Below are positions 1 to 64,000 of a stretch of DNA of 64,000 nucleotides, in pieces (positions within the stretch are counted from its first letter, which is position 1; each line of letters opens with the position of its first letter). A program made the translations under genes and the position numbers. The DNA lies in contig NZ_JAFRDR010000001.1 of assembly GCF_017377795.1 (NCBI RefSeq), positions 930,001 through 994,000 of the forward strand, written 5' to 3'. The DNA comes from Williamsia soli (lineage in GTDB: Bacteria; Actinomycetota; Actinomycetes; Mycobacteriales; Mycobacteriaceae). The notes under the pieces are model-generated. The model had not been told where the DNA came from. It did not search any database and was given only the letters and a program-made list of their open reading frames with translations.

Positions 1-1119
1 CTCCGGATCTGGCCGGGCGTCTATGCGGTGGCGTCTCGGGAGCGGAACATCGACCAGCTTCGGAGGCTTCGCGTCATCGCGGCCGTACGCAGCTGCGATG
101 AACCAATGGTCGCCAGTCACCAGTCGGCAGCGCTGTTGCACCATCTGCCGTTGCTGAAGCCCGGGTACGCCAAAGTGCATCTGACCACCGGTCGCGACGG
201 CGGTGGACGCATCGAGAAGCGACGTCACCTGCACACCGGAGCTCTCGGCGCCGACGATGTGATCCGGTCTGGTCAAGTGTTCGTGACCTCGATTGCGCGC
301 ACTGCCGTCGATTGTGCGCGGGCTGGGTCGTTCGAGGAAGGGGTCGTGGCGTTCGACGGTGCACTGCGGATGGGTGCCGACCGAGCGGAGATGATGACTC
401 AGCTCGAGCAGATCCGCGGCAGTCGGGGGGTCTCGCGAGCGCTACGCGCGCTCGACGTCTCGGATGCATTGTCGGAGAGTGTCGGCGAATCGTGGAGTCG
501 GGCGCAGATGATCGCCTGCCCTGACATCCGAAAGCCGGGCTTGCAGCGCACGTTTTATGACTCGGACGGACGTTTCGTCGCGCGAGTCGACTTCGAGTGG
601 GAGGGCCGGCTGGTCGCGGAGTTCGACGGCATCGTGAAGTACGGGGCGGGGTCGATGTTGCCGGGACAGACGCCGAACGACGTCGTCATTGCCGAGAAGA
701 TTCGAGAGGATCGGCTACGATCCCGCTCGGTCTACGGAGTGAGCGGGACAGAGTTCTGCGAGCGGGAGCTACTCGAACTGGGATTTGTACATCACCGCGT
801 ACCGCCCTTCGCGGGCCAGGAGTTCGGTGTGGGTGCCCTGTTCGGTGACGACGCCGTCTTCGACGACGGCGATGGAGTCGGCCTCGCGGATGGTCGAGAG
901 GCGATGGGCGACAACGATCGTGGTCGTGCGTTTCTTCAGCGTCTCCAGGGCCCGGGCGATGAGCAGTTCGGTGCGGGAGTCGACGGCGCTGGTCGCCTCG
1001 TCGAGGACCAGGATGCGGGGATGCGCGACCATGGCGCGCGCGATGGTGATGAGCTGCATCTGACCCTCGCTGAGCGTGGTCCCGCCGTCGCCGATGACGG
1101 TGTCGAAACCGTCGGGTAG
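1..1119 (+). CDS. AbiEi-type antitoxin-like protein, 5' partial, with a broken 3' end
   Basis: The reading frame is open from base 1, so the gene begins upstream of the window. The protein shows the actinobacterial AbiEi/DUF559-like pattern: a PGVYAV segment, VASHQSAALLHHLP, VHLTT, VTSIARTAVDCAR, and EFDGIVKYG..EKIREDRLR near the end. In relatives the last motif is followed by a short Val-Arg-Trp strand. Here the recognisable homology stops at about base 715 and the frame runs on for about 400 bases antisense to the ABC exporter gene. That tail is very probably not native, so I think the gene lost its 3' end. A standalone regulatory or nuclease-like role is typical of the family, but function here is doubtful. 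Confidence 0.5.
   Translation, partial: LRIWPGVYAVASRERNIDQLRRLRVIAAVRSCDEPMVASHQSAALLHHLPLLKPGYAKVHLTTGRDGGGRIEKRRHLHTGALGADDVIRSGQVFVTSIARTAVDCARAGSFEEGVVAFDGALRMGADRAEMMTQLEQIRGSRGVSRALRALDVSDALSESVGESWSRAQMIACPDIRKPGLQRTFYDSDGRFVARVDFEWEGRLVAEFDGIVKYGAGSMLPGQTPNDVVIAEKIREDRLRSRSVYGVSGTEFCERELLELGFVHHRVPPFAGQEFGVGALFGDDAVFDDGDGVGLADGREAMGDNDRGRAFLQRLQGPGDEQFGAGVDGAGRLVEDQDAGMRDHGARDGDELHLTLAERGPAVADDGVETVG
721..748. terminator. Hairpin between the broken AbiEi-like gene and the exporter gene
   Basis: The arms TCCCGCTC (721-728) and GAGCGGGA (741-748) pair perfectly around a 12-nt loop. The hairpin lies 21 bases beyond the exporter stop codon on the minus strand, and exactly where the plus-strand gene loses homology. 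It has no clear T-tract. It could be a terminator for the exporter operon, or a scar at the rearrangement junction. Confidence 0.45.
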
Positions 1120-2643
1120 TGCCTCGGTCATCTGCAACACATGGCTGTCGCGGGCCGCGGCCTCGATGTCGGCGCGGGTCGCCGCGGGATGCCCGAACGC
1201 GATGTTCTCGGCGATCGTCCCGGTGAACAGCCATCGGTCCTGGGTGACGATCGCGGCCTGATTCCGGACGAGGGCCCGGGGTCCGGATTCGATGCCGTCA
1301 CCGTCGACCCGGATGGTCCCGGACGACGGATCGTAAAGCCGCAACAGCAGATTGGTGAGGGTCGTCTTGCCGGCGCCTGTGGGTCCGACCACCGCGACGG
1401 TGGAACCGGCGTCGACATGGAGCGTCAGGTCGTTGATGACATCGACGTACTTCGCAGCGTCGTCGGTGCTCTTGCGGTAACCGAAACGCACACTGTCGAA
1501 GTCGACGGCAGGCGGGAAGGAATGACGACCGAACGTTGCCGGTACGGGCTCGTCGACGGCGGGGCGATCCTCGATGGGCTCTTCGAGCAGTGATCGGATC
1601 CGGCCGAGTGACACCAATCCCGACTGCAATTGGCTCATCATCGCGGTGAGGTCGTTGACGGGCTGGCTGAACATCCGGGAGAACGAGACGAACGCCTGAA
1701 CCTGGCCGACCGTCAGGGATCCGGCGATCACCTGCAACGCCCCGACGATGGCCACGGTCAGATAGCTGAACGCGGTGATCGCCTGCAGGACAGGTGAGAT
1801 CGATCCGGCGTAGGACTGCGCCGCCCGCGACGAGCGCGCGAGTTCGGTCGTGATCTCCTCGAACTCCGCACGCGCCCGGGCCTGAGCCCCGTATACCCGC
1901 AGTGTGTGGAGCTGTGCGTAGCTCTCGTCGATCCGCGACGTCAGGGTTTCGGTGGCGGCCCACTGGCTTTGGAAGTGTGGGCGCGCACGTTTGGCGATCA
2001 CCACCCCGGCGATGACGATGATCGGGATCGACGCGATGACGACCAGGGTCAGCAACCAGGACATGACCGGCATCACGATGAGGAGCGCCAGCAGGGTCAG
2101 CACTGCTCCGGGCAGTTTGACGAACAAGGGCGAGAACACCGACGACACATTGTCGATGTCGCTGGTGACCTTGCTCAACGTCGTCCCTCGCGCAGCGGTG
2201 TCGAAGTACGCGACAGGCATTCGGTGAACATGCGTCTCGATGTCGGCGCGCAGTCGGTTCATGGCGCGTTGTGTGATGTTGTTGACGGTCCGGGCCTGCA
2301 GCCAGTTGGCCAGCGCTCCGAGCACATACACCGCGACCAACACGGCGAGTAGCCGTGCGACGACGGTGAAGTCGATGCCTGCGCCGGGTACCGACCCCGC
2401 CCCCTGGACCACGTCGGCGAACGTTCCCCGACCCTCGGCCCGCAACCGGGCGACCGCCTCGGCGTTGGTGAGACCCTCCGGCAACGTCATGCTGATCGCG
2501 CCGGCGAAGATTTGGTTGATGATCCCGGCCAGGATCAGCGGTCCCGAGATCAGCAGGGCGACGCCCGCCGATGCCAACGCTCCCACCGCCAGGAGTCTGC
2601 GTCGATCGTGGGTGAGCCGGGCCAGCAGCCACTTGAGATTCAT
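769..2643 (-). CDS. ABC exporter, fused membrane-ATPase half-transporter, catalytic partner
   Basis: This 624-aa protein is a type IV (MsbA/LmrA-like) ABC exporter half. Six membrane helices fill roughly the first 330 residues, with a long extracellular loop rich in Ala/Gly after helix 1. The ATPase domain has Walker A GPTGAGKTT near residue 420, signature LSEGQ near 527, Walker B ILVLDEATSAVD near 547 with the catalytic Glu present, and AHRLS as the H-loop. The start is the ATG at 2643, which overlaps the upstream stop by 4 bases (ATGA). The pair therefore is translationally coupled and should form a heterodimer. Its substrate may be the micro-peptides encoded just upstream (inference from position). 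Confidence 0.93.
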   Translation of the reverse strand: MNLKWLLARLTHDRRRLLAVGALASAGVALLISGPLILAGIINQIFAGAISMTLPEGLTNAEAVARLRAEGRGTFADVVQGAGSVPGAGIDFTVVARLLAVLVAVYVLGALANWLQARTVNNITQRAMNRLRADIETHVHRMPVAYFDTAARGTTLSKVTSDIDNVSSVFSPLFVKLPGAVLTLLALLIVMPVMSWLLTLVVIASIPIIVIAGVVIAKRARPHFQSQWAATETLTSRIDESYAQLHTLRVYGAQARARAEFEEITTELARSSRAAQSYAGSISPVLQAITAFSYLTVAIVGALQVIAGSLTVGQVQAFVSFSRMFSQPVNDLTAMMSQLQSGLVSLGRIRSLLEEPIEDRPAVDEPVPATFGRHSFPPAVDFDSVRFGYRKSTDDAAKYVDVINDLTLHVDAGSTVAVVGPTGAGKTTLTNLLLRLYDPSSGTIRVDGDGIESGPRALVRNQAAIVTQDRWLFTGTIAENIAFGHPAATRADIEAAARDSHVLQMTEALPDGFDTVIGDGGTTLSEGQMQLITIARAMVAHPRILVLDEATSAVDSRTELLIARALETLKKRTTTIVVAHRLSTIREADSIAVVEDGVVTEQGTHTELLAREGRYAVMYKSQFE

Positions 2644-4394
2644 CGCAGTGCGGCCTGGGAGTCGAGGATCTCGCGGTAGGTGCTGCTGCTCCGGATCAGC
2701 TCGTCGTGGGTCCCTCGGGCACAGATTCGGCCACCGGAGAGAATGACGATCGTGTCGGCGCCCGCTGTCGACGACACCCGTTGGGCGGTCAGGAGAATGA
2801 CCGAATCGGGAAGTGCTCGGCGCAGCTTCTGCTTGACCCGGCTCTCGGTCTCGGGATCGAGTGCCGAGAACGGGTCGTCCAGAAGGAGCAGGCGTGGCCT
2901 GTGCACGATTGCCTGCGCCAGGGCCAGTCGCTGCCGCTGTCCACCGGAAAGGTTTCCGCCGCCGTGCTGCACCTCTTGACGCAACCCCAGTTCGTGGGCG
3001 AAGACGAAGTCGGTCGCGCACGCGACGTCGAGGGCGGCTCGAAGATCGTCGTCGGAGGCGTCGGGACGACCGAGGCGGAGATTGGCCTCGAGAGTGCCCG
3101 ACAGCAGGGCCGGCACCTGCGCGACATACGAGATGTCCTGGTAGAGCTCGGACCTTTCACGTTCTCGGACGTCGATTCCGTCGATGAGGACCCGGCCCGA
3201 CGTGGCATCGCAGAACCGCGGGATCAGACTGAGCAGGGTGCTCTTGCCGTCGCCGGTCCCGCCGAGTACTGCGGTCAGCGTCCCCGGCCGACATCGCAGA
3301 TCGATGTCGGACAGGACTGCATGCTCGGCGCCGGGGTAGCGGAAGCCCACGCCTGACAGTTCGACGTCGCCCGTCCGGATGGCCGGGACCCGGCAGACGT
3401 CCGGATCCTGGACGGAAGGAACGGTGCCGAGGATCTCCTGAACTCGGCGTGCGCTCACCTGCGCTCGGGGCACCAGGGCGATCATCGCGGCAGCGATCGA
3501 GAGTCCGATGAGGATTTGGGTCAGGTAGCCGACGAACGCGATGATGCCGCCGACCTCCATCGAGTTGTTGTCAACGAGAACCGCCCCGACTCCGATGACT
3601 GCGGCGGCCCCGACGTTGGCGATGAGGATGATGCTCGGGAGCATGACGGCCTGCAGCGAACCGATGCGGTGTGCCGTGGTGGTGAGCTCTGTGTTCGCGG
3701 TGTCGAAGCGGGATTCTTCCAGCTCCTCGCGACCGAAGGAGCGGATCACCTTGATGCCGGTCAGCTGTTCACGCAGTACTCGGCCGACCCCGTCGATGGC
3801 TGACTGCAAGCGGGCGTACGAGGGGATGAGTTTGCGGACGATCACCACCACGACCGTTGTCAGCGCGGCAGCGATCACGATCACGACCGGGGCGAGCTGA
3901 ACATTCTCGCTCAGTGCCATCACCGTGCCACCGACCACCAACACCGGAGCTGTGGCAAGCACTGTCATCGCGATGAACACCGCGAGTTGGAGTTGGTTGA
4001 TGTCGTTGGTGCTGCGGGTGATCAGGGACGGTACGCCGAATTTGTGCAGGTCGGTGTCGGAGAATTGCTGTACCCGGGTGTACGTGGAATTGCGGATATC
4101 GCGACCGATACTCGTCGCGATGAACGATCCGATGATCGTGGCCGCGACGGAGGCGCACACGTTCACCACCGCGAGGGCCATCATGATTACGCCGATGGTG
4201 ACAATTGCATCGACGTCAGCCTGCGCAATACCTTCATCGACGATGCGCCCATTGAGATTGGGTAGCAATAACGTCGTGGTCACCGCCACGAGCTGCAAGA
4301 AAATCAAAATCAGCAAAGGTCGCCGGTAAGTCCGTAAATGCGGCGACAGGACCGTGGCCAGTGGCTTTTCTTTGGGAATACCCATGCTCAGCAC
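2640..4394 (-). CDS. ABC exporter, fused membrane-ATPase half-transporter with degenerate ATP site
   Basis: This is the first gene of the exporter pair, 584 aa from a GTG at 4394 (an ATG lies at 4385). Six membrane helices precede the ATPase domain. Walker A is GGTGDGKST near residue 376 and the signature LSGGQRQR is canonical. The Walker B end reads LLLLDDPFSALD, with Asp where the catalytic Glu is expected, and the switch region reads TAQRVS, with Gln instead of His. In heterodimeric exporters these changes mark the degenerate ATP site, and the partner encoded downstream keeps both residues. The gene begins 66 bases after a 28-aa micro-ORF, with a strong hairpin in between. Confidence 0.93.
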   Translation of the reverse strand: MLSMGIPKEKPLATVLSPHLRTYRRPLLILIFLQLVAVTTTLLLPNLNGRIVDEGIAQADVDAIVTIGVIMMALAVVNVCASVAATIIGSFIATSIGRDIRNSTYTRVQQFSDTDLHKFGVPSLITRSTNDINQLQLAVFIAMTVLATAPVLVVGGTVMALSENVQLAPVVIVIAAALTTVVVVIVRKLIPSYARLQSAIDGVGRVLREQLTGIKVIRSFGREELEESRFDTANTELTTTAHRIGSLQAVMLPSIILIANVGAAAVIGVGAVLVDNNSMEVGGIIAFVGYLTQILIGLSIAAAMIALVPRAQVSARRVQEILGTVPSVQDPDVCRVPAIRTGDVELSGVGFRYPGAEHAVLSDIDLRCRPGTLTAVLGGTGDGKSTLLSLIPRFCDATSGRVLIDGIDVRERERSELYQDISYVAQVPALLSGTLEANLRLGRPDASDDDLRAALDVACATDFVFAHELGLRQEVQHGGGNLSGGQRQRLALAQAIVHRPRLLLLDDPFSALDPETESRVKQKLRRALPDSVILLTAQRVSSTAGADTIVILSGGRICARGTHDELIRSSSTYREILDSQAALR

Positions 4395-4396
4395 AA

Positions 4397-4428
4397 GTCC
4401 CCGGGAGCCGATCCGGCACCCCGGGGAC
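4397..4428 (-). terminator. Hairpin between micro-ORF 1 and the exporter genes (attenuator candidate)
   Basis: GTCCCCGGG (4397-4405) pairs perfectly with CCCGGGGAC (4420-4428) around a 14-nt loop. There is no T-run on the minus strand. On the transcript it comes 32 bases after the micro-ORF stop and ends just before the exporter start codon. It would suit partial termination, giving much peptide and little transporter, or control of exporter translation. Confidence 0.65.
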
Positions 4429-4460
4429 CTGCGATCAAATAGAGAACTATTCGGTCTGTG

Positions 4461-4547
4461 CTAGTTGGAGCTACCGCCGGCGAGGCCTGCGAGCAGCCCG
4501 CCCAGGAGCTGGAGGAATGCGAGCAGACCGGTTTCAGACGAAGTCAT
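4461..4547 (-). CDS. Leaderless hydrophobic micropeptide 1, 28 aa
   Basis: A 28-codon frame starts at ATG 4547 behind a good ribosome site (AAAGGGAC, about 4 bases before the ATG). The peptide starts MTSSET, has a Leu/Ala/Gly core with LLAFLQLLGG, and ends AGGSSN. It has no signal peptide, no Lys or Arg, and Ser at both ends. It shares the pattern Ser-Ser/Thr-Glu, Leu-Ala-x-Leu, Gln-Leu-x-Gly-Gly and GGSS with micropeptide 2 about 270 bases upstream, which argues that both are real paralogues. It precedes the exporter pair, so export by that pair is a reasonable inference. An in-frame upstream Met at 4643 has no good ribosome site. Confidence 0.7.
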   Translation of the reverse strand: MTSSETGLLAFLQLLGGLLAGLAGGSSN

Positions 4548-4771
4548 GAGTGTCCCTTTCGAGGCATTGTGCGAATCTTCACGTGGTCGATGCTCGTGCT
4601 CTGAGCTGAACGACCGCGCAGCTGACCGAACCCACAATGGCATCCGGATCCAGTTTTGTCAGCTAAACGAAGAAGTTTGGATAAGTTCAGTTATCGACAC
4701 TCGAGATTGCGAAATCTAATGTGGGGCAACGTCAGCTTGAACCTGCTGCTTGACGCCCAGCCCGAACGCCG

Positions 4772-4803
4772 CGCTCCGGGCAGGCCGATGCCTGCCCGGA
4801 GCG
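4772..4803 (-). terminator. Strong hairpin after micro-ORF 2
   Basis: A 13-bp perfect stem, CGCTCCGGGCAGG (4772-4784) with CCTGCCCGGAGCG (4791-4803), encloses a 6-nt loop. It lies 14 bases after the stop codon of micro-ORF 2 on the minus strand. No T-tract follows, as is common in high-GC actinobacteria. It probably ends or stabilises a very short peptide message. Confidence 0.8.
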
Positions 4804-4817
4804 GGAGTGGGGGCGTC

Positions 4818-4898
4818 CTACTCGGCAGGTTCGCTGCTGCCGCCGAAGAGTTGAAGCAGAATTGCGAGCAAAGGACCAAGTTCTTCAGTGGAACCCAT
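4818..4898 (-). CDS. Leaderless hydrophobic micropeptide 2, 26 aa
   Basis: A 26-codon frame starts at ATG 4898 with a strong ribosome site, GAGAAGGAG, 6 bases upstream. The peptide starts MGSTEELGP, has the core LLAILLQLFGG and ends SSEPAE. It is acidic, lacks a signal peptide and basic residues, and closely resembles micropeptide 1. A 13-bp hairpin follows at once. Anionic leaderless peptides of this size are unlike typical cationic bacteriocins. They recall phenol-soluble modulins in size, and the leaderless PorA/PorH of mycolata in lacking a signal sequence; both comparisons are analogy, not homology. Confidence 0.72.
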   Translation of the reverse strand: MGSTEELGPLLAILLQLFGGSSEPAE

Positions 4899-5406
4899 AG
4901 TGTTCTCCTTCTCGTTGATTTCTTGGAATGACAAAGTCGTCGAAGCGCTCTGCGTTTAACTCCCCCGACCAACTGAGCCGAATCCACCATGGCAGATTCG
5001 CGCGCAATTGTCACCCATTCCGGAATTTGTTTCAATTCATCGATAATTGGACATAAGTGCAGGAGATGACCTGGTAAACAAAGCATTGTCGCCGGTGGTG
5101 ACCACTTTTGGGATATCGGACCGCGATCACATCGAGCTTCTGTGCCGGTCACGTGCCCGCCCACTCGTGCGACATACCTGCGTCGGCACATGAACATTGG
5201 GCACAGTGAATAAATGCAGGTCGTAACCATGAACATCGAGTGAAATCGGCGGATTTTCATTGCCACCGCACTGCACGGCGGCGACTGGGGCCATACGGAC
5301 AGGTACCTGACCGCGAGCGACGCCGGAAGGCCTCGACAACACAAGACGGTCACCGATAAGCCCAGAAACTTTCTCACAGCGGCCATTTCCGGCTAGTGTT
5401 CCGCAG
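4899..5406. promoter_or_regulatory. Intergenic region between micro-ORF 2 and the divergent mycolyltransferase gene
   Basis: These 508 bases are less GC-rich than the flanking genes and contain no convincing gene on either strand. They must hold the promoters of the minus-strand micropeptide/exporter unit and of the plus-strand mycolyltransferase. I cannot assign -35/-10 boxes with confidence. Confidence 0.5.
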
Positions 5407-6453
5407 GTGAGAAGAATGCCGGCTGGTAAGTCGCCCCGTTTTGTCCGAGTCGCTGTGGCCGCGGCCCTGACCTCCGTCGTGACGGCATCGTCGCTGTTGG
5501 TCGCGACGCCTGCGTCCGCAGACGAGCTCCCGCAGGTCGGCATCACGTCGCCGGGCGGATCGTCGCTGGTCAGCGTGAACCAGACCGGCCCCCAGCAGCT
5601 GGAACTCCAGGTGTTCTCCGCTTCGATGAACAAGAACATCCCCATCTCGGTCCTGCTGCCGAAAGATCGGTCTGTTCCACGCCCGACGCTCTACCTGCTG
5701 AATGGGGCCGGTGGTGGCGAGGACGCCGCGAACTGGCAGGCCAAGACCGATATCGTCGACTTCTTCAAGAACAAGAACGTCAACGTGATCACCCCGAATT
5801 CCGGTGCCTTCAGCTACTACACCGACTGGCAGCAGGACGATCCGGAGCTCGGTCGCAACAAGTGGTCGACGTTCCTCGGTAAGGAACTACCGCCGATCAT
5901 CGACGCAGCGCTCGAGACGAACGGTCGTAACTCGATTGCCGGCATCTCGTCGTCGGCGACGTCGGTGCTGAACCTCGCGATCGAGCACCAGGGCCTCTAC
6001 CAGTCCGTCGGTTCGTACAGCGGCTGCGCGTCGACCGCGAGCCAGCTCGGCGAGACGTACATCAGGATCACGGTCGAAGGACGCGGCGGCGGCGACGCCA
6101 CCAACATGTGGGGCCCGTACGGCGGTCCGGGCTGGATCGCCAACGACGCGATCATCAATGCCCCGAAGCTGCGCGGCCAGACGCTGTACATCTCGAACGC
6201 AACGGGTCTCCCGGGCCAGTACGACAGCCTGGCCTACACCAAGGATCCGAGCAGCCTCGCCGATCAGATCATCCTCGGTGGCGGCATCGAAGCCGCCACC
6301 GGGATCTGCACCGCACTGCTGGTCGATCGCCTGAACCGGCTGAACATCCCTGCGACCTATGACTTTCCGCCCGCGGGAACCCACTCCTGGCACTACTGGG
6401 AAGACCAGTTGCACAAGTCCTGGCCGACCCTGGCAGGTCCGCTCGGGCTCTGA
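5407..6453 (+). CDS. Secreted antigen-85-family mycolyltransferase/esterase
   Basis: This 348-aa alpha/beta hydrolase of the antigen 85 family transfers mycolic acids to trehalose or arabinogalactan outside the membrane. A signal peptide (RFVRVAVAAALTSVV...) ends near ATPASA in the first 45 residues. YLLNGAGGG suits the oxyanion-hole region, GISSSATSVL carries the nucleophile Ser, and THSWHYWEDQL near the C-terminus carries the catalytic His. Length and motifs fit the family. The GTG at 5407 and ATG at 5416 are both possible starts. It diverges from the micropeptide/exporter unit and ends at a strong terminator. In Corynebacterium a related enzyme, MytC, also acylates small porin peptides, which makes this neighbourhood interesting. 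Confidence 0.92.
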   Translation: MRRMPAGKSPRFVRVAVAAALTSVVTASSLLVATPASADELPQVGITSPGGSSLVSVNQTGPQQLELQVFSASMNKNIPISVLLPKDRSVPRPTLYLLNGAGGGEDAANWQAKTDIVDFFKNKNVNVITPNSGAFSYYTDWQQDDPELGRNKWSTFLGKELPPIIDAALETNGRNSIAGISSSATSVLNLAIEHQGLYQSVGSYSGCASTASQLGETYIRITVEGRGGGDATNMWGPYGGPGWIANDAIINAPKLRGQTLYISNATGLPGQYDSLAYTKDPSSLADQIILGGGIEAATGICTALLVDRLNRLNIPATYDFPPAGTHSWHYWEDQLHKSWPTLAGPLGL

Positions 6454-6469
6454 CCCCACACCCAAACGA

Positions 6470-6503
6470 GAACACGCCCCCGGTTGCAGCCGGGGGCGTG
6501 TTC
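6470..6503 (+). terminator. Terminator of the mycolyltransferase gene
   Basis: A 14-bp perfect stem, GAACACGCCCCCGG with CCGGGGGCGTGTTC, encloses the loop TTGCAG, starting 17 bases after the stop codon. A short T-rich stretch follows. Confidence 0.93.
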
Positions 6504-6586
6504 TGTTCGTGGGCGTCAATTGTCTTCGCCCAGATTTCAACTGGAGTTCGTTGTATCGATGCCGACCTTGCCGACATCCTGATTCG

Positions 6587-6838
6587 ATGAGCGAACCTCT
6601 GATTCCACCGTTTCAGCACACCGACGATTCCATCGACGCCGCCGACACCGGTCGCGGCGCCCCCGGTGGCGGGTCGATCGTCGAGGGGGAGGCAACGGTG
6701 ACCGCGGCAGAGATCGAAAATTTCAACGAGCATCTTGAGGCCGAGCGCGAGCATCCGCCACTGTTCCGCACACCGCACCCGGGCCACACGGCCCAGGATT
6801 CGGGGTCCGACAGGGGAGCAGAGGCGCCGGATCAGTAG
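6587..6838 (+). CDS. Small hydrophilic protein of unknown function
   Basis: This 83-aa acidic protein starts MSEPLIPPFQHTDDSIDAAD and shows no signal peptide, membrane segment or family I recognise. A glycine-rich stretch (RGAPGGGS) is followed by a possible helix, TAAEIENFNEHLEAE. The last 7 bases overlap the end of the convergent menB. Support is codon use and length only. Confidence 0.6.
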   Translation: MSEPLIPPFQHTDDSIDAADTGRGAPGGGSIVEGEATVTAAEIENFNEHLEAEREHPPLFRTPHPGHTAQDSGSDRGAEAPDQ

Positions 6839-7767
6839 TAGAACGGATAGTCGTCCCAGTCGGGTGACCGCTTCTCCAGGAATGCGTCGCGGCCTTCTAC
6901 GGCTTCGTCGGTCATGTAGGCCAGCCGGGTGGCTTCACCTGCAAAGACCTGCTGACCCATCAACCCGTCGTCGGTGAGGTTGAACGCGAACTTGAGCATG
7001 CGCTGCGCGGTCGGGGACTTGCCGTTGATGGTCTTGCCCCACTCGATGGCGGTCGTCTCGAGATCGCCGTGGTCGACCACCTCGTTGACCGCGCCCATCC
7101 GCTGCATCGCCTCGGCGTCATATGCGCGGCCGAGGAAGAAGATCTCGCGAGCGTTCTTCTGGCCGACCTGCTTGGCGAGGTAGGCGCTGCCGTAGCCGGC
7201 GTCGAACGACCCGACGTCGGCGTCGGTCTGTTTGAAGCGAGCCTCCTGCCGGGACGCGAGGGTCAGGTCGCAGACCACGTGCAGCGAGTGGCCACCGCCG
7301 GCGGCCCAGCCGTTGACCACGGCGATGACGACCTTCGGCATGGTGCGGATCAGCCGCTGCACCTCGAGGATGTGCAGACGGCCGCCCTCGGCCTTGACGC
7401 GCGCGGAGTCGACGGTCTCGGCGGTGTCCCCGCCTGCGTACTGGTACCCCGAGCGGCCGCGGATGCGCTGGTCGCCGCCACTGCAGAACGCCCAGCCGCC
7501 GTCCTTCTCGCTGGGACCGTTGCCGGTCAGCAGCACCACCCCGACATCGGGTGTGCGTCGGGCGTGGTCGAGCGTCCGGTACAGCTCGTCGACGGTGTGC
7601 GGCCGGAACGCATTGCGGACCTCGGGGCGATCGAAGGCGATCCGCACGATGCCGTGCGCACGCCCGGTTCCGGCGTGCCGGTGGTAGGTGATGTCGGTCA
7701 GGTCGTCGAAGCCCTCGACCGTGTGCCACTGCGTCGGATCGAAGGGCTGCTCTACAGATGCGCTCAT
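6832..7767 (-). CDS. menB: 1,4-dihydroxy-2-naphthoyl-CoA synthase
   Basis: This 311-aa crotonase-fold enzyme closes the second ring of menaquinone by converting o-succinylbenzoyl-CoA to DHNA-CoA in the cytoplasm. Visible features are the actinobacterial MenB N-terminus (FDPTQWHTVEGFDDLTDITYHR), the FDRPEVRNAFRP crotonase start, the loop KDGGWAFCSGGDQRIRGRSG, the oxyanion-hole segment NGWAAGGGHSLHVVCDL, DADVGSFDAGYGS, and the C-terminal SPDWDDYPFYY. The start is the ATG at 7767. No other men genes are in view, although a PaaI-type thioesterase nearby could act on its product. Confidence 0.95.
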   Translation of the reverse strand: MSASVEQPFDPTQWHTVEGFDDLTDITYHRHAGTGRAHGIVRIAFDRPEVRNAFRPHTVDELYRTLDHARRTPDVGVVLLTGNGPSEKDGGWAFCSGGDQRIRGRSGYQYAGGDTAETVDSARVKAEGGRLHILEVQRLIRTMPKVVIAVVNGWAAGGGHSLHVVCDLTLASRQEARFKQTDADVGSFDAGYGSAYLAKQVGQKNAREIFFLGRAYDAEAMQRMGAVNEVVDHGDLETTAIEWGKTINGKSPTAQRMLKFAFNLTDDGLMGQQVFAGEATRLAYMTDEAVEGRDAFLEKRSPDWDDYPFYY

Positions 7768-7807
7768 GGTTTCCGAGCCTAGTGGCCTGACCCAGAAGTC
7801 CAGGGCG

Positions 7808-8857
7808 TCAGGAGTCTTGGTCCGCGCCACCGGTGCGTTTGGCTCGCTTGATCCGGTAGAGATCGGCATCCGCTTCGGCGAGGAGGTCGGAGATGGTGGA
7901 GATCGCCGCCAACCCGGTTGCCGAGCCGACGCTGGCGTCGCTGGGGCCGCGGCGGATGCCGTCGACGATCTTCGCTGCAGGCATCGGGCGATCGCCTTCG
8001 AGGCAGGCGGCGAATTCATCCCCGCCGAGGCGCGCGAACACGGCGTCCTCGGGCATCAGGGCCCGCCACTGCTGCGCGTAGTCGACCAGCCGTTCATCCC
8101 CGAATTGATGCCCGAACTCATCGTTGACGGCTTTGAAGTCGTCGATGTCGAGGGCCACCACGGTGATGGTGGTGTGCGCTGCTCGGGCACGCGCAAGCTG
8201 ATCGGCGGTGGCGATCTCCCATCCGGCGCGATTGAGCAGTCCGGTCAGCGGATCGGTGCAGGCGATGGTCACCAGGGCGCGTGTCACCAGGCCAAAGGAT
8301 TCGGCAGCACCGACGATCGCGACCACGAAGACGACGTAGGTCAATGCCGACTTCTGGGCCGGGGCAACCGCCAATGCGACGACAGCCGCCACGCTGAGTA
8401 CGCCGATCAGGATGCGTGCGCGGTCGATCCGGTAGAAGGCGATCAGGTACATCGCGAGGAACATGACGGCGATCAGGCACAGGAACTCGGCGGCGGCGAG
8501 CACGTGGAACGCCATCACCGCCGGCGTGGCGATCATCGCTGCGGCGATCGCGGGGACGAGGTTGGTCGGGGTGCGCGCGAGGTAGAGCAAGCCGAACGAA
8601 CCCAGCGCCACCGCGACGATCCCACCCACCGGGTTGGACAGCTCGACGTTGTTGCTACGCAGCGGAAAGAAGGTGAGCAGGACTCCCGCCGCGTACAGAA
8701 AGGTCGTTGCCGCCAGGTAGATGCGCAGCACCCTGATCTGTTGTCGTCGCAGCAGCTGACCGGTCGTGCCCCGGACGAGGCTGAACCGGTTCACAGCATG
8801 GCTCGATTCGACATCCTCGAGCCGGATAGTCGCCGCATCAGAACCAGTATCGTCCAC
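7808..8857 (-). CDS. Membrane-bound diguanylate cyclase (GGDEF)
   Basis: This 349-aa protein has about six membrane helices in residues 40-200, followed by a GGDEF domain starting at TDPLTGLLNRAGWE. The active site reads ARLGGDEFAACLE, intact, and DIDDFKAVNDEFGHQFGD is the metal/substrate segment. It should make cyclic di-GMP from two GTP at the inner membrane face. I see no EAL domain, no sensory domain beyond the membrane part, and no obvious RxxD inhibitory site. The GTG at 8857 is the start; the gene diverges from the thioesterase gene at 8934 and reads toward menB with a 40-bp gap. Confidence 0.9.
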   Translation of the reverse strand: MDDTGSDAATIRLEDVESSHAVNRFSLVRGTTGQLLRRQQIRVLRIYLAATTFLYAAGVLLTFFPLRSNNVELSNPVGGIVAVALGSFGLLYLARTPTNLVPAIAAAMIATPAVMAFHVLAAAEFLCLIAVMFLAMYLIAFYRIDRARILIGVLSVAAVVALAVAPAQKSALTYVVFVVAIVGAAESFGLVTRALVTIACTDPLTGLLNRAGWEIATADQLARARAAHTTITVVALDIDDFKAVNDEFGHQFGDERLVDYAQQWRALMPEDAVFARLGGDEFAACLEGDRPMPAAKIVDGIRRGPSDASVGSATGLAAISTISDLLAEADADLYRIKRAKRTGGADQDS

Positions 8858-8933
8858 CCGGTGGTGGCGGACCGGGTTTGCTGCCGCGGTGCCGCGTCAC
8901 CTGAGGTCAGGGCCGGTCGATAGTGTCATCAGA

Positions 8934-9605
8934 ATGAGTCAAGAAAGTCCGCTTGAGAAGACGGCCGGGTCGTTTGCGACGGACACGGCACAGGAGGCCC
9001 ACCACGAGGGTGGCTTCCGACCCGACTTCGACATCGACCTGACACGCGGCGGACCCCGGTACGGGGAGTTCGTCGAGGAGGTCCGGACGTTCATGGACCG
9101 GGTCAAGGCGGCGCTGCCGTCCGAGGAGCTCGTGGCCGAGGTCATCGATGAACTCAAGGTGCTCAACGCGAAGCTGGACGAGGTCGCCATCGACGAGTGG
9201 CGGGCACCGTCCGGCGGGCGGATCGATCTGCCCGCGCGCGGCAACATCACGTTGCCGCCGTACGAGGTCGACGAGGCCGGCGAAGAGGGCGTTCAGGCCC
9301 GACTGACCTTCCGCCGCTATCACCTGGGTGGAAACAACGCCGCTCATGGTGGTCAAGTGGCCGTCGCGTTCGATGATCTGATGGGTATGGCGGGTGCGCT
9401 GGGTTCCAAAGGCATCACCCGGACCGCCTACCTGACCGTGAACTACCGCGCGATCACACCACTGAACACGGAGTTGAAGCTTCGGTCCTGGGTCGACCGG
9501 ATGGATGGTCGAAAGGTGTTCCTGCGGGCGACGTTGCACAACGGCGAAACCCTGTGCGCCGAGGCGGACGGACTGTTCATCAAACTGAAGCCCGGGCAGC
9601 CCTGA
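8934..9605 (+). CDS. PaaI-family hotdog thioesterase
   Basis: A 223-aa protein with a C-terminal 4HBT/PaaI hotdog domain: HLGGNNAAHGGQVAVAFDDLMG is the central helix with the conserved Asn/His/Gly, then TAYLTVNYRAITPLNTELKLRSWVDR. The N-terminal 90 residues are an acidic helical extension. Hotdog enzymes of this type hydrolyse acyl-CoA thioesters. Near menB it could be the DHNA-CoA thioesterase of menaquinone synthesis, but the context is loose. The start at 8934 is chosen because the upstream in-frame extension reads like antisense of the neighbouring cyclase gene. Confidence 0.85.
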   Translation: MSQESPLEKTAGSFATDTAQEAHHEGGFRPDFDIDLTRGGPRYGEFVEEVRTFMDRVKAALPSEELVAEVIDELKVLNAKLDEVAIDEWRAPSGGRIDLPARGNITLPPYEVDEAGEEGVQARLTFRRYHLGGNNAAHGGQVAVAFDDLMGMAGALGSKGITRTAYLTVNYRAITPLNTELKLRSWVDRMDGRKVFLRATLHNGETLCAEADGLFIKLKPGQP

Positions 9606-9869
9606 CTACCAGCGCCTGCGCTTGCGCAGCGCCCACAGCGCTATACCCGCACCGGCGAAGCTGAGCAGGTCGGACTCGGTGAGTCCTTTCTGCGGGGTGA
9701 ATGACAGGATCACGTGCCCCTCGATCGGCCCGTTGAACAGCACCCACAAGACGGATACGCCGATCAGGACGTAGGCCGCGGGCCTGCTCGGTTTGGCGAG
9801 GGTCCATGCTCCGCAGACGAACAGCAGGTTCAGCAGCACCAGGCCGTAGAAGAGAGTGGTCGGGAGCAT
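9606..9869 (-). CDS. Small three-helix membrane protein
   Basis: This 87-aa protein has about three hydrophobic segments (LFYGLVLLNLLFVCGAWTL, AAYVLIGVSVLWVLF and FAGAGIALWAL) and a basic C-terminus RKRRRW. I do not recognise the family. Its stop directly abuts the stop of the convergent thioesterase gene. The start is the ATG at 9869. Confidence 0.7.
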   Translation of the reverse strand: MLPTTLFYGLVLLNLLFVCGAWTLAKPSRPAAYVLIGVSVLWVLFNGPIEGHVILSFTPQKGLTESDLLSFAGAGIALWALRKRRRW

Positions 9870-10047
9870 CCCTCCAGTATGGAGTCGCTTCGATCGCCGA
9901 CCGTTCTCGAGCGAGGTGACCCTCGCCACTGCCGGATTCAGTTGCGCAGATCCCCGGGGCCGGGGGTATTCGAGCACGTGACTTTGGACTCAAGACACTA
10001 GGATATGCAACTATGTGAGACGCCCGGGAGTCGAGCATTGGAGAGAC

Positions 10048-11136
10048 ATGTCAGACGAGAGCAACGTCCTCGTTCGCACCGAAGGCCGGATCGGGCGCAT
10101 CACGCTGAACCGGCCGAAAGCCATCAACGCGCTGACCCACGACATGGTGGTCGATATCCAAGCTGCCCTGGAGAAGTGGGCCGACGACGACGCCGTCGAG
10201 GCCGTCCTGCTCGACGGTGCGGGCGAGCGTGGTCTGTGCGCCGGCGGCGACATCGTTGCCATTCACCGCGACGCTTCGGTCTCCGACGACCTGGAGCACG
10301 CGCTCGCGACCCCGTCCGGTGTCTTCTGGCGTGACGAGTACGTCCTCAACGCCTACATCTCGCACTACCCGAAGCCCTACATCGCGTTGATGGACGGCAT
10401 CGTCATGGGCGGCGGCGTCGGCGTTTCCGCGCACGCCAACACCCGCATCGTCACCGATCGCACCCGGATGGCCATGCCCGAGGTCGGGATCGGCTTCTCT
10501 CCGGACGTGGGTGGCACCCATCTGCTCGCGAATGCTCCCGGTGAACTGGGTACCTATCTGGCGCTGACGGCCGCGAACATCAACGGCGCCGACGCGATCG
10601 CGATCGGGTTCGCCGATCACTACCTGCCCGCCGAGCAGATCCCCGCCTTCGTAGAGGCCCTGACCGCCGAGGCCCCGGCCGCCGCATCGGTCGCAGAGGT
10701 CATCAAGAACTTCACCGTCGCGCCGCCCGAGGCCGAACTGCTCGGCAAGCAGCACTGGATCGACGAGGCATTCGCGTTCGACTCCGCGGTGCAGATCGTG
10801 GAACACCTTCGCGGACGGGATGATCCCGATGCCCGCGCAGCTGCTGACGTCGTGGCGGCCAAATCGCCGACGTCGGTGGAGGTGACCCTGCGTTCGCTGC
10901 GGTCGATCACCCCCGACACCACCCTGGAGTCCGCACTGCAGAACGAGTTCCGGGTGTCGATCCACTTTCTCGTCCACCCCGAGCTCGCCGAGGGCATCCG
11001 CGCCCAGGTGATCGACAAGGACCGCCAACCCAAGTGGTCGCCGCCGACGCTGAGCGACGTCGACACCGCTGTGGTCGAGAGCTTCTTCGCGCCATTGCCC
11101 GACGACCTCACCCTGACGAATGGAGCCCAGTCATGA
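10048..11136 (+). CDS. 3-hydroxyisobutyryl-CoA hydrolase (crotonase superfamily)
   Basis: This 362-aa crotonase-fold protein has the pattern of HIBYL-CoA hydrolases of valine catabolism: [67 protein letters not shown], and a C-terminal domain with [32 protein letters not shown] typical of this branch. Length matches the family. It is the first gene of a two-gene operon and overlaps the enoyl-CoA hydratase gene by 4 bases. Both enzymes act one after the other on branched-chain acyl-CoAs, so a valine or isobutyrate degradation role is likely. Confidence 0.9.
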
Positions 11137-11909
11137 CCACTTTCGAGACCATCAACACCGAGCAGCGGGGCCGCGTCGGGATCATCACCCTGAACCGCCC
11201 GAAGGCCCTCAACGCCCTGAACTCGCAGCTGATGGCCGAGGTCGTCTCGGCCGCGCAGGCCTACGACACCGATCCGTCGGTCGGCGCCATCGTCATCACC
11301 GGGTCCGAGCGGGCCTTCGCCGCCGGCGCCGACATCAAGGAGATGTCGGAGAAGACCTATGTCGACATGCTCTCGGAGGACTTCTTCAGCGCCTGGGGAC
11401 ATCTCGTCGAGGTGCGCACGCCGGTGATCGCGGCCGTCGCGGGATTCGCCCTCGGTGGTGGCTGTGAGCTCGCGATGATGTGCGACATCATCATCGCCGC
11501 CGAGAACGCGGTGTTCGGTCAGCCCGAGATCAACCTCGGTGTGATCCCGGGAATCGGTGGGTCGCAACGACTCACCCGCGCGATCGGCAAGGCGAAGGCG
11601 ATGGACATGGTGCTCACCGGACGCCGGATGAAGGTCGACGAGGCAGAGCGCGCAGGGCTGGTCTCGCGGGTCGTCCCGACCGAGACCTATCTCGAGGATG
11701 CGATCGCCGTAGCCACCACCATCTCCGAGCTGTCGCTGCCCATCACCATTCTCGCGAAGCAGGCAGTGAACCGCTCGCAGGAGGTCAGCCTGGCCGAGGG
11801 AATCCTGTTCGAGCGCCGCGTGTTCCACTCGACCTTTGCCACCGAAGATCAGACCGAGGGCATGGCCGCGTTCGTCGAGAAGCGGGATGCAAGCTTCTCG
11901 CACCGCTGA
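11133..11909 (+). CDS. Enoyl-CoA hydratase
   Basis: This 258-aa protein is a standard enoyl-CoA hydratase. [12 protein letters not shown] forms the CoA/oxyanion loop, [20 protein letters not shown] the second oxyanion loop with one catalytic Glu, and [19 protein letters not shown] the second catalytic Glu. It adds water across the double bond of enoyl-CoA in beta-oxidation or branched-chain amino-acid catabolism. The start ATG at 11133 overlaps the upstream stop (ATGA), so the two genes are co-translated. Confidence 0.93.
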
Positions 11910-12133
11910 GACGCCATCGCGGAAAAGTCGACTACCTCGCCTGCGCGCCTGAGGCGGAGGGCGACCGAATAGACGGTGGGCAGCGCGGCGAGCAGCGTGT
12001 CGTCGTTGTCGCCGGAGGACATCATCTGTTCATCGTGCGACCTGAGCGCGAGGAGCCCTGGGGTAGCCCACTACTCGAAAACAGGTAGTGCACTACGCGC
12101 GCCCACGCTGCTCGGCGCTGCCACGATCGAAAC

Positions 12134-13978
12134 ATGGTCGAGGTCGGTCGGGTTTGGGTTGATCGTGTCCATTGCGCTGTCGGCGCAGTGGCAGAACTCG
12201 GCGAGCCCGCCGACGATCAGCGGGTGCGCCAGATGGTCGGGGCACGGTTCGCCTCTCGATTCGACGATCAGGCTCGTTTGTACGAGCAGCAGGAGCCGAC
12301 CTGGCATCGACAGGTCCGGGCCGCCATCGACGAGCTCGTCGGCGCCGGTCTGGTCGTGAGTCATCCGGGAGAGGCTGATACGCGCGCGGTGTGGATGCTC
12401 ACCGAGCATGGTCGTGACTCCCTCGCCGACGCCGAGACGCGGGCGCAGGCCGTTCCCGAACGTGCGCTGTCACCGGCCGCGACAGGACCCGCCGATCGCA
12501 ACCCCGTACTCGCCGGCGTGTTGACCCCTGCCTTGCGCCAGATGTTCGTCGACGCTTCCGACGCGGTGCCGCCTCGCACCCGAGCGAGCCGATGGCCGAT
12601 CATGATCGAGCTGAACCTGCGTTTCCGTTCGGGCCCGAACGGTGCGATGGACCGGATCAAGTCGCTGTGGAAATACATCGGCGGACAAGGCGAACCGTTC
12701 CTCTTGGCAGACGAGTACGCCGCCGGTGATCTGACCACCGGTCAGATCGAAGGCCTCGTCTCCGCGGACTGCGCTGCGGGCGCATGGGAGGATCGCGCCG
12801 TATACCGGATCTGGCCTGACTTCGAGGTGCATCCGCAGATCGATGTGTCGGCAACGACGATCAAGGCGCAGGCGGCTCATCGTGCCTTCAACAGTTTCGG
12901 AGACGGCATCGTCTGGGCGGTGGTCGATTCAGGAGTACAGGCCGACCACCCGCATTTCGTCGGGTACGAGACCCTGACCCACGGATCGGTGCGAGACCTG
13001 CACCGCGACTTCACGATCGAGAGCAACGACCCCGCAACCGCGCTGCAGGACGAACTCGGTCACGGGACACACGTGGCCGGGGTCATCGCAGGCGGTCTCG
13101 AATACTGGGCCGACGACCAGCACACCCCGCTGGTCACCGAACAACGGTTCAACGTCGCGGCCGGTGACTATCCGATCACCCAACCCCGTGAGGTGGGTGA
13201 CCCCCGAAAGCTGGCAGGCATGGCCCCCGCCGCACGGCTCGTCAGCCTCAAGGTACTGGCGAGCGGGGATCCCACGACGCGGGTCACCCGCGTGATCCGG
13301 GCGCTGGCCTACGTCAGGGAATTGAACGCATCAAGCGACAAGCTGCCGCGTATCCACGGCGTCAACCTCAGTCTCGGTTATGAGTTCGACCCCGAATGGT
13401 TCGCATGCGGTCGCAGCCCGCTCTGTCTGGAGGTCGACAAACTCGTCCGCTCCGGCGTGGTCGTGGTGGCTGCGTCGGGCAACTCGGGCTACGTGACGCT
13501 GGCACCGGGAAAGTCGATGGTGACGAAGTTCAGTGCGGCCATGACGATCAACGATCCCGGAAACGCTGCGCGGGCGATCACGGTGGGCTCGACGCATCGA
13601 GATGCCCCACACACCTTTGGCATCTCCTACTTTTCGTCCCGCGGGCCAACCGGTGACGGCAGGTGCAAGCCCGACCTGGTCGCGCCCGGTGAACGCATCA
13701 CCTCAGCGGCCGCCGGTGCCATGTTGCAACCCGTCCTCAACGCACATCCCGAGGGACTCGACGGTCGCGCGGTGTATGTGGAGGACAGCGGCACCAGTAT
13801 GGCTGCGCCCCACGTATCGGGCGCGATCGCCGCGTTCCTGTCCGTACAGAAAGAGTTCATCGGCAAGCCCGAGGAGATCAAGAAGATCTTCGTCGACTCG
13901 GCGACACCGCTCGGTCGCGACCGCGCCTTCGAGGGTGGCGGCCTGCTGGATCTGATGCGCGCACTCCAATCAGTTTGA
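12134..13978 (+). CDS. Cytoplasmic-type subtilisin with N-terminal winged-helix domain
   Basis: This 614-aa S8 serine peptidase has the full triad: Asp in AVVDSGVQADHP, His in GHGTHVAGVIAGG, and Ser in GTSMAAPHVSGAIAAFL, plus the oxyanion Asn in AASGNSG. The first 100 residues resemble an Mrr_N-like winged helix (PTWHRQVRAAIDELVGAGLVV, then WMLTEHGR), which is unusual on a subtilisin. Residues 120-230 form a linker domain with MIELNLRFRSGPNGAMDRIKSLW. There is no signal peptide, so it should work inside the cell or leave by an unusual route. It is the first gene of a six-gene operon; 25 bases separate it from the hydrolase gene. Confidence 0.9.
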   Translation: MVEVGRVWVDRVHCAVGAVAELGEPADDQRVRQMVGARFASRFDDQARLYEQQEPTWHRQVRAAIDELVGAGLVVSHPGEADTRAVWMLTEHGRDSLADAETRAQAVPERALSPAATGPADRNPVLAGVLTPALRQMFVDASDAVPPRTRASRWPIMIELNLRFRSGPNGAMDRIKSLWKYIGGQGEPFLLADEYAAGDLTTGQIEGLVSADCAAGAWEDRAVYRIWPDFEVHPQIDVSATTIKAQAAHRAFNSFGDGIVWAVVDSGVQADHPHFVGYETLTHGSVRDLHRDFTIESNDPATALQDELGHGTHVAGVIAGGLEYWADDQHTPLVTEQRFNVAAGDYPITQPREVGDPRKLAGMAPAARLVSLKVLASGDPTTRVTRVIRALAYVRELNASSDKLPRIHGVNLSLGYEFDPEWFACGRSPLCLEVDKLVRSGVVVVAASGNSGYVTLAPGKSMVTKFSAAMTINDPGNAARAITVGSTHRDAPHTFGISYFSSRGPTGDGRCKPDLVAPGERITSAAAGAMLQPVLNAHPEGLDGRAVYVEDSGTSMAAPHVSGAIAAFLSVQKEFIGKPEEIKKIFVDSATPLGRDRAFEGGGLLDLMRALQSV

Positions 13979-14003
13979 CACCGTTCCCACGAGAGGATCT
14001 GCA

Positions 14004-15353
14004 ATGTTGTGGACGTTGACCTACGACGCCGACGGCCATCCCGCCCCGGGGTCCGTACCGAACCTGATCACGAACATCCGGGAGTCGGGGATCCGCGATC
14101 TGGTGGTGTTCTCGCATGGTTGGAACAACGGCGCGCAGCAGGCGACGTCGCTGTACGAGCGGTGGTTCGGGTTGTTGCGGCCCCACCTGGACGTCGCCGC
14201 AAAGGTCGGCTTCGTCGGTCTGTACTGGCCCTCTCAGCTCTGGCGCGACGAGCCGATCCCGGATTTCGAGCCGCCGACCGTCGATGGCGGGGGATCCGCC
14301 GGTGTGGTCACCACGTCGTCGGGCACCGTGCTGACCTCCGAGCTGGACCCCGACATCCTGGCGGACCTCAAAGACCTCTTTCCTGAGCGGGCAAGCAATC
14401 TCGATGCTGTCGCCGGGCTCCTCGCCGTGCCGGTGACCCAGGAGTCGATCGCGGCGCTGTACCGCGAGATCGAAGCGTTCAGCCGGATCGAACCGGACCT
14501 CGACGACGGTGAGAGCGGTTCTGCGCCAACGCTGCCTGGGATGTTCACCGACCATCGCACTCCGACGGAGACATTCGAGTATCTGGCTGACACGATTACG
14601 GCATCCGGGGCGATCATCGACGCCCCGGATGTCGGTGCTGCCGGGCTCCGCGACGTCGGCGCGAAGATCCTGGCAGGGGCCAAGGAGACGCTGAGGCAGG
14701 CGTCCTACTGGCGGATGAAGCAGCGGGCGGGCACGGTGGGCAGCGTGGGCCTGGGCCCGACAGTGAAGCAGCTCGGTTCGGAGTTCCCGGAGCTGCGAAT
14801 CCATTTGGTGGGGCACAGTTTCGGCGGCCGCGTGGTGTCGTTTGCATTGCCCGTACTACCAGAGGGTCAGGCATCTCCCGTCAAGTCCGTCACCCTGTTG
14901 CAGGCGGCGTTCTCCCGGTTCGCGTTCACCGACCAGCTTCCTTTCCGTTCAGGCGCCGGGGCACTGGCCGGGACCCTGAACCGGGTCGACGGTCCGATTT
15001 CGGTGTGCTATTCGAAACACGATCGTGCGCTGGGTACGTTTTATCCGATCGCGAGCATGCTGGGAGGCACAGGTGCCGATGCCGCCGGCGCGACAGACCC
15101 GCTCGCACGATGGCGGGCGATGGGATCGCACGGAGCGCACGGCGTGGTGCCGGCACCGCTCGGCCCGGTCGGGACGACCTACCAGTTCGGGCGCCACGCC
15201 ATCTCGAACTTCGACGCCTCAGAATATGTGGCTCAAGGGAACTCACCCTCAGGGGCTCACAGTGACATCTTCGAACCCACGCTGGCCTGGGTAGTGGCGA
15301 GCGCGATGCTCCTGCCGGTCACGACCTCGACCGATGCTGGGAGGGACATCTGA
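14004..15353 (+). CDS. Alpha/beta hydrolase (lipase/esterase-like), operon member
   Basis: This 449-aa protein has an alpha/beta hydrolase fold with LVVFSHGWNNG as the oxyanion segment, HLVGHSFGGRVV carrying the nucleophile Ser, YSKHDRALG as a possible acid Asp, and a C-terminal GAHSDIF with a candidate His. A helical insertion of about 150 residues separates the first strand region from the nucleophile. No signal peptide is visible. A ribosome site (GAGAGG) precedes the ATG. Its TGA overlaps the ATG of the LysM gene by one base (TGATG), so translation is coupled. The substrate is unknown. Confidence 0.85.
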   Translation: MLWTLTYDADGHPAPGSVPNLITNIRESGIRDLVVFSHGWNNGAQQATSLYERWFGLLRPHLDVAAKVGFVGLYWPSQLWRDEPIPDFEPPTVDGGGSAGVVTTSSGTVLTSELDPDILADLKDLFPERASNLDAVAGLLAVPVTQESIAALYREIEAFSRIEPDLDDGESGSAPTLPGMFTDHRTPTETFEYLADTITASGAIIDAPDVGAAGLRDVGAKILAGAKETLRQASYWRMKQRAGTVGSVGLGPTVKQLGSEFPELRIHLVGHSFGGRVVSFALPVLPEGQASPVKSVTLLQAAFSRFAFTDQLPFRSGAGALAGTLNRVDGPISVCYSKHDRALGTFYPIASMLGGTGADAAGATDPLARWRAMGSHGAHGVVPAPLGPVGTTYQFGRHAISNFDASEYVAQGNSPSGAHSDIFEPTLAWVVASAMLLPVTTSTDAGRDI

Positions 15354-18300
15354 TGGCTCACGACTACACCGTCGTTCCCGGTGACACCCTATGGGCCATC
15401 GCCACCCGCTTCTACGGGCGCGGCGAGCTGTTTCCGGTGATCGCCGACGCCAACCGCCTTCCCAATCCCGACCTAATCTTCCCGGGGCAGGTTCTGCACA
15501 TCCCCGATCTGGCTCCGCCGCCGCCGCCGCCACCGCCACCGGAGCCTGTGCCGCCGCCCCCGATCGAGCCGGAAGCTCCTCCGGAGCCCATCGACTTCCA
15601 GCTGCTCCGACCCGCGGACCTGGTCGATCTCGCCTGCACCGCATCCGGTTTCAGGGTCGAGACTCCGAGTCCACCGCACGCCCCGCCACCGCCTCCGCCC
15701 GGCGAAGTGCGGTACACGGTGGTCCCGGGCGACACCCTCTGGGACATCGCAGGCCGCTTCTACGGCGACCCGCGACGGTATCCCGAGATCGTGGCAGCCA
15801 ACGGAATCGGAAATCCTGATCTGATCTTTCCCGGGCAGGTGTTCCTCATCCCGGGGATCGCGGGACCACCCGGGCCGACTCCCGCGATCCCGGTTGTCGA
15901 CCCGACCAGGCATCTGCGTGCGGTGACCGACGACGCGCACATCGTCGTCCGTTTCGGCCCCCAGAACGTCTTCGAGGTCGCGGCAGATACGGTCACGCCC
16001 ACTCGGATCCTGGCCGCGAAGGAATCGAGGGTCGTCTTCCAGGTCCCGTCCGGTACCCGCATCGAGTTCACGACGGTAGGCATCCTCCGGGTGCTGCCAC
16101 TTCTGAAACTCGCCGTGTCACCCTCTGCGACACCGCGACCCGACCCAGCTGACATCCCGGTCGAGGTACCCGACAAACCTGCCCAGCTGACAGATCGGGA
16201 CACCGCCATCGAGGCACCCTTCCGGCTGGTTGTGTCACCGAGTTCTCGCGGCGCATTCACGCACTCCGCAGAACCCGTTGCCGCGCCGGGTGATCCGCAT
16301 CGGATCGAGCTCTGGACCACCCGGCTCGCGGTGCGTCGCGAAGTCGACGGCCAACTCGTCGGCATCGATCGCCTCGATCAGACCCAGCGCATCGTCCGCG
16401 CGCTCCACACGCGAAACGACCAGGCGCCGCCCGAAGCCGAACCCACGGGATCGCTGACGTCGGCGCATCGACGGAACATCGTCGAGCTGACCTCTCATCG
16501 CGTCGACGGCGTCGAGCCCGAACCCCTGTCGGTCCGGACGTTCGCGCTCAGTGCCGTCGGCGCCTGGATCGACTGGTCCGCGTCGTGGGCGGCGACTGCG
16601 GCCAACAAGCTTCTGGCTTACCGGCACCTCGCACCCATGGGCCGGGACGCGTACGTCAGGGTCGACGAGCCAGGACTGCTCTATCCGTTCGGACACCGCG
16701 CCACGCGAGTCATCATCACCGAACGGCAGATCGCACCAGGCCCGGATCCGGTGGCCCGGCTGATCAAGCGAATGTTCATCGTGGTGCGAGAACCCTCGCG
16801 CAGGTACACCGGCAAGGCCAGCTCCGCTCCTTTCGCGATGCCTTTCACCGACCTCGCCGTGCGGCCGCTTGTCACGCCCGACATCCGACTTGACACCGGG
16901 CCGCGGCCCTTTGTCGCGGAGATCGAGGGTGTGGGCAGTTTCCGGTGGCGGGTGACCGGTATCGATCATGCGGGGCGGGCCATCGCCATCGAGACCCCCC
17001 TTGTCTTCGTGCCACTTCTCGATGTCGACACCGACCGGGAGTTCGCGGCGTTGATGACACCGGCCGCGGAGAAGTGGAACGGGGTCCGCTCCGAGCTCAC
17101 CGTTCTGAACAAGTCCGTTGCCATGGCACCGCCGAGCACCGCCGGCGATACGACGTTCCAGGTCGAGGGACTCACCTTCGCCGCGGACTTCGACGCCACC
17201 GACCAGTTCGTGGCACCCCGGGTGGAGCAGTCCCAGCTCGTGATCCCGGCGCTGAGCGCGCTCAATGGCGGCAACGCACCGGTGTCGGTGGAATATGAGC
17301 CACGATTTCGAGCCCAGGGGTTCAGCGGACCGGCGGAAGTGTTCCTCACCCTGACCGGGCCGCAGGTGCTCGACTTCGGGGGCAACAGCAGCGAGAGCGG
17401 AGGCTTCGTACAGCCGAACGTCACCGTTGACGCGATCTCACGGACTCTCGGAGCCATCGGCGACAAGGACGTTGCCGCCGGAAGCCCGCTGGCCGCCGGC
17501 ACCTTCGACCCAGCGGCATTCCTGGGCAACGCGGGGCCGAAATTGTTCGGGATGTTCGGTCTGCTCGAGCTGATCGCCGACGGGACCGGCCTTGAGAGAG
17601 CACCAGAACTTGTGAGTGAAGCGCTCGATGTGGTCAGTGGACTGCGGTCGGAGCACCAGCGGTTGACAGTCGCGCTCGACCGATTGTCTGCGCAGGTGAA
17701 CGCCGAGATTGTCAAGGCGACCCACGGTGGCGCCACCGCACAGTTACAGACGCTGCTGGGGGACGTCGACCATGTACGTGGTCAGATCGTGGGCGCTGCA
17801 GACAGATTGGCCGACGCTTTCGACGGCGTCCTGACAGGAGTCGACGGCAGTGCCGCGACGGCGGTTGCCGAAGCGGCAGTGCTTGCCGGCGTGCTGGACC
17901 AGGTCCAGGATCTCGTAGCGAACCCGGCGTTGCCCGCCGCGGCTCGATCGTTGATCGAACGACCGGCGAATGCGCTCCGGCAGATCACCGTGACGGCGAA
18001 CGATCCGACATTGGCTGCGGTCCTGACCTCGCTGCGCACCGGGGTGGTGCGTTTCGAGTGGCAACCCGAACTCGAACCCTGGCCGGTTGGTTCCGACGAG
18101 AACAACGCTGTGTTCTTCCCGTCGCGCCAGGGGCTGACGATCAGCGTCGAAGTCCGGGCCGGTGACCAACCCCGCGCCGACGTCAGTGCGCAACTGACCG
18201 ACTTCACGCTTGCGCTGTTGCCGGGCGCCCGCCTGATCTCGATGCGATTCAGCCGCATCGGGTTTCGCACATCGACCGGTCGGAAACCCGAGATCGACGT

Positions 18301-19045
18301 GGTCTTCGACGGCATGAAGTTCGAGGGGCCGCTGGAGTTCATCGAGAAACTCCGCGAGGTCATCCCGTTCGACGGGTTCTCCGATCCGCCGTTCGTCGAC
18401 GTGTCGACCAACGGCGTCAAAGCCGGGTTCGAATTGGCGCTGCCCTCGATTCCACTCGGGATCTTCAGTCTGGAGAACATCGCCCTGTACGCGGACTGTC
18501 ACGTGCCGTTCCTCGACCAAGCAGTGACCGTCGGGTTCGGATTCTGCAAGAAGGAGGCGCCGTTCCGCCTCACCGTGATGGCGATCGGCGGCGGTGGCTG
18601 GGTCGGTATTCGGCTCAGCCCCAAGGGTTTGGTGCTGCTGGAGATGGGGTTGGAGGCCGGCGCTGCACTCAGCCTCGACTTCGGGGTCGCGTCCGGGTCG
18701 GTGTCGGTGATGATCGGCATCTACCTGCGACTGGAAGGTGACGAGGGCAAGCTGACCGCCTACTTCCGGATTCGCGGAGAGGTCGATGTGCTCGGCCTTG
18801 CTTCGGCCTCGCTGACGCTGGAGTTGTCACTGACCTACGACACCGCGACCGGCAAACTCGTCGGCCGCGCCAGTCTGGTGATCGAGGTCGAGGTGCTGTT
18901 CTTCTCGGCGTCGGTGGAGGTGACCGTCGAGCGTCGCCTGGCCGGGTCCAGGGGTGACCCGAGCTTACGAGACATCATGCCGCCCGATTCCGGCGGCGAC
19001 GTCATGTGGGACAACTACTTCGGCGCATTCGCACTAGGAGCATGA
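15353..19045 (+). CDS. Large double-LysM protein of unknown function, 1230 aa
   Basis: The protein starts with a LysM domain (YTVVPGDTLWAIATRFYG, residues 5-50), a Pro-rich linker with nine consecutive Pro, and a second LysM domain (YTVVPGDTLWDIAGRFYG, about 123-170). The other roughly 1060 residues are unfamiliar: beta-rich stretches, a likely coiled coil around 745-850 (RSEHQRLTVALDRLSAQV), and a C-terminal segment of alternating hydrophobic strands (GSVSVMIGIYLRLEGDEGKL) that looks like a beta-barrel or beta-helix. LysM binds peptidoglycan or chitin, but there is no signal peptide. It sits between the hydrolase gene and the 1506-aa orphan gene, only 3 bases from the latter. Confidence 0.88.
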   Translation: MAHDYTVVPGDTLWAIATRFYGRGELFPVIADANRLPNPDLIFPGQVLHIPDLAPPPPPPPPPEPVPPPPIEPEAPPEPIDFQLLRPADLVDLACTASGFRVETPSPPHAPPPPPPGEVRYTVVPGDTLWDIAGRFYGDPRRYPEIVAANGIGNPDLIFPGQVFLIPGIAGPPGPTPAIPVVDPTRHLRAVTDDAHIVVRFGPQNVFEVAADTVTPTRILAAKESRVVFQVPSGTRIEFTTVGILRVLPLLKLAVSPSATPRPDPADIPVEVPDKPAQLTDRDTAIEAPFRLVVSPSSRGAFTHSAEPVAAPGDPHRIELWTTRLAVRREVDGQLVGIDRLDQTQRIVRALHTRNDQAPPEAEPTGSLTSAHRRNIVELTSHRVDGVEPEPLSVRTFALSAVGAWIDWSASWAATAANKLLAYRHLAPMGRDAYVRVDEPGLLYPFGHRATRVIITERQIAPGPDPVARLIKRMFIVVREPSRRYTGKASSAPFAMPFTDLAVRPLVTPDIRLDTGPRPFVAEIEGVGSFRWRVTGIDHAGRAIAIETPLVFVPLLDVDTDREFAALMTPAAEKWNGVRSELTVLNKSVAMAPPSTAGDTTFQVEGLTFAADFDATDQFVAPRVEQSQLVIPALSALNGGNAPVSVEYEPRFRAQGFSGPAEVFLTLTGPQVLDFGGNSSESGGFVQPNVTVDAISRTLGAIGDKDVAAGSPLAAGTFDPAAFLGNAGPKLFGMFGLLELIADGTGLERAPELVSEALDVVSGLRSEHQRLTVALDRLSAQVNAEIVKATHGGATAQLQTLLGDVDHVRGQIVGAADRLADAFDGVLTGVDGSAATAVAEAAVLAGVLDQVQDLVANPALPAAARSLIERPANALRQITVTANDPTLAAVLTSLRTGVVRFEWQPELEPWPVGSDENNAVFFPSRQGLTISVEVRAGDQPRADVSAQLTDFTLALLPGARLISMRFSRIGFRTSTGRKPEIDVVFDGMKFEGPLEFIEKLREVIPFDGFSDPPFVDVSTNGVKAGFELALPSIPLGIFSLENIALYADCHVPFLDQAVTVGFGFCKKEAPFRLTVMAIGGGGWVGIRLSPKGLVLLEMGLEAGAALSLDFGVASGSVSVMIGIYLRLEGDEGKLTAYFRIRGEVDVLGLASASLTLELSLTYDTATGKLVGRASLVIEVEVLFFSASVEVTVERRLAGSRGDPSLRDIMPPDSGGDVMWDNYFGAFALGA

Positions 19046-19048
19046 ACC

Positions 19049-22000
19049 ATGGCCACCACCAGATTGATGACCACCGTGCTGCCGCATTCGGTGGCGTCCG
19101 ATGCGGACTTCCACGTATCGCTGTTCTTCACCCACCGGCTCATCCCGGACGGCGCAGCCGCGACCCTCGCCGACTTCCCAGCGCTGATCGATTGGCCCGG
19201 CGCGCTGAGCGGGGCTCAGATCACACTGCGTGTCAACGGTTCGCCGGATCCGATCGCGTGCCGTCCGCTGACGGCGGTGTTGAATCCGGCGGGATGGGCG
19301 GCAGCGTTTCCTGCGACCACGACGGTGACCGGCTTCCCGGCTCCCAAGATCACGCAGGGTGCGCCGTGGCAGTCATTTCCCGCGTCGGCCATGGGCGACC
19401 ACGGTCTCGACGCGCACTACGCCTCGGTGTTCTCCTCGCCCGTGACACCGCCGTCGGTCAGCGACAGTCGTCTCGCGACGGCGGTCCTTGCGTACTGCAG
19501 GAGGATCGACGGCACAGGCCCGTTGCTGGGGGAGTTCACAGCTCACCGCCGCAGTCGCGGCGCCTTTGAGGCCGCGATCGACAAGGCCCGCCGTGACCGG
19601 GCCCGGTCGGTGCGGGATGGCTGCGACTGCACCGACGGCGGCGATCGAGGCCTACAACAACCGGAGTCGTTGCTGTCGACACTGTTCGACCGCAGACCCG
19701 GTGAGCCGTCGGCCTTCGAGACCTTCGATCGCGCGGTGTCGGACCATCTGTCGGGCCTGCTGCGCGGATCTCCCCGTCCGCAGCCACAGGGGCCTGTCGT
19801 CGCACTCGCTCCGGCCGCCGGTCAGGCCGCGCCGGTCGAGCGGATGCTGGTGGACAGCCACGCGAGCGCCGAGTACTACCGACGCCCCGAGGAGTCCGAG
19901 CCGCCGCCGCTCGCGGACGGTGACTCACGACCACGACCGGACAAGCCAGAGGTTGAATTCCATTCGCTGGCAGCCGCCGCGGGCAACACTCCCGCGCTGG
20001 CGCGTCGCCTCGGATTTGTTCTCGACCTCAAGATCGACGATCCGGCGACGTTGGCCGGCGCCATCGAGGTGACCTGTGAGGTGACGATCCCCGGTGTCGA
20101 GAATCTGCTGTCGCCGGTGACCCGATGCGCGGTCGACGGGGATCGGTTCATGGCGACGAATGGCGCCGACGGCCGGTGGGAGAGCGGACTGCTGACGGTC
20201 GGCAGGCCCGAATACCGGGTCCTGGACCTCGACCCCGACGCCGCCGGACTCAAACTCGAACAGCACCTGCGGTCCGCGGCCCGTGCGCAGGCCGCCGAGT
20301 TCAACGGCGATGAGGTGAACTTCGCTCCGGCAACGTTGCGCTCCAATGGTTTCGCGATCGCCAACACCAATCGGGTGACGACCGTGCGCGGGACCGTCGG
20401 CGCAGCGGAGAACCGCAGAACCGACATTCTCGCCTCCACGCCCGGGGTCGCCCCACCGCGGTTCACATTCGGTGAACTCGTCCGGGGCCTGCAGGTGCAG
20501 GTGTGGGATGACCACACCCGGGTGTGGCACAGCCTGCACGAGCGGACCGTGACCGTCGAGGTGAACGGCACGGTGGTGCTCACCGACGTTCCCGACAGCG
20601 GTCTGTTGCAGGGTGCCTCGCCGAGCCGGGTACCAGGTGATCCGGCGAATCCGTACTACTTGCACGAGGTCGTCGCCGGCTGGGACGGGTGGAGTCTGTC
20701 CGCGCCGCGGCCGGGCCGCAGCATCGTCCACGACAGCGGGCAGGGTGTCGATCCGGGCAGTGAGATCCTGACCGACAACGGTCGCGAGGCGACGCCGGGA
20801 TCGTTTGTGGTGCGCAGTTCGCCGCGAGCAGGATCTCTGCCCGCCCTGCGTTACGGACGGCGATACGCATTTCGCGTTCTCGGGGTCGATCTGGCAGGCA
20901 ACGTCGTGTCCCACCCCACTGGCACGATAGCGGCCGACGCCCTGGACCCGGTGGCCGTCGTCACCGCCGAGACCCATGTGCAGACGTTGCGGCAGGAGTT
21001 CGCGGCACGTGATGCCGCCGGATTCTTGGCGTCCCAGCGTTCGGCGACCGATCCGGCGAGCGGCAGCGGTCTCGTCGGCCGGGTCAATGACGCGATGGCA
21101 CGCATCGAAAAGGTCGCCACCAGCTTGAAGATCCGTCCGCAGCTGGACACTCCGGCAACGGACTTCGCGGCACTGTTCGCGCAGTCGGGAGGGCCGGAGA
21201 CGGTCACCACGCCGCGGCTGTTCCTGCGGTGGGATCCGGTCACCGAACCGACGATCGTGCCGCGTCACCGTTTGACGTTCGCTGAATCTTTGAACCGCAT
21301 GGTGATCCGCACGACAGACTCCGGGTCGACCACCACCGAGCGGCACGTGATCCCACCGAAGGTCAGTCAGACCGAAGCTGAACACGGTGGCCGCTTCGAC
21401 GCCCTGATGACCTCGCCGGACCCGGCGTCGCGTCGCCGGGCCTACGCCACGGCATTGCGGGAGCGGGGCAATCTGTTCCACACCTCGGTGCAGGACCTCG
21501 ACGACCCGCTGCGCACCAATCCGGTGCCGTGGCCGGTGCGTTTGGAGTCCGCTCCGACCGTCGACCCCGCCGCGGCGGTGACGTTGGAGCAGTTGCAGCA
21601 CCGCGGTGTGCGTACCGACCCGGCCATGCCGCATCCGAACGACGAGGCCCAGCCCGCGGCGGGACAGTACGTCGTCCACGACACCGACGCGCTGGTGGTG
21701 CCGTACCTCCCCGATCCGATGGCACGAGGCGTCGCGCTCATCTTTTATGAAGCAGGGGCGGATCACCACCTCGCTGATCGACGGATCCTGCAGTCGGTGA
21801 CCATCCCGTACTCGGGGGACTGGCCGGCCGTCGCCGGGCTGCGACTGGTGCTGCACAGCGCCGACACATTGGGCGCCGAGCAGCACGGCAACGAGGTGCG
21901 TATCGGGCTGCCACCAGGGGAGCAGGTCGGTGTTGCGGTGTCGTCGATCATCGACCGGGGGGCGTTGGAGACCCTGGGATTGTGGCGCTTTCATGCCGTC

Positions 22001-23569
22001 CACGACCCCGCGGTGTCAGCGACCGATCGTGCGATCCTCGAGGAGGCCGCAACCGACGGATGGCTGTGGTGGCTCACCCCCAGCACCGACCTGCGTCTGG
22101 TCAATGCGACCACCCGCCCCGCAACGCCGCCGACGATCACAGCCCTGCGGACGAAGCCGCGCGTCCAGGGAGTGCTCGGCGCCGAGATCCTGGGCACCCT
22201 CGACATCCACGGCAGCAGTACCGACAGCGTCGAACTGAGGGCGACCTGGTCGGGGATCGTCGACGACCCGGCACTGCCCGAGCCCGGCGTCGTCAGCGGC
22301 GCCGAGGTCGTCAGCACGTTCCCGGTCGGAGCGCAGGAGACGAGGTCGATCGTGTCGATCGACCAGGCCGTTGGACCGAGGCCGGTCGGGATCCCGGAAC
22401 GTCCGGTGACCCATACGCTGCCGGACACCCGTACCCGGGTGGTGACGTACCGGCTGCACGGATCGTCGCGCTATCGGGAGTTCTTCGAGCCCGCGGAACT
22501 GCCTGCCGCCGACGACCCGGCGTCGGCGGGCAACGGGGTGGAGGTCCGGCATCTGAGTTCGCAGCGACCACCGGCACCCGTCGTCCACGAAGTGCTCCCG
22601 GTGTTCTTCTGGGAGGAACTGAGCGAACCGCAGCACCCGTTTGCCGTACGCCGGATCCGGCACAGCGCGCTGCGCATCTGGTTGGACAGGCCCTGGTTCG
22701 CCAGTGGTGACGGCGAACAACTGGCGGTGATGATCGGCGCGCCGGATGCGCCTGCGGGTCAACGCGACGTGGTGAGTCTGTGGGGGCGTGATCCGGCCGT
22801 GCTGGGTCCGGGTCTCGGGACGGCGACCGAACTCCCGCTGCAGTCGGCGTGGGAAGAACGCGCGTTGGCCCTCGAGGTCGACGTCGAGCGCAGGCCGGGG
22901 CGACCCCATGGCCGCGTAGCCGACCGAGACAACGTCATCGGATACCTGTTCACGCCGGAATACGACGTGACCCGGCGCCGCTGGTTCGTCGACGTACGGT
23001 TTGACGCCGCCGACAAGGCCTGGCCGTTTGTTCGACTCAATGTTGCTCGGTATCAACCGAATGCCGTCGATGACTGCCACTTCTCCTCGGACACCAACAC
23101 CGACTTCGTCCAGCTGCTGCCACAGCGGATCTGCACGCTGAACCGGCCGCACGAGGGGGCGGTCCGGGTCACCGTAAGCGGTACCTTCGCGGTCACCGAC
23201 CTTCCGGGTACCGACGCGGCGGCGGCAGGTCTCCAAGGCGGTTCGGCGACGGTGGCGCGGATGCGGAACAGCAGGCAGGTGCGTGCCAGTCTGCAGACCA
23301 GGGCCGTCGACGCCACCTCGGACCTCGATTGGTCCACCGTGACCAGTGTCGACTGTGACCTCGAAGGTGCCGACCCGCAGTCGTTTGCCGCGAGTTGGAG
23401 TGGTGAGCTGCCGCTTGAGCCCGCGCACCGGCTCGCAACACCGGGTGCCGACACGACGGTTCGCGTATTGCTCGAGGAACACGAGTTGCTACCGACGGAC
23501 GCCGAACCGGGTCAGACCGCACCCCAGAGCATTTCCCGTCTCGTATATGCCGATCATCTGTACCTGTGA
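19049..23569 (+). CDS. Giant orphan protein, 1506 aa
   Basis: I recognise no family. The protein has no signal peptide and no clear membrane helix. It is dominated by predicted beta-strand and loop segments, with an Ig/Fn3-like stretch (LRYGRRYAFRVLGVDLAGNVV) near residue 620, a Cys cluster DGCDCTDGG near 190, and a Trp-rich stretch (GWLWWLTPSTDLRLVN) near 1010. The last 250 residues contain LFTPEYDVTRRRWFVDVRF and a calycin- or beta-sandwich-like pattern. Such size and composition suggest a structural or adhesive protein. It is translated directly after the LysM protein and just before the tyrosinase. Confidence 0.85.
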   Translation: MATTRLMTTVLPHSVASDADFHVSLFFTHRLIPDGAAATLADFPALIDWPGALSGAQITLRVNGSPDPIACRPLTAVLNPAGWAAAFPATTTVTGFPAPKITQGAPWQSFPASAMGDHGLDAHYASVFSSPVTPPSVSDSRLATAVLAYCRRIDGTGPLLGEFTAHRRSRGAFEAAIDKARRDRARSVRDGCDCTDGGDRGLQQPESLLSTLFDRRPGEPSAFETFDRAVSDHLSGLLRGSPRPQPQGPVVALAPAAGQAAPVERMLVDSHASAEYYRRPEESEPPPLADGDSRPRPDKPEVEFHSLAAAAGNTPALARRLGFVLDLKIDDPATLAGAIEVTCEVTIPGVENLLSPVTRCAVDGDRFMATNGADGRWESGLLTVGRPEYRVLDLDPDAAGLKLEQHLRSAARAQAAEFNGDEVNFAPATLRSNGFAIANTNRVTTVRGTVGAAENRRTDILASTPGVAPPRFTFGELVRGLQVQVWDDHTRVWHSLHERTVTVEVNGTVVLTDVPDSGLLQGASPSRVPGDPANPYYLHEVVAGWDGWSLSAPRPGRSIVHDSGQGVDPGSEILTDNGREATPGSFVVRSSPRAGSLPALRYGRRYAFRVLGVDLAGNVVSHPTGTIAADALDPVAVVTAETHVQTLRQEFAARDAAGFLASQRSATDPASGSGLVGRVNDAMARIEKVATSLKIRPQLDTPATDFAALFAQSGGPETVTTPRLFLRWDPVTEPTIVPRHRLTFAESLNRMVIRTTDSGSTTTERHVIPPKVSQTEAEHGGRFDALMTSPDPASRRRAYATALRERGNLFHTSVQDLDDPLRTNPVPWPVRLESAPTVDPAAAVTLEQLQHRGVRTDPAMPHPNDEAQPAAGQYVVHDTDALVVPYLPDPMARGVALIFYEAGADHHLADRRILQSVTIPYSGDWPAVAGLRLVLHSADTLGAEQHGNEVRIGLPPGEQVGVAVSSIIDRGALETLGLWRFHAVHDPAVSATDRAILEEAATDGWLWWLTPSTDLRLVNATTRPATPPTITALRTKPRVQGVLGAEILGTLDIHGSSTDSVELRATWSGIVDDPALPEPGVVSGAEVVSTFPVGAQETRSIVSIDQAVGPRPVGIPERPVTHTLPDTRTRVVTYRLHGSSRYREFFEPAELPAADDPASAGNGVEVRHLSSQRPPAPVVHEVLPVFFWEELSEPQHPFAVRRIRHSALRIWLDRPWFASGDGEQLAVMIGAPDAPAGQRDVVSLWGRDPAVLGPGLGTATELPLQSAWEERALALEVDVERRPGRPHGRVADRDNVIGYLFTPEYDVTRRRWFVDVRFDAADKAWPFVRLNVARYQPNAVDDCHFSSDTNTDFVQLLPQRICTLNRPHEGAVRVTVSGTFAVTDLPGTDAAAAGLQGGSATVARMRNSRQVRASLQTRAVDATSDLDWSTVTSVDCDLEGADPQSFAASWSGELPLEPAHRLATPGADTTVRVLLEEHELLPTDAEPGQTAPQSISRLVYADHLYL

Positions 23570-23583
23570 CCTGGAGGTCCGAC

Positions 23584-25341
23584 ATGCTCACATCAAGTCT
23601 GTTCAGCGGCGATCCACTCCTGGAAGCCATTGCGGCCGACGGGCCGCAACGCATATCGACGGTGCAGAACCGTAACGACCCAGCCGTCGTGAAAGTTCAG
23701 ACCGCACTACTCGATTGGGATCCGGGAGCGCTTCCACTCTTCGGTGCCGACGGTGACTACGGAAGCGAGTCCGCGGGCGCCGTACATCGTTTCAAGCGTG
23801 ACGAACTGTTGGTTCCCGAGCCTGAGATCGTCGATGACGTCGGACCTCGAACCGTTCGCAGGCTGGACGAAATTCGGGTGGCGGTCGAAAGTCCGGCCCC
23901 GCCGCCACCTCCTCCTCCACCGCCTCCACCGCCTCCACCGCCGCCACCGCCGCCACCGCCGCCCCCGACGACTCTGGTGCGGCGCGATGCCTGGCACCTG
24001 TCTGCGGTCGACCAGCGGCATCCGATCCTGACGGCCTACGCGCGGGCCGTCGGCGTTCTCAAGCGCAATGCCGGCACCGATCGCAGGATGTGGTGGTCAC
24101 ACCACACCCAGGTGCACGGGATGACCCCCGATCCGCAGGACGGTCTGCGCAATCAGTGCCAACACTTCTCTTGGTACTTCCTGCCGTGGCACCGGATGTA
24201 TCTCGACCAGTTCGAAAGGGTGTGCCGCGAGATCATCGCCGCCGACCCGCTGACGCCCGATGACATCAAACAGACCTGGGCGCTGCCATATTGGGATTAC
24301 GACCGCCCGGACAGCAACGCCCTTCCGCCCATCTTCCGAATGCCTGATCTCGACGGCGCTCCCAACCCACTGTTCGACGCCGAACGTGCCCCCGGGATGA
24401 ACAGCCTGTCGACCCCGGCGCGGTTGACCCCCGCAGAGACCAGGGCCAGCGGCTGGTTCCGGGCGCGCGACTTCTCTGCTGCTGCGCCTTTCCCCAGTTT
24501 CGGCGGACCGATCACCGGATTCCATCACCTGAACGAGTCGGGCAACCAGATCATGGGGGCACTCGAGAGCACGCCGCACGGCACCGTCCACGGCGCGGTG
24601 GGTGGTGTCAACGGCAAGATGATGGACTTCGATCGTGCGGCGGGCGATCCGATCTTCTGGTTGCACCACTCCAACATCGATCGGTTGTGGGAAGTCTGGC
24701 GCGTCAACACCGGAGCGGGTCGCGATTCCGTCGATACTGCTTTCCTCAACCGCACGTACGGGTTTGCCGACTCCGCGGGTGGGGCGCAGACGGTCGCGGT
24801 CCGTGATGTCGTATCGCCGAGCTCGCGTCCGCACACGTACGAGGACCTGTCTGTACCCTCGTCGGCAGGTGTGGCTCCGGTGAGAGGACTGGCCGTGACC
24901 GAGGACAATCCGCCGCAAACAATTGGCGCCATCGACAATCCGCTCGAGCTCGTGAACGGGATCGCCAACACCGTCGAGCTGTCGATGCCCGACTTCGCCG
25001 CCTTGCAGTTCGACAGCCCTGGACGGGTCTACATCTCCATCGACCACCTGGTCGCCACCGACATACCGGCGACCACCTTCGGCGTCTATGTCGATGACGG
25101 CGGGGACGGCGCCTGGGTGGGTAACCTGCCGCTGTTCGGGCTGGCCGAGTCGATGAGGTCCGATGCCGAGCACGGCCTGAGCTTCACCTTTGAGATAACC
25201 GACATCGTCGAGTCGCTGGTCGCCGCAGGCAACTTCGACCCGAGCCGCCTGGGACTGCGATTCGAACCGATCGGTGAAGCCGGCGACACGGTGGGTATCG
25301 GATCAGTGCAGGTCGGGTCCGTCAGCATCTTGCTCGGCTGA
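23584..25341 (+). CDS. Tyrosinase-family copper oxidase with peptidoglycan-binding-like N-terminus
   Basis: This 585-aa protein has three parts. Residues 20-90 resemble a PG_binding_1 fold (VVKVQTALLDWD, FGADGDYGSESAGAVHRFK). A run of more than 20 Pro follows. The type-3 copper domain then begins near residue 140: QCQHFSWYFLPWHRMYLDQFE supplies CuA histidines, and HGTVHGAVGG with DPIFWLHHSNIDRLW supplies CuB. The last 170 residues resemble the plant-type polyphenol oxidase C-terminal domain. It should oxidise phenols to quinones, which can crosslink or melanise. No signal peptide is visible. A GGAGG site 6 bases before the ATG at 23584 decides the start. Confidence 0.92.
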   Translation: MLTSSLFSGDPLLEAIAADGPQRISTVQNRNDPAVVKVQTALLDWDPGALPLFGADGDYGSESAGAVHRFKRDELLVPEPEIVDDVGPRTVRRLDEIRVAVESPAPPPPPPPPPPPPPPPPPPPPPPPTTLVRRDAWHLSAVDQRHPILTAYARAVGVLKRNAGTDRRMWWSHHTQVHGMTPDPQDGLRNQCQHFSWYFLPWHRMYLDQFERVCREIIAADPLTPDDIKQTWALPYWDYDRPDSNALPPIFRMPDLDGAPNPLFDAERAPGMNSLSTPARLTPAETRASGWFRARDFSAAAPFPSFGGPITGFHHLNESGNQIMGALESTPHGTVHGAVGGVNGKMMDFDRAAGDPIFWLHHSNIDRLWEVWRVNTGAGRDSVDTAFLNRTYGFADSAGGAQTVAVRDVVSPSSRPHTYEDLSVPSSAGVAPVRGLAVTEDNPPQTIGAIDNPLELVNGIANTVELSMPDFAALQFDSPGRVYISIDHLVATDIPATTFGVYVDDGGDGAWVGNLPLFGLAESMRSDAEHGLSFTFEITDIVESLVAAGNFDPSRLGLRFEPIGEAGDTVGIGSVQVGSVSILLG

Positions 25342-25347
25342 ATCGCG

Positions 25348-26061
25348 ATGTCGGCCGGGGCCGTCGCCGCACCCGCCTTTCTCAGGTCGCGGCCGCAGTG
25401 GTCGGTGCTCGCGGCGGTGGTCGTTGCCTGGATCGTGTGGTGCATGCTGGCGATGCGGTCCGGTGGACACGCCGATCACGCTCAGATGCAGTCCTATTCG
25501 ATTGCGGCGGCTCTCGACTCGGGCGCTATGTGGCTCACGATGGTCGTGGCCATGATGCTCCCCGCGACGGTTCCGGCGATTCGGTACGTGGCGTACGCAA
25601 CCAGACGACAGCGTCGGCAGCGGTCGATTCTCTTGTTCACTGCGGGCTTCGTGGCGGTGTGGGTGGTGGTGGGCGTGCCGGTTCTGGGCGTCGTCGAGAT
25701 CATCGGTGGACCCGTCTGGATCGGTGTTCTCGCACTGTCCGCCGCGGCCCTGTACGAGCTCACGCCGCTGAAGCGAAAGGCGCTGCGGCGCTGTCACCGA
25801 ACCCTGCCGATACGATTCGACGGCCGACCAGCCGACCAATCGTGTCTGAGGTTTGGTAGTTACCAGGGCTACTGGTGTGTACACACGTGCGGTCCGGCGA
25901 TGGTCGCGGTGGTCCTCCTCGGACATCCACTACTCGTCACGGCACTCGTGGGCGCGATCGTGTTCGCCGAGCGTGTCCTCGTACGTCCAGACCGCCTACG
26001 GCTGTTCGTGGGATACGTCGGGCTGGCGTATCCCGCAGCCGTGCTGCTCGTCGTGGGTTGA
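25348..26061 (+). CDS. DUF2182 metal-binding-type integral membrane protein
   Basis: This 237-aa protein has about six membrane helices and the DUF2182 hallmarks: MWLTMVVAMMLPATVPAIRYV, YELTPLKRKALRRC, GYWCVHTCGPAMVAVVLLG and FAERVL. The family is described as predicted metal-binding, on the basis of conserved Met/Cys/His. It starts 6 bases after the tyrosinase stop, so it is the last gene of the operon. Copper handling for the tyrosinase is an attractive inference from position; nothing in the sequence proves it. Confidence 0.88.
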   Translation: MSAGAVAAPAFLRSRPQWSVLAAVVVAWIVWCMLAMRSGGHADHAQMQSYSIAAALDSGAMWLTMVVAMMLPATVPAIRYVAYATRRQRRQRSILLFTAGFVAVWVVVGVPVLGVVEIIGGPVWIGVLALSAAALYELTPLKRKALRRCHRTLPIRFDGRPADQSCLRFGSYQGYWCVHTCGPAMVAVVLLGHPLLVTALVGAIVFAERVLVRPDRLRLFVGYVGLAYPAAVLLVVG

Positions 26062-26079
26062 GCGAGGCGCTCATACCCT

Positions 26080-26101
26080 GGCTTTGACAAACAGCAAAGC
26101 C
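26080..26101. terminator. Possible bidirectional terminator between convergent genes
   Basis: GGCTTTG (26080-26086) pairs with CAAAGCC (26095-26101), followed on the plus strand by an A-rich stretch and a second small inverted repeat (AACGC/GCGTT). It lies in the 88-bp gap between two converging genes. Confidence 0.4.
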
Positions 26102-26149
26102 GTGCAAGAAAAACGCTCGGCGTTTGTGGGCCCGCAACAGTCCACTGAT

Positions 26150-26764
26150 CTACGGCGTGGCGTAGGTCTCCCAGAGTTCGCCGATGATGTCGACAACCTC
26201 GGGCGGCACGCAGATCTCGCCGATGCAGGTCTCGGCCGGCTGTTCAACTGGCGCGACGGGCTCGACGGAAGGCGCGGTGCTCGGAGCCGCACCCGGCAGC
26301 ACGAGGCGAGAGGGCTCAGCGGTCGAGTTCGGGCCGACGGGTGTGGGGGTGCCCCACTGTTCGGCGCCCTCGCCGAGCGGGACCTCGGAGCAGCCCCAGA
26401 ACAGGTCGTAGGTGCCGTCGGGCAGGGTGTCGGACCCGTCCGGGCCGGTCTCTGTGAAGAGTTTCAACGGAACCGTCTTCGTGGAGCCGGGTTGGATGAC
26501 AGCACTCAACGTCTCGGGGTTGGTGTAGCCGAACACCGGTTTCGTATCCCCGGTGACGGCAGTGTCCGCAGGCAGTCCGTATAAATTGCAGCCGATCAGG
26601 GATCCGGATCCGTTTGTGATCGTCACAGTGGCGTTGCTTCCCGTGACCGTCGGACTGATGGAGACGTCGCCCGGGGCGGCGTGGGCGAACGCGGGGAACA
26701 TCAACAGGGCCGCAGCACAACCGGATACGACTCCAGCTGTGCGCCGTGCAATTCGAGCCGTCAT
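26150..26764 (-). CDS. Secreted protein of unknown function
   Basis: This 204-aa protein has a clear signal peptide (TARIARRTAGVVSGCAAALLM, cleavage likely after AFAHA). The mature part begins with a beta-sandwich-like domain (DVSISPTVTGSNATVTITNG, GCNLYGLPADTAV, VPLKLFTETGPDG) with two Cys (GCNLYG, WGCSEV). It ends with a Pro/Val-rich linker and a segment with two Cys, ETCIGEICVPPEVV. It is probably an exported envelope protein. The start at ATG 26764 fits the signal peptide; I do not recognise the family. Confidence 0.78.
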   Translation of the reverse strand: MTARIARRTAGVVSGCAAALLMFPAFAHAAPGDVSISPTVTGSNATVTITNGSGSLIGCNLYGLPADTAVTGDTKPVFGYTNPETLSAVIQPGSTKTVPLKLFTETGPDGSDTLPDGTYDLFWGCSEVPLGEGAEQWGTPTPVGPNSTAEPSRLVLPGAAPSTAPSVEPVAPVEQPAETCIGEICVPPEVVDIIGELWETYATP

Positions 26765-26964
26765 GGATGACCAAACCTTTCGACAGCGATGTCCGAGTGC
26801 AGGGTGCACCCGATGATGATCGTCACGGTCACTTTAAGGCAGTGCGTGCTCGGCCGCAATTCGAAAGACGCAGGTCGGCACCTCGGCGTTCTGGTTTGAC
26901 CCGCCGGGTTCAGGGGCAACCTGCCCGTGCCCTCAGGTACGCCCGCTCACGCCAGGAGAGTCCG

Positions 26965-27465
26965 ATGTCGACAGATGCCATAGTCATCCTCAAAGAGGAC
27001 CACAAAGCAATCAAGAAGCTGTTCAAAGAGTTTCGCGATGCCGGTCCCGATGCAAAGAAGAAGAAGGCCGACACCGTCGCCAAGATCATCGAAGCGCTGA
27101 CGGTCCACACGTACATCGAGAACGAGGTCATGTACCCCGAAGTCCGCAAAGCGGTCCCGGACGTCGAAGACGACATCTTGGAATCGTACGAAGAGCATCA
27201 CGTCGCAGATCTGCTGGTCATGGAGCTCGTCACGATGACCCCCGACGATGAGCGGTTCGATGCCAAGACCTCCGTCCTCATCGAGAATGTGGAGCACCAC
27301 ATCGAAGAAGAGGAAGCCGAGTGGTTCCCGGAGGTGCGAAAGACTCTGGGACGCAAAGAACTCCAGCGCATCGGTGAACAGCTGCTCGAGTCGCGGGCCA
27401 AGGCGCCGCACTCGCCCGCCCAACCGTCCGCGTTGAAGAAGACGATCGACGCCGTCATCAAGTAG
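26965..27465 (+). CDS. Hemerythrin/HHE domain protein
   Basis: This 166-aa four-helix protein has the spaced His/Glu ligands of a di-iron hemerythrin: LKEDHKAIKKLF, LTVHTYIENEVMYPEV, YEEHHVADLL and VEHHIEEEEAEWFPEV. Such proteins bind O2 or NO, or sense redox state or iron, in the cytoplasm. The start ATG at 26965 follows a GGAGAG ribosome site. The C-terminal tail is Pro/Ala-rich and basic. The gene converges with the ASKHA-like gene at 27484. Confidence 0.92.
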   Translation: MSTDAIVILKEDHKAIKKLFKEFRDAGPDAKKKKADTVAKIIEALTVHTYIENEVMYPEVRKAVPDVEDDILESYEEHHVADLLVMELVTMTPDDERFDAKTSVLIENVEHHIEEEEAEWFPEVRKTLGRKELQRIGEQLLESRAKAPHSPAQPSALKKTIDAVIK

Positions 27466-27483
27466 GCCGGTCAGACCCGCCGA

Positions 27484-28731
27484 TCAGTTCGACGGTGCAA
27501 CATCGGGAACGCCGGCGTCCGCACCCTTGGACTCATCCGGTGATGCCGTCGGTGACTCGTCCGGTGATGCCGCCGGTGCACCCGTCGGTGTCTGGGTCGC
27601 AGGCGTGGTGGTTCGCGTCGGCGGCGTGTAGATCGGCGGCGGGGTGTACTTCGGCCGCGTCGATGTCTCCCGCTCTGTCGTGGCCGGAGGGCGCCCTGGG
27701 TTCGGGGTGTTCTGCCGCCGAGTTGTCGGGTCCGGGGTGACGGGCGCGGGTGGCGGTGACTCCGTGGTCGTGGCCGTGGAGTCTTCGGTGGTCTTCGGTG
27801 CGCTCGTGACCGTTTCCGAGGACCTCTGGCGGGCAGGCGGCGCCTGCGTGGCCCTACTGGTCGACGACGGCGGATCGGCGGCCGTGGACGTAGAGGTGAC
27901 CGGCAGGCTCGAATCGGAGAGTGTGGGTGCTCTTTTGTCGGGGTGCTGGGCCACGGCAACCGCGAGTCCGCCGGCGAGTAGCACCGTGGAGAGCCCTATG
28001 ACTGCGACTGCGAGACGGGAGGGTCTGGTCGTCGATGAGCTGCGGTGCGCAGGCATGGGCTGCTCGCTCCCGGCCACCAGCGCGGCCCCGAAGGCGACGG
28101 TGTACCGGCCACCGATTTCGCGGACCGGGAGCCCCGCCGCGCGGGATATCTCCTGGATGACGCCGTTGATCTCCGCACCTGCTCCGGCAGCGACGACGAC
28201 GTCGACGCCGAGGCCGACGACAGGTAAGGCAGCCATCGCGTCGGCCAGGGCGTCGGCGCCCGCCCGTTCGTATGCCGGTAAGTGTGCGCTCGGAGCCTGC
28301 GCGGTGTCGATGACGGTTGCAGATGTCGGGTCGATCAGCATCAGGGGTGCGGTGATCTCGGGTCGACCATGGTGATCGAAAAGCGCCACGACCAGGGGGT
28401 TGGCGCCGGGAAACTTCGACGACACCGCGGCAGTGACCGCCGGTGTCGAGGAGATGATGGTTGCGTGGGCGAGCCAGCCGGGGGCGTTGACCTGGCGGGC
28501 GCGATCGGTGAGCAAAATCTGGACTGCCGGGTCGGTGCACGCCACGGCGACGCGACTAGCTGAAAAGGGTGCGGACTCCACCAGGCGGTCGAGATGGTCG
28601 GGCAGGGTGGCGTCCACGGCAGGTAGTGCGACCCTGTTCCTGGCGACCACATCGTGGTGTGCGGCGTCGATGAGCAGGAGTGTGATCTCGGTGCCGGTGA
28701 TCGCTAGGCCCAGGGCGTGCCCTTGGCTCAT
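27484..28731 (-). CDS. ASKHA-like membrane protein with Pro/Thr-rich extracellular tail
   Basis: This 415-aa protein starts with an actin/Hsp70-like pattern (LGLAITGTEITLLLIDA, then VVAAGAGAEINGVIQEISRAAGLPV). A single membrane helix near residue 240 (LAVAVIGLSTVLLAGGLAVAVA) and a long Ser/Thr/Pro-rich tail follow. The arrangement matches mycobacterial proteins often filed as DUF7159: a cytoplasmic nucleotide-binding-like domain and an extracytoplasmic disordered tail. Function is unknown; an envelope role is plausible. Confidence 0.82.
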   Translation of the reverse strand: MSQGHALGLAITGTEITLLLIDAAHHDVVARNRVALPAVDATLPDHLDRLVESAPFSASRVAVACTDPAVQILLTDRARQVNAPGWLAHATIISSTPAVTAAVSSKFPGANPLVVALFDHHGRPEITAPLMLIDPTSATVIDTAQAPSAHLPAYERAGADALADAMAALPVVGLGVDVVVAAGAGAEINGVIQEISRAAGLPVREIGGRYTVAFGAALVAGSEQPMPAHRSSSTTRPSRLAVAVIGLSTVLLAGGLAVAVAQHPDKRAPTLSDSSLPVTSTSTAADPPSSTSRATQAPPARQRSSETVTSAPKTTEDSTATTTESPPPAPVTPDPTTRRQNTPNPGRPPATTERETSTRPKYTPPPIYTPPTRTTTPATQTPTGAPAASPDESPTASPDESKGADAGVPDVAPSN

Positions 28732-28795
28732 GCTTCACCACCTCCGCGATTATTGATCGTCTCTGTCATTTCTGAGACAGAGTTACTCTCTTGCG

Positions 28796-29352
28796 TTGTG
28801 TCTGAACGTAATTCGTGAGCATATGGCATGCGGATGGGTGGTGTCCGGTGTGAGCTGCGCAACGCGACAACAGGTCACTACCTCGGAGCCGGCCAGACGG
28901 TTCGACGTCAAGGTCGCCAGCCTGTACTCGCATCTCGAGAACACCCAGGAACTGAGGACGGGGATTGCGCCCCTGGAGTTGGACGAGCTCGCCGAGCGGG
29001 CGTCTGACGCGCTGGCCGGTCGGGCGGGTAGGGATGCGTTGATCGCCTTCGCCAACTCCTACCGTGCCTATGCTGGGAGCACCCCGGCCGATACGCGGCC
29101 ACCCAGTTCCGTCTCGATCCAGAGACCGCTGAAGGAAAGCTGACGCTGACCGTGATCAGGGACGAGCTCTCCCGCATCGTCGCCGAACGGGCCGGCGACG
29201 ACCGGAACCTCCACTACCTCGATGGACGAGACCTGTATGGCGAGAACAACTTCGCGGAACTCTCGTTGCCGGATCAACTGCATCCCGACGCGGCGACGCA
29301 CGAGCGGATCGGGCGACGTTTCGCGTCAGTTGCCGCGAACCTCAGACCGTAG
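28796..29352 (+). pseudogene. Composite relic: TetR-type regulator fused to SGNH hydrolase C-terminus
   Basis: From 28796 to about 29080 one frame reads as a TetR regulator with the WHG-type C-terminal domain (ARRFDVKVASLYSHLENTQEL, then RAGRDALIAFANSYRAYA). The match then shifts by one frame: from 29086 the text GRYAATQ continues the TetR pattern. It runs at once into the end of an SGNH/GDSL hydrolase (NLHYLDGRDLYG, SLPDQLHPDAATHERIGRRFA). So two genes were joined by a deletion and the front part is also frameshifted. The relic ends 11 bases inside the convergent monooxygenase gene. Confidence 0.75.
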
Positions 29353-30409
29353 CCACCGCTCGCTCGCGAGCAGGGACGAGCGGGAAGACCTGTTCGGCGA
29401 TGCGGGCGAGTTCCTCATGCGCCGGTGAGCACTGGATCAGTAGTAGGGTGACGCCGGCTTCCTGATAGGCGTTGATCTTCTCGGCGACCTGTTCGGGAGT
29501 GCCGACCAGGTCGGGACGCAGGCCCCGGGTCCCGACCGAGTACTCGCGCTTGGACACCTCGACGTCGAGCTCGGAGTTCGCGACGAACTCCTCGAACGAT
29601 GCGTAACCCGGCGAGTTCGGGTTGATGGTGGTGATGCGGTCGAGTTCGGCGCGCGCTTCCTTCTCGGTGTCGCGGACGATGATGAACGTCGACATCCCGA
29701 ACTCGGTCATGTCGCGCTGGTGGATTCGCTGCGATCGCAGGTTCATGTCGGCGATCTTCACGCGGGCTTCCTCCACGGTGCCGCCGTGCAGGACGTACGA
29801 GTCTGCAAACGTCGCGATCGACTCTCGTCCACTCTCGCTCTCGCCGCCGGCGAAGATCGGTGGGTGCTCGGCAGGCTTGGGGGACAGGATCGAATCCTGG
29901 ACAGTGAAATGTGCGCCGTCGTAGGTGAATGGAGTCTGTTCCCAGAGGCCACGCAGGATCTCGACGAATTCAGTTGCCTGTGTGTAGCGTTCGTCATGCC
30001 TGGTGAACTTGCCGCCGTACTGGCGAGCTTCTTCTTCCCACCATGCTGCGACGACGTTGAGCGAGAATCGAGCGGCGCCCTCGGCGGTCAGCCCGGCGAT
30101 GTCGGTGATGGTCGCCGACTCCTTCGCGGTGACCGCCGGCAGGTGGAAGCCTGGGCGCACAGCCGTCATCACCCGGAGCTGTTGCGTGACAGCGAGTATC
30201 GCGGTCGACAAGGACCATGCTTCGAGGCTGGGTGCCTCGACACCCTTGCGGTCGTTGAGGTACAGCTCGGGGACGAGAGTCGTGTGGTAGCCGAGTCGAT
30301 CGGCAAGAGTCGACAGGCTCTTGATGTAGTCCCAGGTCGCGGGCATACCTTCGTCGCCGACGTTGCGCAGGAATCCACCGTAGATGGGTGTCCAGTAACC
30401 GAAATCCAT
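29342..30409 (-). CDS. LLM flavin-dependent monooxygenase, sulfone/sulfonate type
   Basis: This 355-aa luciferase-like (LLM) protein resembles SsuD/SfnG enzymes, which use FMNH2 and O2 to cleave C-S bonds. It starts MDFGYWTPIYGGF; later segments are LRVMTAVRPGFHLPAVTAKESATITDIAG, RFSLNVVAAWWEEEARQYGG, HDERYTQATEFVEIL and PPIFAGGESESGR. It starts one base after the stop of the sulfhydrylase gene, so the two are coupled. That pairing (release sulfite or sulfide, then fix it) suggests scavenging of organic sulfur. The exact substrate cannot be read from the sequence. Confidence 0.88.
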   Translation of the reverse strand: MDFGYWTPIYGGFLRNVGDEGMPATWDYIKSLSTLADRLGYHTTLVPELYLNDRKGVEAPSLEAWSLSTAILAVTQQLRVMTAVRPGFHLPAVTAKESATITDIAGLTAEGAARFSLNVVAAWWEEEARQYGGKFTRHDERYTQATEFVEILRGLWEQTPFTYDGAHFTVQDSILSPKPAEHPPIFAGGESESGRESIATFADSYVLHGGTVEEARVKIADMNLRSQRIHQRDMTEFGMSTFIIVRDTEKEARAELDRITTINPNSPGYASFEEFVANSELDVEVSKREYSVGTRGLRPDLVGTPEQVAEKINAYQEAGVTLLLIQCSPAHEELARIAEQVFPLVPARERAVATV

Positions 30410-30410
30410 G

Positions 30411-31709
30411 TCAATCCTCCAAGAGTGCGTCGAGCGAGATACGTAGGTCCTCGACGAGGTCTGCGGTGGTCTCCAAGCCGATCGAGAGGCGAATCGTCAG
30501 GTAGCCGAAGCCGGCCTGCTCCAACTGTTCTTCGCTCAGGTGGCTGTGGGTGGTGGTGGCGGGGTGCACCACCAATGATCGGGCATCGCCGATGTTCGCG
30601 ACGATGGCGAACAGTTGCAGCGAATCGACGAACTTGCCCACCAGGGACTGGTCGACCTTCAGATCGAACGAGAAGACCGACCCCGGTCCCTTCGGCAGAT
30701 AGCGCTGGGCGGCAGAGTGCCACTGATTGCCCACGAGCCCCGGATAGTTCACGTGAGACACCGCCGGGTGTGCGTCGAGGAAATCGGCAATCGCCGTGGC
30801 CGAGCGCACCTGACGCTCGAGCCGCAGGTCGAGGGTTTCGAGCCCCTGCAACAGTTGGAAGGAGTTGAACGGCGACAGCGCGGGACCGAGGTCGTGGACG
30901 ACCTTCGTCTTCGCATACACCAGGTAGGCGCTGCGGTCGCGGCCGAACTCCTCCCACAGAACAATGTCGCCGACCCGTTTGTAGGGCTCGGTGAACTGCG
31001 GCCAGCGCTGCGGTTCGGCCCCATAGTCGAAGGTGCCGAGGTCGACGATCACGCCGCCAAGGGACGTGCCGTGTCCGCCGATGAACTTGGTGGCCGAGTA
31101 GACGACGATGTCGGCGCCGAAATCCTTGGGACGCTGCAGGTACGGCGTGGCGATCGTGTTGTCGACGATCAACGGGACCCCGGCGTCGTGCGCGGCGGCG
31201 GCCACTGCCTCGACGTCCAGCACGGAGGCAACGGGATTGCCGATGGTCTCTGCGAAGAACGCCCGCGTCTCGGGGCGCGTCGCCGATCGCCAGGCGTCCA
31301 GGTCGTCTTGATCGACGAGCGTGACCTCGATGCCGAAGTCGGCGAACGTGTCGGTCAGCAGGTCCACGGTGCCGCCGTACAACTGGCGGGCCGCCACGAT
31401 GTGCTGACCGTGCTTGACCAGTGTGAGCAGCGACACAGCGACCGCGGACTGTCCGGACCCGGTTGCCAGCGCGGCGACACCGCCGTCGAGCTCGGCCATC
31501 CGTTGTTCGAACACCGTCTGGGTGGGGTTGCCGGTCCGGCTGTACAGGTTGCCTTTTCGCCGCAGCGAGAAGATGTCCCGGGCCGTCTCGAAACTACCGA
31601 AGTCGTAGGCAACCGACTGGTAGATCGGTGGGACCGCGGTGTTCTGGGCAACTCCCGGTTGGTATCCGGCCCGCACCGCGCTGGTGGCGAAACCTGGGAT
31701 CTGGGACAT
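30411..31709 (-). CDS. metY: O-acetylhomoserine/O-acetylserine sulfhydrylase-type PLP enzyme
   Basis: This 432-aa protein belongs to the Cys/Met metabolism PLP family. It has LYSRTGNPTQTVFEQRMAEL, ATGSGQSAVAVSLLTL, VDNTIATPYLQRP, and the PLP Lys in VYSATKFIGGHGTSLGG. Length (about 430) and HPATTTHSHLS near the C-terminus fit O-acetylhomoserine sulfhydrylases, which make homocysteine from sulfide and O-acetylhomoserine. It is the first gene of the minus-strand unit. The symbol is tentative because paralogues of this family differ in acceptor. Confidence 0.9.
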   Translation of the reverse strand: MSQIPGFATSAVRAGYQPGVAQNTAVPPIYQSVAYDFGSFETARDIFSLRRKGNLYSRTGNPTQTVFEQRMAELDGGVAALATGSGQSAVAVSLLTLVKHGQHIVAARQLYGGTVDLLTDTFADFGIEVTLVDQDDLDAWRSATRPETRAFFAETIGNPVASVLDVEAVAAAAHDAGVPLIVDNTIATPYLQRPKDFGADIVVYSATKFIGGHGTSLGGVIVDLGTFDYGAEPQRWPQFTEPYKRVGDIVLWEEFGRDRSAYLVYAKTKVVHDLGPALSPFNSFQLLQGLETLDLRLERQVRSATAIADFLDAHPAVSHVNYPGLVGNQWHSAAQRYLPKGPGSVFSFDLKVDQSLVGKFVDSLQLFAIVANIGDARSLVVHPATTTHSHLSEEQLEQAGFGYLTIRLSIGLETTADLVEDLRISLDALLED

Positions 31710-31745
31710 CGAGAGGAGAGCCTTTCGTCAGACAAAAGCAGATTA

Positions 31746-31756
31746 TGTTCCGAACA
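31746..31756. promoter_or_regulatory. Operator-like palindrome TGTTCCGAACA
   Basis: A perfect 11-bp palindrome lies 37 bases upstream of the sulfhydrylase start. A close copy (TGTTTCGAAC) occurs before the monooxygenase gene at 34092, and TTGTTC words recur nearby. It could be the binding site of the MocR regulator encoded in the locus or of a sulfur regulator; this is inference. Confidence 0.5.
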
Positions 31757-31878
31757 AACACCATCGGAGAGTGCTTTGCACGACTTTTGTTCTGCGTGAG
31801 CTTTTGTCTTGTTCGCTGAGACCGCGTGAGTGACAGTGACCTCACAACCTGCGGCGACAACCTCGAGTAAGGACATCT

Positions 31879-32574
31879 GTGAGCATCGACTGGCTGGAAC
31901 CCGAAGCAACCGTGCGAGGCTCGGTGGTCGTCATCACCGGTCGCGGTGAGCACGCCGGGGTGTACGGCCGATTCGCGCGCAGGATCGCCGTCGACGGATA
32001 TCGGGTCACCGTGGTCGAGGGCGGCAGTGAGGCGGCGCTCGCTGCCATCGACGCCGCTGATGCCTCGTTGCCGGTGGTCGTCGTCGGTTCCGACACGGGA
32101 GCCTCGGAAGCGTTGACGGCAGCGGCGTCGCGGCCGGTGGTCACCGGTGTGGTGGCTGCCGGACTACTCGGCGACTCCGCAGCCGTCCCGGGTGTCGACT
32201 GGGACGGAGAGCTGGAGATCCGGTCTGCCTGTCCGGTGCATCGGGGAGTCCTGGACTCGGACGCGGTGGACCGGGGCGCCCTGGCAACCCCGGCAGCAGG
32301 GGTGACGGCAGAGGTGCTCTCCGCCACAACTGTTCCCACGTTGGTCGTGCATGGTTCGGCTGACGTCGTCAGTGCTGCCGACCAGGTGCGCCGGCTGGCG
32401 CAGGACCTCCCCGAGGGCCGGATCGTGATCGTCGACGACGGGCGGCACGACATCCTCAACGATGTCTCGCATCGGTCGGTGGCCGCGGAGATCGTGCAGT
32501 TCCTCGAACGTCTGCGGCTGCCGGGCGCGCCCGACATCATCACCCGCATCCCTGCGGGCGTGCTCACCGGATGA
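31879..32574 (+). CDS. Alpha/beta hydrolase-like protein
   Basis: This 231-aa protein has an alpha/beta hydrolase outline: VRGSVVVITGRGEHAGVYGRFARRIAVDGYRVTVVEGG at the front (SVVVITGRGEH), VVVVGSDTGASEAL where the nucleophile elbow belongs (a non-standard G-S-D-T-G), VPTLVVHGSADVV for the acid, and DGRHDILND for His. It starts at GTG 31879 after AAGGA. It overlaps the MocR gene by 4 bases. It may hydrolyse an ester or thioester in organosulfur use, or may be a poor enzyme. Confidence 0.8.
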   Translation: MSIDWLEPEATVRGSVVVITGRGEHAGVYGRFARRIAVDGYRVTVVEGGSEAALAAIDAADASLPVVVVGSDTGASEALTAAASRPVVTGVVAAGLLGDSAAVPGVDWDGELEIRSACPVHRGVLDSDAVDRGALATPAAGVTAEVLSATTVPTLVVHGSADVVSAADQVRRLAQDLPEGRIVIVDDGRHDILNDVSHRSVAAEIVQFLERLRLPGAPDIITRIPAGVLTG

Positions 32575-33944
32575 CAACCAAGACACCGGCGGCACCGGAG
32601 ACCGACACCATCGCCCCAGAGTGGCTCGGCGAGAGAATTGTTGGTCGCGACAACCTCGCCGACGCGGTCGCGGAGCTGATCAAGTCCGGAGAGATCGCGG
32701 TGGGGGATCGGCTGCCGACCGTGCGTTCGCTGGCCAAGTCGACGGAGTTGACCGTCGGCGCCATCGTCCACGCCTGGGGACAACTGCAGGATCAGGGGTT
32801 CGTCCAGACCCGACGGCGTGGCGGAACAGTGGTGCTGCCGCCTCGAGACAGCGTGCCCGAGAGGGGGATCGCGGACTGGCGCGGGGTCGATCTCGCCCAG
32901 AACGCGCCTGATCTGGCGTTGCAGCCGTCGCTGGCGGACGCTTTGTTGTCGAGTCTGGGGGCCGAGACCCTGAATGTTTTCGGCCGCGAGTTGATGACCA
33001 AGCGATTGCAGCAGGCGGTCGAGCGCAGCTGGCCGTTCGAGCCGCAGGCCTGGGCGACCGCCGGCGGTGGTACCGAGGCCCTGTTGCTCGCCGTCGAGGC
33101 CGCCGCGCCGCCCGGATCCACGATCGCAGTCGACGAACCGCTGGGTCCCGGTGTGCTGGACACGATTCGGGACCTCGGCCTCCATGCGATCGGCGTCGGT
33201 GCCGACGCCGACGGGCCATGCCCCGACGACCTCGAGGTGGCATTGGCTGCAGGTGCCGTGGCCTTTGTGTTTCAGCCCGGGGCCCCCTTTGCCGTCGACC
33301 ACGTGGTGACCGCGCAACGAACCGCGCACCTCGCGCGCGTTCTCGCCGCACATCCTGGGGTCTGGATCATCGAGGACGACTCGATCGGGCCACTCGAGTC
33401 CGCTGATCTCCCCTCGATGGGCAGTGCGTTGCCCGATCGTGTGGTGCGAATCCGCAGCTACTGCAAGGCGTATGGAATCGACGTTCGCACTTCGGTTCTG
33501 GGCGGATCCCGCGAGTTGATCGAGACGGCGATGCGGCTGCGAAGCCACGGTGTCGGATCGAACAGTCGCATATTGCAGGACACCCTCGCGTACCTGATCA
33601 AGAGCGAGGACGCCGAGCGCACAGTCCGGCTGGCACAGGAGCGCTACGCCGCCCGTCGCACCGCGCTGATCGAGGCGCTCGCCGCCCGGGACATCGATGC
33701 CCGCGCTGGTGCGCAGGGTCTCGTGGTGTGGGTCACAGTGTCCGATGAGACCGCTGCGCTCGTGGCCCTTGCCCGCCAGGGGATCTCGGTAGGCGCCGGT
33801 TCGCGTTCGTTCGTCGAGTCGGGTGGGCGCAACCTGCTGCGCATCTCGGCGACCCAATTACCCGATGACACAGAGGGAATCGGCCAGCTGGCTGATCTGG
33901 TTGCGGTAGCGGTGGTCGAGTCGGCACGAGAGTTCTTCGACTGA
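32571..33944 (+). CDS. MocR-type GntR regulator with aminotransferase domain
   Basis: This 457-aa protein has an N-terminal GntR winged helix (DAVAELIKSGEIAVGDRLPTVRSLAKSTELT, residues 28-75) and a class I aminotransferase-like domain with GGGTEALLLAV and the PLP Lys in RSYCKAYGIDVR. MocR proteins sense PLP and amino-acid-like ligands and control adjacent genes. The start ATG overlaps the hydrolase stop. Lying inside the organosulfur locus next to a PLP sulfhydrylase, it is the likely local regulator. Confidence 0.9.
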   Translation: MTTKTPAAPETDTIAPEWLGERIVGRDNLADAVAELIKSGEIAVGDRLPTVRSLAKSTELTVGAIVHAWGQLQDQGFVQTRRRGGTVVLPPRDSVPERGIADWRGVDLAQNAPDLALQPSLADALLSSLGAETLNVFGRELMTKRLQQAVERSWPFEPQAWATAGGGTEALLLAVEAAAPPGSTIAVDEPLGPGVLDTIRDLGLHAIGVGADADGPCPDDLEVALAAGAVAFVFQPGAPFAVDHVVTAQRTAHLARVLAAHPGVWIIEDDSIGPLESADLPSMGSALPDRVVRIRSYCKAYGIDVRTSVLGGSRELIETAMRLRSHGVGSNSRILQDTLAYLIKSEDAERTVRLAQERYAARRTALIEALAARDIDARAGAQGLVVWVTVSDETAALVALARQGISVGAGSRSFVESGGRNLLRISATQLPDDTEGIGQLADLVAVAVVESAREFFD

Positions 33945-33982
33945 CGAACTATGTTCTGTGGTCTTCGCGCAACAAACGAATA

Positions 33983-33992
33983 TGTTTCGAAC
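33983..33992. promoter_or_regulatory. Second operator-like copy, TGTTTCGAAC
   Basis: It lies in the 147-bp gap between the MocR gene and the monooxygenase gene, in the context ATATGTTTCGAACC. It matches the palindrome upstream of the sulfhydrylase at 9 of 10 positions. Further TTTGTTC and ACAAAC words surround it. Confidence 0.45.
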
Positions 33993-34091
33993 CGCAGAGA
34001 ATCTAACCCTCTTCGCGCCCGTGTTTGTTCCATACACTTCCACGCAATACGGGCAAACAAACTCCCGACGCGTTCACAAAGGAGCACTTCC

Positions 34092-35477
34092 ATGACCACC
34101 AAGCGGCAACTCAAGCTGGGGGCGGTTCTCACCCCGACCGGTGGCCCGGGTCATCCGTACACCTGGCTCGATCCGGAACTGCCCGGCGACGCCAGCGTCG
34201 ACATCGACTGGTATATCAAGTACGCGCGCATCGCCGAGGAGGCCAAGTTCGACCTGGTCTTCATCGTGGACAGCCAATTCATCACGCCGGACTCGCCGCC
34301 CCACTACCTCAATCGCCTCGAGCCGTTGACGCTGCTCTCGGCACTGGCCGTGGCCACCGAGAACATCGGCCTCGTCGGCACGCTGACCACCTCGTTCAAC
34401 CAGCCGTTCAACGTGGCCCGGCGCTTTGCGTCCCTCGACCTCATCAGCCGTGGCCGCGCGGGCTGGAACGTGGTCACCAGCGGTGATTCGGGAACTGCGG
34501 GCAACTACAGTCTTGACGAGCACTACGACTACGCCACCCGATATGGCAAGGCCAGTGAGCACGTCGAGGTCGTCAAGGCACTCTGGGATTCGTACGAGGA
34601 CGATGCCTTTCCGCGGAACAAGGAGACAAAAGAGTTCCTCGATTCGAGCAAGCTGCACACCCTGAACCATCGCGGCGAGTACTTCTCCGTCGTGGGACCG
34701 CTCAACATCGAGCGGTCGCAGCAGGGCCAGCCGGTGATCTTCCAGGCGGGCGATTCCGAGCAGGGTCGCGATCTCGGTGCGCAGATCGCCGATGGGATCT
34801 TCACGCACGCACCGAGTTTCGAGGCCGGGGCCGCGTTCTACGCAGACATCAAGAACCGGGCGGCGGCGCTGGGTCGTAATCCCGACGAGATCGTGATCCT
34901 GCCCGGTGTCGCGGTGACCGTCGGTGACACCGACGAGGATGCTCGTGAGATCGAACGTGCGACCCAGCTGGCGGACAACAACTTCGACAAGTCGCTCAAC
35001 GAGTTCGGTCGCCCGTTCGGCTGGCACGATTTCCGGCAATATGATCTGGATGCCCCGTTCCCCGTCGAGGCCCTCAAATCTGCCGAGAACAGCTTCTACA
35101 CGCAGGCCAAGAAGATCACCGAGCTCGCCGTCGAGCGGGGATTGACGTTGCGCCAGACGGTCGAGGCCCTCAGCTCACCCAGGCTCTCGCCTTTCACCGG
35201 GAGCGCCACAACCGTTGCCGATGAACTGCAGCGATGGCTCGACGGCCGCGCACTCGACGGCATCAACATCCACATCGGCCATCCCGCGCAGTTTCGCCGG
35301 TTCGTCGACGAGGTGTTGCCCATCCTGCGTGAACGCGGTGTGGTCCGAGAGGACTACGAGGGAACCACGTTGCGCGACAATCTCGGATTGCCGTTCGTCG
35401 AAAACCGCCACACCAGGGCGCAGCGCGACGGGGTGGCACTCGCGCCGCTGCCCGGCGCCCTGGCCTCCAGTATCTGA
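34092..35477 (+). CDS. NtaA/SnaA/DszA-family flavin monooxygenase
   Basis: This 461-aa LLM protein belongs to the NtaA/SnaA/DszA branch: YTWLDPELPGDASVDIDWYIKYARIAEEAKFD, PLTLLSALAVATENIGL, ARRFASLDLISRGRAGWNVVTS and GQPVIFQAGDSEQGRD. This branch oxidises nitrilotriacetate, dibenzothiophene sulfone and related compounds with FMNH2 from a separate reductase. No reductase gene is in view. The ATG at 34092 follows GGAG. It is the first gene ahead of a complete ABC importer and is about 40% like the second copy at 40671 by eye (rough impression only). Confidence 0.88.
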   Translation: MTTKRQLKLGAVLTPTGGPGHPYTWLDPELPGDASVDIDWYIKYARIAEEAKFDLVFIVDSQFITPDSPPHYLNRLEPLTLLSALAVATENIGLVGTLTTSFNQPFNVARRFASLDLISRGRAGWNVVTSGDSGTAGNYSLDEHYDYATRYGKASEHVEVVKALWDSYEDDAFPRNKETKEFLDSSKLHTLNHRGEYFSVVGPLNIERSQQGQPVIFQAGDSEQGRDLGAQIADGIFTHAPSFEAGAAFYADIKNRAAALGRNPDEIVILPGVAVTVGDTDEDAREIERATQLADNNFDKSLNEFGRPFGWHDFRQYDLDAPFPVEALKSAENSFYTQAKKITELAVERGLTLRQTVEALSSPRLSPFTGSATTVADELQRWLDGRALDGINIHIGHPAQFRRFVDEVLPILRERGVVREDYEGTTLRDNLGLPFVENRHTRAQRDGVALAPLPGALASSI

Positions 35478-35512
35478 CACACCCCCATCCATTTCCTTTT
35501 CAGGAGTTCTCA

Positions 35513-37042
35513 GTGAGCAAGAAGAGTCGGCGCTCCGCCGGCATCGTAGTACTCGGTTTGATCGTCGCGCTGATCGCGACCGCCTGTGGCGGCGGGACCA
35601 GCAGCAGTTCCGGCGCATCCGAGGTCAAGTGGGCGTTCAGCCTGCCCACCTCGTGGGATCCGGTGACGAGCCGAACCGGCAACGACATCAACACCATCAG
35701 CCTGGCGTACGCATCGCTCACCCGCCTCGACGAAAACGGCAACGTCGAACCGTCTCTGGCCGAGAGCTGGGAATACAACGCCGACGGCACCGCCGTCACC
35801 TTCACACTCCGTGAGGGGCTGACCTTCACCGACGGCACCCCGCTGGACGCCGAGGCCGTCAAGGCCTTCTTCGAACGCGGTAAGACGCAGGAGGATTCGT
35901 TCCTCAAGGATCAGCTGGACGACGTCGTCGGCGCTACGGTCGTCAGCCCGACAGAGGTGACGCTGAACCTGTCCCGTCCCGACTACCAGATCCCGTATCT
36001 CGTCGCCGGACGCACCGGTGCCATCTCGAGCCCCGCTGCCGCGGCCGACACCCAGAAGTTGAGCGTCTGGCCTGTGGGCGCCGGGCCGTTCAAGATCACC
36101 GACTTCGTCGCGGAGGATCACGCGTATTTCGTGAAGAACCCCGACTACTGGGACGCCGAGAACATCAACATCGAGAGCTTCCAGCTCAGTGTTGCTCCCG
36201 ATCCGGCCACGCTGGTCGCGGGTGTGCAATCCGGTTCGATCGACTTCGCGACTCTGCCTGCGCTGCAGGCGAAGGAAGCCGAGGCTGCCGGCCTGAACGT
36301 CACCGTCGAGCCGTCGCTCGCCGCCAACAACGTGTCCATCAACTTGAACAAGGCACCGTTCGACAACCCGAAGGTGGTCGAGGCGTTCCGGTACGCGTTC
36401 GACCGACAGGCCTTCGTCGACGTCATCACCGGCGGCCTGGGCAGCAAGACGAGCCAGCCGTTTCCCGAGGGCTACCTCGCCTTCAATCCGGAGATCGAGA
36501 ACCAGTGGAGCTACGACCCCGAGAAGGCGAAGAGCTTGCTGCAGGAGGCCGGGTACGGACCCGGCGAGCTGACGATCGCCATCACCGCGCAGTCCGTCGC
36601 GACGAACCGTGCGGAACTGGCCCAGGCACAGCTGAAGAAGATCGGTGTGGAGTCCACGATCGATGTGGTTCCGCCCGGCTCGTCCACCTGGCAGAGCGAG
36701 GTCTACATCGCGAAGAACCCGCAGCTGGCCACCGACGGCACCATCGGCCGTGAGTCACCGGTGCAAAACCTGCTCGCCACGTACGGCGCCGAGGGCATCA
36801 TGAACCTCAGTGGTCCGCACGCCTCTCCGGAGTTCGTCGCCGCTCTCGACCTGGTGCGCGCCACCCCGCTGGAGGATCCGCAGTACAAGCCACGGCTGTG
36901 GGCAGCGGTCAAGGCCGGTGTCGACCAGTCGCCGAGCAACTACCTGTTCAGCAACCCGTGGATCATCGTCTCGAATCCGAAGCTGAAGGACCTCAACATC
37001 CTTCCGTCGCAGGTGCGTTGGGAAGGCGTCACGGTCTCATGA
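35513..37042 (+). CDS. Substrate-binding lipoprotein of a peptide/nickel-type ABC importer
   Basis: This 509-aa SBP family 5 protein has a lipoprotein signal peptide with lipobox around IATAC, then a Ser/Gly linker. Family patterns are ITSLAYASLTRLDENGNVEPSLAESW-like text near residue 60-90, FTLREGLTFTDGTPLDAEAVK, and VEAFRYAFDRQAFVD. It captures the substrate outside the membrane. Its start is GTG 35513. The stop overlaps the permease start by 4 bases. With monooxygenase genes on both flanks, the cargo is probably an organosulfur compound rather than a peptide (inference). Confidence 0.92.
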   Translation: MSKKSRRSAGIVVLGLIVALIATACGGGTSSSSGASEVKWAFSLPTSWDPVTSRTGNDINTISLAYASLTRLDENGNVEPSLAESWEYNADGTAVTFTLREGLTFTDGTPLDAEAVKAFFERGKTQEDSFLKDQLDDVVGATVVSPTEVTLNLSRPDYQIPYLVAGRTGAISSPAAAADTQKLSVWPVGAGPFKITDFVAEDHAYFVKNPDYWDAENINIESFQLSVAPDPATLVAGVQSGSIDFATLPALQAKEAEAAGLNVTVEPSLAANNVSINLNKAPFDNPKVVEAFRYAFDRQAFVDVITGGLGSKTSQPFPEGYLAFNPEIENQWSYDPEKAKSLLQEAGYGPGELTIAITAQSVATNRAELAQAQLKKIGVESTIDVVPPGSSTWQSEVYIAKNPQLATDGTIGRESPVQNLLATYGAEGIMNLSGPHASPEFVAALDLVRATPLEDPQYKPRLWAAVKAGVDQSPSNYLFSNPWIIVSNPKLKDLNILPSQVRWEGVTVS

Positions 37043-38085
37043 CGGTCTCCACGGTCAAAACGGAGCGCTCCGCGACCACACCCGCCCGCGCCGAGGGGGT
37101 TTCGACCCTCCCGGTGTGGCCGGCGCGGCTGCGTGCGACGCTGCGGGTGGTGGTCGGCACCGTTTTGATCGTGGTCCCGGTCTTTCTCTTCTCGACCCTC
37201 ATCACCTTTCTCCTCGGGGCCACCAGCGGACTGAACCCCGCCGCCGGCATCGCCGGTGACTCCGCCACCCCGGAGACCATCGCGAGGATCAACGCCGAGT
37301 TCGGGCTGGACAAGCCGATCTGGCAGCAGTACTTCGACTGGATGGGCTCGATGCTCACCGGCGATCTGGGTGTGTCGTGGTTCAGCAAGATCCCGGTCAG
37401 CGAGTTGATCGGGCAGCGGCTGGCGGTCAGCGCCTCTATCGCCGGGCTGGCGCTGGTCATCGGGCTCGTGTTCGGCATCGGACTCGGCCTGCTGGCCGCG
37501 GTGTATCGGGGCAGCGTCTTCGACCGGGCGGTCACTGCTTACACCTCGGTGGTCTCGACCCTGCCGCCGTTCGTCATCTCCATCGGTTTGATCCTGGTCT
37601 TCAGTGTCTGGCTCGGCTGGCTTCCTTCTGCCGGATACGTTCCGCTGGAGGAGGATCCGGGCCGCTGGCTCATGTTGATCATCATGCCGGCGGTCGCGCT
37701 GAGCATGGATGTCATCGCCGACATCGCCCGGCAACTGCGTACCGGCCTCGTCGCAGAGCTCGAGCAGGACTACGTCGTCGGGGCCGTGGTGCGCGGCATC
37801 AGTCCACGGCGCATCCTGTTCGTCCACGCTCTACGCAACGGTGCCGGTCCGGCTCTGGCGATCCTCGGCATGAAGATCCCCACCCTCATCGGTGGTGCGG
37901 TCGTCATGGAGACCATGTTCTCGATGCCCGGATTCGGCCGACTGGCAGCCGATTCGGCGCTGCGTGGTGACGTGCCGATCGTGCAGGGAGCGCTGGTCGT
38001 GGCCATCGTGTTCGTGCTCGTGTGCAACCTGGTCGTCAACGTGGTGCTCGGCACCCTGCAACCCGCAGCGAAACGAAGGGAGTGA
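37039..38085 (+). CDS. ABC importer permease (DppB-like)
   Basis: A 348-aa permease with about six helices, the DppB-type N-terminal segment INAEFGLDKPIWQQYFDWMGSMLTGDLG, and the EAA loop RGISPRRILFVHALRNGAGPAL that contacts the ATPases. It pairs with the next permease. The basic, Pro-rich N-terminal extension of 30 residues is longer than usual. The start ATG overlaps the binding-protein stop. Confidence 0.93.
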   Translation: MTVSTVKTERSATTPARAEGVSTLPVWPARLRATLRVVVGTVLIVVPVFLFSTLITFLLGATSGLNPAAGIAGDSATPETIARINAEFGLDKPIWQQYFDWMGSMLTGDLGVSWFSKIPVSELIGQRLAVSASIAGLALVIGLVFGIGLGLLAAVYRGSVFDRAVTAYTSVVSTLPPFVISIGLILVFSVWLGWLPSAGYVPLEEDPGRWLMLIIMPAVALSMDVIADIARQLRTGLVAELEQDYVVGAVVRGISPRRILFVHALRNGAGPALAILGMKIPTLIGGAVVMETMFSMPGFGRLAADSALRGDVPIVQGALVVAIVFVLVCNLVVNVVLGTLQPAAKRRE

Positions 38086-38089
38086 GCGG

Positions 38090-38980
38090 ATGTTCACAGC
38101 AATCCTGCGGTATCGGTCCGCGCAGCTCGCATTGGCAGTTCTCGGCCTGGTCGTCCTGCTTGCCATCGTCGGGCCCTGGCTGGCGCCGTTCGACCCACTC
38201 GAGCAAGACAGCACCGCCATCCTCTCCGGTCCCAGCGCACAGCACTGGCTCGGCACCGACAACGTGGGCCGCGACGTCTTCAGCCGACTGCTCGCCGGCT
38301 CCACGGTCTCTGTGCTCTCGGCGTTGCAGTCCGTGCTCGTCGGGTTCCTGCTGGGCGTCATACCCGGATTTCTCTCGGTCTACCTGGGCCGCGGGGTCGA
38401 GTGGTTCACGTTGCGGCTCATGGACGCCCTCATCACGCTGCCGTTCCTCGTGTTCGCGGTGGCCATGACAGCCCTGCTCGGCAACGGGCTGACGCAGGCC
38501 ATGTTCGCCGTCGGCATCCTGATCGCACCTGCGTTCTATCGCGTCACCCGGGCAGCGGCGTTGACCGTCGCCAACTCGCAGTACGTCGAGGCCGCCGCAT
38601 TGATGGGGGCCACCACACGGTGGATCGTGCTGCGCCATGCGGTCCGTAAAGTGGCTCCCGCGGTGGGGGTCACGTTCGCCACCATGACCGGCGCCAGCCT
38701 GGTCATCGTGTCATCGCTGACGTTCCTCGGCATCGGTGTTGTCCCGCCCGATCCCACCTGGGGCGGGCTCCTGGCCGGCGGATTGCAGTTCCTGTACCAG
38801 GCGCCCTGGTCGCCGGTCGTCCCCGCGCTGTTGATCGTGGCAACCGTGTGGGCGCTCAACGCCATCGCAGACGCCCTGCGCGATGCGTCCAGTACGCCCC
38901 GGCGCAGGCCATCCGGTGACAAGCAGGACCTGAACGAGCAGGGCCAGGACAAACAGGAGAAGATCGCCGATGTCGTCTGA
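38090..38980 (+). CDS. ABC importer permease (DppC-like)
   Basis: A 296-aa permease with the DppC hallmarks: APFDPLEQDS, HWLGTDNVGRDVFSRLLAGS, the EAA loop EAAALMGATTRWIVLRHAVRKVAPA, and DPTWGGLLAGG. It has about six helices. The C-terminus carries a charged tail rich in Gln, Asp and Lys. It overlaps the next ATPase gene by 11 bases. Confidence 0.93.
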   Translation: MFTAILRYRSAQLALAVLGLVVLLAIVGPWLAPFDPLEQDSTAILSGPSAQHWLGTDNVGRDVFSRLLAGSTVSVLSALQSVLVGFLLGVIPGFLSVYLGRGVEWFTLRLMDALITLPFLVFAVAMTALLGNGLTQAMFAVGILIAPAFYRVTRAAALTVANSQYVEAAALMGATTRWIVLRHAVRKVAPAVGVTFATMTGASLVIVSSLTFLGIGVVPPDPTWGGLLAGGLQFLYQAPWSPVVPALLIVATVWALNAIADALRDASSTPRRRPSGDKQDLNEQGQDKQEKIADVV

Positions 38981-39833
38981 CACCTTGGACCTCACCAAGA
39001 GCGCCGCCGTCACCCGCAGGGAGCCGGTGCTGACGGTGTCGGATCTGCACATCTCGCTTACCGACGGCACCGAACTCGTCCGCGGCGTCGATTTCGTCCT
39101 CAACCGTGGCGGTGCACTGGGCATCGTCGGCGAGTCCGGCAGCGGTAAGTCGTTGACCTGCCGGGCAACTCTGGGAATCCTCGCCGAGGGTGTCGAGGTG
39201 ACGAAGGGCTCGATCGAGTTCGACGGTATCGAATTGACAGCGCTCGGCGCCAAGGAATGGAGACCGCTGCGAGGGACCCGGATCTCTGCGGTCTTCCAGG
39301 ACCCGGCGGCGTACCTGAACCCGTCCATCCGGGTGGGTGAGCAACTCGCAGAAGCTCTTCGGTCGACAGTCGGACTCTCGCGCAAAGAAGCCAAGGTCCG
39401 TGCCGTGGAGCTGTTCGCGAAAATGGGCCTGCGCGAGCCGGCCTCGGTCTACAGGCAGTATCCCTATGAACTCTCGGGCGGCATGTTGCAGCGCGTGGTC
39501 ATCGCCATCGCGGTGTCCGCGGAGCCCGAGCTGCTCATCGCCGACGAGGCGACCACGGCGCTCGACGTCACCGTACAGGCCGCCGTACTCGACCTGATCG
39601 ACGATCTACGCATCGAACTCGGTCTCGCGCTGGTCCTGGTGTCGCATGATCTGGCGGTGGTCGCGCAGGTGTGCGACGACGTGATCGTCATGCGCGACGG
39701 CCTGGTCGTCGAGGCGGGCCCGGCCGAGCGCCTGCTGAGAGAACCTCGCCACGACTACACCCGGCAGCTCGTGGACAACCACCGCGACTACGGCCTCGAG
39801 GCAATTCTGGAGAAGGAGATCGCCGGTGTCTGA
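38970..39833 (+). CDS. ABC importer ATPase (DppD-like)
   Basis: A 287-aa ATPase with Walker A GESGSGKS, Q-loop VFQDPAAYLNPS, signature LSGGMLQRVVIA, Walker B ELLIADEATTALD and switch His in LVSHDLAVVAQ. It energises uptake together with the second ATPase. It lacks the typical C-terminal Cys cluster of iron-sulfur containing DppD/OppD proteins. It overlaps both neighbouring genes slightly. Confidence 0.93.
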   Translation: MSSDTLDLTKSAAVTRREPVLTVSDLHISLTDGTELVRGVDFVLNRGGALGIVGESGSGKSLTCRATLGILAEGVEVTKGSIEFDGIELTALGAKEWRPLRGTRISAVFQDPAAYLNPSIRVGEQLAEALRSTVGLSRKEAKVRAVELFAKMGLREPASVYRQYPYELSGGMLQRVVIAIAVSAEPELLIADEATTALDVTVQAAVLDLIDDLRIELGLALVLVSHDLAVVAQVCDDVIVMRDGLVVEAGPAERLLREPRHDYTRQLVDNHRDYGLEAILEKEIAGV

Positions 39834-40674
39834 TCACACGCCCCTGCTGCGGCTCACCGACGTCCGGGTCGAACGGGGGAGCAGGGCTACGCGCAAGCAG
39901 ATCCTGCACGGTGTCGACCTGCATATCAACGCCGGCGAGAAGCTGGGTCTCATCGGCGAAAGCGGTTCGGGCAAGACCACGTTGGCGCGCACCGTCCTCG
40001 GGTTGATTCCGCCCACCACCGGAACCATCGAGCTGGGTGGCAAGCGCATCGACGGGCTCGGGAAGTCGGAGCTGCGCAAACACCGCTTGTCGGGCGCCGT
40101 GCAGTATGTCTTCCAGGATCCGCTGCTCAGTCTCGATCCCGAGATCGAGGTCGGGGTGTCCATCGGCGAGGGGCTGGCGGTCCGGGGCGGCTATGACCGT
40201 GCCGAGATCAGCAAGCGGGTCGACGACGTGCTCGACAGTGTCGACCTCGACCGGAGCATCGCGAAGCGGGTGCCTGCGGAACTGTCCGGCGGACAACGCC
40301 AACGGGTCGCGATCGCGAGGGCCATCATCCTCGATCCGTCGTTGCTACTACTCGACGAACCCGTCAGCGCGCTGGACTCGGTGCACCGCATCCAGATCCT
40401 CAAACTCCTCGACGAGCTGGGTCGGGCGCGAAACCTCGCGCAGCTCTTCATCTCACATGATCTCGGCGCGGTCGCTGCGCTGGTCGACCGGATCGCTGTC
40501 ATGTATCAGGGCAAGGTCGTCGAACTCGGCGAGACCGCGCGGGTCATCAAAGATCCGCAGCACCCGTACACGGCGCTGCTGATCGGCTCGGCACCGACAC
40601 TGTCCGGTGGGACGGTGAGCCGCGAACGGCGTCGCGAACTCCGTCGTGCTCTGGCGGAGGAGACCGCAGCATGA
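39826..40674 (+). CDS. ABC importer ATPase (DppF-like)
   Basis: A 282-aa ATPase with Walker A GESGSGKTT, Q-loop VFQDPLLSLDP, signature LSGGQRQRVAIARA, Walker B LLLLDEPVSALD and switch His in FISHDLGAVAAL. HPYTALLIGSAP at the end is typical of the peptide/nickel importer subfamily. Start GTG 39826; it overlaps the preceding ATPase gene by 8 bases and the following monooxygenase gene by 4. Confidence 0.93.
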   Translation: MSDHTPLLRLTDVRVERGSRATRKQILHGVDLHINAGEKLGLIGESGSGKTTLARTVLGLIPPTTGTIELGGKRIDGLGKSELRKHRLSGAVQYVFQDPLLSLDPEIEVGVSIGEGLAVRGGYDRAEISKRVDDVLDSVDLDRSIAKRVPAELSGGQRQRVAIARAIILDPSLLLLDEPVSALDSVHRIQILKLLDELGRARNLAQLFISHDLGAVAALVDRIAVMYQGKVVELGETARVIKDPQHPYTALLIGSAPTLSGGTVSRERRRELRRALAEETAA

Positions 40675-42002
40675 CCGATCGGCACCTGGTACTCGGCGCC
40701 GTGCTGATCGGTGTCGGCGATGCGAACGGGGCAGGTCTGTGGCGTCATCCCGACGTCCCCACCACTGCGAGCATCGACATCGACTGGTACATCAAGCAGG
40801 CGCGGGAGGCCGAGGAGGCGAAGTTCGACTTCGTGTTCGTGGTCGACAGTCAGTACATCGACGCAGGTTTTCCGCCGCATCACCTGAATCGACTCGAACC
40901 GTTGACCCTGCTGTCCGCAGTGGCGGTCTCCACCGAACGCATCGGTGTGGTGGCGACCGTCAGCACCACCTACAGCGAGCCGTGGGACATCGCTCGCAGG
41001 GTTGCCTCCCTCGATCTGATCAGTCGCGGACGGGCGGCGTGGAACATCGTCACCAGTCAGGATCCCGGTACCGCAGGCAATTTCAGCCGAAGCGAGCACG
41101 GCGACTACGCGACGCGCTACCGCCGCGCGAGCGAGAGTGTCGACGTGGTGACCGGCTTGTGGAACTCCTACGAAGACGACGCGTTTTCCACCGACAAGTC
41201 CGCAGAACGCTTTCTCGATCCCGCCAAACAGCACCGGCTCGACCATGTCGGTGAGTTCTTCTCGGTGACAGGGCCTTTGAATATCCAGCGCTCGCCCCAG
41301 GGACAGCCGGTCCTCATCCAGGCGGGCACCTCCGACGACGGTCGCAACCTGAGCGCAGAGGTGGCCGAGATCGTGTTCAGCTTCGAACCGACGGTTGAGA
41401 CCGCCGCACAGCTCAAAGCCGACATCCTCAAGCGTTCCGAGAAGTACAACCGCGACCCCGACGATCTGCTGTTCGTGCCGGGACTCAGTGTGTTCATCCG
41501 GGACACCGATGAGGAGGCTCAGCAGGCCCTCGAAGCTGCCCACGACACCTACCCGACCGAGCGGCTCCTGTCACAGATCAAGCGGATCTTCGGCGACCGC
41601 AGCTTCGCGGACTTCGATCTGGATGCGCCGTTCCCGGACATCGACCCCACCACTCCCGAATCCCTCTCCGGTGCTGCCGCCCTCGCCGGACGCGCCCGAG
41701 AGAACGGGTGGACGTTGCGCCAGACGTTGCGCAGCATGATCGACCACTGGGCATGGTTCGTAGGATCGCCGGTGACCGTCGCCGACGAGATCGAGCGCTG
41801 GTATCGCAGCGGTGCCGTCGACGGATTCAACCTGTTCGTGCAGGACCCGTCGGACTGGCACCGCTTCCGCACCGAGGTGGTGCCGATCCTGGTCGAGCGT
41901 GGCGTTGCTCGGGCGGATTATTCGTCCGACACCTTGCGTGGCCACCTGGGACTGAAGGTACCCCCGAATCGGTACACTGCCGCCCGCACATCCAGCCTCT
42001 GA
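40671..42002 (+). CDS. Second NtaA/SnaA/DszA-family flavin monooxygenase
   Basis: This 443-aa LLM protein shows the same landmarks as the enzyme at 34092: SIDIDWYIKQAREAEEAKFD, PLTLLSAVAVSTERIGV, ARRVASLDLISRGRAAWNIVTS and GQPVLIQAGTSDDGRN. It is translationally coupled to the last ATPase gene. Two related monooxygenases on each side of one importer suggest consecutive oxidation steps on the same imported compound, or two substrates. It needs FMNH2 from a reductase that is not in this window. Confidence 0.88.
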   Translation: MTDRHLVLGAVLIGVGDANGAGLWRHPDVPTTASIDIDWYIKQAREAEEAKFDFVFVVDSQYIDAGFPPHHLNRLEPLTLLSAVAVSTERIGVVATVSTTYSEPWDIARRVASLDLISRGRAAWNIVTSQDPGTAGNFSRSEHGDYATRYRRASESVDVVTGLWNSYEDDAFSTDKSAERFLDPAKQHRLDHVGEFFSVTGPLNIQRSPQGQPVLIQAGTSDDGRNLSAEVAEIVFSFEPTVETAAQLKADILKRSEKYNRDPDDLLFVPGLSVFIRDTDEEAQQALEAAHDTYPTERLLSQIKRIFGDRSFADFDLDAPFPDIDPTTPESLSGAAALAGRARENGWTLRQTLRSMIDHWAWFVGSPVTVADEIERWYRSGAVDGFNLFVQDPSDWHRFRTEVVPILVERGVARADYSSDTLRGHLGLKVPPNRYTAARTSSL

Positions 42003-42003
42003 C

Positions 42004-42066
42004 CGCTGACCGTGCCGTAACAACCGCCGACCGTGCCGTAACAACCGCCGACCGTGCCGTAGTTAC
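42004..42066. repeat. Three tandem 21-bp repeats
   Basis: Three copies (42004-42024, 42025-42045, 42046-42066) of a unit like CGCCGACCGTGCCGTAACAAC follow directly behind the monooxygenase stop codon. The third copy diverges at its end (GTAGTTAC). It lies between converging genes and codes for nothing I can support. Confidence 0.85.
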
Positions 42067-42091
42067 CGCCGGAAGCGCTGCGGTGCTGGAT

Positions 42092-43180
42092 CTAAGGCTC
42101 ACTCGGTGTCGACAGAGGCACGCTCGGCGACGTTGTCGGCTCGCTCGGTGGGGGTTCCATCAGATTACCGTCGTGCCCGAATTCGAGACGAGTGACGCTT
42201 TCCGGGGTGCTGTGCAGAATTGTGAGCAGTGCGTCGCGGTGCGGTGGCAGAACGCGAATCGTCAGAGTCCCGGTATCGGCACCGTCGAGGGCGTCGCGGA
42301 CGCTGTCCAACAGGCGTTTTCGGACTGAGTCAGGTTTGTGGTCGAGCCCGCTGTCGTCGAGCATCACCACTTCGACACCGCGGGAACGGGTTGCGTTGAT
42401 GGCGGCGCTGATGGCAGGTGTGGCCAGCGCCGGTGCCCGCAACGTATCGCGGAGGTGTGCTTCGAGGAGCCTGGCTGTGAGCCGATCTTCTTCGGTGAGA
42501 GGATCACTTCCGGCCAAGCGCTCGAGAAGGGGGCGGGCGAGGTCGTCCAGTTGGATCAACCTGCGGTTGCGTTCTTCGAGCACCGCCTTGTCTGCAGCCT
42601 CGGCAGCGACCCGAAGCGTGGCCTGTTCGCGGAGCTCGAAGATCTGGCGAACGGCGGGCCGTATCCGCCACACAAAGAACGTCGCCATCACTACCGGCGC
42701 GAGGTTGACCATCGATGTTTGCAGACCGATGAGATACCCCAGGCCGTTTCGCTCGGCCCACAGCATGCAGCTGGACACAACGCCGATCATGCCGATCCAG
42801 CCCCACAATGCGCGACCGCGGACAAACATGTACGTGTAGACGGCGGTAGCTGCTGTCAGTGGCCACAGTTGCAGGCCGGCAACCGGTGGATCGATGACGA
42901 GGAAGACCAGATTCGCTGCCACCACGCCGGACCCGGCCAACAGAATGGCTGGCGGAGTGGGTAGCGGGTCACCTTGTGCCGTGACGAGGGTGACGGCCGC
43001 CAGGCTGATGATGAGCCACGCTGCAAACTCGTGCCAGAAGCTTCCAGGTGGGCTGGTGGTCACTGCGACGAGCCCATACGTGGCGATGAATGCGCCTGTG
43101 GTGATCAGGGCGACCGTCGTTCGCGAACCCAAGAGTTCGCGAATGTCGTGGGTTTCCTGCGCGCTCACCTGAGCGACCAT
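42092..43180 (-). CDS. Degenerate histidine-kinase-like membrane protein
   Basis: This 362-aa protein has about five membrane helices (residues 20-165), then a helical segment like a kinase dimerisation region (EERNRRLIQLDDLARPLLERLAG). A domain without the ATP-binding N, G1 and G2 boxes follows. Its C-terminus is Pro/Ser-rich. It follows the true kinase gene with a 16-base overlap, so the three genes form one unit. It may be an auxiliary sensor or a pseudokinase that modulates the partner kinase. Confidence 0.78.
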   Translation of the reverse strand: MVAQVSAQETHDIRELLGSRTTVALITTGAFIATYGLVAVTTSPPGSFWHEFAAWLIISLAAVTLVTAQGDPLPTPPAILLAGSGVVAANLVFLVIDPPVAGLQLWPLTAATAVYTYMFVRGRALWGWIGMIGVVSSCMLWAERNGLGYLIGLQTSMVNLAPVVMATFFVWRIRPAVRQIFELREQATLRVAAEAADKAVLEERNRRLIQLDDLARPLLERLAGSDPLTEEDRLTARLLEAHLRDTLRAPALATPAISAAINATRSRGVEVVMLDDSGLDHKPDSVRKRLLDSVRDALDGADTGTLTIRVLPPHRDALLTILHSTPESVTRLEFGHDGNLMEPPPSEPTTSPSVPLSTPSEP

Positions 43181-44400
43181 TCGAGGTGAATCCGGGTGCC
43201 CGAGCCCCGACGGCTGTGCACAGAAGCAGAGCCTCCGGGAAGGCTCCTCATTCGGCCGACGATGCTGACGGCGATTCCCAGTCGGTGCGGAGGCAGGGCC
43301 GAGGGGTCGAATCCGGCGCCGTCGTCGATCACATCGACGCTGAGAAGGGCGTCGGTCAGCCGCACGGTGACCGAGCTGCGGGCGTCGATGCCGGCGTGTC
43401 GCCGACTGTTGCGCAAAGCCTCGGACAACGCGGACCCCACGGTGCGAATGTCGTCGGCCGGAAGTTCATCGGGATGCGCGGCATCGCGATGAGAGACGAT
43501 GAACGTCGCTCGGTTGTCGGCCTCGGCGGCCGAGTTCCGAAGGTGTGTGACGGCTTGTTCCCACGAGAACAGTTCGTCCGGTCCGACGCGTGACTGCAGG
43601 GCGTCGAGTTCGGCCAAGGTCGATGCGGCGAGCGGACCCACGACGGTCTGTGGCTGACCACGGCCGGCAGCGAGGAAGGTCGAGAGGACGTTGTCATGTA
43701 TCAGCGCGTCGATACGCTCGCGTTCAACCGTCTGAGCCCGTTGCGCGGCGGCAGCCGCTGCGGCCCGATAGGTCGTCTCCTTGGTCGTGTCGAGCAGTCT
43801 CACGGTCCGGATTGCCATCGCTGCAGCACCGAAGTACAGCGCGCAGAACATGATTCCGAACGCGATTTGGGAGGGTAGCAGGGAGAGCGCCCAACCTCCG
43901 CGAGCGGCGGTGACGATCACCGATGTCGCTCCGCAGACCAGAACCAGGTAGGCGGCGGCCAGCGAGAGTGGCCAGGCGATGAGCGCGGCCAGACTCGCCA
44001 AACCCGGGAAAGCCGCGAGCCAAAAGGCGTCGCCGGGGTCGAGGTCAGGGCCGTTCCATGCCGTCCCCCACGTGGCTGCGGCGATCAGAAAAGCCACCGC
44101 AGCGGCCGCCGCGGTCGCCCGCACCAGCCGCGTGTCGGATCGGAATGACGCCATCCCCGGCAGTAATCCCAACCCGAACACCGTGGCGACAGTGATTGGC
44201 GGCCACCACGGATCCATGTGTGCCGATTCGGCGATGATCGCAGGTGTCAGCAATGCGAGGTAGGCGACATAACCGACGCTCACCAAGCGGGCGAGCATTC
44301 GGACGACGCGATCCTCGTTCTCGCCCGTGTCGGCGTCGAGGCGACTGCCACGTCGTGGCGTCAGGGCCGAAGCAGTTCTCCGCGGTGAGCGAACGCTCAT
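43165..44400 (-). CDS. Sensor histidine kinase of a LuxR-type two-component system
   Basis: This 411-aa protein has about six membrane helices, a dimerisation segment with the likely phosphorylated His in ERERIDALIHDNVLSTFL, and an ATPase domain with N-box ALSEALRNSRRHAG, G1 VIDDGAGFD and G2 RRGSGTRIHLEW. This is the NarL-partner (HisKA_3-like) layout. It starts with ATG 44400, overlapping the response-regulator stop by 4 bases. The signal it senses is unknown. Confidence 0.88.
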   Translation of the reverse strand: MSVRSPRRTASALTPRRGSRLDADTGENEDRVVRMLARLVSVGYVAYLALLTPAIIAESAHMDPWWPPITVATVFGLGLLPGMASFRSDTRLVRATAAAAAVAFLIAAATWGTAWNGPDLDPGDAFWLAAFPGLASLAALIAWPLSLAAAYLVLVCGATSVIVTAARGGWALSLLPSQIAFGIMFCALYFGAAAMAIRTVRLLDTTKETTYRAAAAAAAQRAQTVERERIDALIHDNVLSTFLAAGRGQPQTVVGPLAASTLAELDALQSRVGPDELFSWEQAVTHLRNSAAEADNRATFIVSHRDAAHPDELPADDIRTVGSALSEALRNSRRHAGIDARSSVTVRLTDALLSVDVIDDGAGFDPSALPPHRLGIAVSIVGRMRSLPGGSASVHSRRGSGTRIHLEWSLR

Positions 44401-45050
44401 CGACCGGGGTGCTCAGGCATCGGGAGGAGTCCGTCTTCGACGGCCCGCTGATACAACTCCACCTTTGAGCCGGCGGGGCGGCCGGCGTCGGCGTATTTCA
44501 TCCGGATCCGGGCGAGGTAGTCGTTGACGGTGTTCGGCGACAGGCCGGTCATCCGTGCCACGCGGTCGGCCTTCTCGCCGGACGCGTACAAAGCAAGCAC
44601 GTCTCGTTGACGGGGACTCAGGTCGACATCGGCCAGCCCTGGATCGCCGTCGATCGCTGCGGCCCACTCGGTGGTCACCACCTGACGTCCTTGCGCGGCT
44701 GCGACGATGGCTGCGACGACGACGTCTGTCGGTTCCGATTTACGTACGACACCCAGCACGCCGGCCTTCGCGGCTTGTCGAACGAGGTACGGGTTCTCGG
44801 CTCCGGTGAAGACCAGCGTTTCGAGGCCCGCAGCGCGTAGCTGTTCGACGTTGGCGGTAGGGGAGGATCCGTCCGACAGTCTCAGGTCGAGCAGGACGAG
44901 GTCGAGGTCGAGACCTTGATCGAGCAGGCCGGTGACCGTGCCCGCGGAACCCGCGACCTCGACACGGGAATCATCGGCCAGCATTGCCTTGAGGCCCAGC
45001 ACCACAGATGAGTGATCCTCGACGACCCCGACTTTCCTCGCGGTATTCAT
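44397..45050 (-). CDS. LuxR/NarL-family response regulator
   Basis: This 217-aa protein has a receiver domain (VGVVEDHSSVVLGLKAML, phosphorylated Asp in LVLLDLRLSDG near residue 52, Thr in LVFTGA, Lys in VVRKSE) and a C-terminal LuxR helix-turn-helix (LSPRQRDVLALYASGEKADRVARMTGLSPNTVNDY is the region, residues about 143-180). It is the first gene of the three-gene signalling unit. Target genes are unknown. Confidence 0.92.
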   Translation of the reverse strand: MNTARKVGVVEDHSSVVLGLKAMLADDSRVEVAGSAGTVTGLLDQGLDLDLVLLDLRLSDGSSPTANVEQLRAAGLETLVFTGAENPYLVRQAAKAGVLGVVRKSEPTDVVVAAIVAAAQGRQVVTTEWAAAIDGDPGLADVDLSPRQRDVLALYASGEKADRVARMTGLSPNTVNDYLARIRMKYADAGRPAGSKVELYQRAVEDGLLPMPEHPGR

Positions 45051-45192
45051 TCATCGGCCCTTCTTTCGACTCCCAGAGATCATCCCCTATCGCAGTTCAA
45101 TTCGTATCTTCGTCAAATCAAATGAAGTAGATCGTGGAGTCGGTCGCCGTAAATGGCTCGACGTGTGGCGGGCCGGGTCCTAGTCTTCGGCA

Positions 45193-45519
45193 ATGTCCAT
45201 CCGCTACCACGTGTCTTCGGTTTTGAATCGTGCCTCCATCTCGCGGTACGGGCTGGACTGGAGCCGCATGGGTGCAGCGCCAGGTATCGCGGGAAGCCGA
45301 GAACCCGAGCAACAGGGTTGCTTCCTCGCCGGCAATGAGTGGGAGCGGGACTGGTTCGTGCGGATGAACAACACCGGTGGCGACGTCGATGTGTGGGAGG
45401 TCCATGGCGTCGAGGCCGACGATCTGACGCAATCACCCGAGGGCTACTACTTTCTGCCTGGTGTCCTCCCGCCGAGTCGCGTGCGGCTGTCGCAGCGAGA
45501 TATCCCGCCGCAGGTGTAG
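45193..45519 (+). CDS. Small conserved hypothetical protein, possibly ADP-ribosyltransferase-like
   Basis: This 108-aa protein starts RYHVSSVLNRASISRYGLDW and contains REPEQQGCFLAG, WFVRMNNTGGDVDVWEVHG and GYYFLPGVLPPSRVRL. The opening resembles the start of ART-fold proteins (RES/KptA-like), in which a front strand carries His or Arg and is followed by an 'I..GL' helix. That comparison is tentative. It has no partner gene next to it and no signal peptide. Confidence 0.72.
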   Translation: MSIRYHVSSVLNRASISRYGLDWSRMGAAPGIAGSREPEQQGCFLAGNEWERDWFVRMNNTGGDVDVWEVHGVEADDLTQSPEGYYFLPGVLPPSRVRLSQRDIPPQV

Positions 45520-45594
45520 CTGGGTCGTCGTCGAACGTCGATGAATACTGCTCTGCGGCAGTAGGTCCGGAGGAAATTTTTCTCTCAGAATGTG

Positions 45595-45621
45595 TTGGCA
45601 CTCGGGGGGTGAGAGTGCTAA
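45595..45621 (+). promoter_or_regulatory. CIRCE heat-shock operator
   Basis: TTGGCACTC (45595-45603), nine bases, then GAGTGCTAA (45613-45621) match the CIRCE consensus TTAGCACTC-N9-GAGTGCTAA with one difference in the left arm. HrcA binds this element. It lies 72 bases upstream of the Hsp20 start, so the gene is probably repressed by HrcA at normal temperature. Confidence 0.9.
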
Positions 45622-45693
45622 AAATGTGGTGCACAGTGATTGGTCGCCCGCCAACCGGTGGCGGGCAGCGAGTGACGTAGGAGGTGGGTTGCT

Positions 45694-46131
45694 GTGCTTC
45701 GTTTTGATCCTTTCGGTGATGTGGATGCGTTGACCCGCGGGTTGCTGCACTCGGCGGGATCGTCTCGAACTCCGCGGTTCATGCCGATGGACCTGTGCAA
45801 ACTCGATGGTCACTATCTGCTGACCGCTGATCTACCCGGCGTCGATCCGGGATCGGTGGACGTCAGCGTGGACAACGGGGTGCTGACCCTGTCGGCGCAG
45901 CGCACTGCCCGCTCGGAAGACGGCGTCCAGTGGCTGACGAACGAACGGCCCTTCGGAAGTTATCGTCGGCAGTTGTCCCTCGGCGAGGGAATCGATGCGG
46001 CCGGCATCACCGCGCGCTACGACAACGGTGTTCTGTCGGTTACGATCCCGATCGCGGAGAAGGCCAAGCCACGCCGCGTCGAGATCCAACATTCCGACCA
46101 TCAGCAGTCCATCGAGGCTTCCTCCGGCTGA
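45694..46131 (+). CDS. Small heat-shock protein (Hsp20/alpha-crystallin)
   Basis: This 145-aa chaperone has an alpha-crystallin domain: MDLCKLDGHYLLTADLPGVDPGSVDVSVDNGVLTLSAQR, then GSYRRQLSLGEGID and the typical ARYDNGVLSVTIPIAEKAKPRRVEI. It holds unfolded proteins in the cytoplasm without ATP. Start GTG 45694 sits 9 bases behind GGAGG. A CIRCE operator upstream and a strong terminator downstream make it a single-gene HrcA-regulated unit. Confidence 0.94.
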   Translation: MLRFDPFGDVDALTRGLLHSAGSSRTPRFMPMDLCKLDGHYLLTADLPGVDPGSVDVSVDNGVLTLSAQRTARSEDGVQWLTNERPFGSYRRQLSLGEGIDAAGITARYDNGVLSVTIPIAEKAKPRRVEIQHSDHQQSIEASSG

Positions 46132-46173
46132 TCACCGCGCCATCGAGAAGCCCTCACGGACCGGTCCGTCAAC

Positions 46174-46211
46174 GTGGTGTCGCCCAGGTATATCTGGGCG
46201 ACACCACTTTT
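46174..46211 (+). terminator. Rho-independent terminator of the Hsp20 gene
   Basis: A 14-bp perfect stem, GTGGTGTCGCCCAG with CTGGGCGACACCAC, encloses the loop GTATAT and is followed by TTTT (46208-46211). It starts 43 bases after the stop codon. Confidence 0.96.
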
Positions 46212-46289
46212 CGATGAGTCCGGAATATCAGGTTCCACGTCGCCGTTGTTCGACGCGAGCTGTTGCTGACAATCAGAGAGGAGACAACC

Positions 46290-46451
46290 ATGCCCTACTA
46301 TCCCTCCACAATGACCTGGACCTCGCCGGTCACTCGCAGTGATGCGCGGCTCCGCGACGACGAGCCCAGCCCCGGATGGTGGGGTTGGCTCACTCTCGTG
46401 GCTGTATTCGGCACGTTCGCCGCGGCGTTGATCTTCGGCGTGCCACGTTGA
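46290..46451 (+). CDS. Small single-helix membrane protein
   Basis: This 53-aa protein starts MPYYPSTMTW, has a hydrophilic front half and one membrane helix (WGWLTLVAVFGTFAAALIF) near the C-terminus. AGAGAGGAG provides a good ribosome site upstream of ATG 46290. Family unknown. The next small membrane protein gene follows 5 bases later, so they are probably co-transcribed. Confidence 0.72.
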   Translation: MPYYPSTMTWTSPVTRSDARLRDDEPSPGWWGWLTLVAVFGTFAAALIFGVPR

Positions 46452-46456
46452 CTCAA

Positions 46457-46714
46457 ATGGTTGTGCTGGACATGACTTCTGACCTGCATCGCTCGACGTT
46501 GTCGCGGTGGACCGAACGCGCACGGCGCGCTGTCGCGGCCGACCGGTTGCTGACCGCGGCGGCTGTGCTGTTCGCGATTGCCATTCCGAGCTGGGTCATC
46601 GTGGCCATTGCCTCCGCCAGCCTCGTCCTCGGGTCGGCGGTAGCGGTGGCGACTTGTTCGACGCTCGGTTCGATCGGATTGGTAGCCATCGACCTGTGGT
46701 CCAGGAGGCGGTGA
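46457..46714 (+). CDS. Small two-helix membrane protein
   Basis: This 85-aa protein has a basic amphipathic front (LHRSTLSRWTERARRAVAA) and two hydrophobic segments (LLTAAAVLFAIAIPSWVIV and ASLVLGSAVAVATCSTLGSI). The ATG at 46472 is an alternative start. I do not recognise the family. Confidence 0.6.
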   Translation: MVVLDMTSDLHRSTLSRWTERARRAVAADRLLTAAAVLFAIAIPSWVIVAIASASLVLGSAVAVATCSTLGSIGLVAIDLWSRRR

Positions 46715-46736
46715 AGATAGACGAATTGCGGTCACC

Positions 46737-46810
46737 CGCTCCACTTTCGTGAATCCGCTCCACTTCCAGAACACTGGAAGTGGAGCAGATTTCTACAAGT
46801 GGAGCAGATT
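46737..46810. repeat. Four copies of a GCTCCACTT word forming a hairpin
   Basis: GCTCCACTTCCAG (46757-46769) and CTGGAAGTGGAGC (46774-46786) form a perfect 13-bp hairpin with a 4-nt loop. A further forward copy (CCGCTCCACTTTC, 46737 onward) and a further inverted copy (AAGTGGAGCAGATT, to 46810) flank it. It lies between two plus-strand genes; it could be a terminator or a regulator-binding array. Confidence 0.75.
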
Positions 46811-46859
46811 GCGGCTGGACATTGATCAGCCGCTGCCGAACGGCTCGTATCCTGAGCCG

Positions 46860-47720
46860 ATGAGAACACCATCGTGGGTGGAATTGGTCGGGCGCAATAT
46901 CGCTGCGAGTGCCCTGTCGGTGTCGGGGTCGTTGCGTGTCTCCGGCAAGAACAGGCAGGACGAACCCTTCGACGAGCTCTTCGAGTTCTGGCACGGCGGA
47001 GGTGGGCAATGGCGCATCGAACGTGACGGCGAGGTGGTCTACCTAGCGGCGGACGATCAATCGGCACTCGTCCTCATCGACGGACAGTTGCAGCGTCAAC
47101 CTGCCGGCCGCATGCGGATGGCATGGGTGGGGTCCATGTTCAGTCCTCTCGATCTCCTGGGTGAGGACTCGCTCTTGAGAAAGATGAGTACTCGCACGAA
47201 GGTGACCCACGAGGCCGAATCCGTCGAGAAGTACGGTCGGGCAGCGTGGTCCACAGAGCTGGTGACCCCCAAAGGCGACGACACCATCGAACTCGCTTTT
47301 GACGACGACACCGGGATCCTTGTGCTGCTGCGTACCCCGAACGGTGGCCTTCTGGAGGTCACCAACCTGGCGGTTCACGACCAGATCGACAGTGAACGGT
47401 TCACCTGGGACGGCCAGATCTCCAACGCAGACTTCGATAGAAAAGATCCGCGAGCCCAGGCTGCTAACCGAATTGAGATTCTCAGCGCACTGGTCGATGC
47501 CCTCGAACGGCCGCAGGATGTGCTGAGCGCCGTCGCCGGGACTGCTGACCACCAGCAGGCAAGGACGGCGGTCGTCGACCTCCTCGGCGTGAGCGAGACC
47601 GGCGCCGACGCTGTCCTCGCCATGCAGGTCCGGCGCTTCGGTGGTGCCGAGGTGGACAAGATCCGGCGCGAGCTGGCCGAACTGCGCCAGCACACAGAAC
47701 ATCCGGCCGTCGATCAATGA
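46860..47720 (+). CDS. Orphan protein with GyrA-like C-terminal segment
   Basis: This 286-aa protein has a beta-rich front part (QWRIERDGEVVYLAADDQSALVLIDG) and a middle resembling the protein encoded at 49169-50197: YGRAAWSTELVTP against YLGRTCWSVELAPP, then SERFTWDGQI against PAMFVWTGAI. Its last 55 residues (VVDLLGVSETGADAVLAMQVRRFGG) look like the GyrA segment with the LDMQLRRL motif. The start ATG 46860 is chosen because upstream in-frame codons run through the repeat hairpin. Function unknown. Confidence 0.75.
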   Translation: MRTPSWVELVGRNIAASALSVSGSLRVSGKNRQDEPFDELFEFWHGGGGQWRIERDGEVVYLAADDQSALVLIDGQLQRQPAGRMRMAWVGSMFSPLDLLGEDSLLRKMSTRTKVTHEAESVEKYGRAAWSTELVTPKGDDTIELAFDDDTGILVLLRTPNGGLLEVTNLAVHDQIDSERFTWDGQISNADFDRKDPRAQAANRIEILSALVDALERPQDVLSAVAGTADHQQARTAVVDLLGVSETGADAVLAMQVRRFGGAEVDKIRRELAELRQHTEHPAVDQ

Positions 47721-47787
47721 TGGCGGCGTGCCAACCCTCGTTCAGTCGTCAACGATAAATGCTGTCGCACTCATCGGTGCTGACTCG

Positions 47788-48258
47788 TCACTTCGACGAC
47801 AACGTGCCGATCGCGATGCGCCGACCGTTGTCCGTCCACACCGCACGACCCTCATGCAGTTCCGCCGACATGAAACCGCCGCCGTCGCGCCATGGCCAGG
47901 CCACATGGGAACGGGCCACCTGGTCCTGAACGAGGTCGGCAATACACGCGAGGATCGTCTCCTCGTCGTCGTCGAACTGGGGTACGCCGCCGCTCATTCC
48001 GAACCCGTCAGGTCCGCGACCCGCTGCCGTGACGCTGCTGAGCAGCATCACGCCGCCGTTGAGGGCGTCGTACTGGGCGACCCAGTCGATCCGATCGATG
48101 GTGCCCGCGTAGTGGCGCACGTGCAGATCCCGGCCGAGTCGGTGCAGTGCGTTGAGCCACGGGTCGGGCAAATCCGACGACGCCACCTGGACGGACGTGC
48201 CCGAGGTCCAGGAGGCCAACAGCACCTGCTCGTATCCGGGCTCGGGGAAGGACCACAT
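47788..48258 (-). CDS. Conserved hypothetical protein, 156 aa
   Basis: The protein starts MWSFPEPGYEQVLLASW and has mixed alpha/beta character with no signal peptide or membrane helix (HVRHYAGTIDRIDWVAQYDALNGG, then HEGRAVWTDNGRRIAIGTLS). Family not recognised. It converges with the preceding orphan gene and its promoter side faces a large inverted repeat. Confidence 0.7.
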   Translation of the reverse strand: MWSFPEPGYEQVLLASWTSGTSVQVASSDLPDPWLNALHRLGRDLHVRHYAGTIDRIDWVAQYDALNGGVMLLSSVTAAGRGPDGFGMSGGVPQFDDDEETILACIADLVQDQVARSHVAWPWRDGGGFMSAELHEGRAVWTDNGRRIAIGTLSSK

Positions 48259-48290
48259 GGCTCAAGGGTGTCATCTGCCGCCAACTCACG

Positions 48291-48351
48291 GTCGAGCGTG
48301 TAGTTCCTGCGAAGGCGTCCCGGGCGATGCCGCGAGAACTACGCGCTCGAC
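48291..48351. repeat. Large inverted repeat, 16-bp arms
   Basis: GTCGAGCGTGTAGTTC (48291-48306) pairs with GAACTACGCGCTCGAC (48336-48351) with one mismatch, around a 29-nt spacer. It sits 32 bases upstream of the minus-strand gene starting at 48258 and upstream of the micro-ORF at 48486. It may be an operator or a structured leader. Confidence 0.75.
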
Positions 48352-48485
48352 GGGCTGAGCGGGTTGATGTCGGATTGGACCCAGTGAACCGCGCCACATG
48401 TAGGTCCGTGTTTCGGTCGCAGCGAGATAAAGTTTGTGCGCGTAGGTAATTGCCGCGCAACCACAAAAGGAATCGGGGATTCACA

Positions 48486-48557
48486 GTGGGATCAGTCGGA
48501 ACAATTATTGGCATCTATCAGCTCTACAAATTTCTTTCAGACCTCGGTCTGATCTGA
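48486..48557 (+). CDS. Leaderless amphipathic micropeptide 3, 23 aa (candidate)
   Basis: A 23-codon frame from GTG 48486 gives a peptide that starts MGSVGTIIGIYQ and ends FLSDLGLI. It is hydrophobic and amphipathic, with one Lys and one Asp, and no signal peptide. AAAGGAATCGGGG upstream is a plausible but imperfect ribosome site. A hairpin follows 21 bases after the stop, the same layout as the micro-ORFs near 4.5 kb. Without that layout I would not call it. It resembles phenol-soluble modulins in size and in a VGTII-like opening, which may be chance. Confidence 0.5.
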   Translation: MGSVGTIIGIYQLYKFLSDLGLI

Positions 48558-48578
48558 TCATCTCTGCGTGACGCTGAG

Positions 48579-48618
48579 CCCCGCCGGCCGCGTCGCTTTG
48601 GTCGTTTGGCCAGCGGGG
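48579..48618 (+). terminator. Hairpin after micro-ORF 3
   Basis: CCCCGCCGGCC (48579-48589) pairs with GGCCAGCGGGG (48608-48618) with one mismatch, loop 18 nt. It starts 21 bases after the micro-ORF stop; no T-tract follows. Confidence 0.6.
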
Positions 48619-48779
48619 TGTCCCGCTTCCACCGCAGATCAACTGCATTAACTGGATTGACTCCGGCTATTGCTGAAAGCCCCGGAAGATTCCGTGGCGG
48701 TCTGCGGAGTCGGAGTAGTCGATAAGACCCGTGTTCCCGATCGATAGATTCGCTTCCATCGATGCGACTTCAGAAGGGA

Positions 48780-49088
48780 TCACTCGGACGACGAGTCCTC
48801 GGGTGCCGTAGTCGGCACTGCCACGTATTCGTCGCCCTCGGTACTGGCGACTATCGGCCTCATCGCTTCGGCGAGTACCCGTCCCCAGAGTGCGTCATCG
48901 CGGAAATCTGTTCGGATGATGAGGGATTCGTCGGAACCGAGTTCCCTAGCCGAAGGTTGCGCCGAAGAACCTTCGCTGCTCTGGCACCCGGTTACGGCGA
49001 CGACGACTCCGACAAGAACTGAGAACAACAACCTTCGGCGGCCTCGCCGGCGCGACGTGGGGCGAGCCCCGGACATGGTCACCGACAT
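48780..49088 (-). CDS. Short lipoprotein with truncated DUF6924-like segment
   Basis: This 102-aa protein has a very basic front (SRRRGRRRLLFSVLVGVVV) and a lipobox at AVTGC. The mature part contains SLIIRTDFRDDALWGRVL, which resembles the start of DUF6924 proteins. The rest of that domain seems missing, since the protein soon ends with TTAPEDSSSE. It is probably an anchored fragment of a larger ancestor. The ATG at 49088 is chosen because it leaves a normal-length signal peptide. Confidence 0.68.
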   Translation of the reverse strand: MSVTMSGARPTSRRRGRRRLLFSVLVGVVVAVTGCQSSEGSSAQPSARELGSDESLIIRTDFRDDALWGRVLAEAMRPIVASTEGDEYVAVPTTAPEDSSSE

Positions 49089-49168
49089 GACTGCAGCATC
49101 GCAGGTGCCGGCCGGCACCGTCCGCGGCGGGTCACGTCGAGCGTCGGGTACGTGCGAGGGTTGCCGGA

Positions 49169-50197
49169 TCAGCGCGACCCGGTCTCGTCGTTCCACGGCG
49201 CAAGGGGAGGGGTTCCGCCCGCGGGCTCGTCCGGGTGCAGCAATTGTTGCAACAAGCCCAGGGATTCGGCGTTCAGATCGCCGAGGAAGATGCCGACGGC
49301 CCAGTCGAAATCCCCTGCCGTCCAGGCGTGGACGACGGGGATGTCCCATCCGAGAAACCATTCTTCGGTCGAGCGTGGTCGCCGGGCCAGGCGCCCCAGT
49401 GGCCACTCGCCGATGGCGGCATCGAACGATCCGTCGTCCTCGTGTGAGCGGAGCAGGTGCATGTTCAGGTCGAGGGTGACCGGGACCGCGAGATCGAGAT
49501 CGGTGACGTGCTCACGGAACCAATCGTGCTGCTGGTCTTTACGTATGCCGACGCTCGGCGTTTGCACAGAGTGGAAGTCACCCCGCCGGAGGGACTCAGA
49601 CGTCCTGATTGCGCCGGTCCAGACGAACATCGCCGGGTCGATCGGAATGCCGGCGGTGAATTCGATGAAGCTGACGGCGGTTCCGGCAGCGTCGACGCGC
49701 TGTTGCAGGACCGCGCCCGTGCGTTGGTCCACGGTCAATTGCCTGGCGTAGGGCGCCTTGTCGCGGGGCGGGGCGAGTTCCACCGACCAACACGTGCGGC
49801 CCAGATACTCGATGTCTCTGATCGGTCCTGTCGGCGTCGTCCAGCGGCCGCCCACCCACTCTCCGGCCGAGCGCGTGACGAGCAGCTCTTTCCCTGGCCC
49901 GATGAATGACATTTCCCGAGCTGCGCCTCGCAGCGGCAGTTCCTCATGACGGGCAAACCGCCACACCGTCTCGCCATCGGTCATCGCGACCAAATCGCCG
50001 GCCACCGTCTCCACCCGGACTTTCGGCCCATCTCGCCATACTTGTAGATCGTCGACCCCCGCTACGTAGACGGGTGCGATGTCGCCCATGTGACCATAGA
50101 GGCCGCCCTCGACCTGTCCTGATCGGGAGATGACTCCCTGAATGGGCGCGTGCGGTCCGTCGACCATTGTCTTGAGCACCTCGATCCACGCAGTCAT
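49169..50197 (-). CDS. Orphan protein, paralogue of the protein at 46860-47720
   Basis: This 342-aa cytoplasmic-looking protein starts MTAWIEVLKTMVDGPHAPIQ. It has a beta-rich front (VWRDGPKVRVETVAGDLVAM) and a middle with YLGRTCWSVELAPP and FVWTGAI shared with the protein at 46860. Its C-terminal 100 residues (SHEDDGSFDAAIGEWPLGRLARRP) replace the GyrA-like tail of the paralogue. Function unknown. Start ATG 50197; the neighbouring membrane-protein gene diverges. Confidence 0.78.
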   Translation of the reverse strand: MTAWIEVLKTMVDGPHAPIQGVISRSGQVEGGLYGHMGDIAPVYVAGVDDLQVWRDGPKVRVETVAGDLVAMTDGETVWRFARHEELPLRGAAREMSFIGPGKELLVTRSAGEWVGGRWTTPTGPIRDIEYLGRTCWSVELAPPRDKAPYARQLTVDQRTGAVLQQRVDAAGTAVSFIEFTAGIPIDPAMFVWTGAIRTSESLRRGDFHSVQTPSVGIRKDQQHDWFREHVTDLDLAVPVTLDLNMHLLRSHEDDGSFDAAIGEWPLGRLARRPRSTEEWFLGWDIPVVHAWTAGDFDWAVGIFLGDLNAESLGLLQQLLHPDEPAGGTPPLAPWNDETGSR

Positions 50198-50316
50198 GAA
50201 CCAACGGTGCCACACGTTGCGCGGTCGTAGTGGCAGTCGATCGGAAACCTCTCGGAATCAACCGATCCCGCGTAGGTGTAGATCCGTCACGTCGCATTGT
50301 CTGCGAGACTGCGTCC

Positions 50317-51597
50317 ATGGTGAAGCAACTGGTGGCGCCGGCCGCCGTAGCGGTCGGCGGATTCGTTGCCGTGGTCGTACTTCGGACGCGACTCGGTGGC
50401 GGTAGCTTTCTCTTCGACCTCGAGGATCCGTGGCGGGCATTGATCGAAGGCGACACGGCGTGCGCCGCGCTGGCCGCAGTGATCGCTGTGGTTGTCAGCG
50501 CTGCAGTGCGCGATCGTGGCATCGCTTTCTCACTCGGCGGCGCCGGCTTTGTGATGCTCGGTGCGATAGCTGTGATCGACACCGCCGCGTCTTGGTCGAG
50601 TTATGGCCTCGCGGTGGCCACCGGATTGGTGGTCGCGGCGGTGGGATCTGTGGCCGCCAACGGGATGGACCGAAGTGCCTTGCAGGCCTCGCTCATCGGA
50701 GGAGCGCTGGCCGGTGCATTCCTGGCCATTCCGATTGATCAATACCGTCCGCGGGCCGGGTACGCCGGCGACTACGTCCCGGACGCCACCCCTGCGGACT
50801 GGCCCCTCGTGATCGGTGCCTCCGTCGCCCTCGTGTTGCTTGCTGGGTCCTGGTTCACGGCTTCGAGAAGTCCTGGCGCTGACTCACGCGCTATCGGGGT
50901 ACGTACAGGCCGCGCATTGGCGCTGGGGGTCGCGATACCGGTTGCGTCGGTGCTGCTGTGGTGGTGGTTTATCTCGACTGAGGTCCTCGCCGACGACGCG
51001 GATCTCGGTACCAGCACATGGTGGTTCGGAATCCTGCTGATACCGCTCGTCGTTGGTGGCGTGTTGTGGCTGCCTGGCCGGGACGGCGTGGTCCTGGCCG
51101 CTGTGCTCGCGACCGTGGCCGCGGCGGCCACCGTGCCCAACTGGCAGGGATCGTGGCCCGTGCTCGTGGTGTTCGTCGTCTTGATCATCGGCGGGATATG
51201 GACGGGACGCCGCGCGCCGCATCCCTTGGTCGCGGTCGGCGTGCTGCTGGTGTGCACGCTGGTGAACGTCAGCGATGAATCACCCTGGAAGGTAATCGGA
51301 ATCATCGCCGCTTTTGTGGTCCCGGCGGCAGCAGGCCATCTCGTCGTAGCCTGTCTGCCCACGACCGTCGTTCTCAGCACCGTGGCGGTCACGTCACCGG
51401 CAACGCTGTATGCGGTCACCGGCATCACGTTCGGGTGGGTGGCGTACGGTGGCTCGCGCGAATCGGGTTTCGACAGTTACGCACCGAGCACCGCACAACT
51501 GATCTTGTCGGTGGTCACGATCGTTGCGTGCGCCGCTGCGATCGTCATCGTCACCCGACGCCAACCAGTAGCCGACGTGGAGCCGTCACGGCCCTAG
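50317..51597 (+). CDS. Polytopic membrane protein of unknown function
   Basis: This 426-aa protein consists almost entirely of about eleven hydrophobic segments (for example AAVAVGGFVAVVVL, GIIAAFVVPAAAGHLVVACL) with short loops. I see no transporter signature. The ATG at 50317 leaves a sensible first helix; the upstream in-frame stretch is polar and unlikely to be coding. It ends 19 bases before a convergent small membrane-protein gene. Confidence 0.8.
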   Translation: MVKQLVAPAAVAVGGFVAVVVLRTRLGGGSFLFDLEDPWRALIEGDTACAALAAVIAVVVSAAVRDRGIAFSLGGAGFVMLGAIAVIDTAASWSSYGLAVATGLVVAAVGSVAANGMDRSALQASLIGGALAGAFLAIPIDQYRPRAGYAGDYVPDATPADWPLVIGASVALVLLAGSWFTASRSPGADSRAIGVRTGRALALGVAIPVASVLLWWWFISTEVLADDADLGTSTWWFGILLIPLVVGGVLWLPGRDGVVLAAVLATVAAAATVPNWQGSWPVLVVFVVLIIGGIWTGRRAPHPLVAVGVLLVCTLVNVSDESPWKVIGIIAAFVVPAAAGHLVVACLPTTVVLSTVAVTSPATLYAVTGITFGWVAYGGSRESGFDSYAPSTAQLILSVVTIVACAAAIVIVTRRQPVADVEPSRP

Positions 51598-51616
51598 AAT
51601 GCTGCGAGCCGAGAAG

Positions 51617-51829
51617 TCAGTTCTGGCCCCGGATACGAATGAGCTGCAGGCCCCCAGCGATCGCGACGAGCGGCCAGCAGATGACTGCGACCCACAGACT
51701 CGGGTTGCGTTCGCCGTTCGCGAGGTCGTAGACGGCGAGGGCGGTCAACGCGATGCCGGCTGCGACGCAAAACCATGCTAATCCAGCGCGGGCCGACGAA
51801 CCGGGGGGTGTGCTGCCAGTGAAAGTCAC
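51617..51829 (-). CDS. Small two-helix membrane protein
   Basis: This 70-aa protein has two hydrophobic segments (GLAWFCVAAGIALTALAVY and SLWVAVICWPLVAIAGGL) and a short basic tail. It starts at GTG 51829. Family unknown. Confidence 0.65.
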   Translation of the reverse strand: MTFTGSTPPGSSARAGLAWFCVAAGIALTALAVYDLANGERNPSLWVAVICWPLVAIAGGLQLIRIRGQN

Positions 51830-52040
51830 GGAATGAATATACCGGCGCTCGTTAATCTTCGCTCTGCTGACGCCGGCTGCCGCGGAATGCTCTCTGATTC
51901 AATTGCTCCCACGTGCTGCAATTTCTGCGAAGAGCCGGTTATTCACCTCGAGTTCAGTAGCCTTCCCAAAGGGCTGACCGTAACGGACATGACGACGTCA
52001 ACGACATGTCTCCCGGAGCGGCCACTATCGGGGGAGAAGA

Positions 52041-53375
52041 ATGGACGACGGGGTTTCGTCGCACACAAAGCGGATATGGACGTATGCGCTGATTTTGATT
52101 TCTGTCGTGGCGCTGGTGATCGTCATTGTCGGACTACTGCTACCCCGGGCCGACCCAGAGCTGACGACCGCGCCTACGCCGTCCTCCCAAGAACCTGACC
52201 CCGCGGTGCCTGAGATGCCCGAAGTCGTCGAAGAACCCGTCGACCTGGATGCACCGATACCTGGGTGCGGCACGGTGGAGCCGCCCGAGGAACCGGTGTA
52301 CACCGCATTCACCTCCATGGTGGAAGAGAGCTACGACAACCCGAAGTTTCCCTGGTTCAACGGCCCCAAAGCGACGGAGATGTCGAACGCCGTAGCCGAG
52401 TTGTTGCCGCCCAGAGCGGAGATCGAGTTCGCAAGCCCGGAGCAGTCCTTGATCTTCCAACCCATCACCGACCTTGGTGAGTCCACGCTGGATCCGCCGG
52501 ACGGGTATACGTCCGCAGGTGGTTCAGTCGTCAAGGGCGACGCCAAGGGGGGCCTGAACGTCAGCGTCGCGCAGTCGTCGAGACCGATTCCGCCCTGTGT
52601 GGCAGGAGCTCTGGACGAGCGGCGCACCCTGCCCGATGGTGTCCTGGTCGACGTCCAGGACACCTGGCGAGAGACGGACGGGGTGCGCACCCTGAGCAGG
52701 TCGGCGACCGCTTATGTGCCTGACGGGTCGCGGATCAGCGCACAGGCCAGCGACGCGTCTGGGACGGCGGGGGATGAGAACAGCGGCACGATCCCGGTGT
52801 CGGTCGACGACCTGGTGCGCATCGTCGTCGACCCGCGGCTTCGCGTCAGCACCCCCGCGCCTCCTGGCACACCCGCGCCGACAGCAGGCTGTGAGGGCGA
52901 TCCGTTCGACGACTCCGGTCCAGCTGTGACCCGCGAGCAGGCGCGCAAGCTCGACACGGCCCTCGCGTCCATCGACCTGGGCGGTGCGAAACTGCCGCCG
53001 CTGCGGTTGGGCAGCTATTCCGAGGCACTTCTGTGTACCGGCACTCCGAACGTGACACCGACCGCAGCGCTGGACATCTCGATCGTCGGTGGCAGGCAGC
53101 TTCCGGTGGAGGAACGCCCGGTCCAGGGCGCCGGAAGCCGAAAGACGCTGCGAACACTCGCCGACGGGACGGTGGTGCAGACAGACGTCTCCTTCTCCGG
53201 TGGCAGGTCGATGACGAATCCCGACGACTACACCAGTGAGGCGATCAACTCCGTCGTCGTGACACGACCTGCAGGGACCCAGATCTCGGTGAGTTCGACT
53301 GCGCCGTCCCCGGACGAGGCCCTGCCGCTGCCCCAGCTCGAATCCATAGCGCTCACACCCGGATTGGAGTTGTAG
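52041..53375 (+). CDS. Membrane-anchored extracytoplasmic protein of unknown function
   Basis: This 444-aa protein has a single N-terminal helix (IWTYALILISVVALVIVIVG) and a Pro/Glu-rich linker. Two copies of a beta-rich extracellular unit follow: the first around FASPEQSLIFQPITDLG...RRTLPDGVLVDVQDTWR, the second around SEALLCTGTPNV...RKTLRTLADGTVVQTDVSF. In both, 'T-L-.-D-G-.-.-V-.-.-.' precedes a polar strand and each has paired Cys. It is followed by the beta-propeller gene after 2 bases, so the two probably work together at the outer membrane face. Confidence 0.8.
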   Translation: MDDGVSSHTKRIWTYALILISVVALVIVIVGLLLPRADPELTTAPTPSSQEPDPAVPEMPEVVEEPVDLDAPIPGCGTVEPPEEPVYTAFTSMVEESYDNPKFPWFNGPKATEMSNAVAELLPPRAEIEFASPEQSLIFQPITDLGESTLDPPDGYTSAGGSVVKGDAKGGLNVSVAQSSRPIPPCVAGALDERRTLPDGVLVDVQDTWRETDGVRTLSRSATAYVPDGSRISAQASDASGTAGDENSGTIPVSVDDLVRIVVDPRLRVSTPAPPGTPAPTAGCEGDPFDDSGPAVTREQARKLDTALASIDLGGAKLPPLRLGSYSEALLCTGTPNVTPTAALDISIVGGRQLPVEERPVQGAGSRKTLRTLADGTVVQTDVSFSGGRSMTNPDDYTSEAINSVVVTRPAGTQISVSSTAPSPDEALPLPQLESIALTPGLEL

Positions 53376-53377
53376 AC

Positions 53378-54748
53378 GTGCCCGGTAAGAGCACCTGGGC
53401 CCTGGTCGCCGCTACGGTGGTTGCGGTGGTGACGGTCTCCGCAGCTGCGATCGTGCTGGCAGACCGCAACCCGACGTCGGTCAAGAAGATCACCGGGACC
53501 TCTGAGGAAACACCGGGGCTCGCGTGGTCGTTCGATCCCGCCGAGTACCTCGATCGTCCGTTCGCCGGTCTGACCGACCCACGGTTGGGTTCATCGTTCA
53601 ACTCCGGTGAGCCCGGCTTCATTCTGACCGGCGACACGTTCCTCACCATCGCTGGTAGTCCGACCGAGGGGCTCGCCTTGGACAAGCCTGTCATGATCAG
53701 CGTCGATGCAAAGGACGGGACCGCACGCTGGCAGGCACCCGCCCACGATCTCCTCGGATGCAGCGACACCCCGCTTGGCGGAAAGATCTACTGCTTTGCA
53801 ATGAGCGAGATCGTCACCTATGACATCGATTCCGGCGTGTCCGAGAGGCGGACCGTCCCTGAATCACTATACGGCCTCACGACCACCTCCGACGCGCTGT
53901 ACATCGCCGAAGGCAGTCTCGAGGAAAGTCTCGAGGGCAGCGATGTGCGCGTGCATTCGGGGACCTTCGACGACATTTCCGCGAACTGGTCGCAGCGGGT
54001 CGACATCGGAGGCTATTACGAAGACCTGTACGGCATCGACGTCCTGACCGTGACCGATGGGGTAGGACTCGTGCGAATCGGCAATGAGATGACGCAGTTC
54101 GATGCCGAGTCGGGGACTCCGCTGTGGACGACCGGCGACGGTGTTTGTGTGTCGCAGGCGAGTCTGGAACCTGGTGGCGTTGTGGCGCAGATCAATAGCG
54201 ACTGCGAGTCTTACGACTCCGTGTCCGGGCAGCTTCTCCGAGGCCCGGACGGCAAGGTGCTGACCACGACGGACAGTGCAACCGCGCAGATGCCGATGCT
54301 CGAACACCATGATAATGCCGGTGAGCCCATCCTGCTGGGGGATTCGGCGTACGACCGCAGTAACGGCGACCTGCTGTGGACCAATCCCGGCATCGTCACC
54401 GGCACGCAAGGAGCTGTGACGGCCATTGTTGGCGACACGATTTACCTTCGAGACACGAACAACGAAAGTGAGACAGGCATCGACCTGCACACCGGGAAAC
54501 AGTTGTGGCACACCGATACGGTGCAAACGTTCGATGTGACAGGTCCCGGCGACCGCGTGGTCCTCGGTAATGACGGAACCGCTTTGACGGCGTTCGACGT
54601 CAGGACCGGCTCGGTGGTCTGGACAGCTCCGTTCGTCTCGATCGACAGCGATCCCGAGACCTTCGCCACCGGTAGAGCGGCGCAGCGGTATGGCGACGGG
54701 TGGATCTACTCCTCGGATCGCCGGATGATCGGTCTGGCGCCGCTGTGA
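53378..54748 (+). CDS. Membrane-anchored PQQ-type beta-propeller protein
   Basis: This 456-aa protein has an N-terminal helix (LVAATVVAVVTVSAAAIVLA) and then repeated propeller blades: ISVDAKDGTARWQAP, FDAESGTPLWTTGDG, YDRSNGDLLWTNPG, IDLHTGKQLWHTD and FDVRTGSVVWTAP. The D-x-x-[TS]-G-x-x-x-W blade ends are clear. Such proteins usually bind proteins or substrates outside the membrane without using PQQ. Start GTG 53378, 2 bases after the preceding stop. A 51-bp relic near 57.8 kb copies its last 17 codons. Confidence 0.86.
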   Translation: MPGKSTWALVAATVVAVVTVSAAAIVLADRNPTSVKKITGTSEETPGLAWSFDPAEYLDRPFAGLTDPRLGSSFNSGEPGFILTGDTFLTIAGSPTEGLALDKPVMISVDAKDGTARWQAPAHDLLGCSDTPLGGKIYCFAMSEIVTYDIDSGVSERRTVPESLYGLTTTSDALYIAEGSLEESLEGSDVRVHSGTFDDISANWSQRVDIGGYYEDLYGIDVLTVTDGVGLVRIGNEMTQFDAESGTPLWTTGDGVCVSQASLEPGGVVAQINSDCESYDSVSGQLLRGPDGKVLTTTDSATAQMPMLEHHDNAGEPILLGDSAYDRSNGDLLWTNPGIVTGTQGAVTAIVGDTIYLRDTNNESETGIDLHTGKQLWHTDTVQTFDVTGPGDRVVLGNDGTALTAFDVRTGSVVWTAPFVSIDSDPETFATGRAAQRYGDGWIYSSDRRMIGLAPL

Positions 54749-54848
54749 CCACCCGGATCTGCGGAGTCCACTGAACGATGGCTATCGGTGTGCTGCCGAG
54801 CGTGAAATTATCCGGTGGGTCGCGATGTGTCTACAGGCCAGATGAGGG

Positions 54849-55304
54849 GTGGGACGGGTGCTGATAGATCTCGCGTTGATCGGCAACCCGGGGCTTTCGT
54901 ACACATCGGTGGCGATCGCATTGATGCTGCTTGCGTTGGTGATCGGGCTGATCGACGTGCTGTGCCGCGACGACACCGGAGTTCGGCTGATGCCGCGGTG
55001 GGTGTGGTTTCTGGTCGTGGTGGCAGTGCCGATTGTCGGCACGCTGGTGTGGCTGGTGATCGGTCGTCCCAGCGCGCGCAGGTTTCGGCGTAAGCGTCGT
55101 GGTGGGAGGCGAGGTATGCCGCGGGCATCATCGGCGGTGGTCGCGGCTTTTCCGGAATACGACCGTCCTGGCAGGTTTATTCCGCAGGACCCCGCGGCCG
55201 ACGCCGAGTTCCTGAGACAGGTCCGTGAGCGGGCGCAGGAGCAACGCCGGGTCGCTGAAGTCGAACGTCGTCGTCGCGACGGGACGAACGGGTCCGCCAT
55301 CTGA
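54849..55304 (+). CDS. PLDc_N-domain membrane protein
   Basis: This 151-aa protein has two membrane helices (VAIALMLLALVIGLIDVL and WVWFLVVVAVPIVGTLVWL), followed by GRPSARRFRRKRRGG, the pattern of the phospholipase D N-terminal (PLDc_N) domain found alone in many actinobacteria. The C-terminal 60 residues are charged and helical (FLRQVRERAQEQRRVAEVE). No phospholipase HKD motif is present. GTG 54849 or GTG 54858 may be the start. Confidence 0.8.
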   Translation: MGRVLIDLALIGNPGLSYTSVAIALMLLALVIGLIDVLCRDDTGVRLMPRWVWFLVVVAVPIVGTLVWLVIGRPSARRFRRKRRGGRRGMPRASSAVVAAFPEYDRPGRFIPQDPAADAEFLRQVRERAQEQRRVAEVERRRRDGTNGSAI

Positions 55305-55370
55305 CGGATTCGGCCGGCAAGTGTGGCGCCGGACCCACACTTCAGTCGGGTTCGCTGGCTGAGGTGATCG

Positions 55371-55739
55371 CTATCGGCTTGTCGCCGCCAGCTTCTTGAT
55401 GTAATCGTCGCCCCACTGGTTGAGTTCGAGCGCAAAGGCCTTCAGGCCCTCACCGGTTGAAGTCAGCGAATACTCCACGCGAGGAGGAACTTCGGCATAC
55501 GCGTGTCGCACCACAATCCCATCATGTTCCAGCTCACGCAGCTGGCGAGTCAGTACCCGGGGGGTCACGCTTCCCACACGACGGCGTAACTCTCCGTAGC
55601 GAAGCGGTCCCTCGAGAAGATGCTTGATGATCGTCATCTTCCACGCACCGCCTAGAACGGCGATGGCGACTTCCACGGGACATACATCCATCGCGCGCTG
55701 AACTGGCCCTCTGATGCTGTCAGGCTCCGCTGCAGCCAT
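55371..55739 (-). CDS. HxlR-family transcriptional regulator
   Basis: This 122-aa winged-helix protein matches HxlR: CPVEVAIAVLGGAWKMTIIKHLLEGPLRYGEL, VTPRVLTRQLRELEHDGIVVRHAYAEVPPRVEYSLT, then a short dimer helix. The Cys in DVCPVE may sense redox or electrophiles, as in other HxlR proteins. I choose ATG 55739 (MAAAEPDS) because GGAGGTGAGC stands directly before it; an upstream ATG at 55760 has no ribosome site. It diverges from the membrane-protein gene at 55895 and a palindrome lies in between. Confidence 0.88.
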   Translation of the reverse strand: MAAAEPDSIRGPVQRAMDVCPVEVAIAVLGGAWKMTIIKHLLEGPLRYGELRRRVGSVTPRVLTRQLRELEHDGIVVRHAYAEVPPRVEYSLTSTGEGLKAFALELNQWGDDYIKKLAATSR

Positions 55740-55763
55740 GCTCACCTCCAATGGGGACATTTC

Positions 55764-55777
55764 CGTCCATATGGACG
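55764..55777. promoter_or_regulatory. Palindromic operator CGTCCATATGGACG
   Basis: A perfect 14-bp palindrome within the near-symmetrical context TTTC...GAAAA lies in the HxlR/membrane-protein divergent promoter, 25 bases upstream of the regulator start. Autoregulation by HxlR, and control of the divergent gene, is likely. Confidence 0.7.
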
Positions 55778-55894
55778 AAAATGTACATACTAACTTTTAC
55801 GCGCACTACTTGCTATACCAGAGGAGCGAGAAGGGCTGGCTCCACGAATCACCACGATCACGCCGCCGAGTCTCACAGCACCGAGGAGGACGAC

Positions 55895-56272
55895 GTGAAC
55901 GTGAAATCGGTTGAACAGTCGCAACGCCCTGGACACTTGGACGGTGCAGTGGTGGCCCTCGTGAGCGTGACCCCCGTCATGACGTGGGCGGGAGGTTTAC
56001 TGCCTGCTGCTGACGCCGTGCTCTACACCCTGGCGGCAATCGTCTCGGTTGCTGCTCTGCTGCTCATCCAACTGAGCGTGGGACTGCGAGTGCAAGACGG
56101 AGCAGGCATCGGCATCGTGATCGTGCTCATTGGAGGTGTTGCGGCGTGGGCGGTAGCCATAGTGCTCACGCTCTTGCGATCACCCATCGCGATACCCAGC
56201 ACGATCGCAGCGATTCTGCTGTTGTCCCAGGCGCTCCGTGGGCCACTCGTGGACAGGCAGGCGCGAGTCTGA
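55895..56272 (+). CDS. Small multi-pass membrane protein, probable HxlR target
   Basis: This 125-aa protein has about four hydrophobic segments (AVVALVSVTPVMTWAGGLL, VLYTLAAIVSVAALLLIQL, IGIVIVLIGGVAAWAVAIVL, IPSTIAAILLLSQAL). Start GTG 55895 follows GAGGAGG at 5 bases. Family unknown. Being divergent from the HxlR gene with the palindrome between, it is the natural regulated gene. Confidence 0.72.
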   Translation: MNVKSVEQSQRPGHLDGAVVALVSVTPVMTWAGGLLPAADAVLYTLAAIVSVAALLLIQLSVGLRVQDGAGIGIVIVLIGGVAAWAVAIVLTLLRSPIAIPSTIAAILLLSQALRGPLVDRQARV

Positions 56273-56490
56273 CGTGACTGATGTTTGGTAGGCATTGATG
56301 GCGTGCTGCCTGGCGCGGTCGGAGTCCGGAGCGAGAATGCGTATTTCGTTACTCGCCTGGGCTCCGTCAACAAAACGACCAAAAGCCGAATTCCGGATGT
56401 TTTGCGAAACCGGACGTGCTGGTCTTTCTGTGGCGCAACGTATTCGGTACCGCCCAATCGCCAATTGGGTATGAGTCATAGTGTGCGTGT

Positions 56491-56991
56491 ATGTCTGATG
56501 GTGGGGGTCCTAAACGTTTGCGGACGTTGGGTGATGCGGCGTGGTGGGTGTTCATTGTTGCCAGCCTCATTGCCGGCGGCGTGACATGGCTTGCCGGTGA
56601 GCGTTATGTGCCGTTCGTGCCTCCGTCCTTCGGAGCGGACGAGGTGGCGTATTCGGGTTCGTACTCCCGCCTGGACGGAGTGATGATGACGAAGGCCTAC
56701 GTCTCGGACGAGACCACTAATTGGTGGCTGGAACCGGCGTTCTACTCGGTCGCCGCGTTTGTCGTCGTGGTCGCCGCAGCGTTGTGGGAAGCGTGCACCC
56801 ATCGCGACGTGGTTACCGCCGCTGCGACCGTGACCGTTCCCTTCGCGGCGCTGGCGGTCCTGGGATTGGCAACACCTGGCGTAATATTCGATGACGACCT
56901 GAGCCCGGTTGTGACCTTGGCATTGGTGGTCGTTGCGGTGGGATTGCGGGGTTGGTGGCAAAGGACAGTGCCCCCGACGAGTGGGCAATGA
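56491..56991 (+). CDS. Membrane protein of unknown function
   Basis: This 166-aa protein has an N-terminal helix (WWVFIVASLIAGGVTWLAG), an extracellular segment of about 55 polar residues (FVPPSFGADEVAYSGSYS), and three hydrophobic segments in the C-terminal half. Start ATG 56491. I do not recognise the family. The lipoprotein gene follows 39 bases later in the same direction. Confidence 0.7.
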   Translation: MSDGGGPKRLRTLGDAAWWVFIVASLIAGGVTWLAGERYVPFVPPSFGADEVAYSGSYSRLDGVMMTKAYVSDETTNWWLEPAFYSVAAFVVVVAAALWEACTHRDVVTAAATVTVPFAALAVLGLATPGVIFDDDLSPVVTLALVVVAVGLRGWWQRTVPPTSGQ

Positions 56992-57030
56992 CATGTCCAC
57001 CTGTATGACAGCATTTGGGGCTCAACGACT

Positions 57031-57609
57031 ATGCGAATGACGACGCTTCGCATCCCGCAGCTTGTGACAGCGGCGGCACTGTTGCTGATGGTGGGTTGCG
57101 CCCAGTACGTCGACCTACCGCCGGCCACTGCAGTCCAATTGCAGACGCCTGCATGCACAGGTAACGACCCACCTGACCCAGCGCGAGTACCCCTGGACTT
57201 TGCTCCCGTTGAGGCGTTGGTCTGCGGGGAGATGGGCAAAGGTGGTCCGCGCGACAATCCGGGCGATCAATACCTCGAGACAAGATATCGAGGCGAGTTC
57301 ACGGTCGCAGTCGAGGCTCTCACAGGCAGAGATCGCAAGAAACAAACCTGCGACTACTCGCTTGTTGCCATGCCTGAACTCTGGCTGATCGACGCCAGCG
57401 GCGGTGGGCTGATTCCTCGCTACCCGCTCGACGAATGCGGCGGACCCACCCTCGACGCTCTGAAGGCCATTCTTGAACTCCCGGTCTCACACAAGGAGCA
57501 ACGTGTGGCACTGCCGGCACCGCTGGCTACCTCCCCAACACTGACCTTCCCGATTCCTTCCCCTGGTGACGCGAATCCGCCACCATCCTCACCCTCACAG
57601 CCGCGCTGA
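57031..57609 (+). CDS. Putative lipoprotein
   Basis: This 192-aa protein has a signal peptide (RIPQLVTAAALLLMVGC, lipobox MVGC). The polar mature part contains four further Cys (PACTGN, LVCGEM, QTCDYS, DECGGP), probably in two disulfides, and a Pro/Ser-rich C-terminal tail. ATG 57031 or 57037 can start it. Family unknown. Confidence 0.75.
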   Translation: MRMTTLRIPQLVTAAALLLMVGCAQYVDLPPATAVQLQTPACTGNDPPDPARVPLDFAPVEALVCGEMGKGGPRDNPGDQYLETRYRGEFTVAVEALTGRDRKKQTCDYSLVAMPELWLIDASGGGLIPRYPLDECGGPTLDALKAILELPVSHKEQRVALPAPLATSPTLTFPIPSPGDANPPPSSPSQPR

Positions 57610-57770
57610 GTCATTCGAGGCAGGCTTGAGCTCCCCGGGTGTCGAACGCGTGTCCTTGAGTCCATCCAATTTTTGTCCATCAAAGGCCGAATGCCGGGTG
57701 CTGGCGACGTGGGCCCGAACGAGGATGAAGTAGGCATCGATGTGAGCAGCAGGAAAGAAGCATGGCATAG

Positions 57771-57821
57771 GGCTGGATCTTCTCCTCGGACCGCCGGATG
57801 ATCGGGCTGCAGTCGCTGTAA
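57771..57821 (+). pseudogene. Relic of the 3' end of a PQQ-propeller gene
   Basis: Seventeen codons read GWIFSSDRRMIGLQSL and stop. They match the C-terminus GWIYSSDRRMIGLAPL of the protein ending at 54748, at protein and DNA level. Nothing upstream continues the match. This is the remnant of a duplicated propeller gene. Confidence 0.8.
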
Positions 57822-57842
57822 CTGTCAGTGTGAAGAGAAGAA

Positions 57843-58085
57843 CTATCGACCTCGCAGGGTCGCGACGAGTGATCCGCGGCTGGGTGCAGCGCTGTTGCGT
57901 GTCCGGGTGTCCCACTCGAACGTGTCGAACTGACTGCCGCAGTCACGCTCCTGACAGTCGTAACCCTGCACTGTGGGACCTGTGAAGAAGCTGGCGCCCC
58001 GATCGTCGTAGGCCACCTCGACCAGCACTTCACCGCCACAGTCAAGGCAGCGTTCGACGCTTCTCACGTAGTCATGATCGATCAT
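57843..58085 (-). CDS. Small zinc-ribbon-like protein
   Basis: This 80-aa protein has two Cys pairs, CLDCGG near residue 13 and CQERDCG near 44, spaced as in a zinc ribbon, and a basic C-terminus. It may bind nucleic acid or a partner protein. Start ATG 58085. No partner gene is evident. Confidence 0.65.
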   Translation of the reverse strand: MIDHDYVRSVERCLDCGGEVLVEVAYDDRGASFFTGPTVQGYDCQERDCGSQFDTFEWDTRTRNSAAPSRGSLVATLRGR

Positions 58086-58818
58086 GGCGGCGGCTCTCCC
58101 CAGTTCGTGAGCATGCCAGACGGTGCGGTGGCCCCAGGGTGTCGCTCCTGTTTCGGCGACTGAATCGGAGCAGCAGACTCATCTGAGAGCTCATCTCGCT
58201 CAAAGAATGAGCGAGAAGCAAGGTGCGTACATCGGAGGTCGGCATCGGCATGAACTGACCATTACTCAGGTTATCGTCAGGTCGTGGTGTCGCGTTACCT
58301 GCAAAGGTGACAACGTTTGTTGCTGAATAGGTGATTCGTTTCGCTAACGATTATCGACATCCAAGAATTTATCCACCGGGCGAGACCTGATCGAACCTTA
58401 ATCCGTTGCAGGACAACCCTCTGCGTGCTCATTCGCGCGCAGGGCGACGTCCCAGGGCGACCCTCCCTGGAATTTTATTGATGTTTCTCGATTGCGCATC
58501 CGCGGACCTCCGGGAGCGATACTTGACTTTAACGTGCATGAAGCGCCTACTGGGCTCAGGCGGTACACACCGACGGCTCCTTGGAAACTAGGGAAGCGTT
58601 GGTTTACCCCAGCTCTGGACCTCGCGGGGGGACATCCTTTTCGACTGCTTGGGTTAAGCGTCAGCTCTGTCTGTCCAATACGGTGCAGTCAGCAGTGTTC
58701 ACGGACATGACCGAGCTGAAAATTCTGCGGAATATGTTGCAGAAGTGCAGATTCAACCCAAATCTCATCACTCGGCGTGGTCGCCAAAGCAGATGTTCGA
58801 TAGGACTGGTCCACGCGT
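58086..58818. other. Long intergenic region before the ice-binding adhesin gene
   Basis: I see no gene in these 733 bases. Composition is more AT-rich than around it. A small hairpin (CCAGGG/CCCTGG) followed by AATTTTATT lies near 58450-58475 and could end an upstream or leader transcript. The length suggests a long 5' leader for the adhesin gene, but I match it to no known riboswitch. Confidence 0.5.
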
Positions 58819-60234
58819 ATGCGAAAAGCCACGCTCACGAAATTCAACCGTAATCCGCAGAACAAACGTACAAAGAGCTTGCTGATCGCCGCCACATCAG
58901 TTGGTGCGGTGTGCCTCGCGGCGATCACATTCACCGCCACCACCGCGTCTGCGGCAGCGGTCAATCCAGGTCTGGGGACCGCGACCAGCTTCGGCGTGTT
59001 GGCGGGCGCCGGCATCACGAATGCGGGGACCACAAACGTCGCCGGTGACATCGGCAGTCATCCGACCGGTTCCATCACCGGGCTCGGTCCGGGCGCCAAT
59101 TCGATCAACTTTTCCGGGGTCAATCACGGAAACGACGAGGTGAGCCAGCGGGCGAAGCTCTCCGCCGAGAGCGCGTACGGCAATCTCGCGGGCCAGCAAC
59201 CACCGATCGAAACGGCTGTCGAACTCGGCGGCCAGACTCTGGTGGGCGGCGTGTACAACTCCGGCGGAGCGTTGGGCCTCACCGGCACTCTCACGCTCGA
59301 CGGAAAGAACAATCCGGATTCGGTGTGGGTCTTTCAAAGCGCCTCGACGCTCACCACAGCTGTGAACAGCTCGGTGTCATTGGTCAACGGCGCTCAGGCG
59401 TGCAACGTCTTTTGGCAGGTGAGCAGTTCAGCCACTCTCGGTTCCAATACTGACTTCGTCGGCAACATCCTCGCCCGAGCCAGCATCAACGTCGGAACCG
59501 GTGCTGATATCGATGGCCGTCTGATAGCTCTGGATGGTTCAGTCACGCTGCTGGCCAACGACATTACACGGTCGGCCTGCGCGCCGCCGATCACGACAAC
59601 GACGGACGAGACGACTACAACGGACGAGACGACTACGACCGACGAGACGACTACGACCGACGAGACGACTACGACCGACGAGACGACTACGACGGACGAG
59701 ACGACTACGACGGACGAGACGACTACGACCGACGAGACGACTACGACCGACGAGACGACTACGACCGACGAGACGACTACGACGGACGAGACGACTACGA
59801 CGGACGAGACGACCACGACGGACGAGACGACCACGACCGACGAGACGACCACGACCGACGAAACAACCACGACGGACGAGACAACCGACAGCACGATAAC
59901 GAACGAGACCATTCCTACCGTGCCGACCACTGACGAGACCACCGTGCCGACGTTGCCGTCGATACCCGCTCTCCCGTCATTGCCGAACATTCCGGGTCTG
60001 CCGTCTATCCCAGGATTGCCGTCCACCCCAGGATTGCCGGGTACTACACAACCGGCACCTGAAGCCGGGCCGGCCATCACGCCGGAGGCGCCCTCACCAG
60101 GCAAGCAGGTTCCCAACGTGCCGCGCGGTTCAATCGACACCGGTGACGGCAGCGTCGTCGCACGCGCGATACTCGATCCCCGGTGGCTCCGCCAACTCGG
60201 ATACGCGACAACATGCACAGCTTGGGCGCGCTGA
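58819..60234 (+). CDS. Secreted ice-binding-fold (DUF3494) adhesin with TTTTDE repeats
   Basis: This 471-aa protein has a long signal peptide (LLIAATSVGAVCLAAITFTA, ending near TASAAA). A DUF3494 ice-binding-like beta-helix follows (about residues 48-252): LGTATSFGVLAGAGITNAG, NVAGDIGSHPTG, LGGVY-type text GGQTLVGGVYNSGGALGLTGTLTLDG, VWVFQSASTL and ACNVFWQVSSSATLG. Then come 16 TTTTDE repeats, a Pro/Leu-rich stalk, and VPRGSIDTGDGS near the end. Outside cold habitats this fold often serves as an adhesin. It overlaps the sortase gene by 1 base, so the sortase may attach or process it, although no LPxTG-like signal with a membrane tail is present. Confidence 0.88.
   Translation: MRKATLTKFNRNPQNKRTKSLLIAATSVGAVCLAAITFTATTASAAAVNPGLGTATSFGVLAGAGITNAGTTNVAGDIGSHPTGSITGLGPGANSINFSGVNHGNDEVSQRAKLSAESAYGNLAGQQPPIETAVELGGQTLVGGVYNSGGALGLTGTLTLDGKNNPDSVWVFQSASTLTTAVNSSVSLVNGAQACNVFWQVSSSATLGSNTDFVGNILARASINVGTGADIDGRLIALDGSVTLLANDITRSACAPPITTTTDETTTTDETTTTDETTTTDETTTTDETTTTDETTTTDETTTTDETTTTDETTTTDETTTTDETTTTDETTTTDETTTTDETTTTDETTTTDETTDSTITNETIPTVPTTDETTVPTLPSIPALPSLPNIPGLPSIPGLPSTPGLPGTTQPAPEAGPAITPEAPSPGKQVPNVPRGSIDTGDGSVVARAILDPRWLRQLGYATTCTAWAR
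59593..59880 (+). repeat. Sixteen 18-bp repeats encoding Thr-Thr-Thr-Thr-Asp-Glu
   Basis: An 18-bp unit, ACGACTACGACCGACGAG with minor third-position changes, occurs 16 times in frame inside the adhesin gene. The variants (gacc/gacg, actac/accac) fall in blocks, which suggests expansion by slippage or unequal crossover. It encodes an acidic, Thr-rich stalk. Confidence 0.95.
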
Positions 60235-60878
60235 TGCGCACGTCGGCAACGGCCCCAAGGAAGTACGGCCTGCGGCCCGCCGGTCGTGTGGCGGCCCTCG
60301 TTGTCGCCATCCTGGCGGTACTGACGTTCGCGGTAAGCGGGTGCGCAAACGATGTGGCTTCGGACGTCGGCGAGGTGCCGATCTCAGAACTGGCCGTCGA
60401 TCCGGCTGTCAGCAATGCAGGACTGACGAAGTCGGTACCGAGTCGGATCGAGATCCCCTCGATCGACGTGGACTCGCCGCTGATGGACCTGGGACTCGAT
60501 GCCGATGGCGCCCTGCAGGTTCCGAAGGCGGGATTCCCCGCAGGCTGGTACACAGGAGCACCCACGCCCGGCGAGCAAGGGCCGTCCGTCATCGCCGGTC
60601 ACGTCGACTGGGCCGGCGCGCCCGGGGTGTTCTATGAGCTCCGCAACCTGAAGCCGGGCGCTGAGATCGCCGTGACGCGGCAGGACGGCAGTATCGCGAA
60701 GTTCGAAGTCACTGAAGTGACAGCGTTCCCCAAGGACGAGTTTCCGACGGACCTGGTCTACGGCACCCTCGACTACGCGGGTCTGCGCCTGGTCACCTGC
60801 GGCGGCGCATTTGATGAAAACGCCGACAGCTACGACGACAACATCGTGGCATTCGCAAAATTGGTGGGTACGGGCTAA
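60234..60878 (+). CDS. Class F-like sortase
   Basis: This 214-aa transpeptidase-like protein has an N-terminal hydrophobic segment (VAALVVAILAVLTFAVSGC), which looks partly like a lipobox. The sortase domain follows: RIEIPSIDVDSPL, VIAGHVDWAGAPGVFYELRNL with the catalytic His, and LRLVTCGGAFD with the catalytic Cys. Where class F sortases usually have a conserved Arg (Y-R-D-N-V), this one reads SYDDNIVAFA. That would weaken or alter catalysis. Start ATG 60234 overlaps the adhesin stop (TGATG), so the pair is co-translated. Confidence 0.88.
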   Translation: MRTSATAPRKYGLRPAGRVAALVVAILAVLTFAVSGCANDVASDVGEVPISELAVDPAVSNAGLTKSVPSRIEIPSIDVDSPLMDLGLDADGALQVPKAGFPAGWYTGAPTPGEQGPSVIAGHVDWAGAPGVFYELRNLKPGAEIAVTRQDGSIAKFEVTEVTAFPKDEFPTDLVYGTLDYAGLRLVTCGGAFDENADSYDDNIVAFAKLVGTG

Positions 60879-60977
60879 TTAATTGTTCGGCTCGCCGAAT
60901 TCTAGCGCGCGAATTTATTGGAGCGCAAAATCGGCGGGCTGAGAATTTATCTCCGGGAACAACTATTTTTCGAACAT

Positions 60978-61006
60978 GCTGTGTGCCAACATCGTTGGCA
61001 CACAGC
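60978..61006 (+). terminator. Terminator hairpin after the sortase gene
   Basis: GCTGTGTGCCAAC (60978-60990) pairs perfectly with GTTGGCACACAGC (60994-61006) over the 3-nt loop ATC, followed by TTGGTTCGTTT. It separates the adhesin/sortase unit from the TasA-like unit. Confidence 0.85.
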
Positions 61007-61138
61007 TTGGTTCGTTTATCAGCAGAAAACCACTACGTGGATCTTCTGTCCCAGAAACACACTTTCGTGTAACGATCTCCGCCCAATTGTCTATATGGTG
61101 ATGTAACCCCCTGCACGGCGAAAAGAATTGAGAAATAA

Positions 61139-61687
61139 ATGAAGAAGCAAACAAAAGCAGCAGTGGCCGCCGGCGCAGGGGCTGTTCTCCTCCTGGGTGG
61201 TCTCGGCAGTTTGGCATTCTGGAATGACAGTGCCACCTCTCCCGGTGGGTCGATCAGCTCGGGCGAACTGTCACTGGACGATTGCACCGGAGGTGGGGTC
61301 TGGACGGACGTGAACAACGACACCACGATCGCCAGTATTGCTGCGTTCCGCATCGTCCCGGGCGACGTCGTGTCGTACGCCTGCGAAACGGCGGTCAATG
61401 CCACCGGCGACAACCTGACTGCAACCCTGTCGGCCAATATCGGTGCAGTGACGGGCGACGCCGAGCTTCAGGCGGCGCTGAACCCGTCGGTCACCGCGAC
61501 CGCCAACGGCGTTGACCTCCCGAGTGGCCCCGCCGGGGTGCAGATCACTCCCGCCGAAGTGTCACAACCCATCACGGTCAATGTGACGATGACATTCGAC
61601 CCGGCCACGGAGGGTCTCACAGCGCAGAATCAGACCGCCAACCTTGCGGAGACCACTCTGACCCTGCAACAGAACGTCAACCCCTGA
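61139..61687 (+). CDS. TasA/CalY-like protein 1 with SipW-type signal peptide
   Basis: This 182-aa protein has the alternate-type signal peptide (MKKQTKAAVAAGAGAVLLLGG, then LAFWNDSATSPGGSISSGEL) seen in SipW-dependent proteins. The mature part is a beta-sandwich (VPGDVVSYACETAVNATGDNL, ITVNVTMTFD). TasA and CalY of Bacillus form biofilm fibres. The gene starts the unit that also encodes two SipW-like signal peptidases. It follows a terminator and about 130 bases of leader. Confidence 0.88.
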   Translation: MKKQTKAAVAAGAGAVLLLGGLGSLAFWNDSATSPGGSISSGELSLDDCTGGGVWTDVNNDTTIASIAAFRIVPGDVVSYACETAVNATGDNLTATLSANIGAVTGDAELQAALNPSVTATANGVDLPSGPAGVQITPAEVSQPITVNVTMTFDPATEGLTAQNQTANLAETTLTLQQNVNP

Positions 61688-61690
61688 TCT

Positions 61691-62221
61691 ATGAAGAAGC
61701 TTTGGCTGAGCGCTGCGGTCGCCATCGCGATCACAGCGCTCGGCGTGATCTCAGCACAACAAACAGGTGCATCCTGGCGCGATCAGGAGCAGACCGGCAG
61801 CGCGACTGTCACCTCGGGCCAGCTGAGAATCCTGGCCGGTGGGTCCCAGAACTACGCCTGGAACGACTTCGGGGGCGCCGGTCTGGTCCCTGGTTCGGTG
61901 GTACAACGTCCGCTGACCATCTCGGTGGTCGGCGACACGAAGGCGGCTTACCGACTTGTGTCGGTGGTTCCCACCACGATTGATGTACCACTCACCTTCA
62001 GCGCGTCGGTTGTCAGCAGTGTCGCCGGCTGCCCGGCAAGTGGCAGTCCATCGGGTGTCGTCGCCGGGCCGTGGACGGTGTTTCCGGCACCGTCCACGGC
62101 ACGAACGGTGCAGGCAAACACCTCGGAGGTCTGGTGTTTACGCGCAACTGTCGGTGCCGGCGCTTTGCAGAACAAGACCACCAAAGTCACCCTCAATTTT
62201 CGGGCGGATCAACAGCTATGA
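61691..62221 (+). CDS. TasA/CalY-like protein 2
   Basis: This 176-aa protein has an alternate-type signal peptide (KKLWLSAAVAIAITALGVIS, then GASWRDQEQTGSATVTSGQL) and a beta-sandwich mature part (LVPGSVVQRPLTISVVGD), with two Cys (AGCPAS, EVWCLRA). It starts 3 bases after TasA-like gene 1 and overlaps the peptidase gene by 4 bases, so it is probably cleaved by that peptidase. Confidence 0.85.
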   Translation: MKKLWLSAAVAIAITALGVISAQQTGASWRDQEQTGSATVTSGQLRILAGGSQNYAWNDFGGAGLVPGSVVQRPLTISVVGDTKAAYRLVSVVPTTIDVPLTFSASVVSSVAGCPASGSPSGVVAGPWTVFPAPSTARTVQANTSEVWCLRATVGAGALQNKTTKVTLNFRADQQL

Positions 62222-62826
62222 CCGTATCTGTGTCAGTGGAGGAGTCCGCCGGACCTCTCTGGTGGGTCCGCACGGCTCTGTCGTGGGCGTTGCTGTTCGC
62301 CATGCTCGCGCTCCTCGTGATCACGTTCCTCATCCCGGCGGCCGGCAATGCCGAGCGGTTCACCGTGCTCACCGGGTCGATGCAGCCGACGTATCCGCCG
62401 GGAACGCTCATTGTCGTCAGACCGGCCGACGCCGACGACCTCCAGATCGGCGACGCCATCACTTACCAGCTGCAGACCGGCCGGCCGGCGGTGGTCACTC
62501 ACCGGATCGTCGCCACGTCGCAGAACACGCTGGGTGAGCGCACCTACACCACGCAGGGTGACGCCAACGACGTCCCGGATCCCAAACCGGTTGTGGTCGA
62601 GCAAATCCGAGGAGAGGTCTGGTACAGCATCCCCTACCTGGGACACGTCAACAATTGGTTGACCGGCCAACACCGCGCCTGGGTCATCGGTGCCATCGTC
62701 ACGGGTCTGTTCTCCTACGCGATCGTGATGACCGGCGGAAGCATCCGGGACCGGCGGCGGAAGCGGCGCGAACCCGCGGACGAACGAGTCGTGAGAGAGG
62801 ATTCGGATCATGGCGCCCGGCGCTGA
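62218..62826 (+). CDS. SipW-type signal peptidase I, copy 1
   Basis: This 202-aa protein belongs to the archaeal/ER-type signal peptidases. SMQPTYPPGTLIVV carries the catalytic Ser, VVTHRIVAT a His in place of Lys, and TTQGDANDVPDP the Asp. There are two membrane helices, one before the Ser box (LLFAMLALLVITFLIP) and one near the C-terminus (WVIGAIVTGLFSYAIVM). It should mature the TasA-like proteins encoded on both sides. It overlaps both neighbouring genes. Confidence 0.93.
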   Translation: MTVSVSVEESAGPLWWVRTALSWALLFAMLALLVITFLIPAAGNAERFTVLTGSMQPTYPPGTLIVVRPADADDLQIGDAITYQLQTGRPAVVTHRIVATSQNTLGERTYTTQGDANDVPDPKPVVVEQIRGEVWYSIPYLGHVNNWLTGQHRAWVIGAIVTGLFSYAIVMTGGSIRDRRRKRREPADERVVREDSDHGARR

Positions 62827-63448
62827 CTGGACCGCCGTCCGAACTGCGTTCATGGGGTCGCTCGGGGTTCGAGTGCGCGCGATCCTGGCCCTGGGCATCG
62901 TCTTGGGACTCGGAGCCGTCGGGACGATGGCGTTGTGGAGCAACTCCGCCGGCGCCACCTCCGGCGACTTCAAGACCGGCGTGGTGGACCTTCGTGTCAA
63001 CGGGGTCAAGAGTTACACGTTCAGCGGTGCCACGGGTCTGAGCATGACCAACATGCTGCCCGGCGACAGCAGGGCAGCGACGTTGCAAGTACAGAACACC
63101 CTGTCGACGCTTCCGCTGATCTACACCATGACGGCCCGCACTGCCGCAGGAAGTCCGGCGCTCACCAACTTCCTTCGGATGGCCGTATTCGCCAGTAGCG
63201 CACCGACAAACGGCACAACCAACGGCTTGGCCACGGGAAGTTGCGGCGGCCCGCAACTCGGAACTGCAATGCTGCAGGCCGCGGCTACGGTCCCGGTCAT
63301 CACCGCGGCCCAGCCGCTGGGTACAACCGCTGAAACGAACACGCAGAACCTCTGCTTCGTGGTCACCCTCGTCCCGGCGACGCCGCTGAGCGTGCAATCT
63401 CAGACCCTGCAATCGGTGACCCTGACCTTCAATGCGACGACAACATGA
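62810..63448 (+). CDS. TasA/CalY-like protein 3
   Basis: This 212-aa protein has a signal segment (VRAILALGIVLGLGAVGTMA, then LWSNSAGATSGDFKTGVVDL) similar to the other two, and a beta-rich mature part (TNMLPGDSRAATLQVQNTL) with Cys in GSCGGP and NLCFVV. It overlaps peptidase gene 1 by 17 bases and peptidase gene 2 by 4. It is probably a fibre or minor subunit. Confidence 0.85.
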   Translation: MAPGADWTAVRTAFMGSLGVRVRAILALGIVLGLGAVGTMALWSNSAGATSGDFKTGVVDLRVNGVKSYTFSGATGLSMTNMLPGDSRAATLQVQNTLSTLPLIYTMTARTAAGSPALTNFLRMAVFASSAPTNGTTNGLATGSCGGPQLGTAMLQAAATVPVITAAQPLGTTAETNTQNLCFVVTLVPATPLSVQSQTLQSVTLTFNATTT

Positions 63449-64000
63449 CCGACACCGACAGCAATCGACCTGTCCGCCGCCGCGCACGCATCGTCCGCGA
63501 GGTGGCGCTGACGATGGGCGCCGTCACCGGCCTCTTGTGCATCATCACTGCCGCGGCTGCTCTGCTGTTCGGCATCACACCGCTGATCGTTCAGTCGGGG
63601 TCGATGGAACCGACCATGCCGACGGGCGCCTTGGCCATCGCACGCACGGTCCCCGCTACCGACATCCGACCCGGCGACGTCATCAGCATCACGAACCAAC
63701 ACGGCATCCACATCACCCACCGCGTCGTATCGGTCGACTCGACCACGGAAAAGGCTGCAGCACTCACCCTTCAAGGTGACGCCAACAGCGTTCCGGACGC
63801 CCAGTCCTACGTGATCACCGCCGCCGAGCGGGTCGTCTTCCACGTCGACGGGCTCGGGTATGTGGCCGCTTGGCTTCACACTCCCGCCGCTAAAGTCCTC
63901 GGCGGACTGGCGGTGGTCGCGCTGCTGTGGCTCGTGGTCTTCCCCGCCGGCCGTCGGCGGTCGAACAAGGCCCGCCCGCCGACTCGCCCGCGCAAGCCAC
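63445..64000 (+). CDS. SipW-type signal peptidase I, copy 2 (3' partial)
   Basis: The frame starts at ATG 63445, overlapping the preceding stop by 4 bases, and is open to the window edge (185 codons). It shows a basic N-terminus, a hydrophobic helix, SGSMEPTMPTGALAIA with the catalytic Ser, HITHRVVSVD with the His, and LQGDANSVPDAQ with the Asp. A second hydrophobic helix (VLGGLAVVALLWLVVFPAG) precedes a basic tail. A second peptidase next to a third substrate suggests substrate pairing. The end lies beyond 64000. Confidence 0.92.
   Translation, partial: MTDTDSNRPVRRRARIVREVALTMGAVTGLLCIITAAAALLFGITPLIVQSGSMEPTMPTGALAIARTVPATDIRPGDVISITNQHGIHITHRVVSVDSTTEKAAALTLQGDANSVPDAQSYVITAAERVVFHVDGLGYVAAWLHTPAAKVLGGLAVVALLWLVVFPAGRRRSNKARPPTRPRKP

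Follow-up and report, generated by a model that had tools for sequence, protein, structure and literature searches.

Two giant proteins encoded side by side in a Williamsia soli operon appear, from comparison of their sequences across genomes, to be the only part of that operon that stays together from one bacterium to another. Their genes make up a previously undescribed pair, F2-F1, which recurs in distant soil bacteria. In this Williamsia lineage the giants appear to have been joined by a copper oxidase and its chaperone, as well as by a paired protease and hydrolase. Our window was a 64,000-nucleotide stretch of the genome, in which re-derivation of ORF coordinates bore out, in position and strand, the six genes described in an earlier sequence-only reading (Table 1). 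That reading was right about the tight packing but not about the range of the gaps, given as -1 to 25 bases; from P0001 to P0006 we measured 25, -1, 3, -4 and 6 bases, a range of -4 to 25. P0005 opens with a GTG codon, with an alternative ATG at 23584, and scans for promoters and terminators gave signal at or below chance.

Table 1. Features of the accessory insert in window coordinates.
Feature	Coordinates	Strand	Description
Accessory insert	11911..26149	.	Both flanks align to Williamsia G007
Truncated start of divergent reading frame	11938..12025	-	From alignment to G002
P0001	12134..13978	+	614 aa; S8 subtilisin-like protease, N-terminal winged-helix-like part
P0002	14004..15353	+	449 aa; alpha/beta-hydrolase-like protein, GHSFGG motif
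P0003 (family F2)	15353..19045	+	1230 aa; two LysM, proline linkers, conserved F2 core
P0004 (family F1)	19049..23569	+	1506 aa; orphan; constant F2 neighbour
P0005	23566..25341	+	591 aa; PG_binding_1-like N-terminal module (read from relatives), proline linker, tyrosinase/polyphenol oxidase domain, DUF7868
P0006	25348..26061	+	237 aa; PF09948 (PpoB2) membrane protein

F2 lies directly upstream of F1, on the same strand, in all 23 loci that carry both on one contig; these occur in Actinobacteriota, Alpha- and Betaproteobacteria, on plasmids as well as chromosomes. The two genes are separated by -4 to 42 bases in 22 of these loci, and by 15 bases, according to the annotation, in Sinorhizobium, where the automatic value of 939 is an artifact of a profile that did not reach the start of F1. 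Another pair was present in an IMG/VR contig. Distances among F2 sequences correlate with those among their F1 partners (r 0.93 over 20 loci, p 0.0001), also when G002 and G003 are left out (r 0.87, p 0.0001). Surveying the phylum (396 genomes, our own included) identified F1 in 12 genomes and F2 in 13, with F2 in all 12 F1 genomes, a search biased toward paired F2 because its 19-row F2 profile drew on loci that had been located next to F1. Queries with the window proteins alone placed full-length matches to P0003 and to P0004 in 3 of 61 relatives, the same three for both. Among plasmid records the same queries matched F1 in 11, F2 in 14 and both in 10 (nine of the ten were fetched, the tenth being a second C. 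metallidurans); the records matching one giant, four with F2 only and one with F1 only, did so at E of 1e-7 to 3e-4. An Ensifer match also turned up. Family counts were taken from ORF profile searches, since gene calling put the pair in the wrong place or overlooked it in G390, G398, G408a, G056, G220 and part of G287.

Neighborhood comparison thus upheld the consistent co-occurrence of the two giants, while the proposal of a single conserved six-part system did not survive it, since the other four genes rarely accompany them. The complete set was seen only in the window genome and in G002, where it is 88-96% identical; this recurrence makes the set more than chance, and its restriction to two close genomes means that the link between oxidase and giants may be accidental. 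W. faeni (G003) carries the giants, with no match to the protease, hydrolase or tyrosinase genome-wide and no P0006-like gene within the fetched locus stretch. A literature search likewise found no account of this gene set, in agreement with the earlier view that no such system had been described.

These distributions bear on the model put forward in the sequence-only reading, a single wall-associated assembly whose giants are processed by the subtilisin and crosslinked by the tyrosinase. The shared operon and active-site motifs, together with LysM on P0003 and the PG-binding-like module of P0005, are consistent with it, but the subtilisin-hydrolase pair is present in the relatives G035, G054 and G056, all of which lack F1, and by blastp of 15 other non-plasmid locus stretches proteins like P0001, P0002, P0005 and P0006 lie beside the giants in G002 only. 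We regard this model as quite improbable.

The operon fills an insert of 14.2 kb at a site that is empty in Williamsia G007, with the flanking genes 91 bases apart, and is occupied by another large protein in G001. At its upstream edge, window positions 11938-12186 align to G002 at 96.8%, and the corresponding G002 position holds three complete ORFs (G002_18-20), which by eye resemble a LuxR-type ATPase regulator. So variable a site suits a plain genomic mosaic, in which three unrelated modules are stacked and co-transcribed by chance, and every module is indeed found elsewhere without the other two; in G026, a genome without F1, a tyrosinase gene adjoins a P0006-like gene. Tight spacing, overlapping start and stop codons and frames kept open in two genomes nevertheless argue against a mosaic, as does W. 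faeni, whose giants too are trailed, at 87 bases, by a protein resembling P0005 at its N-terminus (30% identity, E 3e-5). We judge a mosaic rather unlikely.

The enzymes themselves are of familiar types. P0001 matched Peptidase_S8 (Pfam, E 5e-39), with a weak Mrr_N match below cut-off in its N-terminal part and motifs DSG (265), HGTHV (310) and GTSMAAP (553); its homologues are 88-89% identical in G002, 65% in G035 and 56% in G056. P0002 gave weak alpha/beta-hydrolase Pfam matches, none above cut-off (best E 0.007), and bears GHSFGG at 270. P0005 matched Tyrosinase (PF00264, E 2.5e-32), as expected of the phenol oxidase gene named earlier, and DUF7868 (1.8e-12); its FLPWHR (205), HGTVHG (338) and WLHHSN (365) include the His motifs. 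We take all of these to be active-site motifs. P0006 matched PF09948, 'PpoB2 copper chaperone' (Pfam, E 7.6e-31), presumably the former DUF2182.

Two more specific identities for P0001 were rejected. As a type VII mycosin it scored 73.9 bits against TIGR03921, whose cut-off is 278.75. IetS of the IetAS anti-phage system works together with an ATPase; the PADLOC IetS match to P0001 spans the S8 region only, the NCBIfam IteS score was 47 of 900 bits, and the neighbor P0002 is hydrolase-like rather than an ATPase partner. PADLOC run on the window proteins returned only subtilase and IetS matches, both to P0001.

The giants, described earlier as two large orphans, differ in how far that holds. P0004 matched nothing in the libraries searched, Pfam at E up to 1 included, whereas P0003 carries two LysM domains (5-51 and about 121-167, E 1e-25) and beyond these only weak coil-type matches. 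Such matches among F2 members (Apolipoprotein in 2 of 19, for example; best E 5e-5) were set aside, as was a below-cut-off PG_binding_1 match within F1 of Streptomyces nigrescens. The F2 core extends over about 181-1230, with a helical part at about 760-890 and a C-terminal region (1066-1200) whose beta amphipathicity reaches z 5.15, against at most 2.03 in eight other tested segments of P0003 and P0004. AlphaFold modeling of 181-1230 from a four-sequence alignment gave a model too poor to use (mean pLDDT 35), in which the helical part alone came near or above 70. Neither F1 nor F2 gave a PDB hit at E up to 10 in profile searches. Of the wall-binding-like domains proposed earlier, the LysM pair stands, and the P0005 module, which has no peptidoglycan-binding Pfam match of its own, is PG_binding_1-like by inference from its relatives; proline runs are visible in both proteins. 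LysM is present on 3 of 19 F2 members (Pfam) and, judged from this distribution, is apparently a Williamsia add-on. F1 of G304 bears CWB2 cell-wall repeats (E 1.8e-46).

NCBIfam and PHROGs were run on the window proteins, and NCBIfam also on 19 F2. The LysM domains of P0003 matched tail or hub families (phrog_8272, E 2e-15; phrog_46, E 3e-6; Phage_tail_X, E 0.01), and residues 767-877 gave a weak match to a baseplate hub (phrog_184, E 8e-5). With the lack of a visible signal in Williamsia and the attachment of PG-binding-like modules to several different partners (P0005, G003_11, G016_04), this would fit a particle that stays inside the cell or is set free by lysis, bears a distant likeness to a contractile-injection baseplate or to part of a tailocin, and carries the enzymes as cargo. 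We consider such a particle improbable: the strong tail matches fall on LysM, a common domain, a Pfam scan of 10 window neighbors (2 of them without any match) turned up no family of sheath, tube, spike or baseplate proteins, no match was present among 50,697 phage records, and other F2 carry Tat-like signals.

By eye, none of the first five proteins shows a signal peptide, as had been claimed. Elsewhere, a Tat-like N-terminus marks 6 of 23 F2 loci, with Streptomyces sp. NBC_01334 as an example of such a lineage, against 13 of the 673 other proteins from the gene caller (Fisher 1.3e-5), a comparison whose range favored F2, with up to 300 residues searched before the F2 core versus the first 80 in controls; limiting the rule to 80 residues from the ORF start leaves 5 of 23, the Fisher value referring to 6 of 23. 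Controls were the 675 gene-caller proteins of the loci less two F2 hits, with G016 counted twice and duplicates kept. No F1 ORF (0 of 25) had a Tat-like N-terminus, and in Sinorhizobium pC a TatA-family gene follows F1 by 49 bases. The rule was failed by 17 of 23 F2 loci, including all three Williamsia; F2 of G220 looks Tat-like by eye yet is among the failures. No other export signal was seen by eye in the failing loci. As most F2 thus lack a Tat-like or other visible export signal, a cytoplasmic role is possible.

Overall, we give about even odds to the explanation we favor, an F2-F1 surface complex that is Tat-exported in some lineages and has received enzyme additions in Williamsia. Adjacency, order, correlated distances and spread across phyla show that F2 and F1 are passed on and transferred between species as a unit, and their products would be the two parts of a single large complex. 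The complex would fold in the cytoplasm and, in some lineages, F1 without a signal may leave bound to a Tat-signal F2. Lineage-added anchors, LysM on F2 in Williamsia and CWB2 repeats on F1 in G304, could attach it to the surface, and the amphipathic end of F2 may present a hydrophobic surface with which it packs or binds a ligand. In Williamsia, a PpoB2-type chaperone would load copper into the P0005 polyphenol oxidase, which would oxidize phenols at the complex; release on lysis is possible for this version. More tentatively, F2-F1 may be an unrecognized, widely transferred two-component giant surface complex, with heterodimer Tat export in some lineages, lineage anchors and exchangeable enzyme cargo that is held by PG-binding-like modules. 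That the cargo is a copper oxidase in the window and a different C-terminal domain in W. faeni is similarly a speculative proposal. Rare, closely co-inherited, present in two phyla and for most of its length unmatched in the libraries used, this pair of about 8 kb is likely an unnamed machine, and the Williamsia insert offers a testable case with an attached enzyme of known chemistry.

Among known systems, the DUF6603 four-giant clusters of G016, G109 and G166 are similar in being rare adjacent giant orphan genes of the same phylum (PF20248 is present in 2 of 149 of its genomes), and in G016 a P0005-like PG-binding module is followed by an SLT lysozyme-like domain. These clusters nevertheless comprise other families: neither the F1 nor the F2 profile matched them at E 1e-3. 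A common origin of F2 and DUF6603 was considered and set aside as unproven (profile score 37.6 versus 38.1 for a reversed control, with 59 column shuffles scoring lower); PF20248 did not match P0003 at E up to 1 and had no match in genome G000. Tat hitchhikers such as E. coli PaoABC, an aldehyde oxidoreductase according to an excerpt of PMC4273604, resemble F2-F1 in that a Tat-signal subunit would carry partners without a signal. Unlike PaoABC, F2 and F1 have no recognized cofactor domain, and the signal is missing from most F2; if the likeness is real, a giant with a Tat signal and its partner without one would be a Tat hitchhiker of very large size. The ppoB1-ppoB2 operon of Marinomonas mediterranea shares with Williamsia a tyrosinase gene joined to one for a COG5486 membrane protein and, by analogy with the role of PpoB2 given in an excerpt of PMC2855505, P0006 is a probable copper chaperone for P0005. 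It differs in that the Williamsia tyrosinase P0005 also has DUF7868 and, on a proline linker, a PG-binding-like module, and in that both giants as well as the protease and hydrolase genes lie upstream of the Williamsia pair.

Six ORFs on one strand, separated by gaps of 25, -1, 3, -4 and 6 bases, lie in the 6.07-Mb host genome where the sequence-only reading had placed them. Beyond the Pfam assignments tabulated below, NCBIfam and PHROGs gave further matches for the protease, LysM and tyrosinase parts. That reading had taken the six products for a wall-associated assembly processed by the protease and crosslinked by the tyrosinase. We observed the complete set only in the window and in a second Williamsia genome, G002, with 88-96% identity between the two, and a conserved six-part machine of this kind is therefore left without independent support. 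The gene set was not described in the literature searched, which mostly lacked subscription papers.

Features of the operon and of the compared loci (L-numbers, DNA stretches; coordinates within each stretch)
Feature	Location	Assignment or observation
P0001		Peptidase_S8 (Pfam)
P0002		weak alpha/beta hydrolase (Pfam)
P0003, 1230 aa		two LysM domains (Pfam)
P0003, weak baseplate-hub match	residues 767-877	phrog_184, E 8e-5 (PHROGs)
P0004, 1506 aa		no Pfam match
P0005		tyrosinase and DUF7868 tail (Pfam)
P0006		PF09948, named PpoB2 copper chaperone by Pfam
Insert carrying the operon	window 11911-26149	14.2 kb
Protein at the same site in G001	L154:4920-8336	1138 aa
Small protein after F1	L060:15245-16198; L062	~300 aa, cysteine-rich C-terminus; proline run in one
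Split F2, R. ruizarguesonis TP23	L077:17236-21478	two annotated genes
TatA-family gene, Sinorhizobium meliloti	L085:28772-28939	plasmid typed conjugative; type IV secretion genes near
F2 segment of alternating hydrophobicity	residues 1066-1200	
Possible remote giant pair in G150	L131:6455-15277	
Subtilisin and hydrolase genes without giants, other genera	L125:9129-12338; L127:9339-12551	
Four-giant clusters, G016	L130, L133	
Four-giant cluster, G166	L137	
Four-giant clusters, G109	L138-L140	

The conserved unit is the pair of giants, F2 (the family of P0003) and F1 (the family of P0004), which is closely co-inherited in two phyla and undescribed in the libraries searched. An F1 profile searched against 396 genomes in the phylum matched 12, the window's own among them; the F2 profile matched the same 12 and G150 (13 of 396), in a search biased to paired F2, its profile having been drawn from neighbours of F1. 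When only the window proteins served as queries, full-length matches to P0003 and P0004 fell in the same three of 61 relatives, and among plasmid records 11 matched F1, 14 matched F2 and 10 (nine of them fetched) matched both. Wherever both lay on one contig (23 of 23 loci), F2 immediately preceded F1 in the same orientation, with a gap of -4 to 42 bases in 22 of the 23; for Sinorhizobium, the automatic value of 939 arose because the F1 start was missed, and the annotated gap is 15. Two further F1 matches were fragments at contig ends, and an IMG/VR contig carried one additional pair. F1 and F2 distances were correlated (r 0.93 over 20 loci, 0.87 when G002 and G003 are left out; p 0.0001 in both cases), with a contribution from common descent of the hosts. 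Neighbour clustering in 16 stretches, plasmid loci excluded, revealed no third gene common to F2-F1 loci; a small protein after F1 was shared by G225 and G424 only. F2 is split in R. ruizarguesonis TP23 and, as two ORFs, in G287, and some copies therefore look broken.

In the window, this pair has LysM domains as anchors and is joined by two modules of accessory enzymes. The giants occur in three of nine Williamsia genomes (the window's, G002 and G003, W. faeni), and LysM domains in three of 19 F2 proteins, all three from Williamsia. G007, another Williamsia, keeps the gene order on both sides of the insert, the flanking neighbours standing 91 bases apart. At the same site in G001 the operon is replaced by a gene whose product has M6 peptidase and CARDB matches, both below cut-off. 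ORFs divergent from the operon in G002 look by eye like a LuxR-type ATPase regulator, and only the start of that frame remains in the window.

The mechanism of the F2-F1 pair is one that we infer. No PDB chain matched either profile at E values up to 10. A Tat-signal rule picked out six of 23 F2 loci, against 13 of 673 control proteins and none of 25 F1 ORFs, covering up to 300 residues before the F2 core versus the first 80 in controls, which were not de-duplicated. On Sinorhizobium pC, 49 bases separate F1 from a downstream TatA-family gene (PF02416, E 2.4e-9); in G304, F2 has a Tat-like start and the C-terminal end of F1 carries three CWB2 stretches (E 1.8e-46). These Tat-like starts, the tatA neighbour and CWB2 on F1 point to an outward location in some members of the family. 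Other complexes are known in which Tat exports partners lacking a signal (e.g. the part of PMC4273604 drawn on here). In one F2 segment hydrophobicity alternates strongly (z 5.15 relative to shuffles; at most 2.03 in eight other segments tested); the AlphaFold model places long strands there, which we did not rely on because pLDDT is below 50.

G150 may hold a distant counterpart of the pair; of its two giants only one matches in profile comparison. The F2 match of G150 is confined to the C-terminal part (E 1.4e-15); the adjoining giant gene hits F1 profile columns 255-618 (E 2e-9), and the other giant had no F2 match in profile comparison. G016, G166 and G109 share clusters in which four giant orphan genes, one of them encoding DUF6603, lie side by side; the literature searched yielded no papers on DUF6603. 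G016 also encodes a PG-binding and lysozyme-like protein.

The accessory modules occur elsewhere. Homologues of P0001 and P0002 adjoin by coordinates in G035, G054 and G056 (gene order viewed in the first two), genomes in which no F1 was found. Near-full-length P0005 matches among the 61 relatives were limited to the window's genome, G002 and G028 (39% in the last), and in G026 a tyrosinase adjoins a P0006-like gene; neither G026 nor G028 yielded an F1. The W. faeni genome gave no protease, hydrolase or tyrosinase match. Beginning 87 bases after its giants is a 284-aa protein whose N-terminus resembles that of P0005 (E 3e-5) and which matches PG_binding_1 below the cut-off; this domain exceeds the cut-off in the P0005 relatives G028 and G016_04, and Pfam found none in P0005 itself. 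Ranked by E-value, the first PDB hits of P0005 were molluscan-type hemocyanins, ahead of 8b74_A, a 466-residue 'Oxidoreductase' chain (residues 186-578), and then polyphenol oxidases and tyrosinases. By analogy with Marinomonas PpoB1, a tyrosinase, and its operon partner PpoB2, as presented in the part of the published account drawn on here, P0006 would be the putative copper chaperone of the oxidase P0005, the two dividing their labour as PpoB2 and PpoB1 do.
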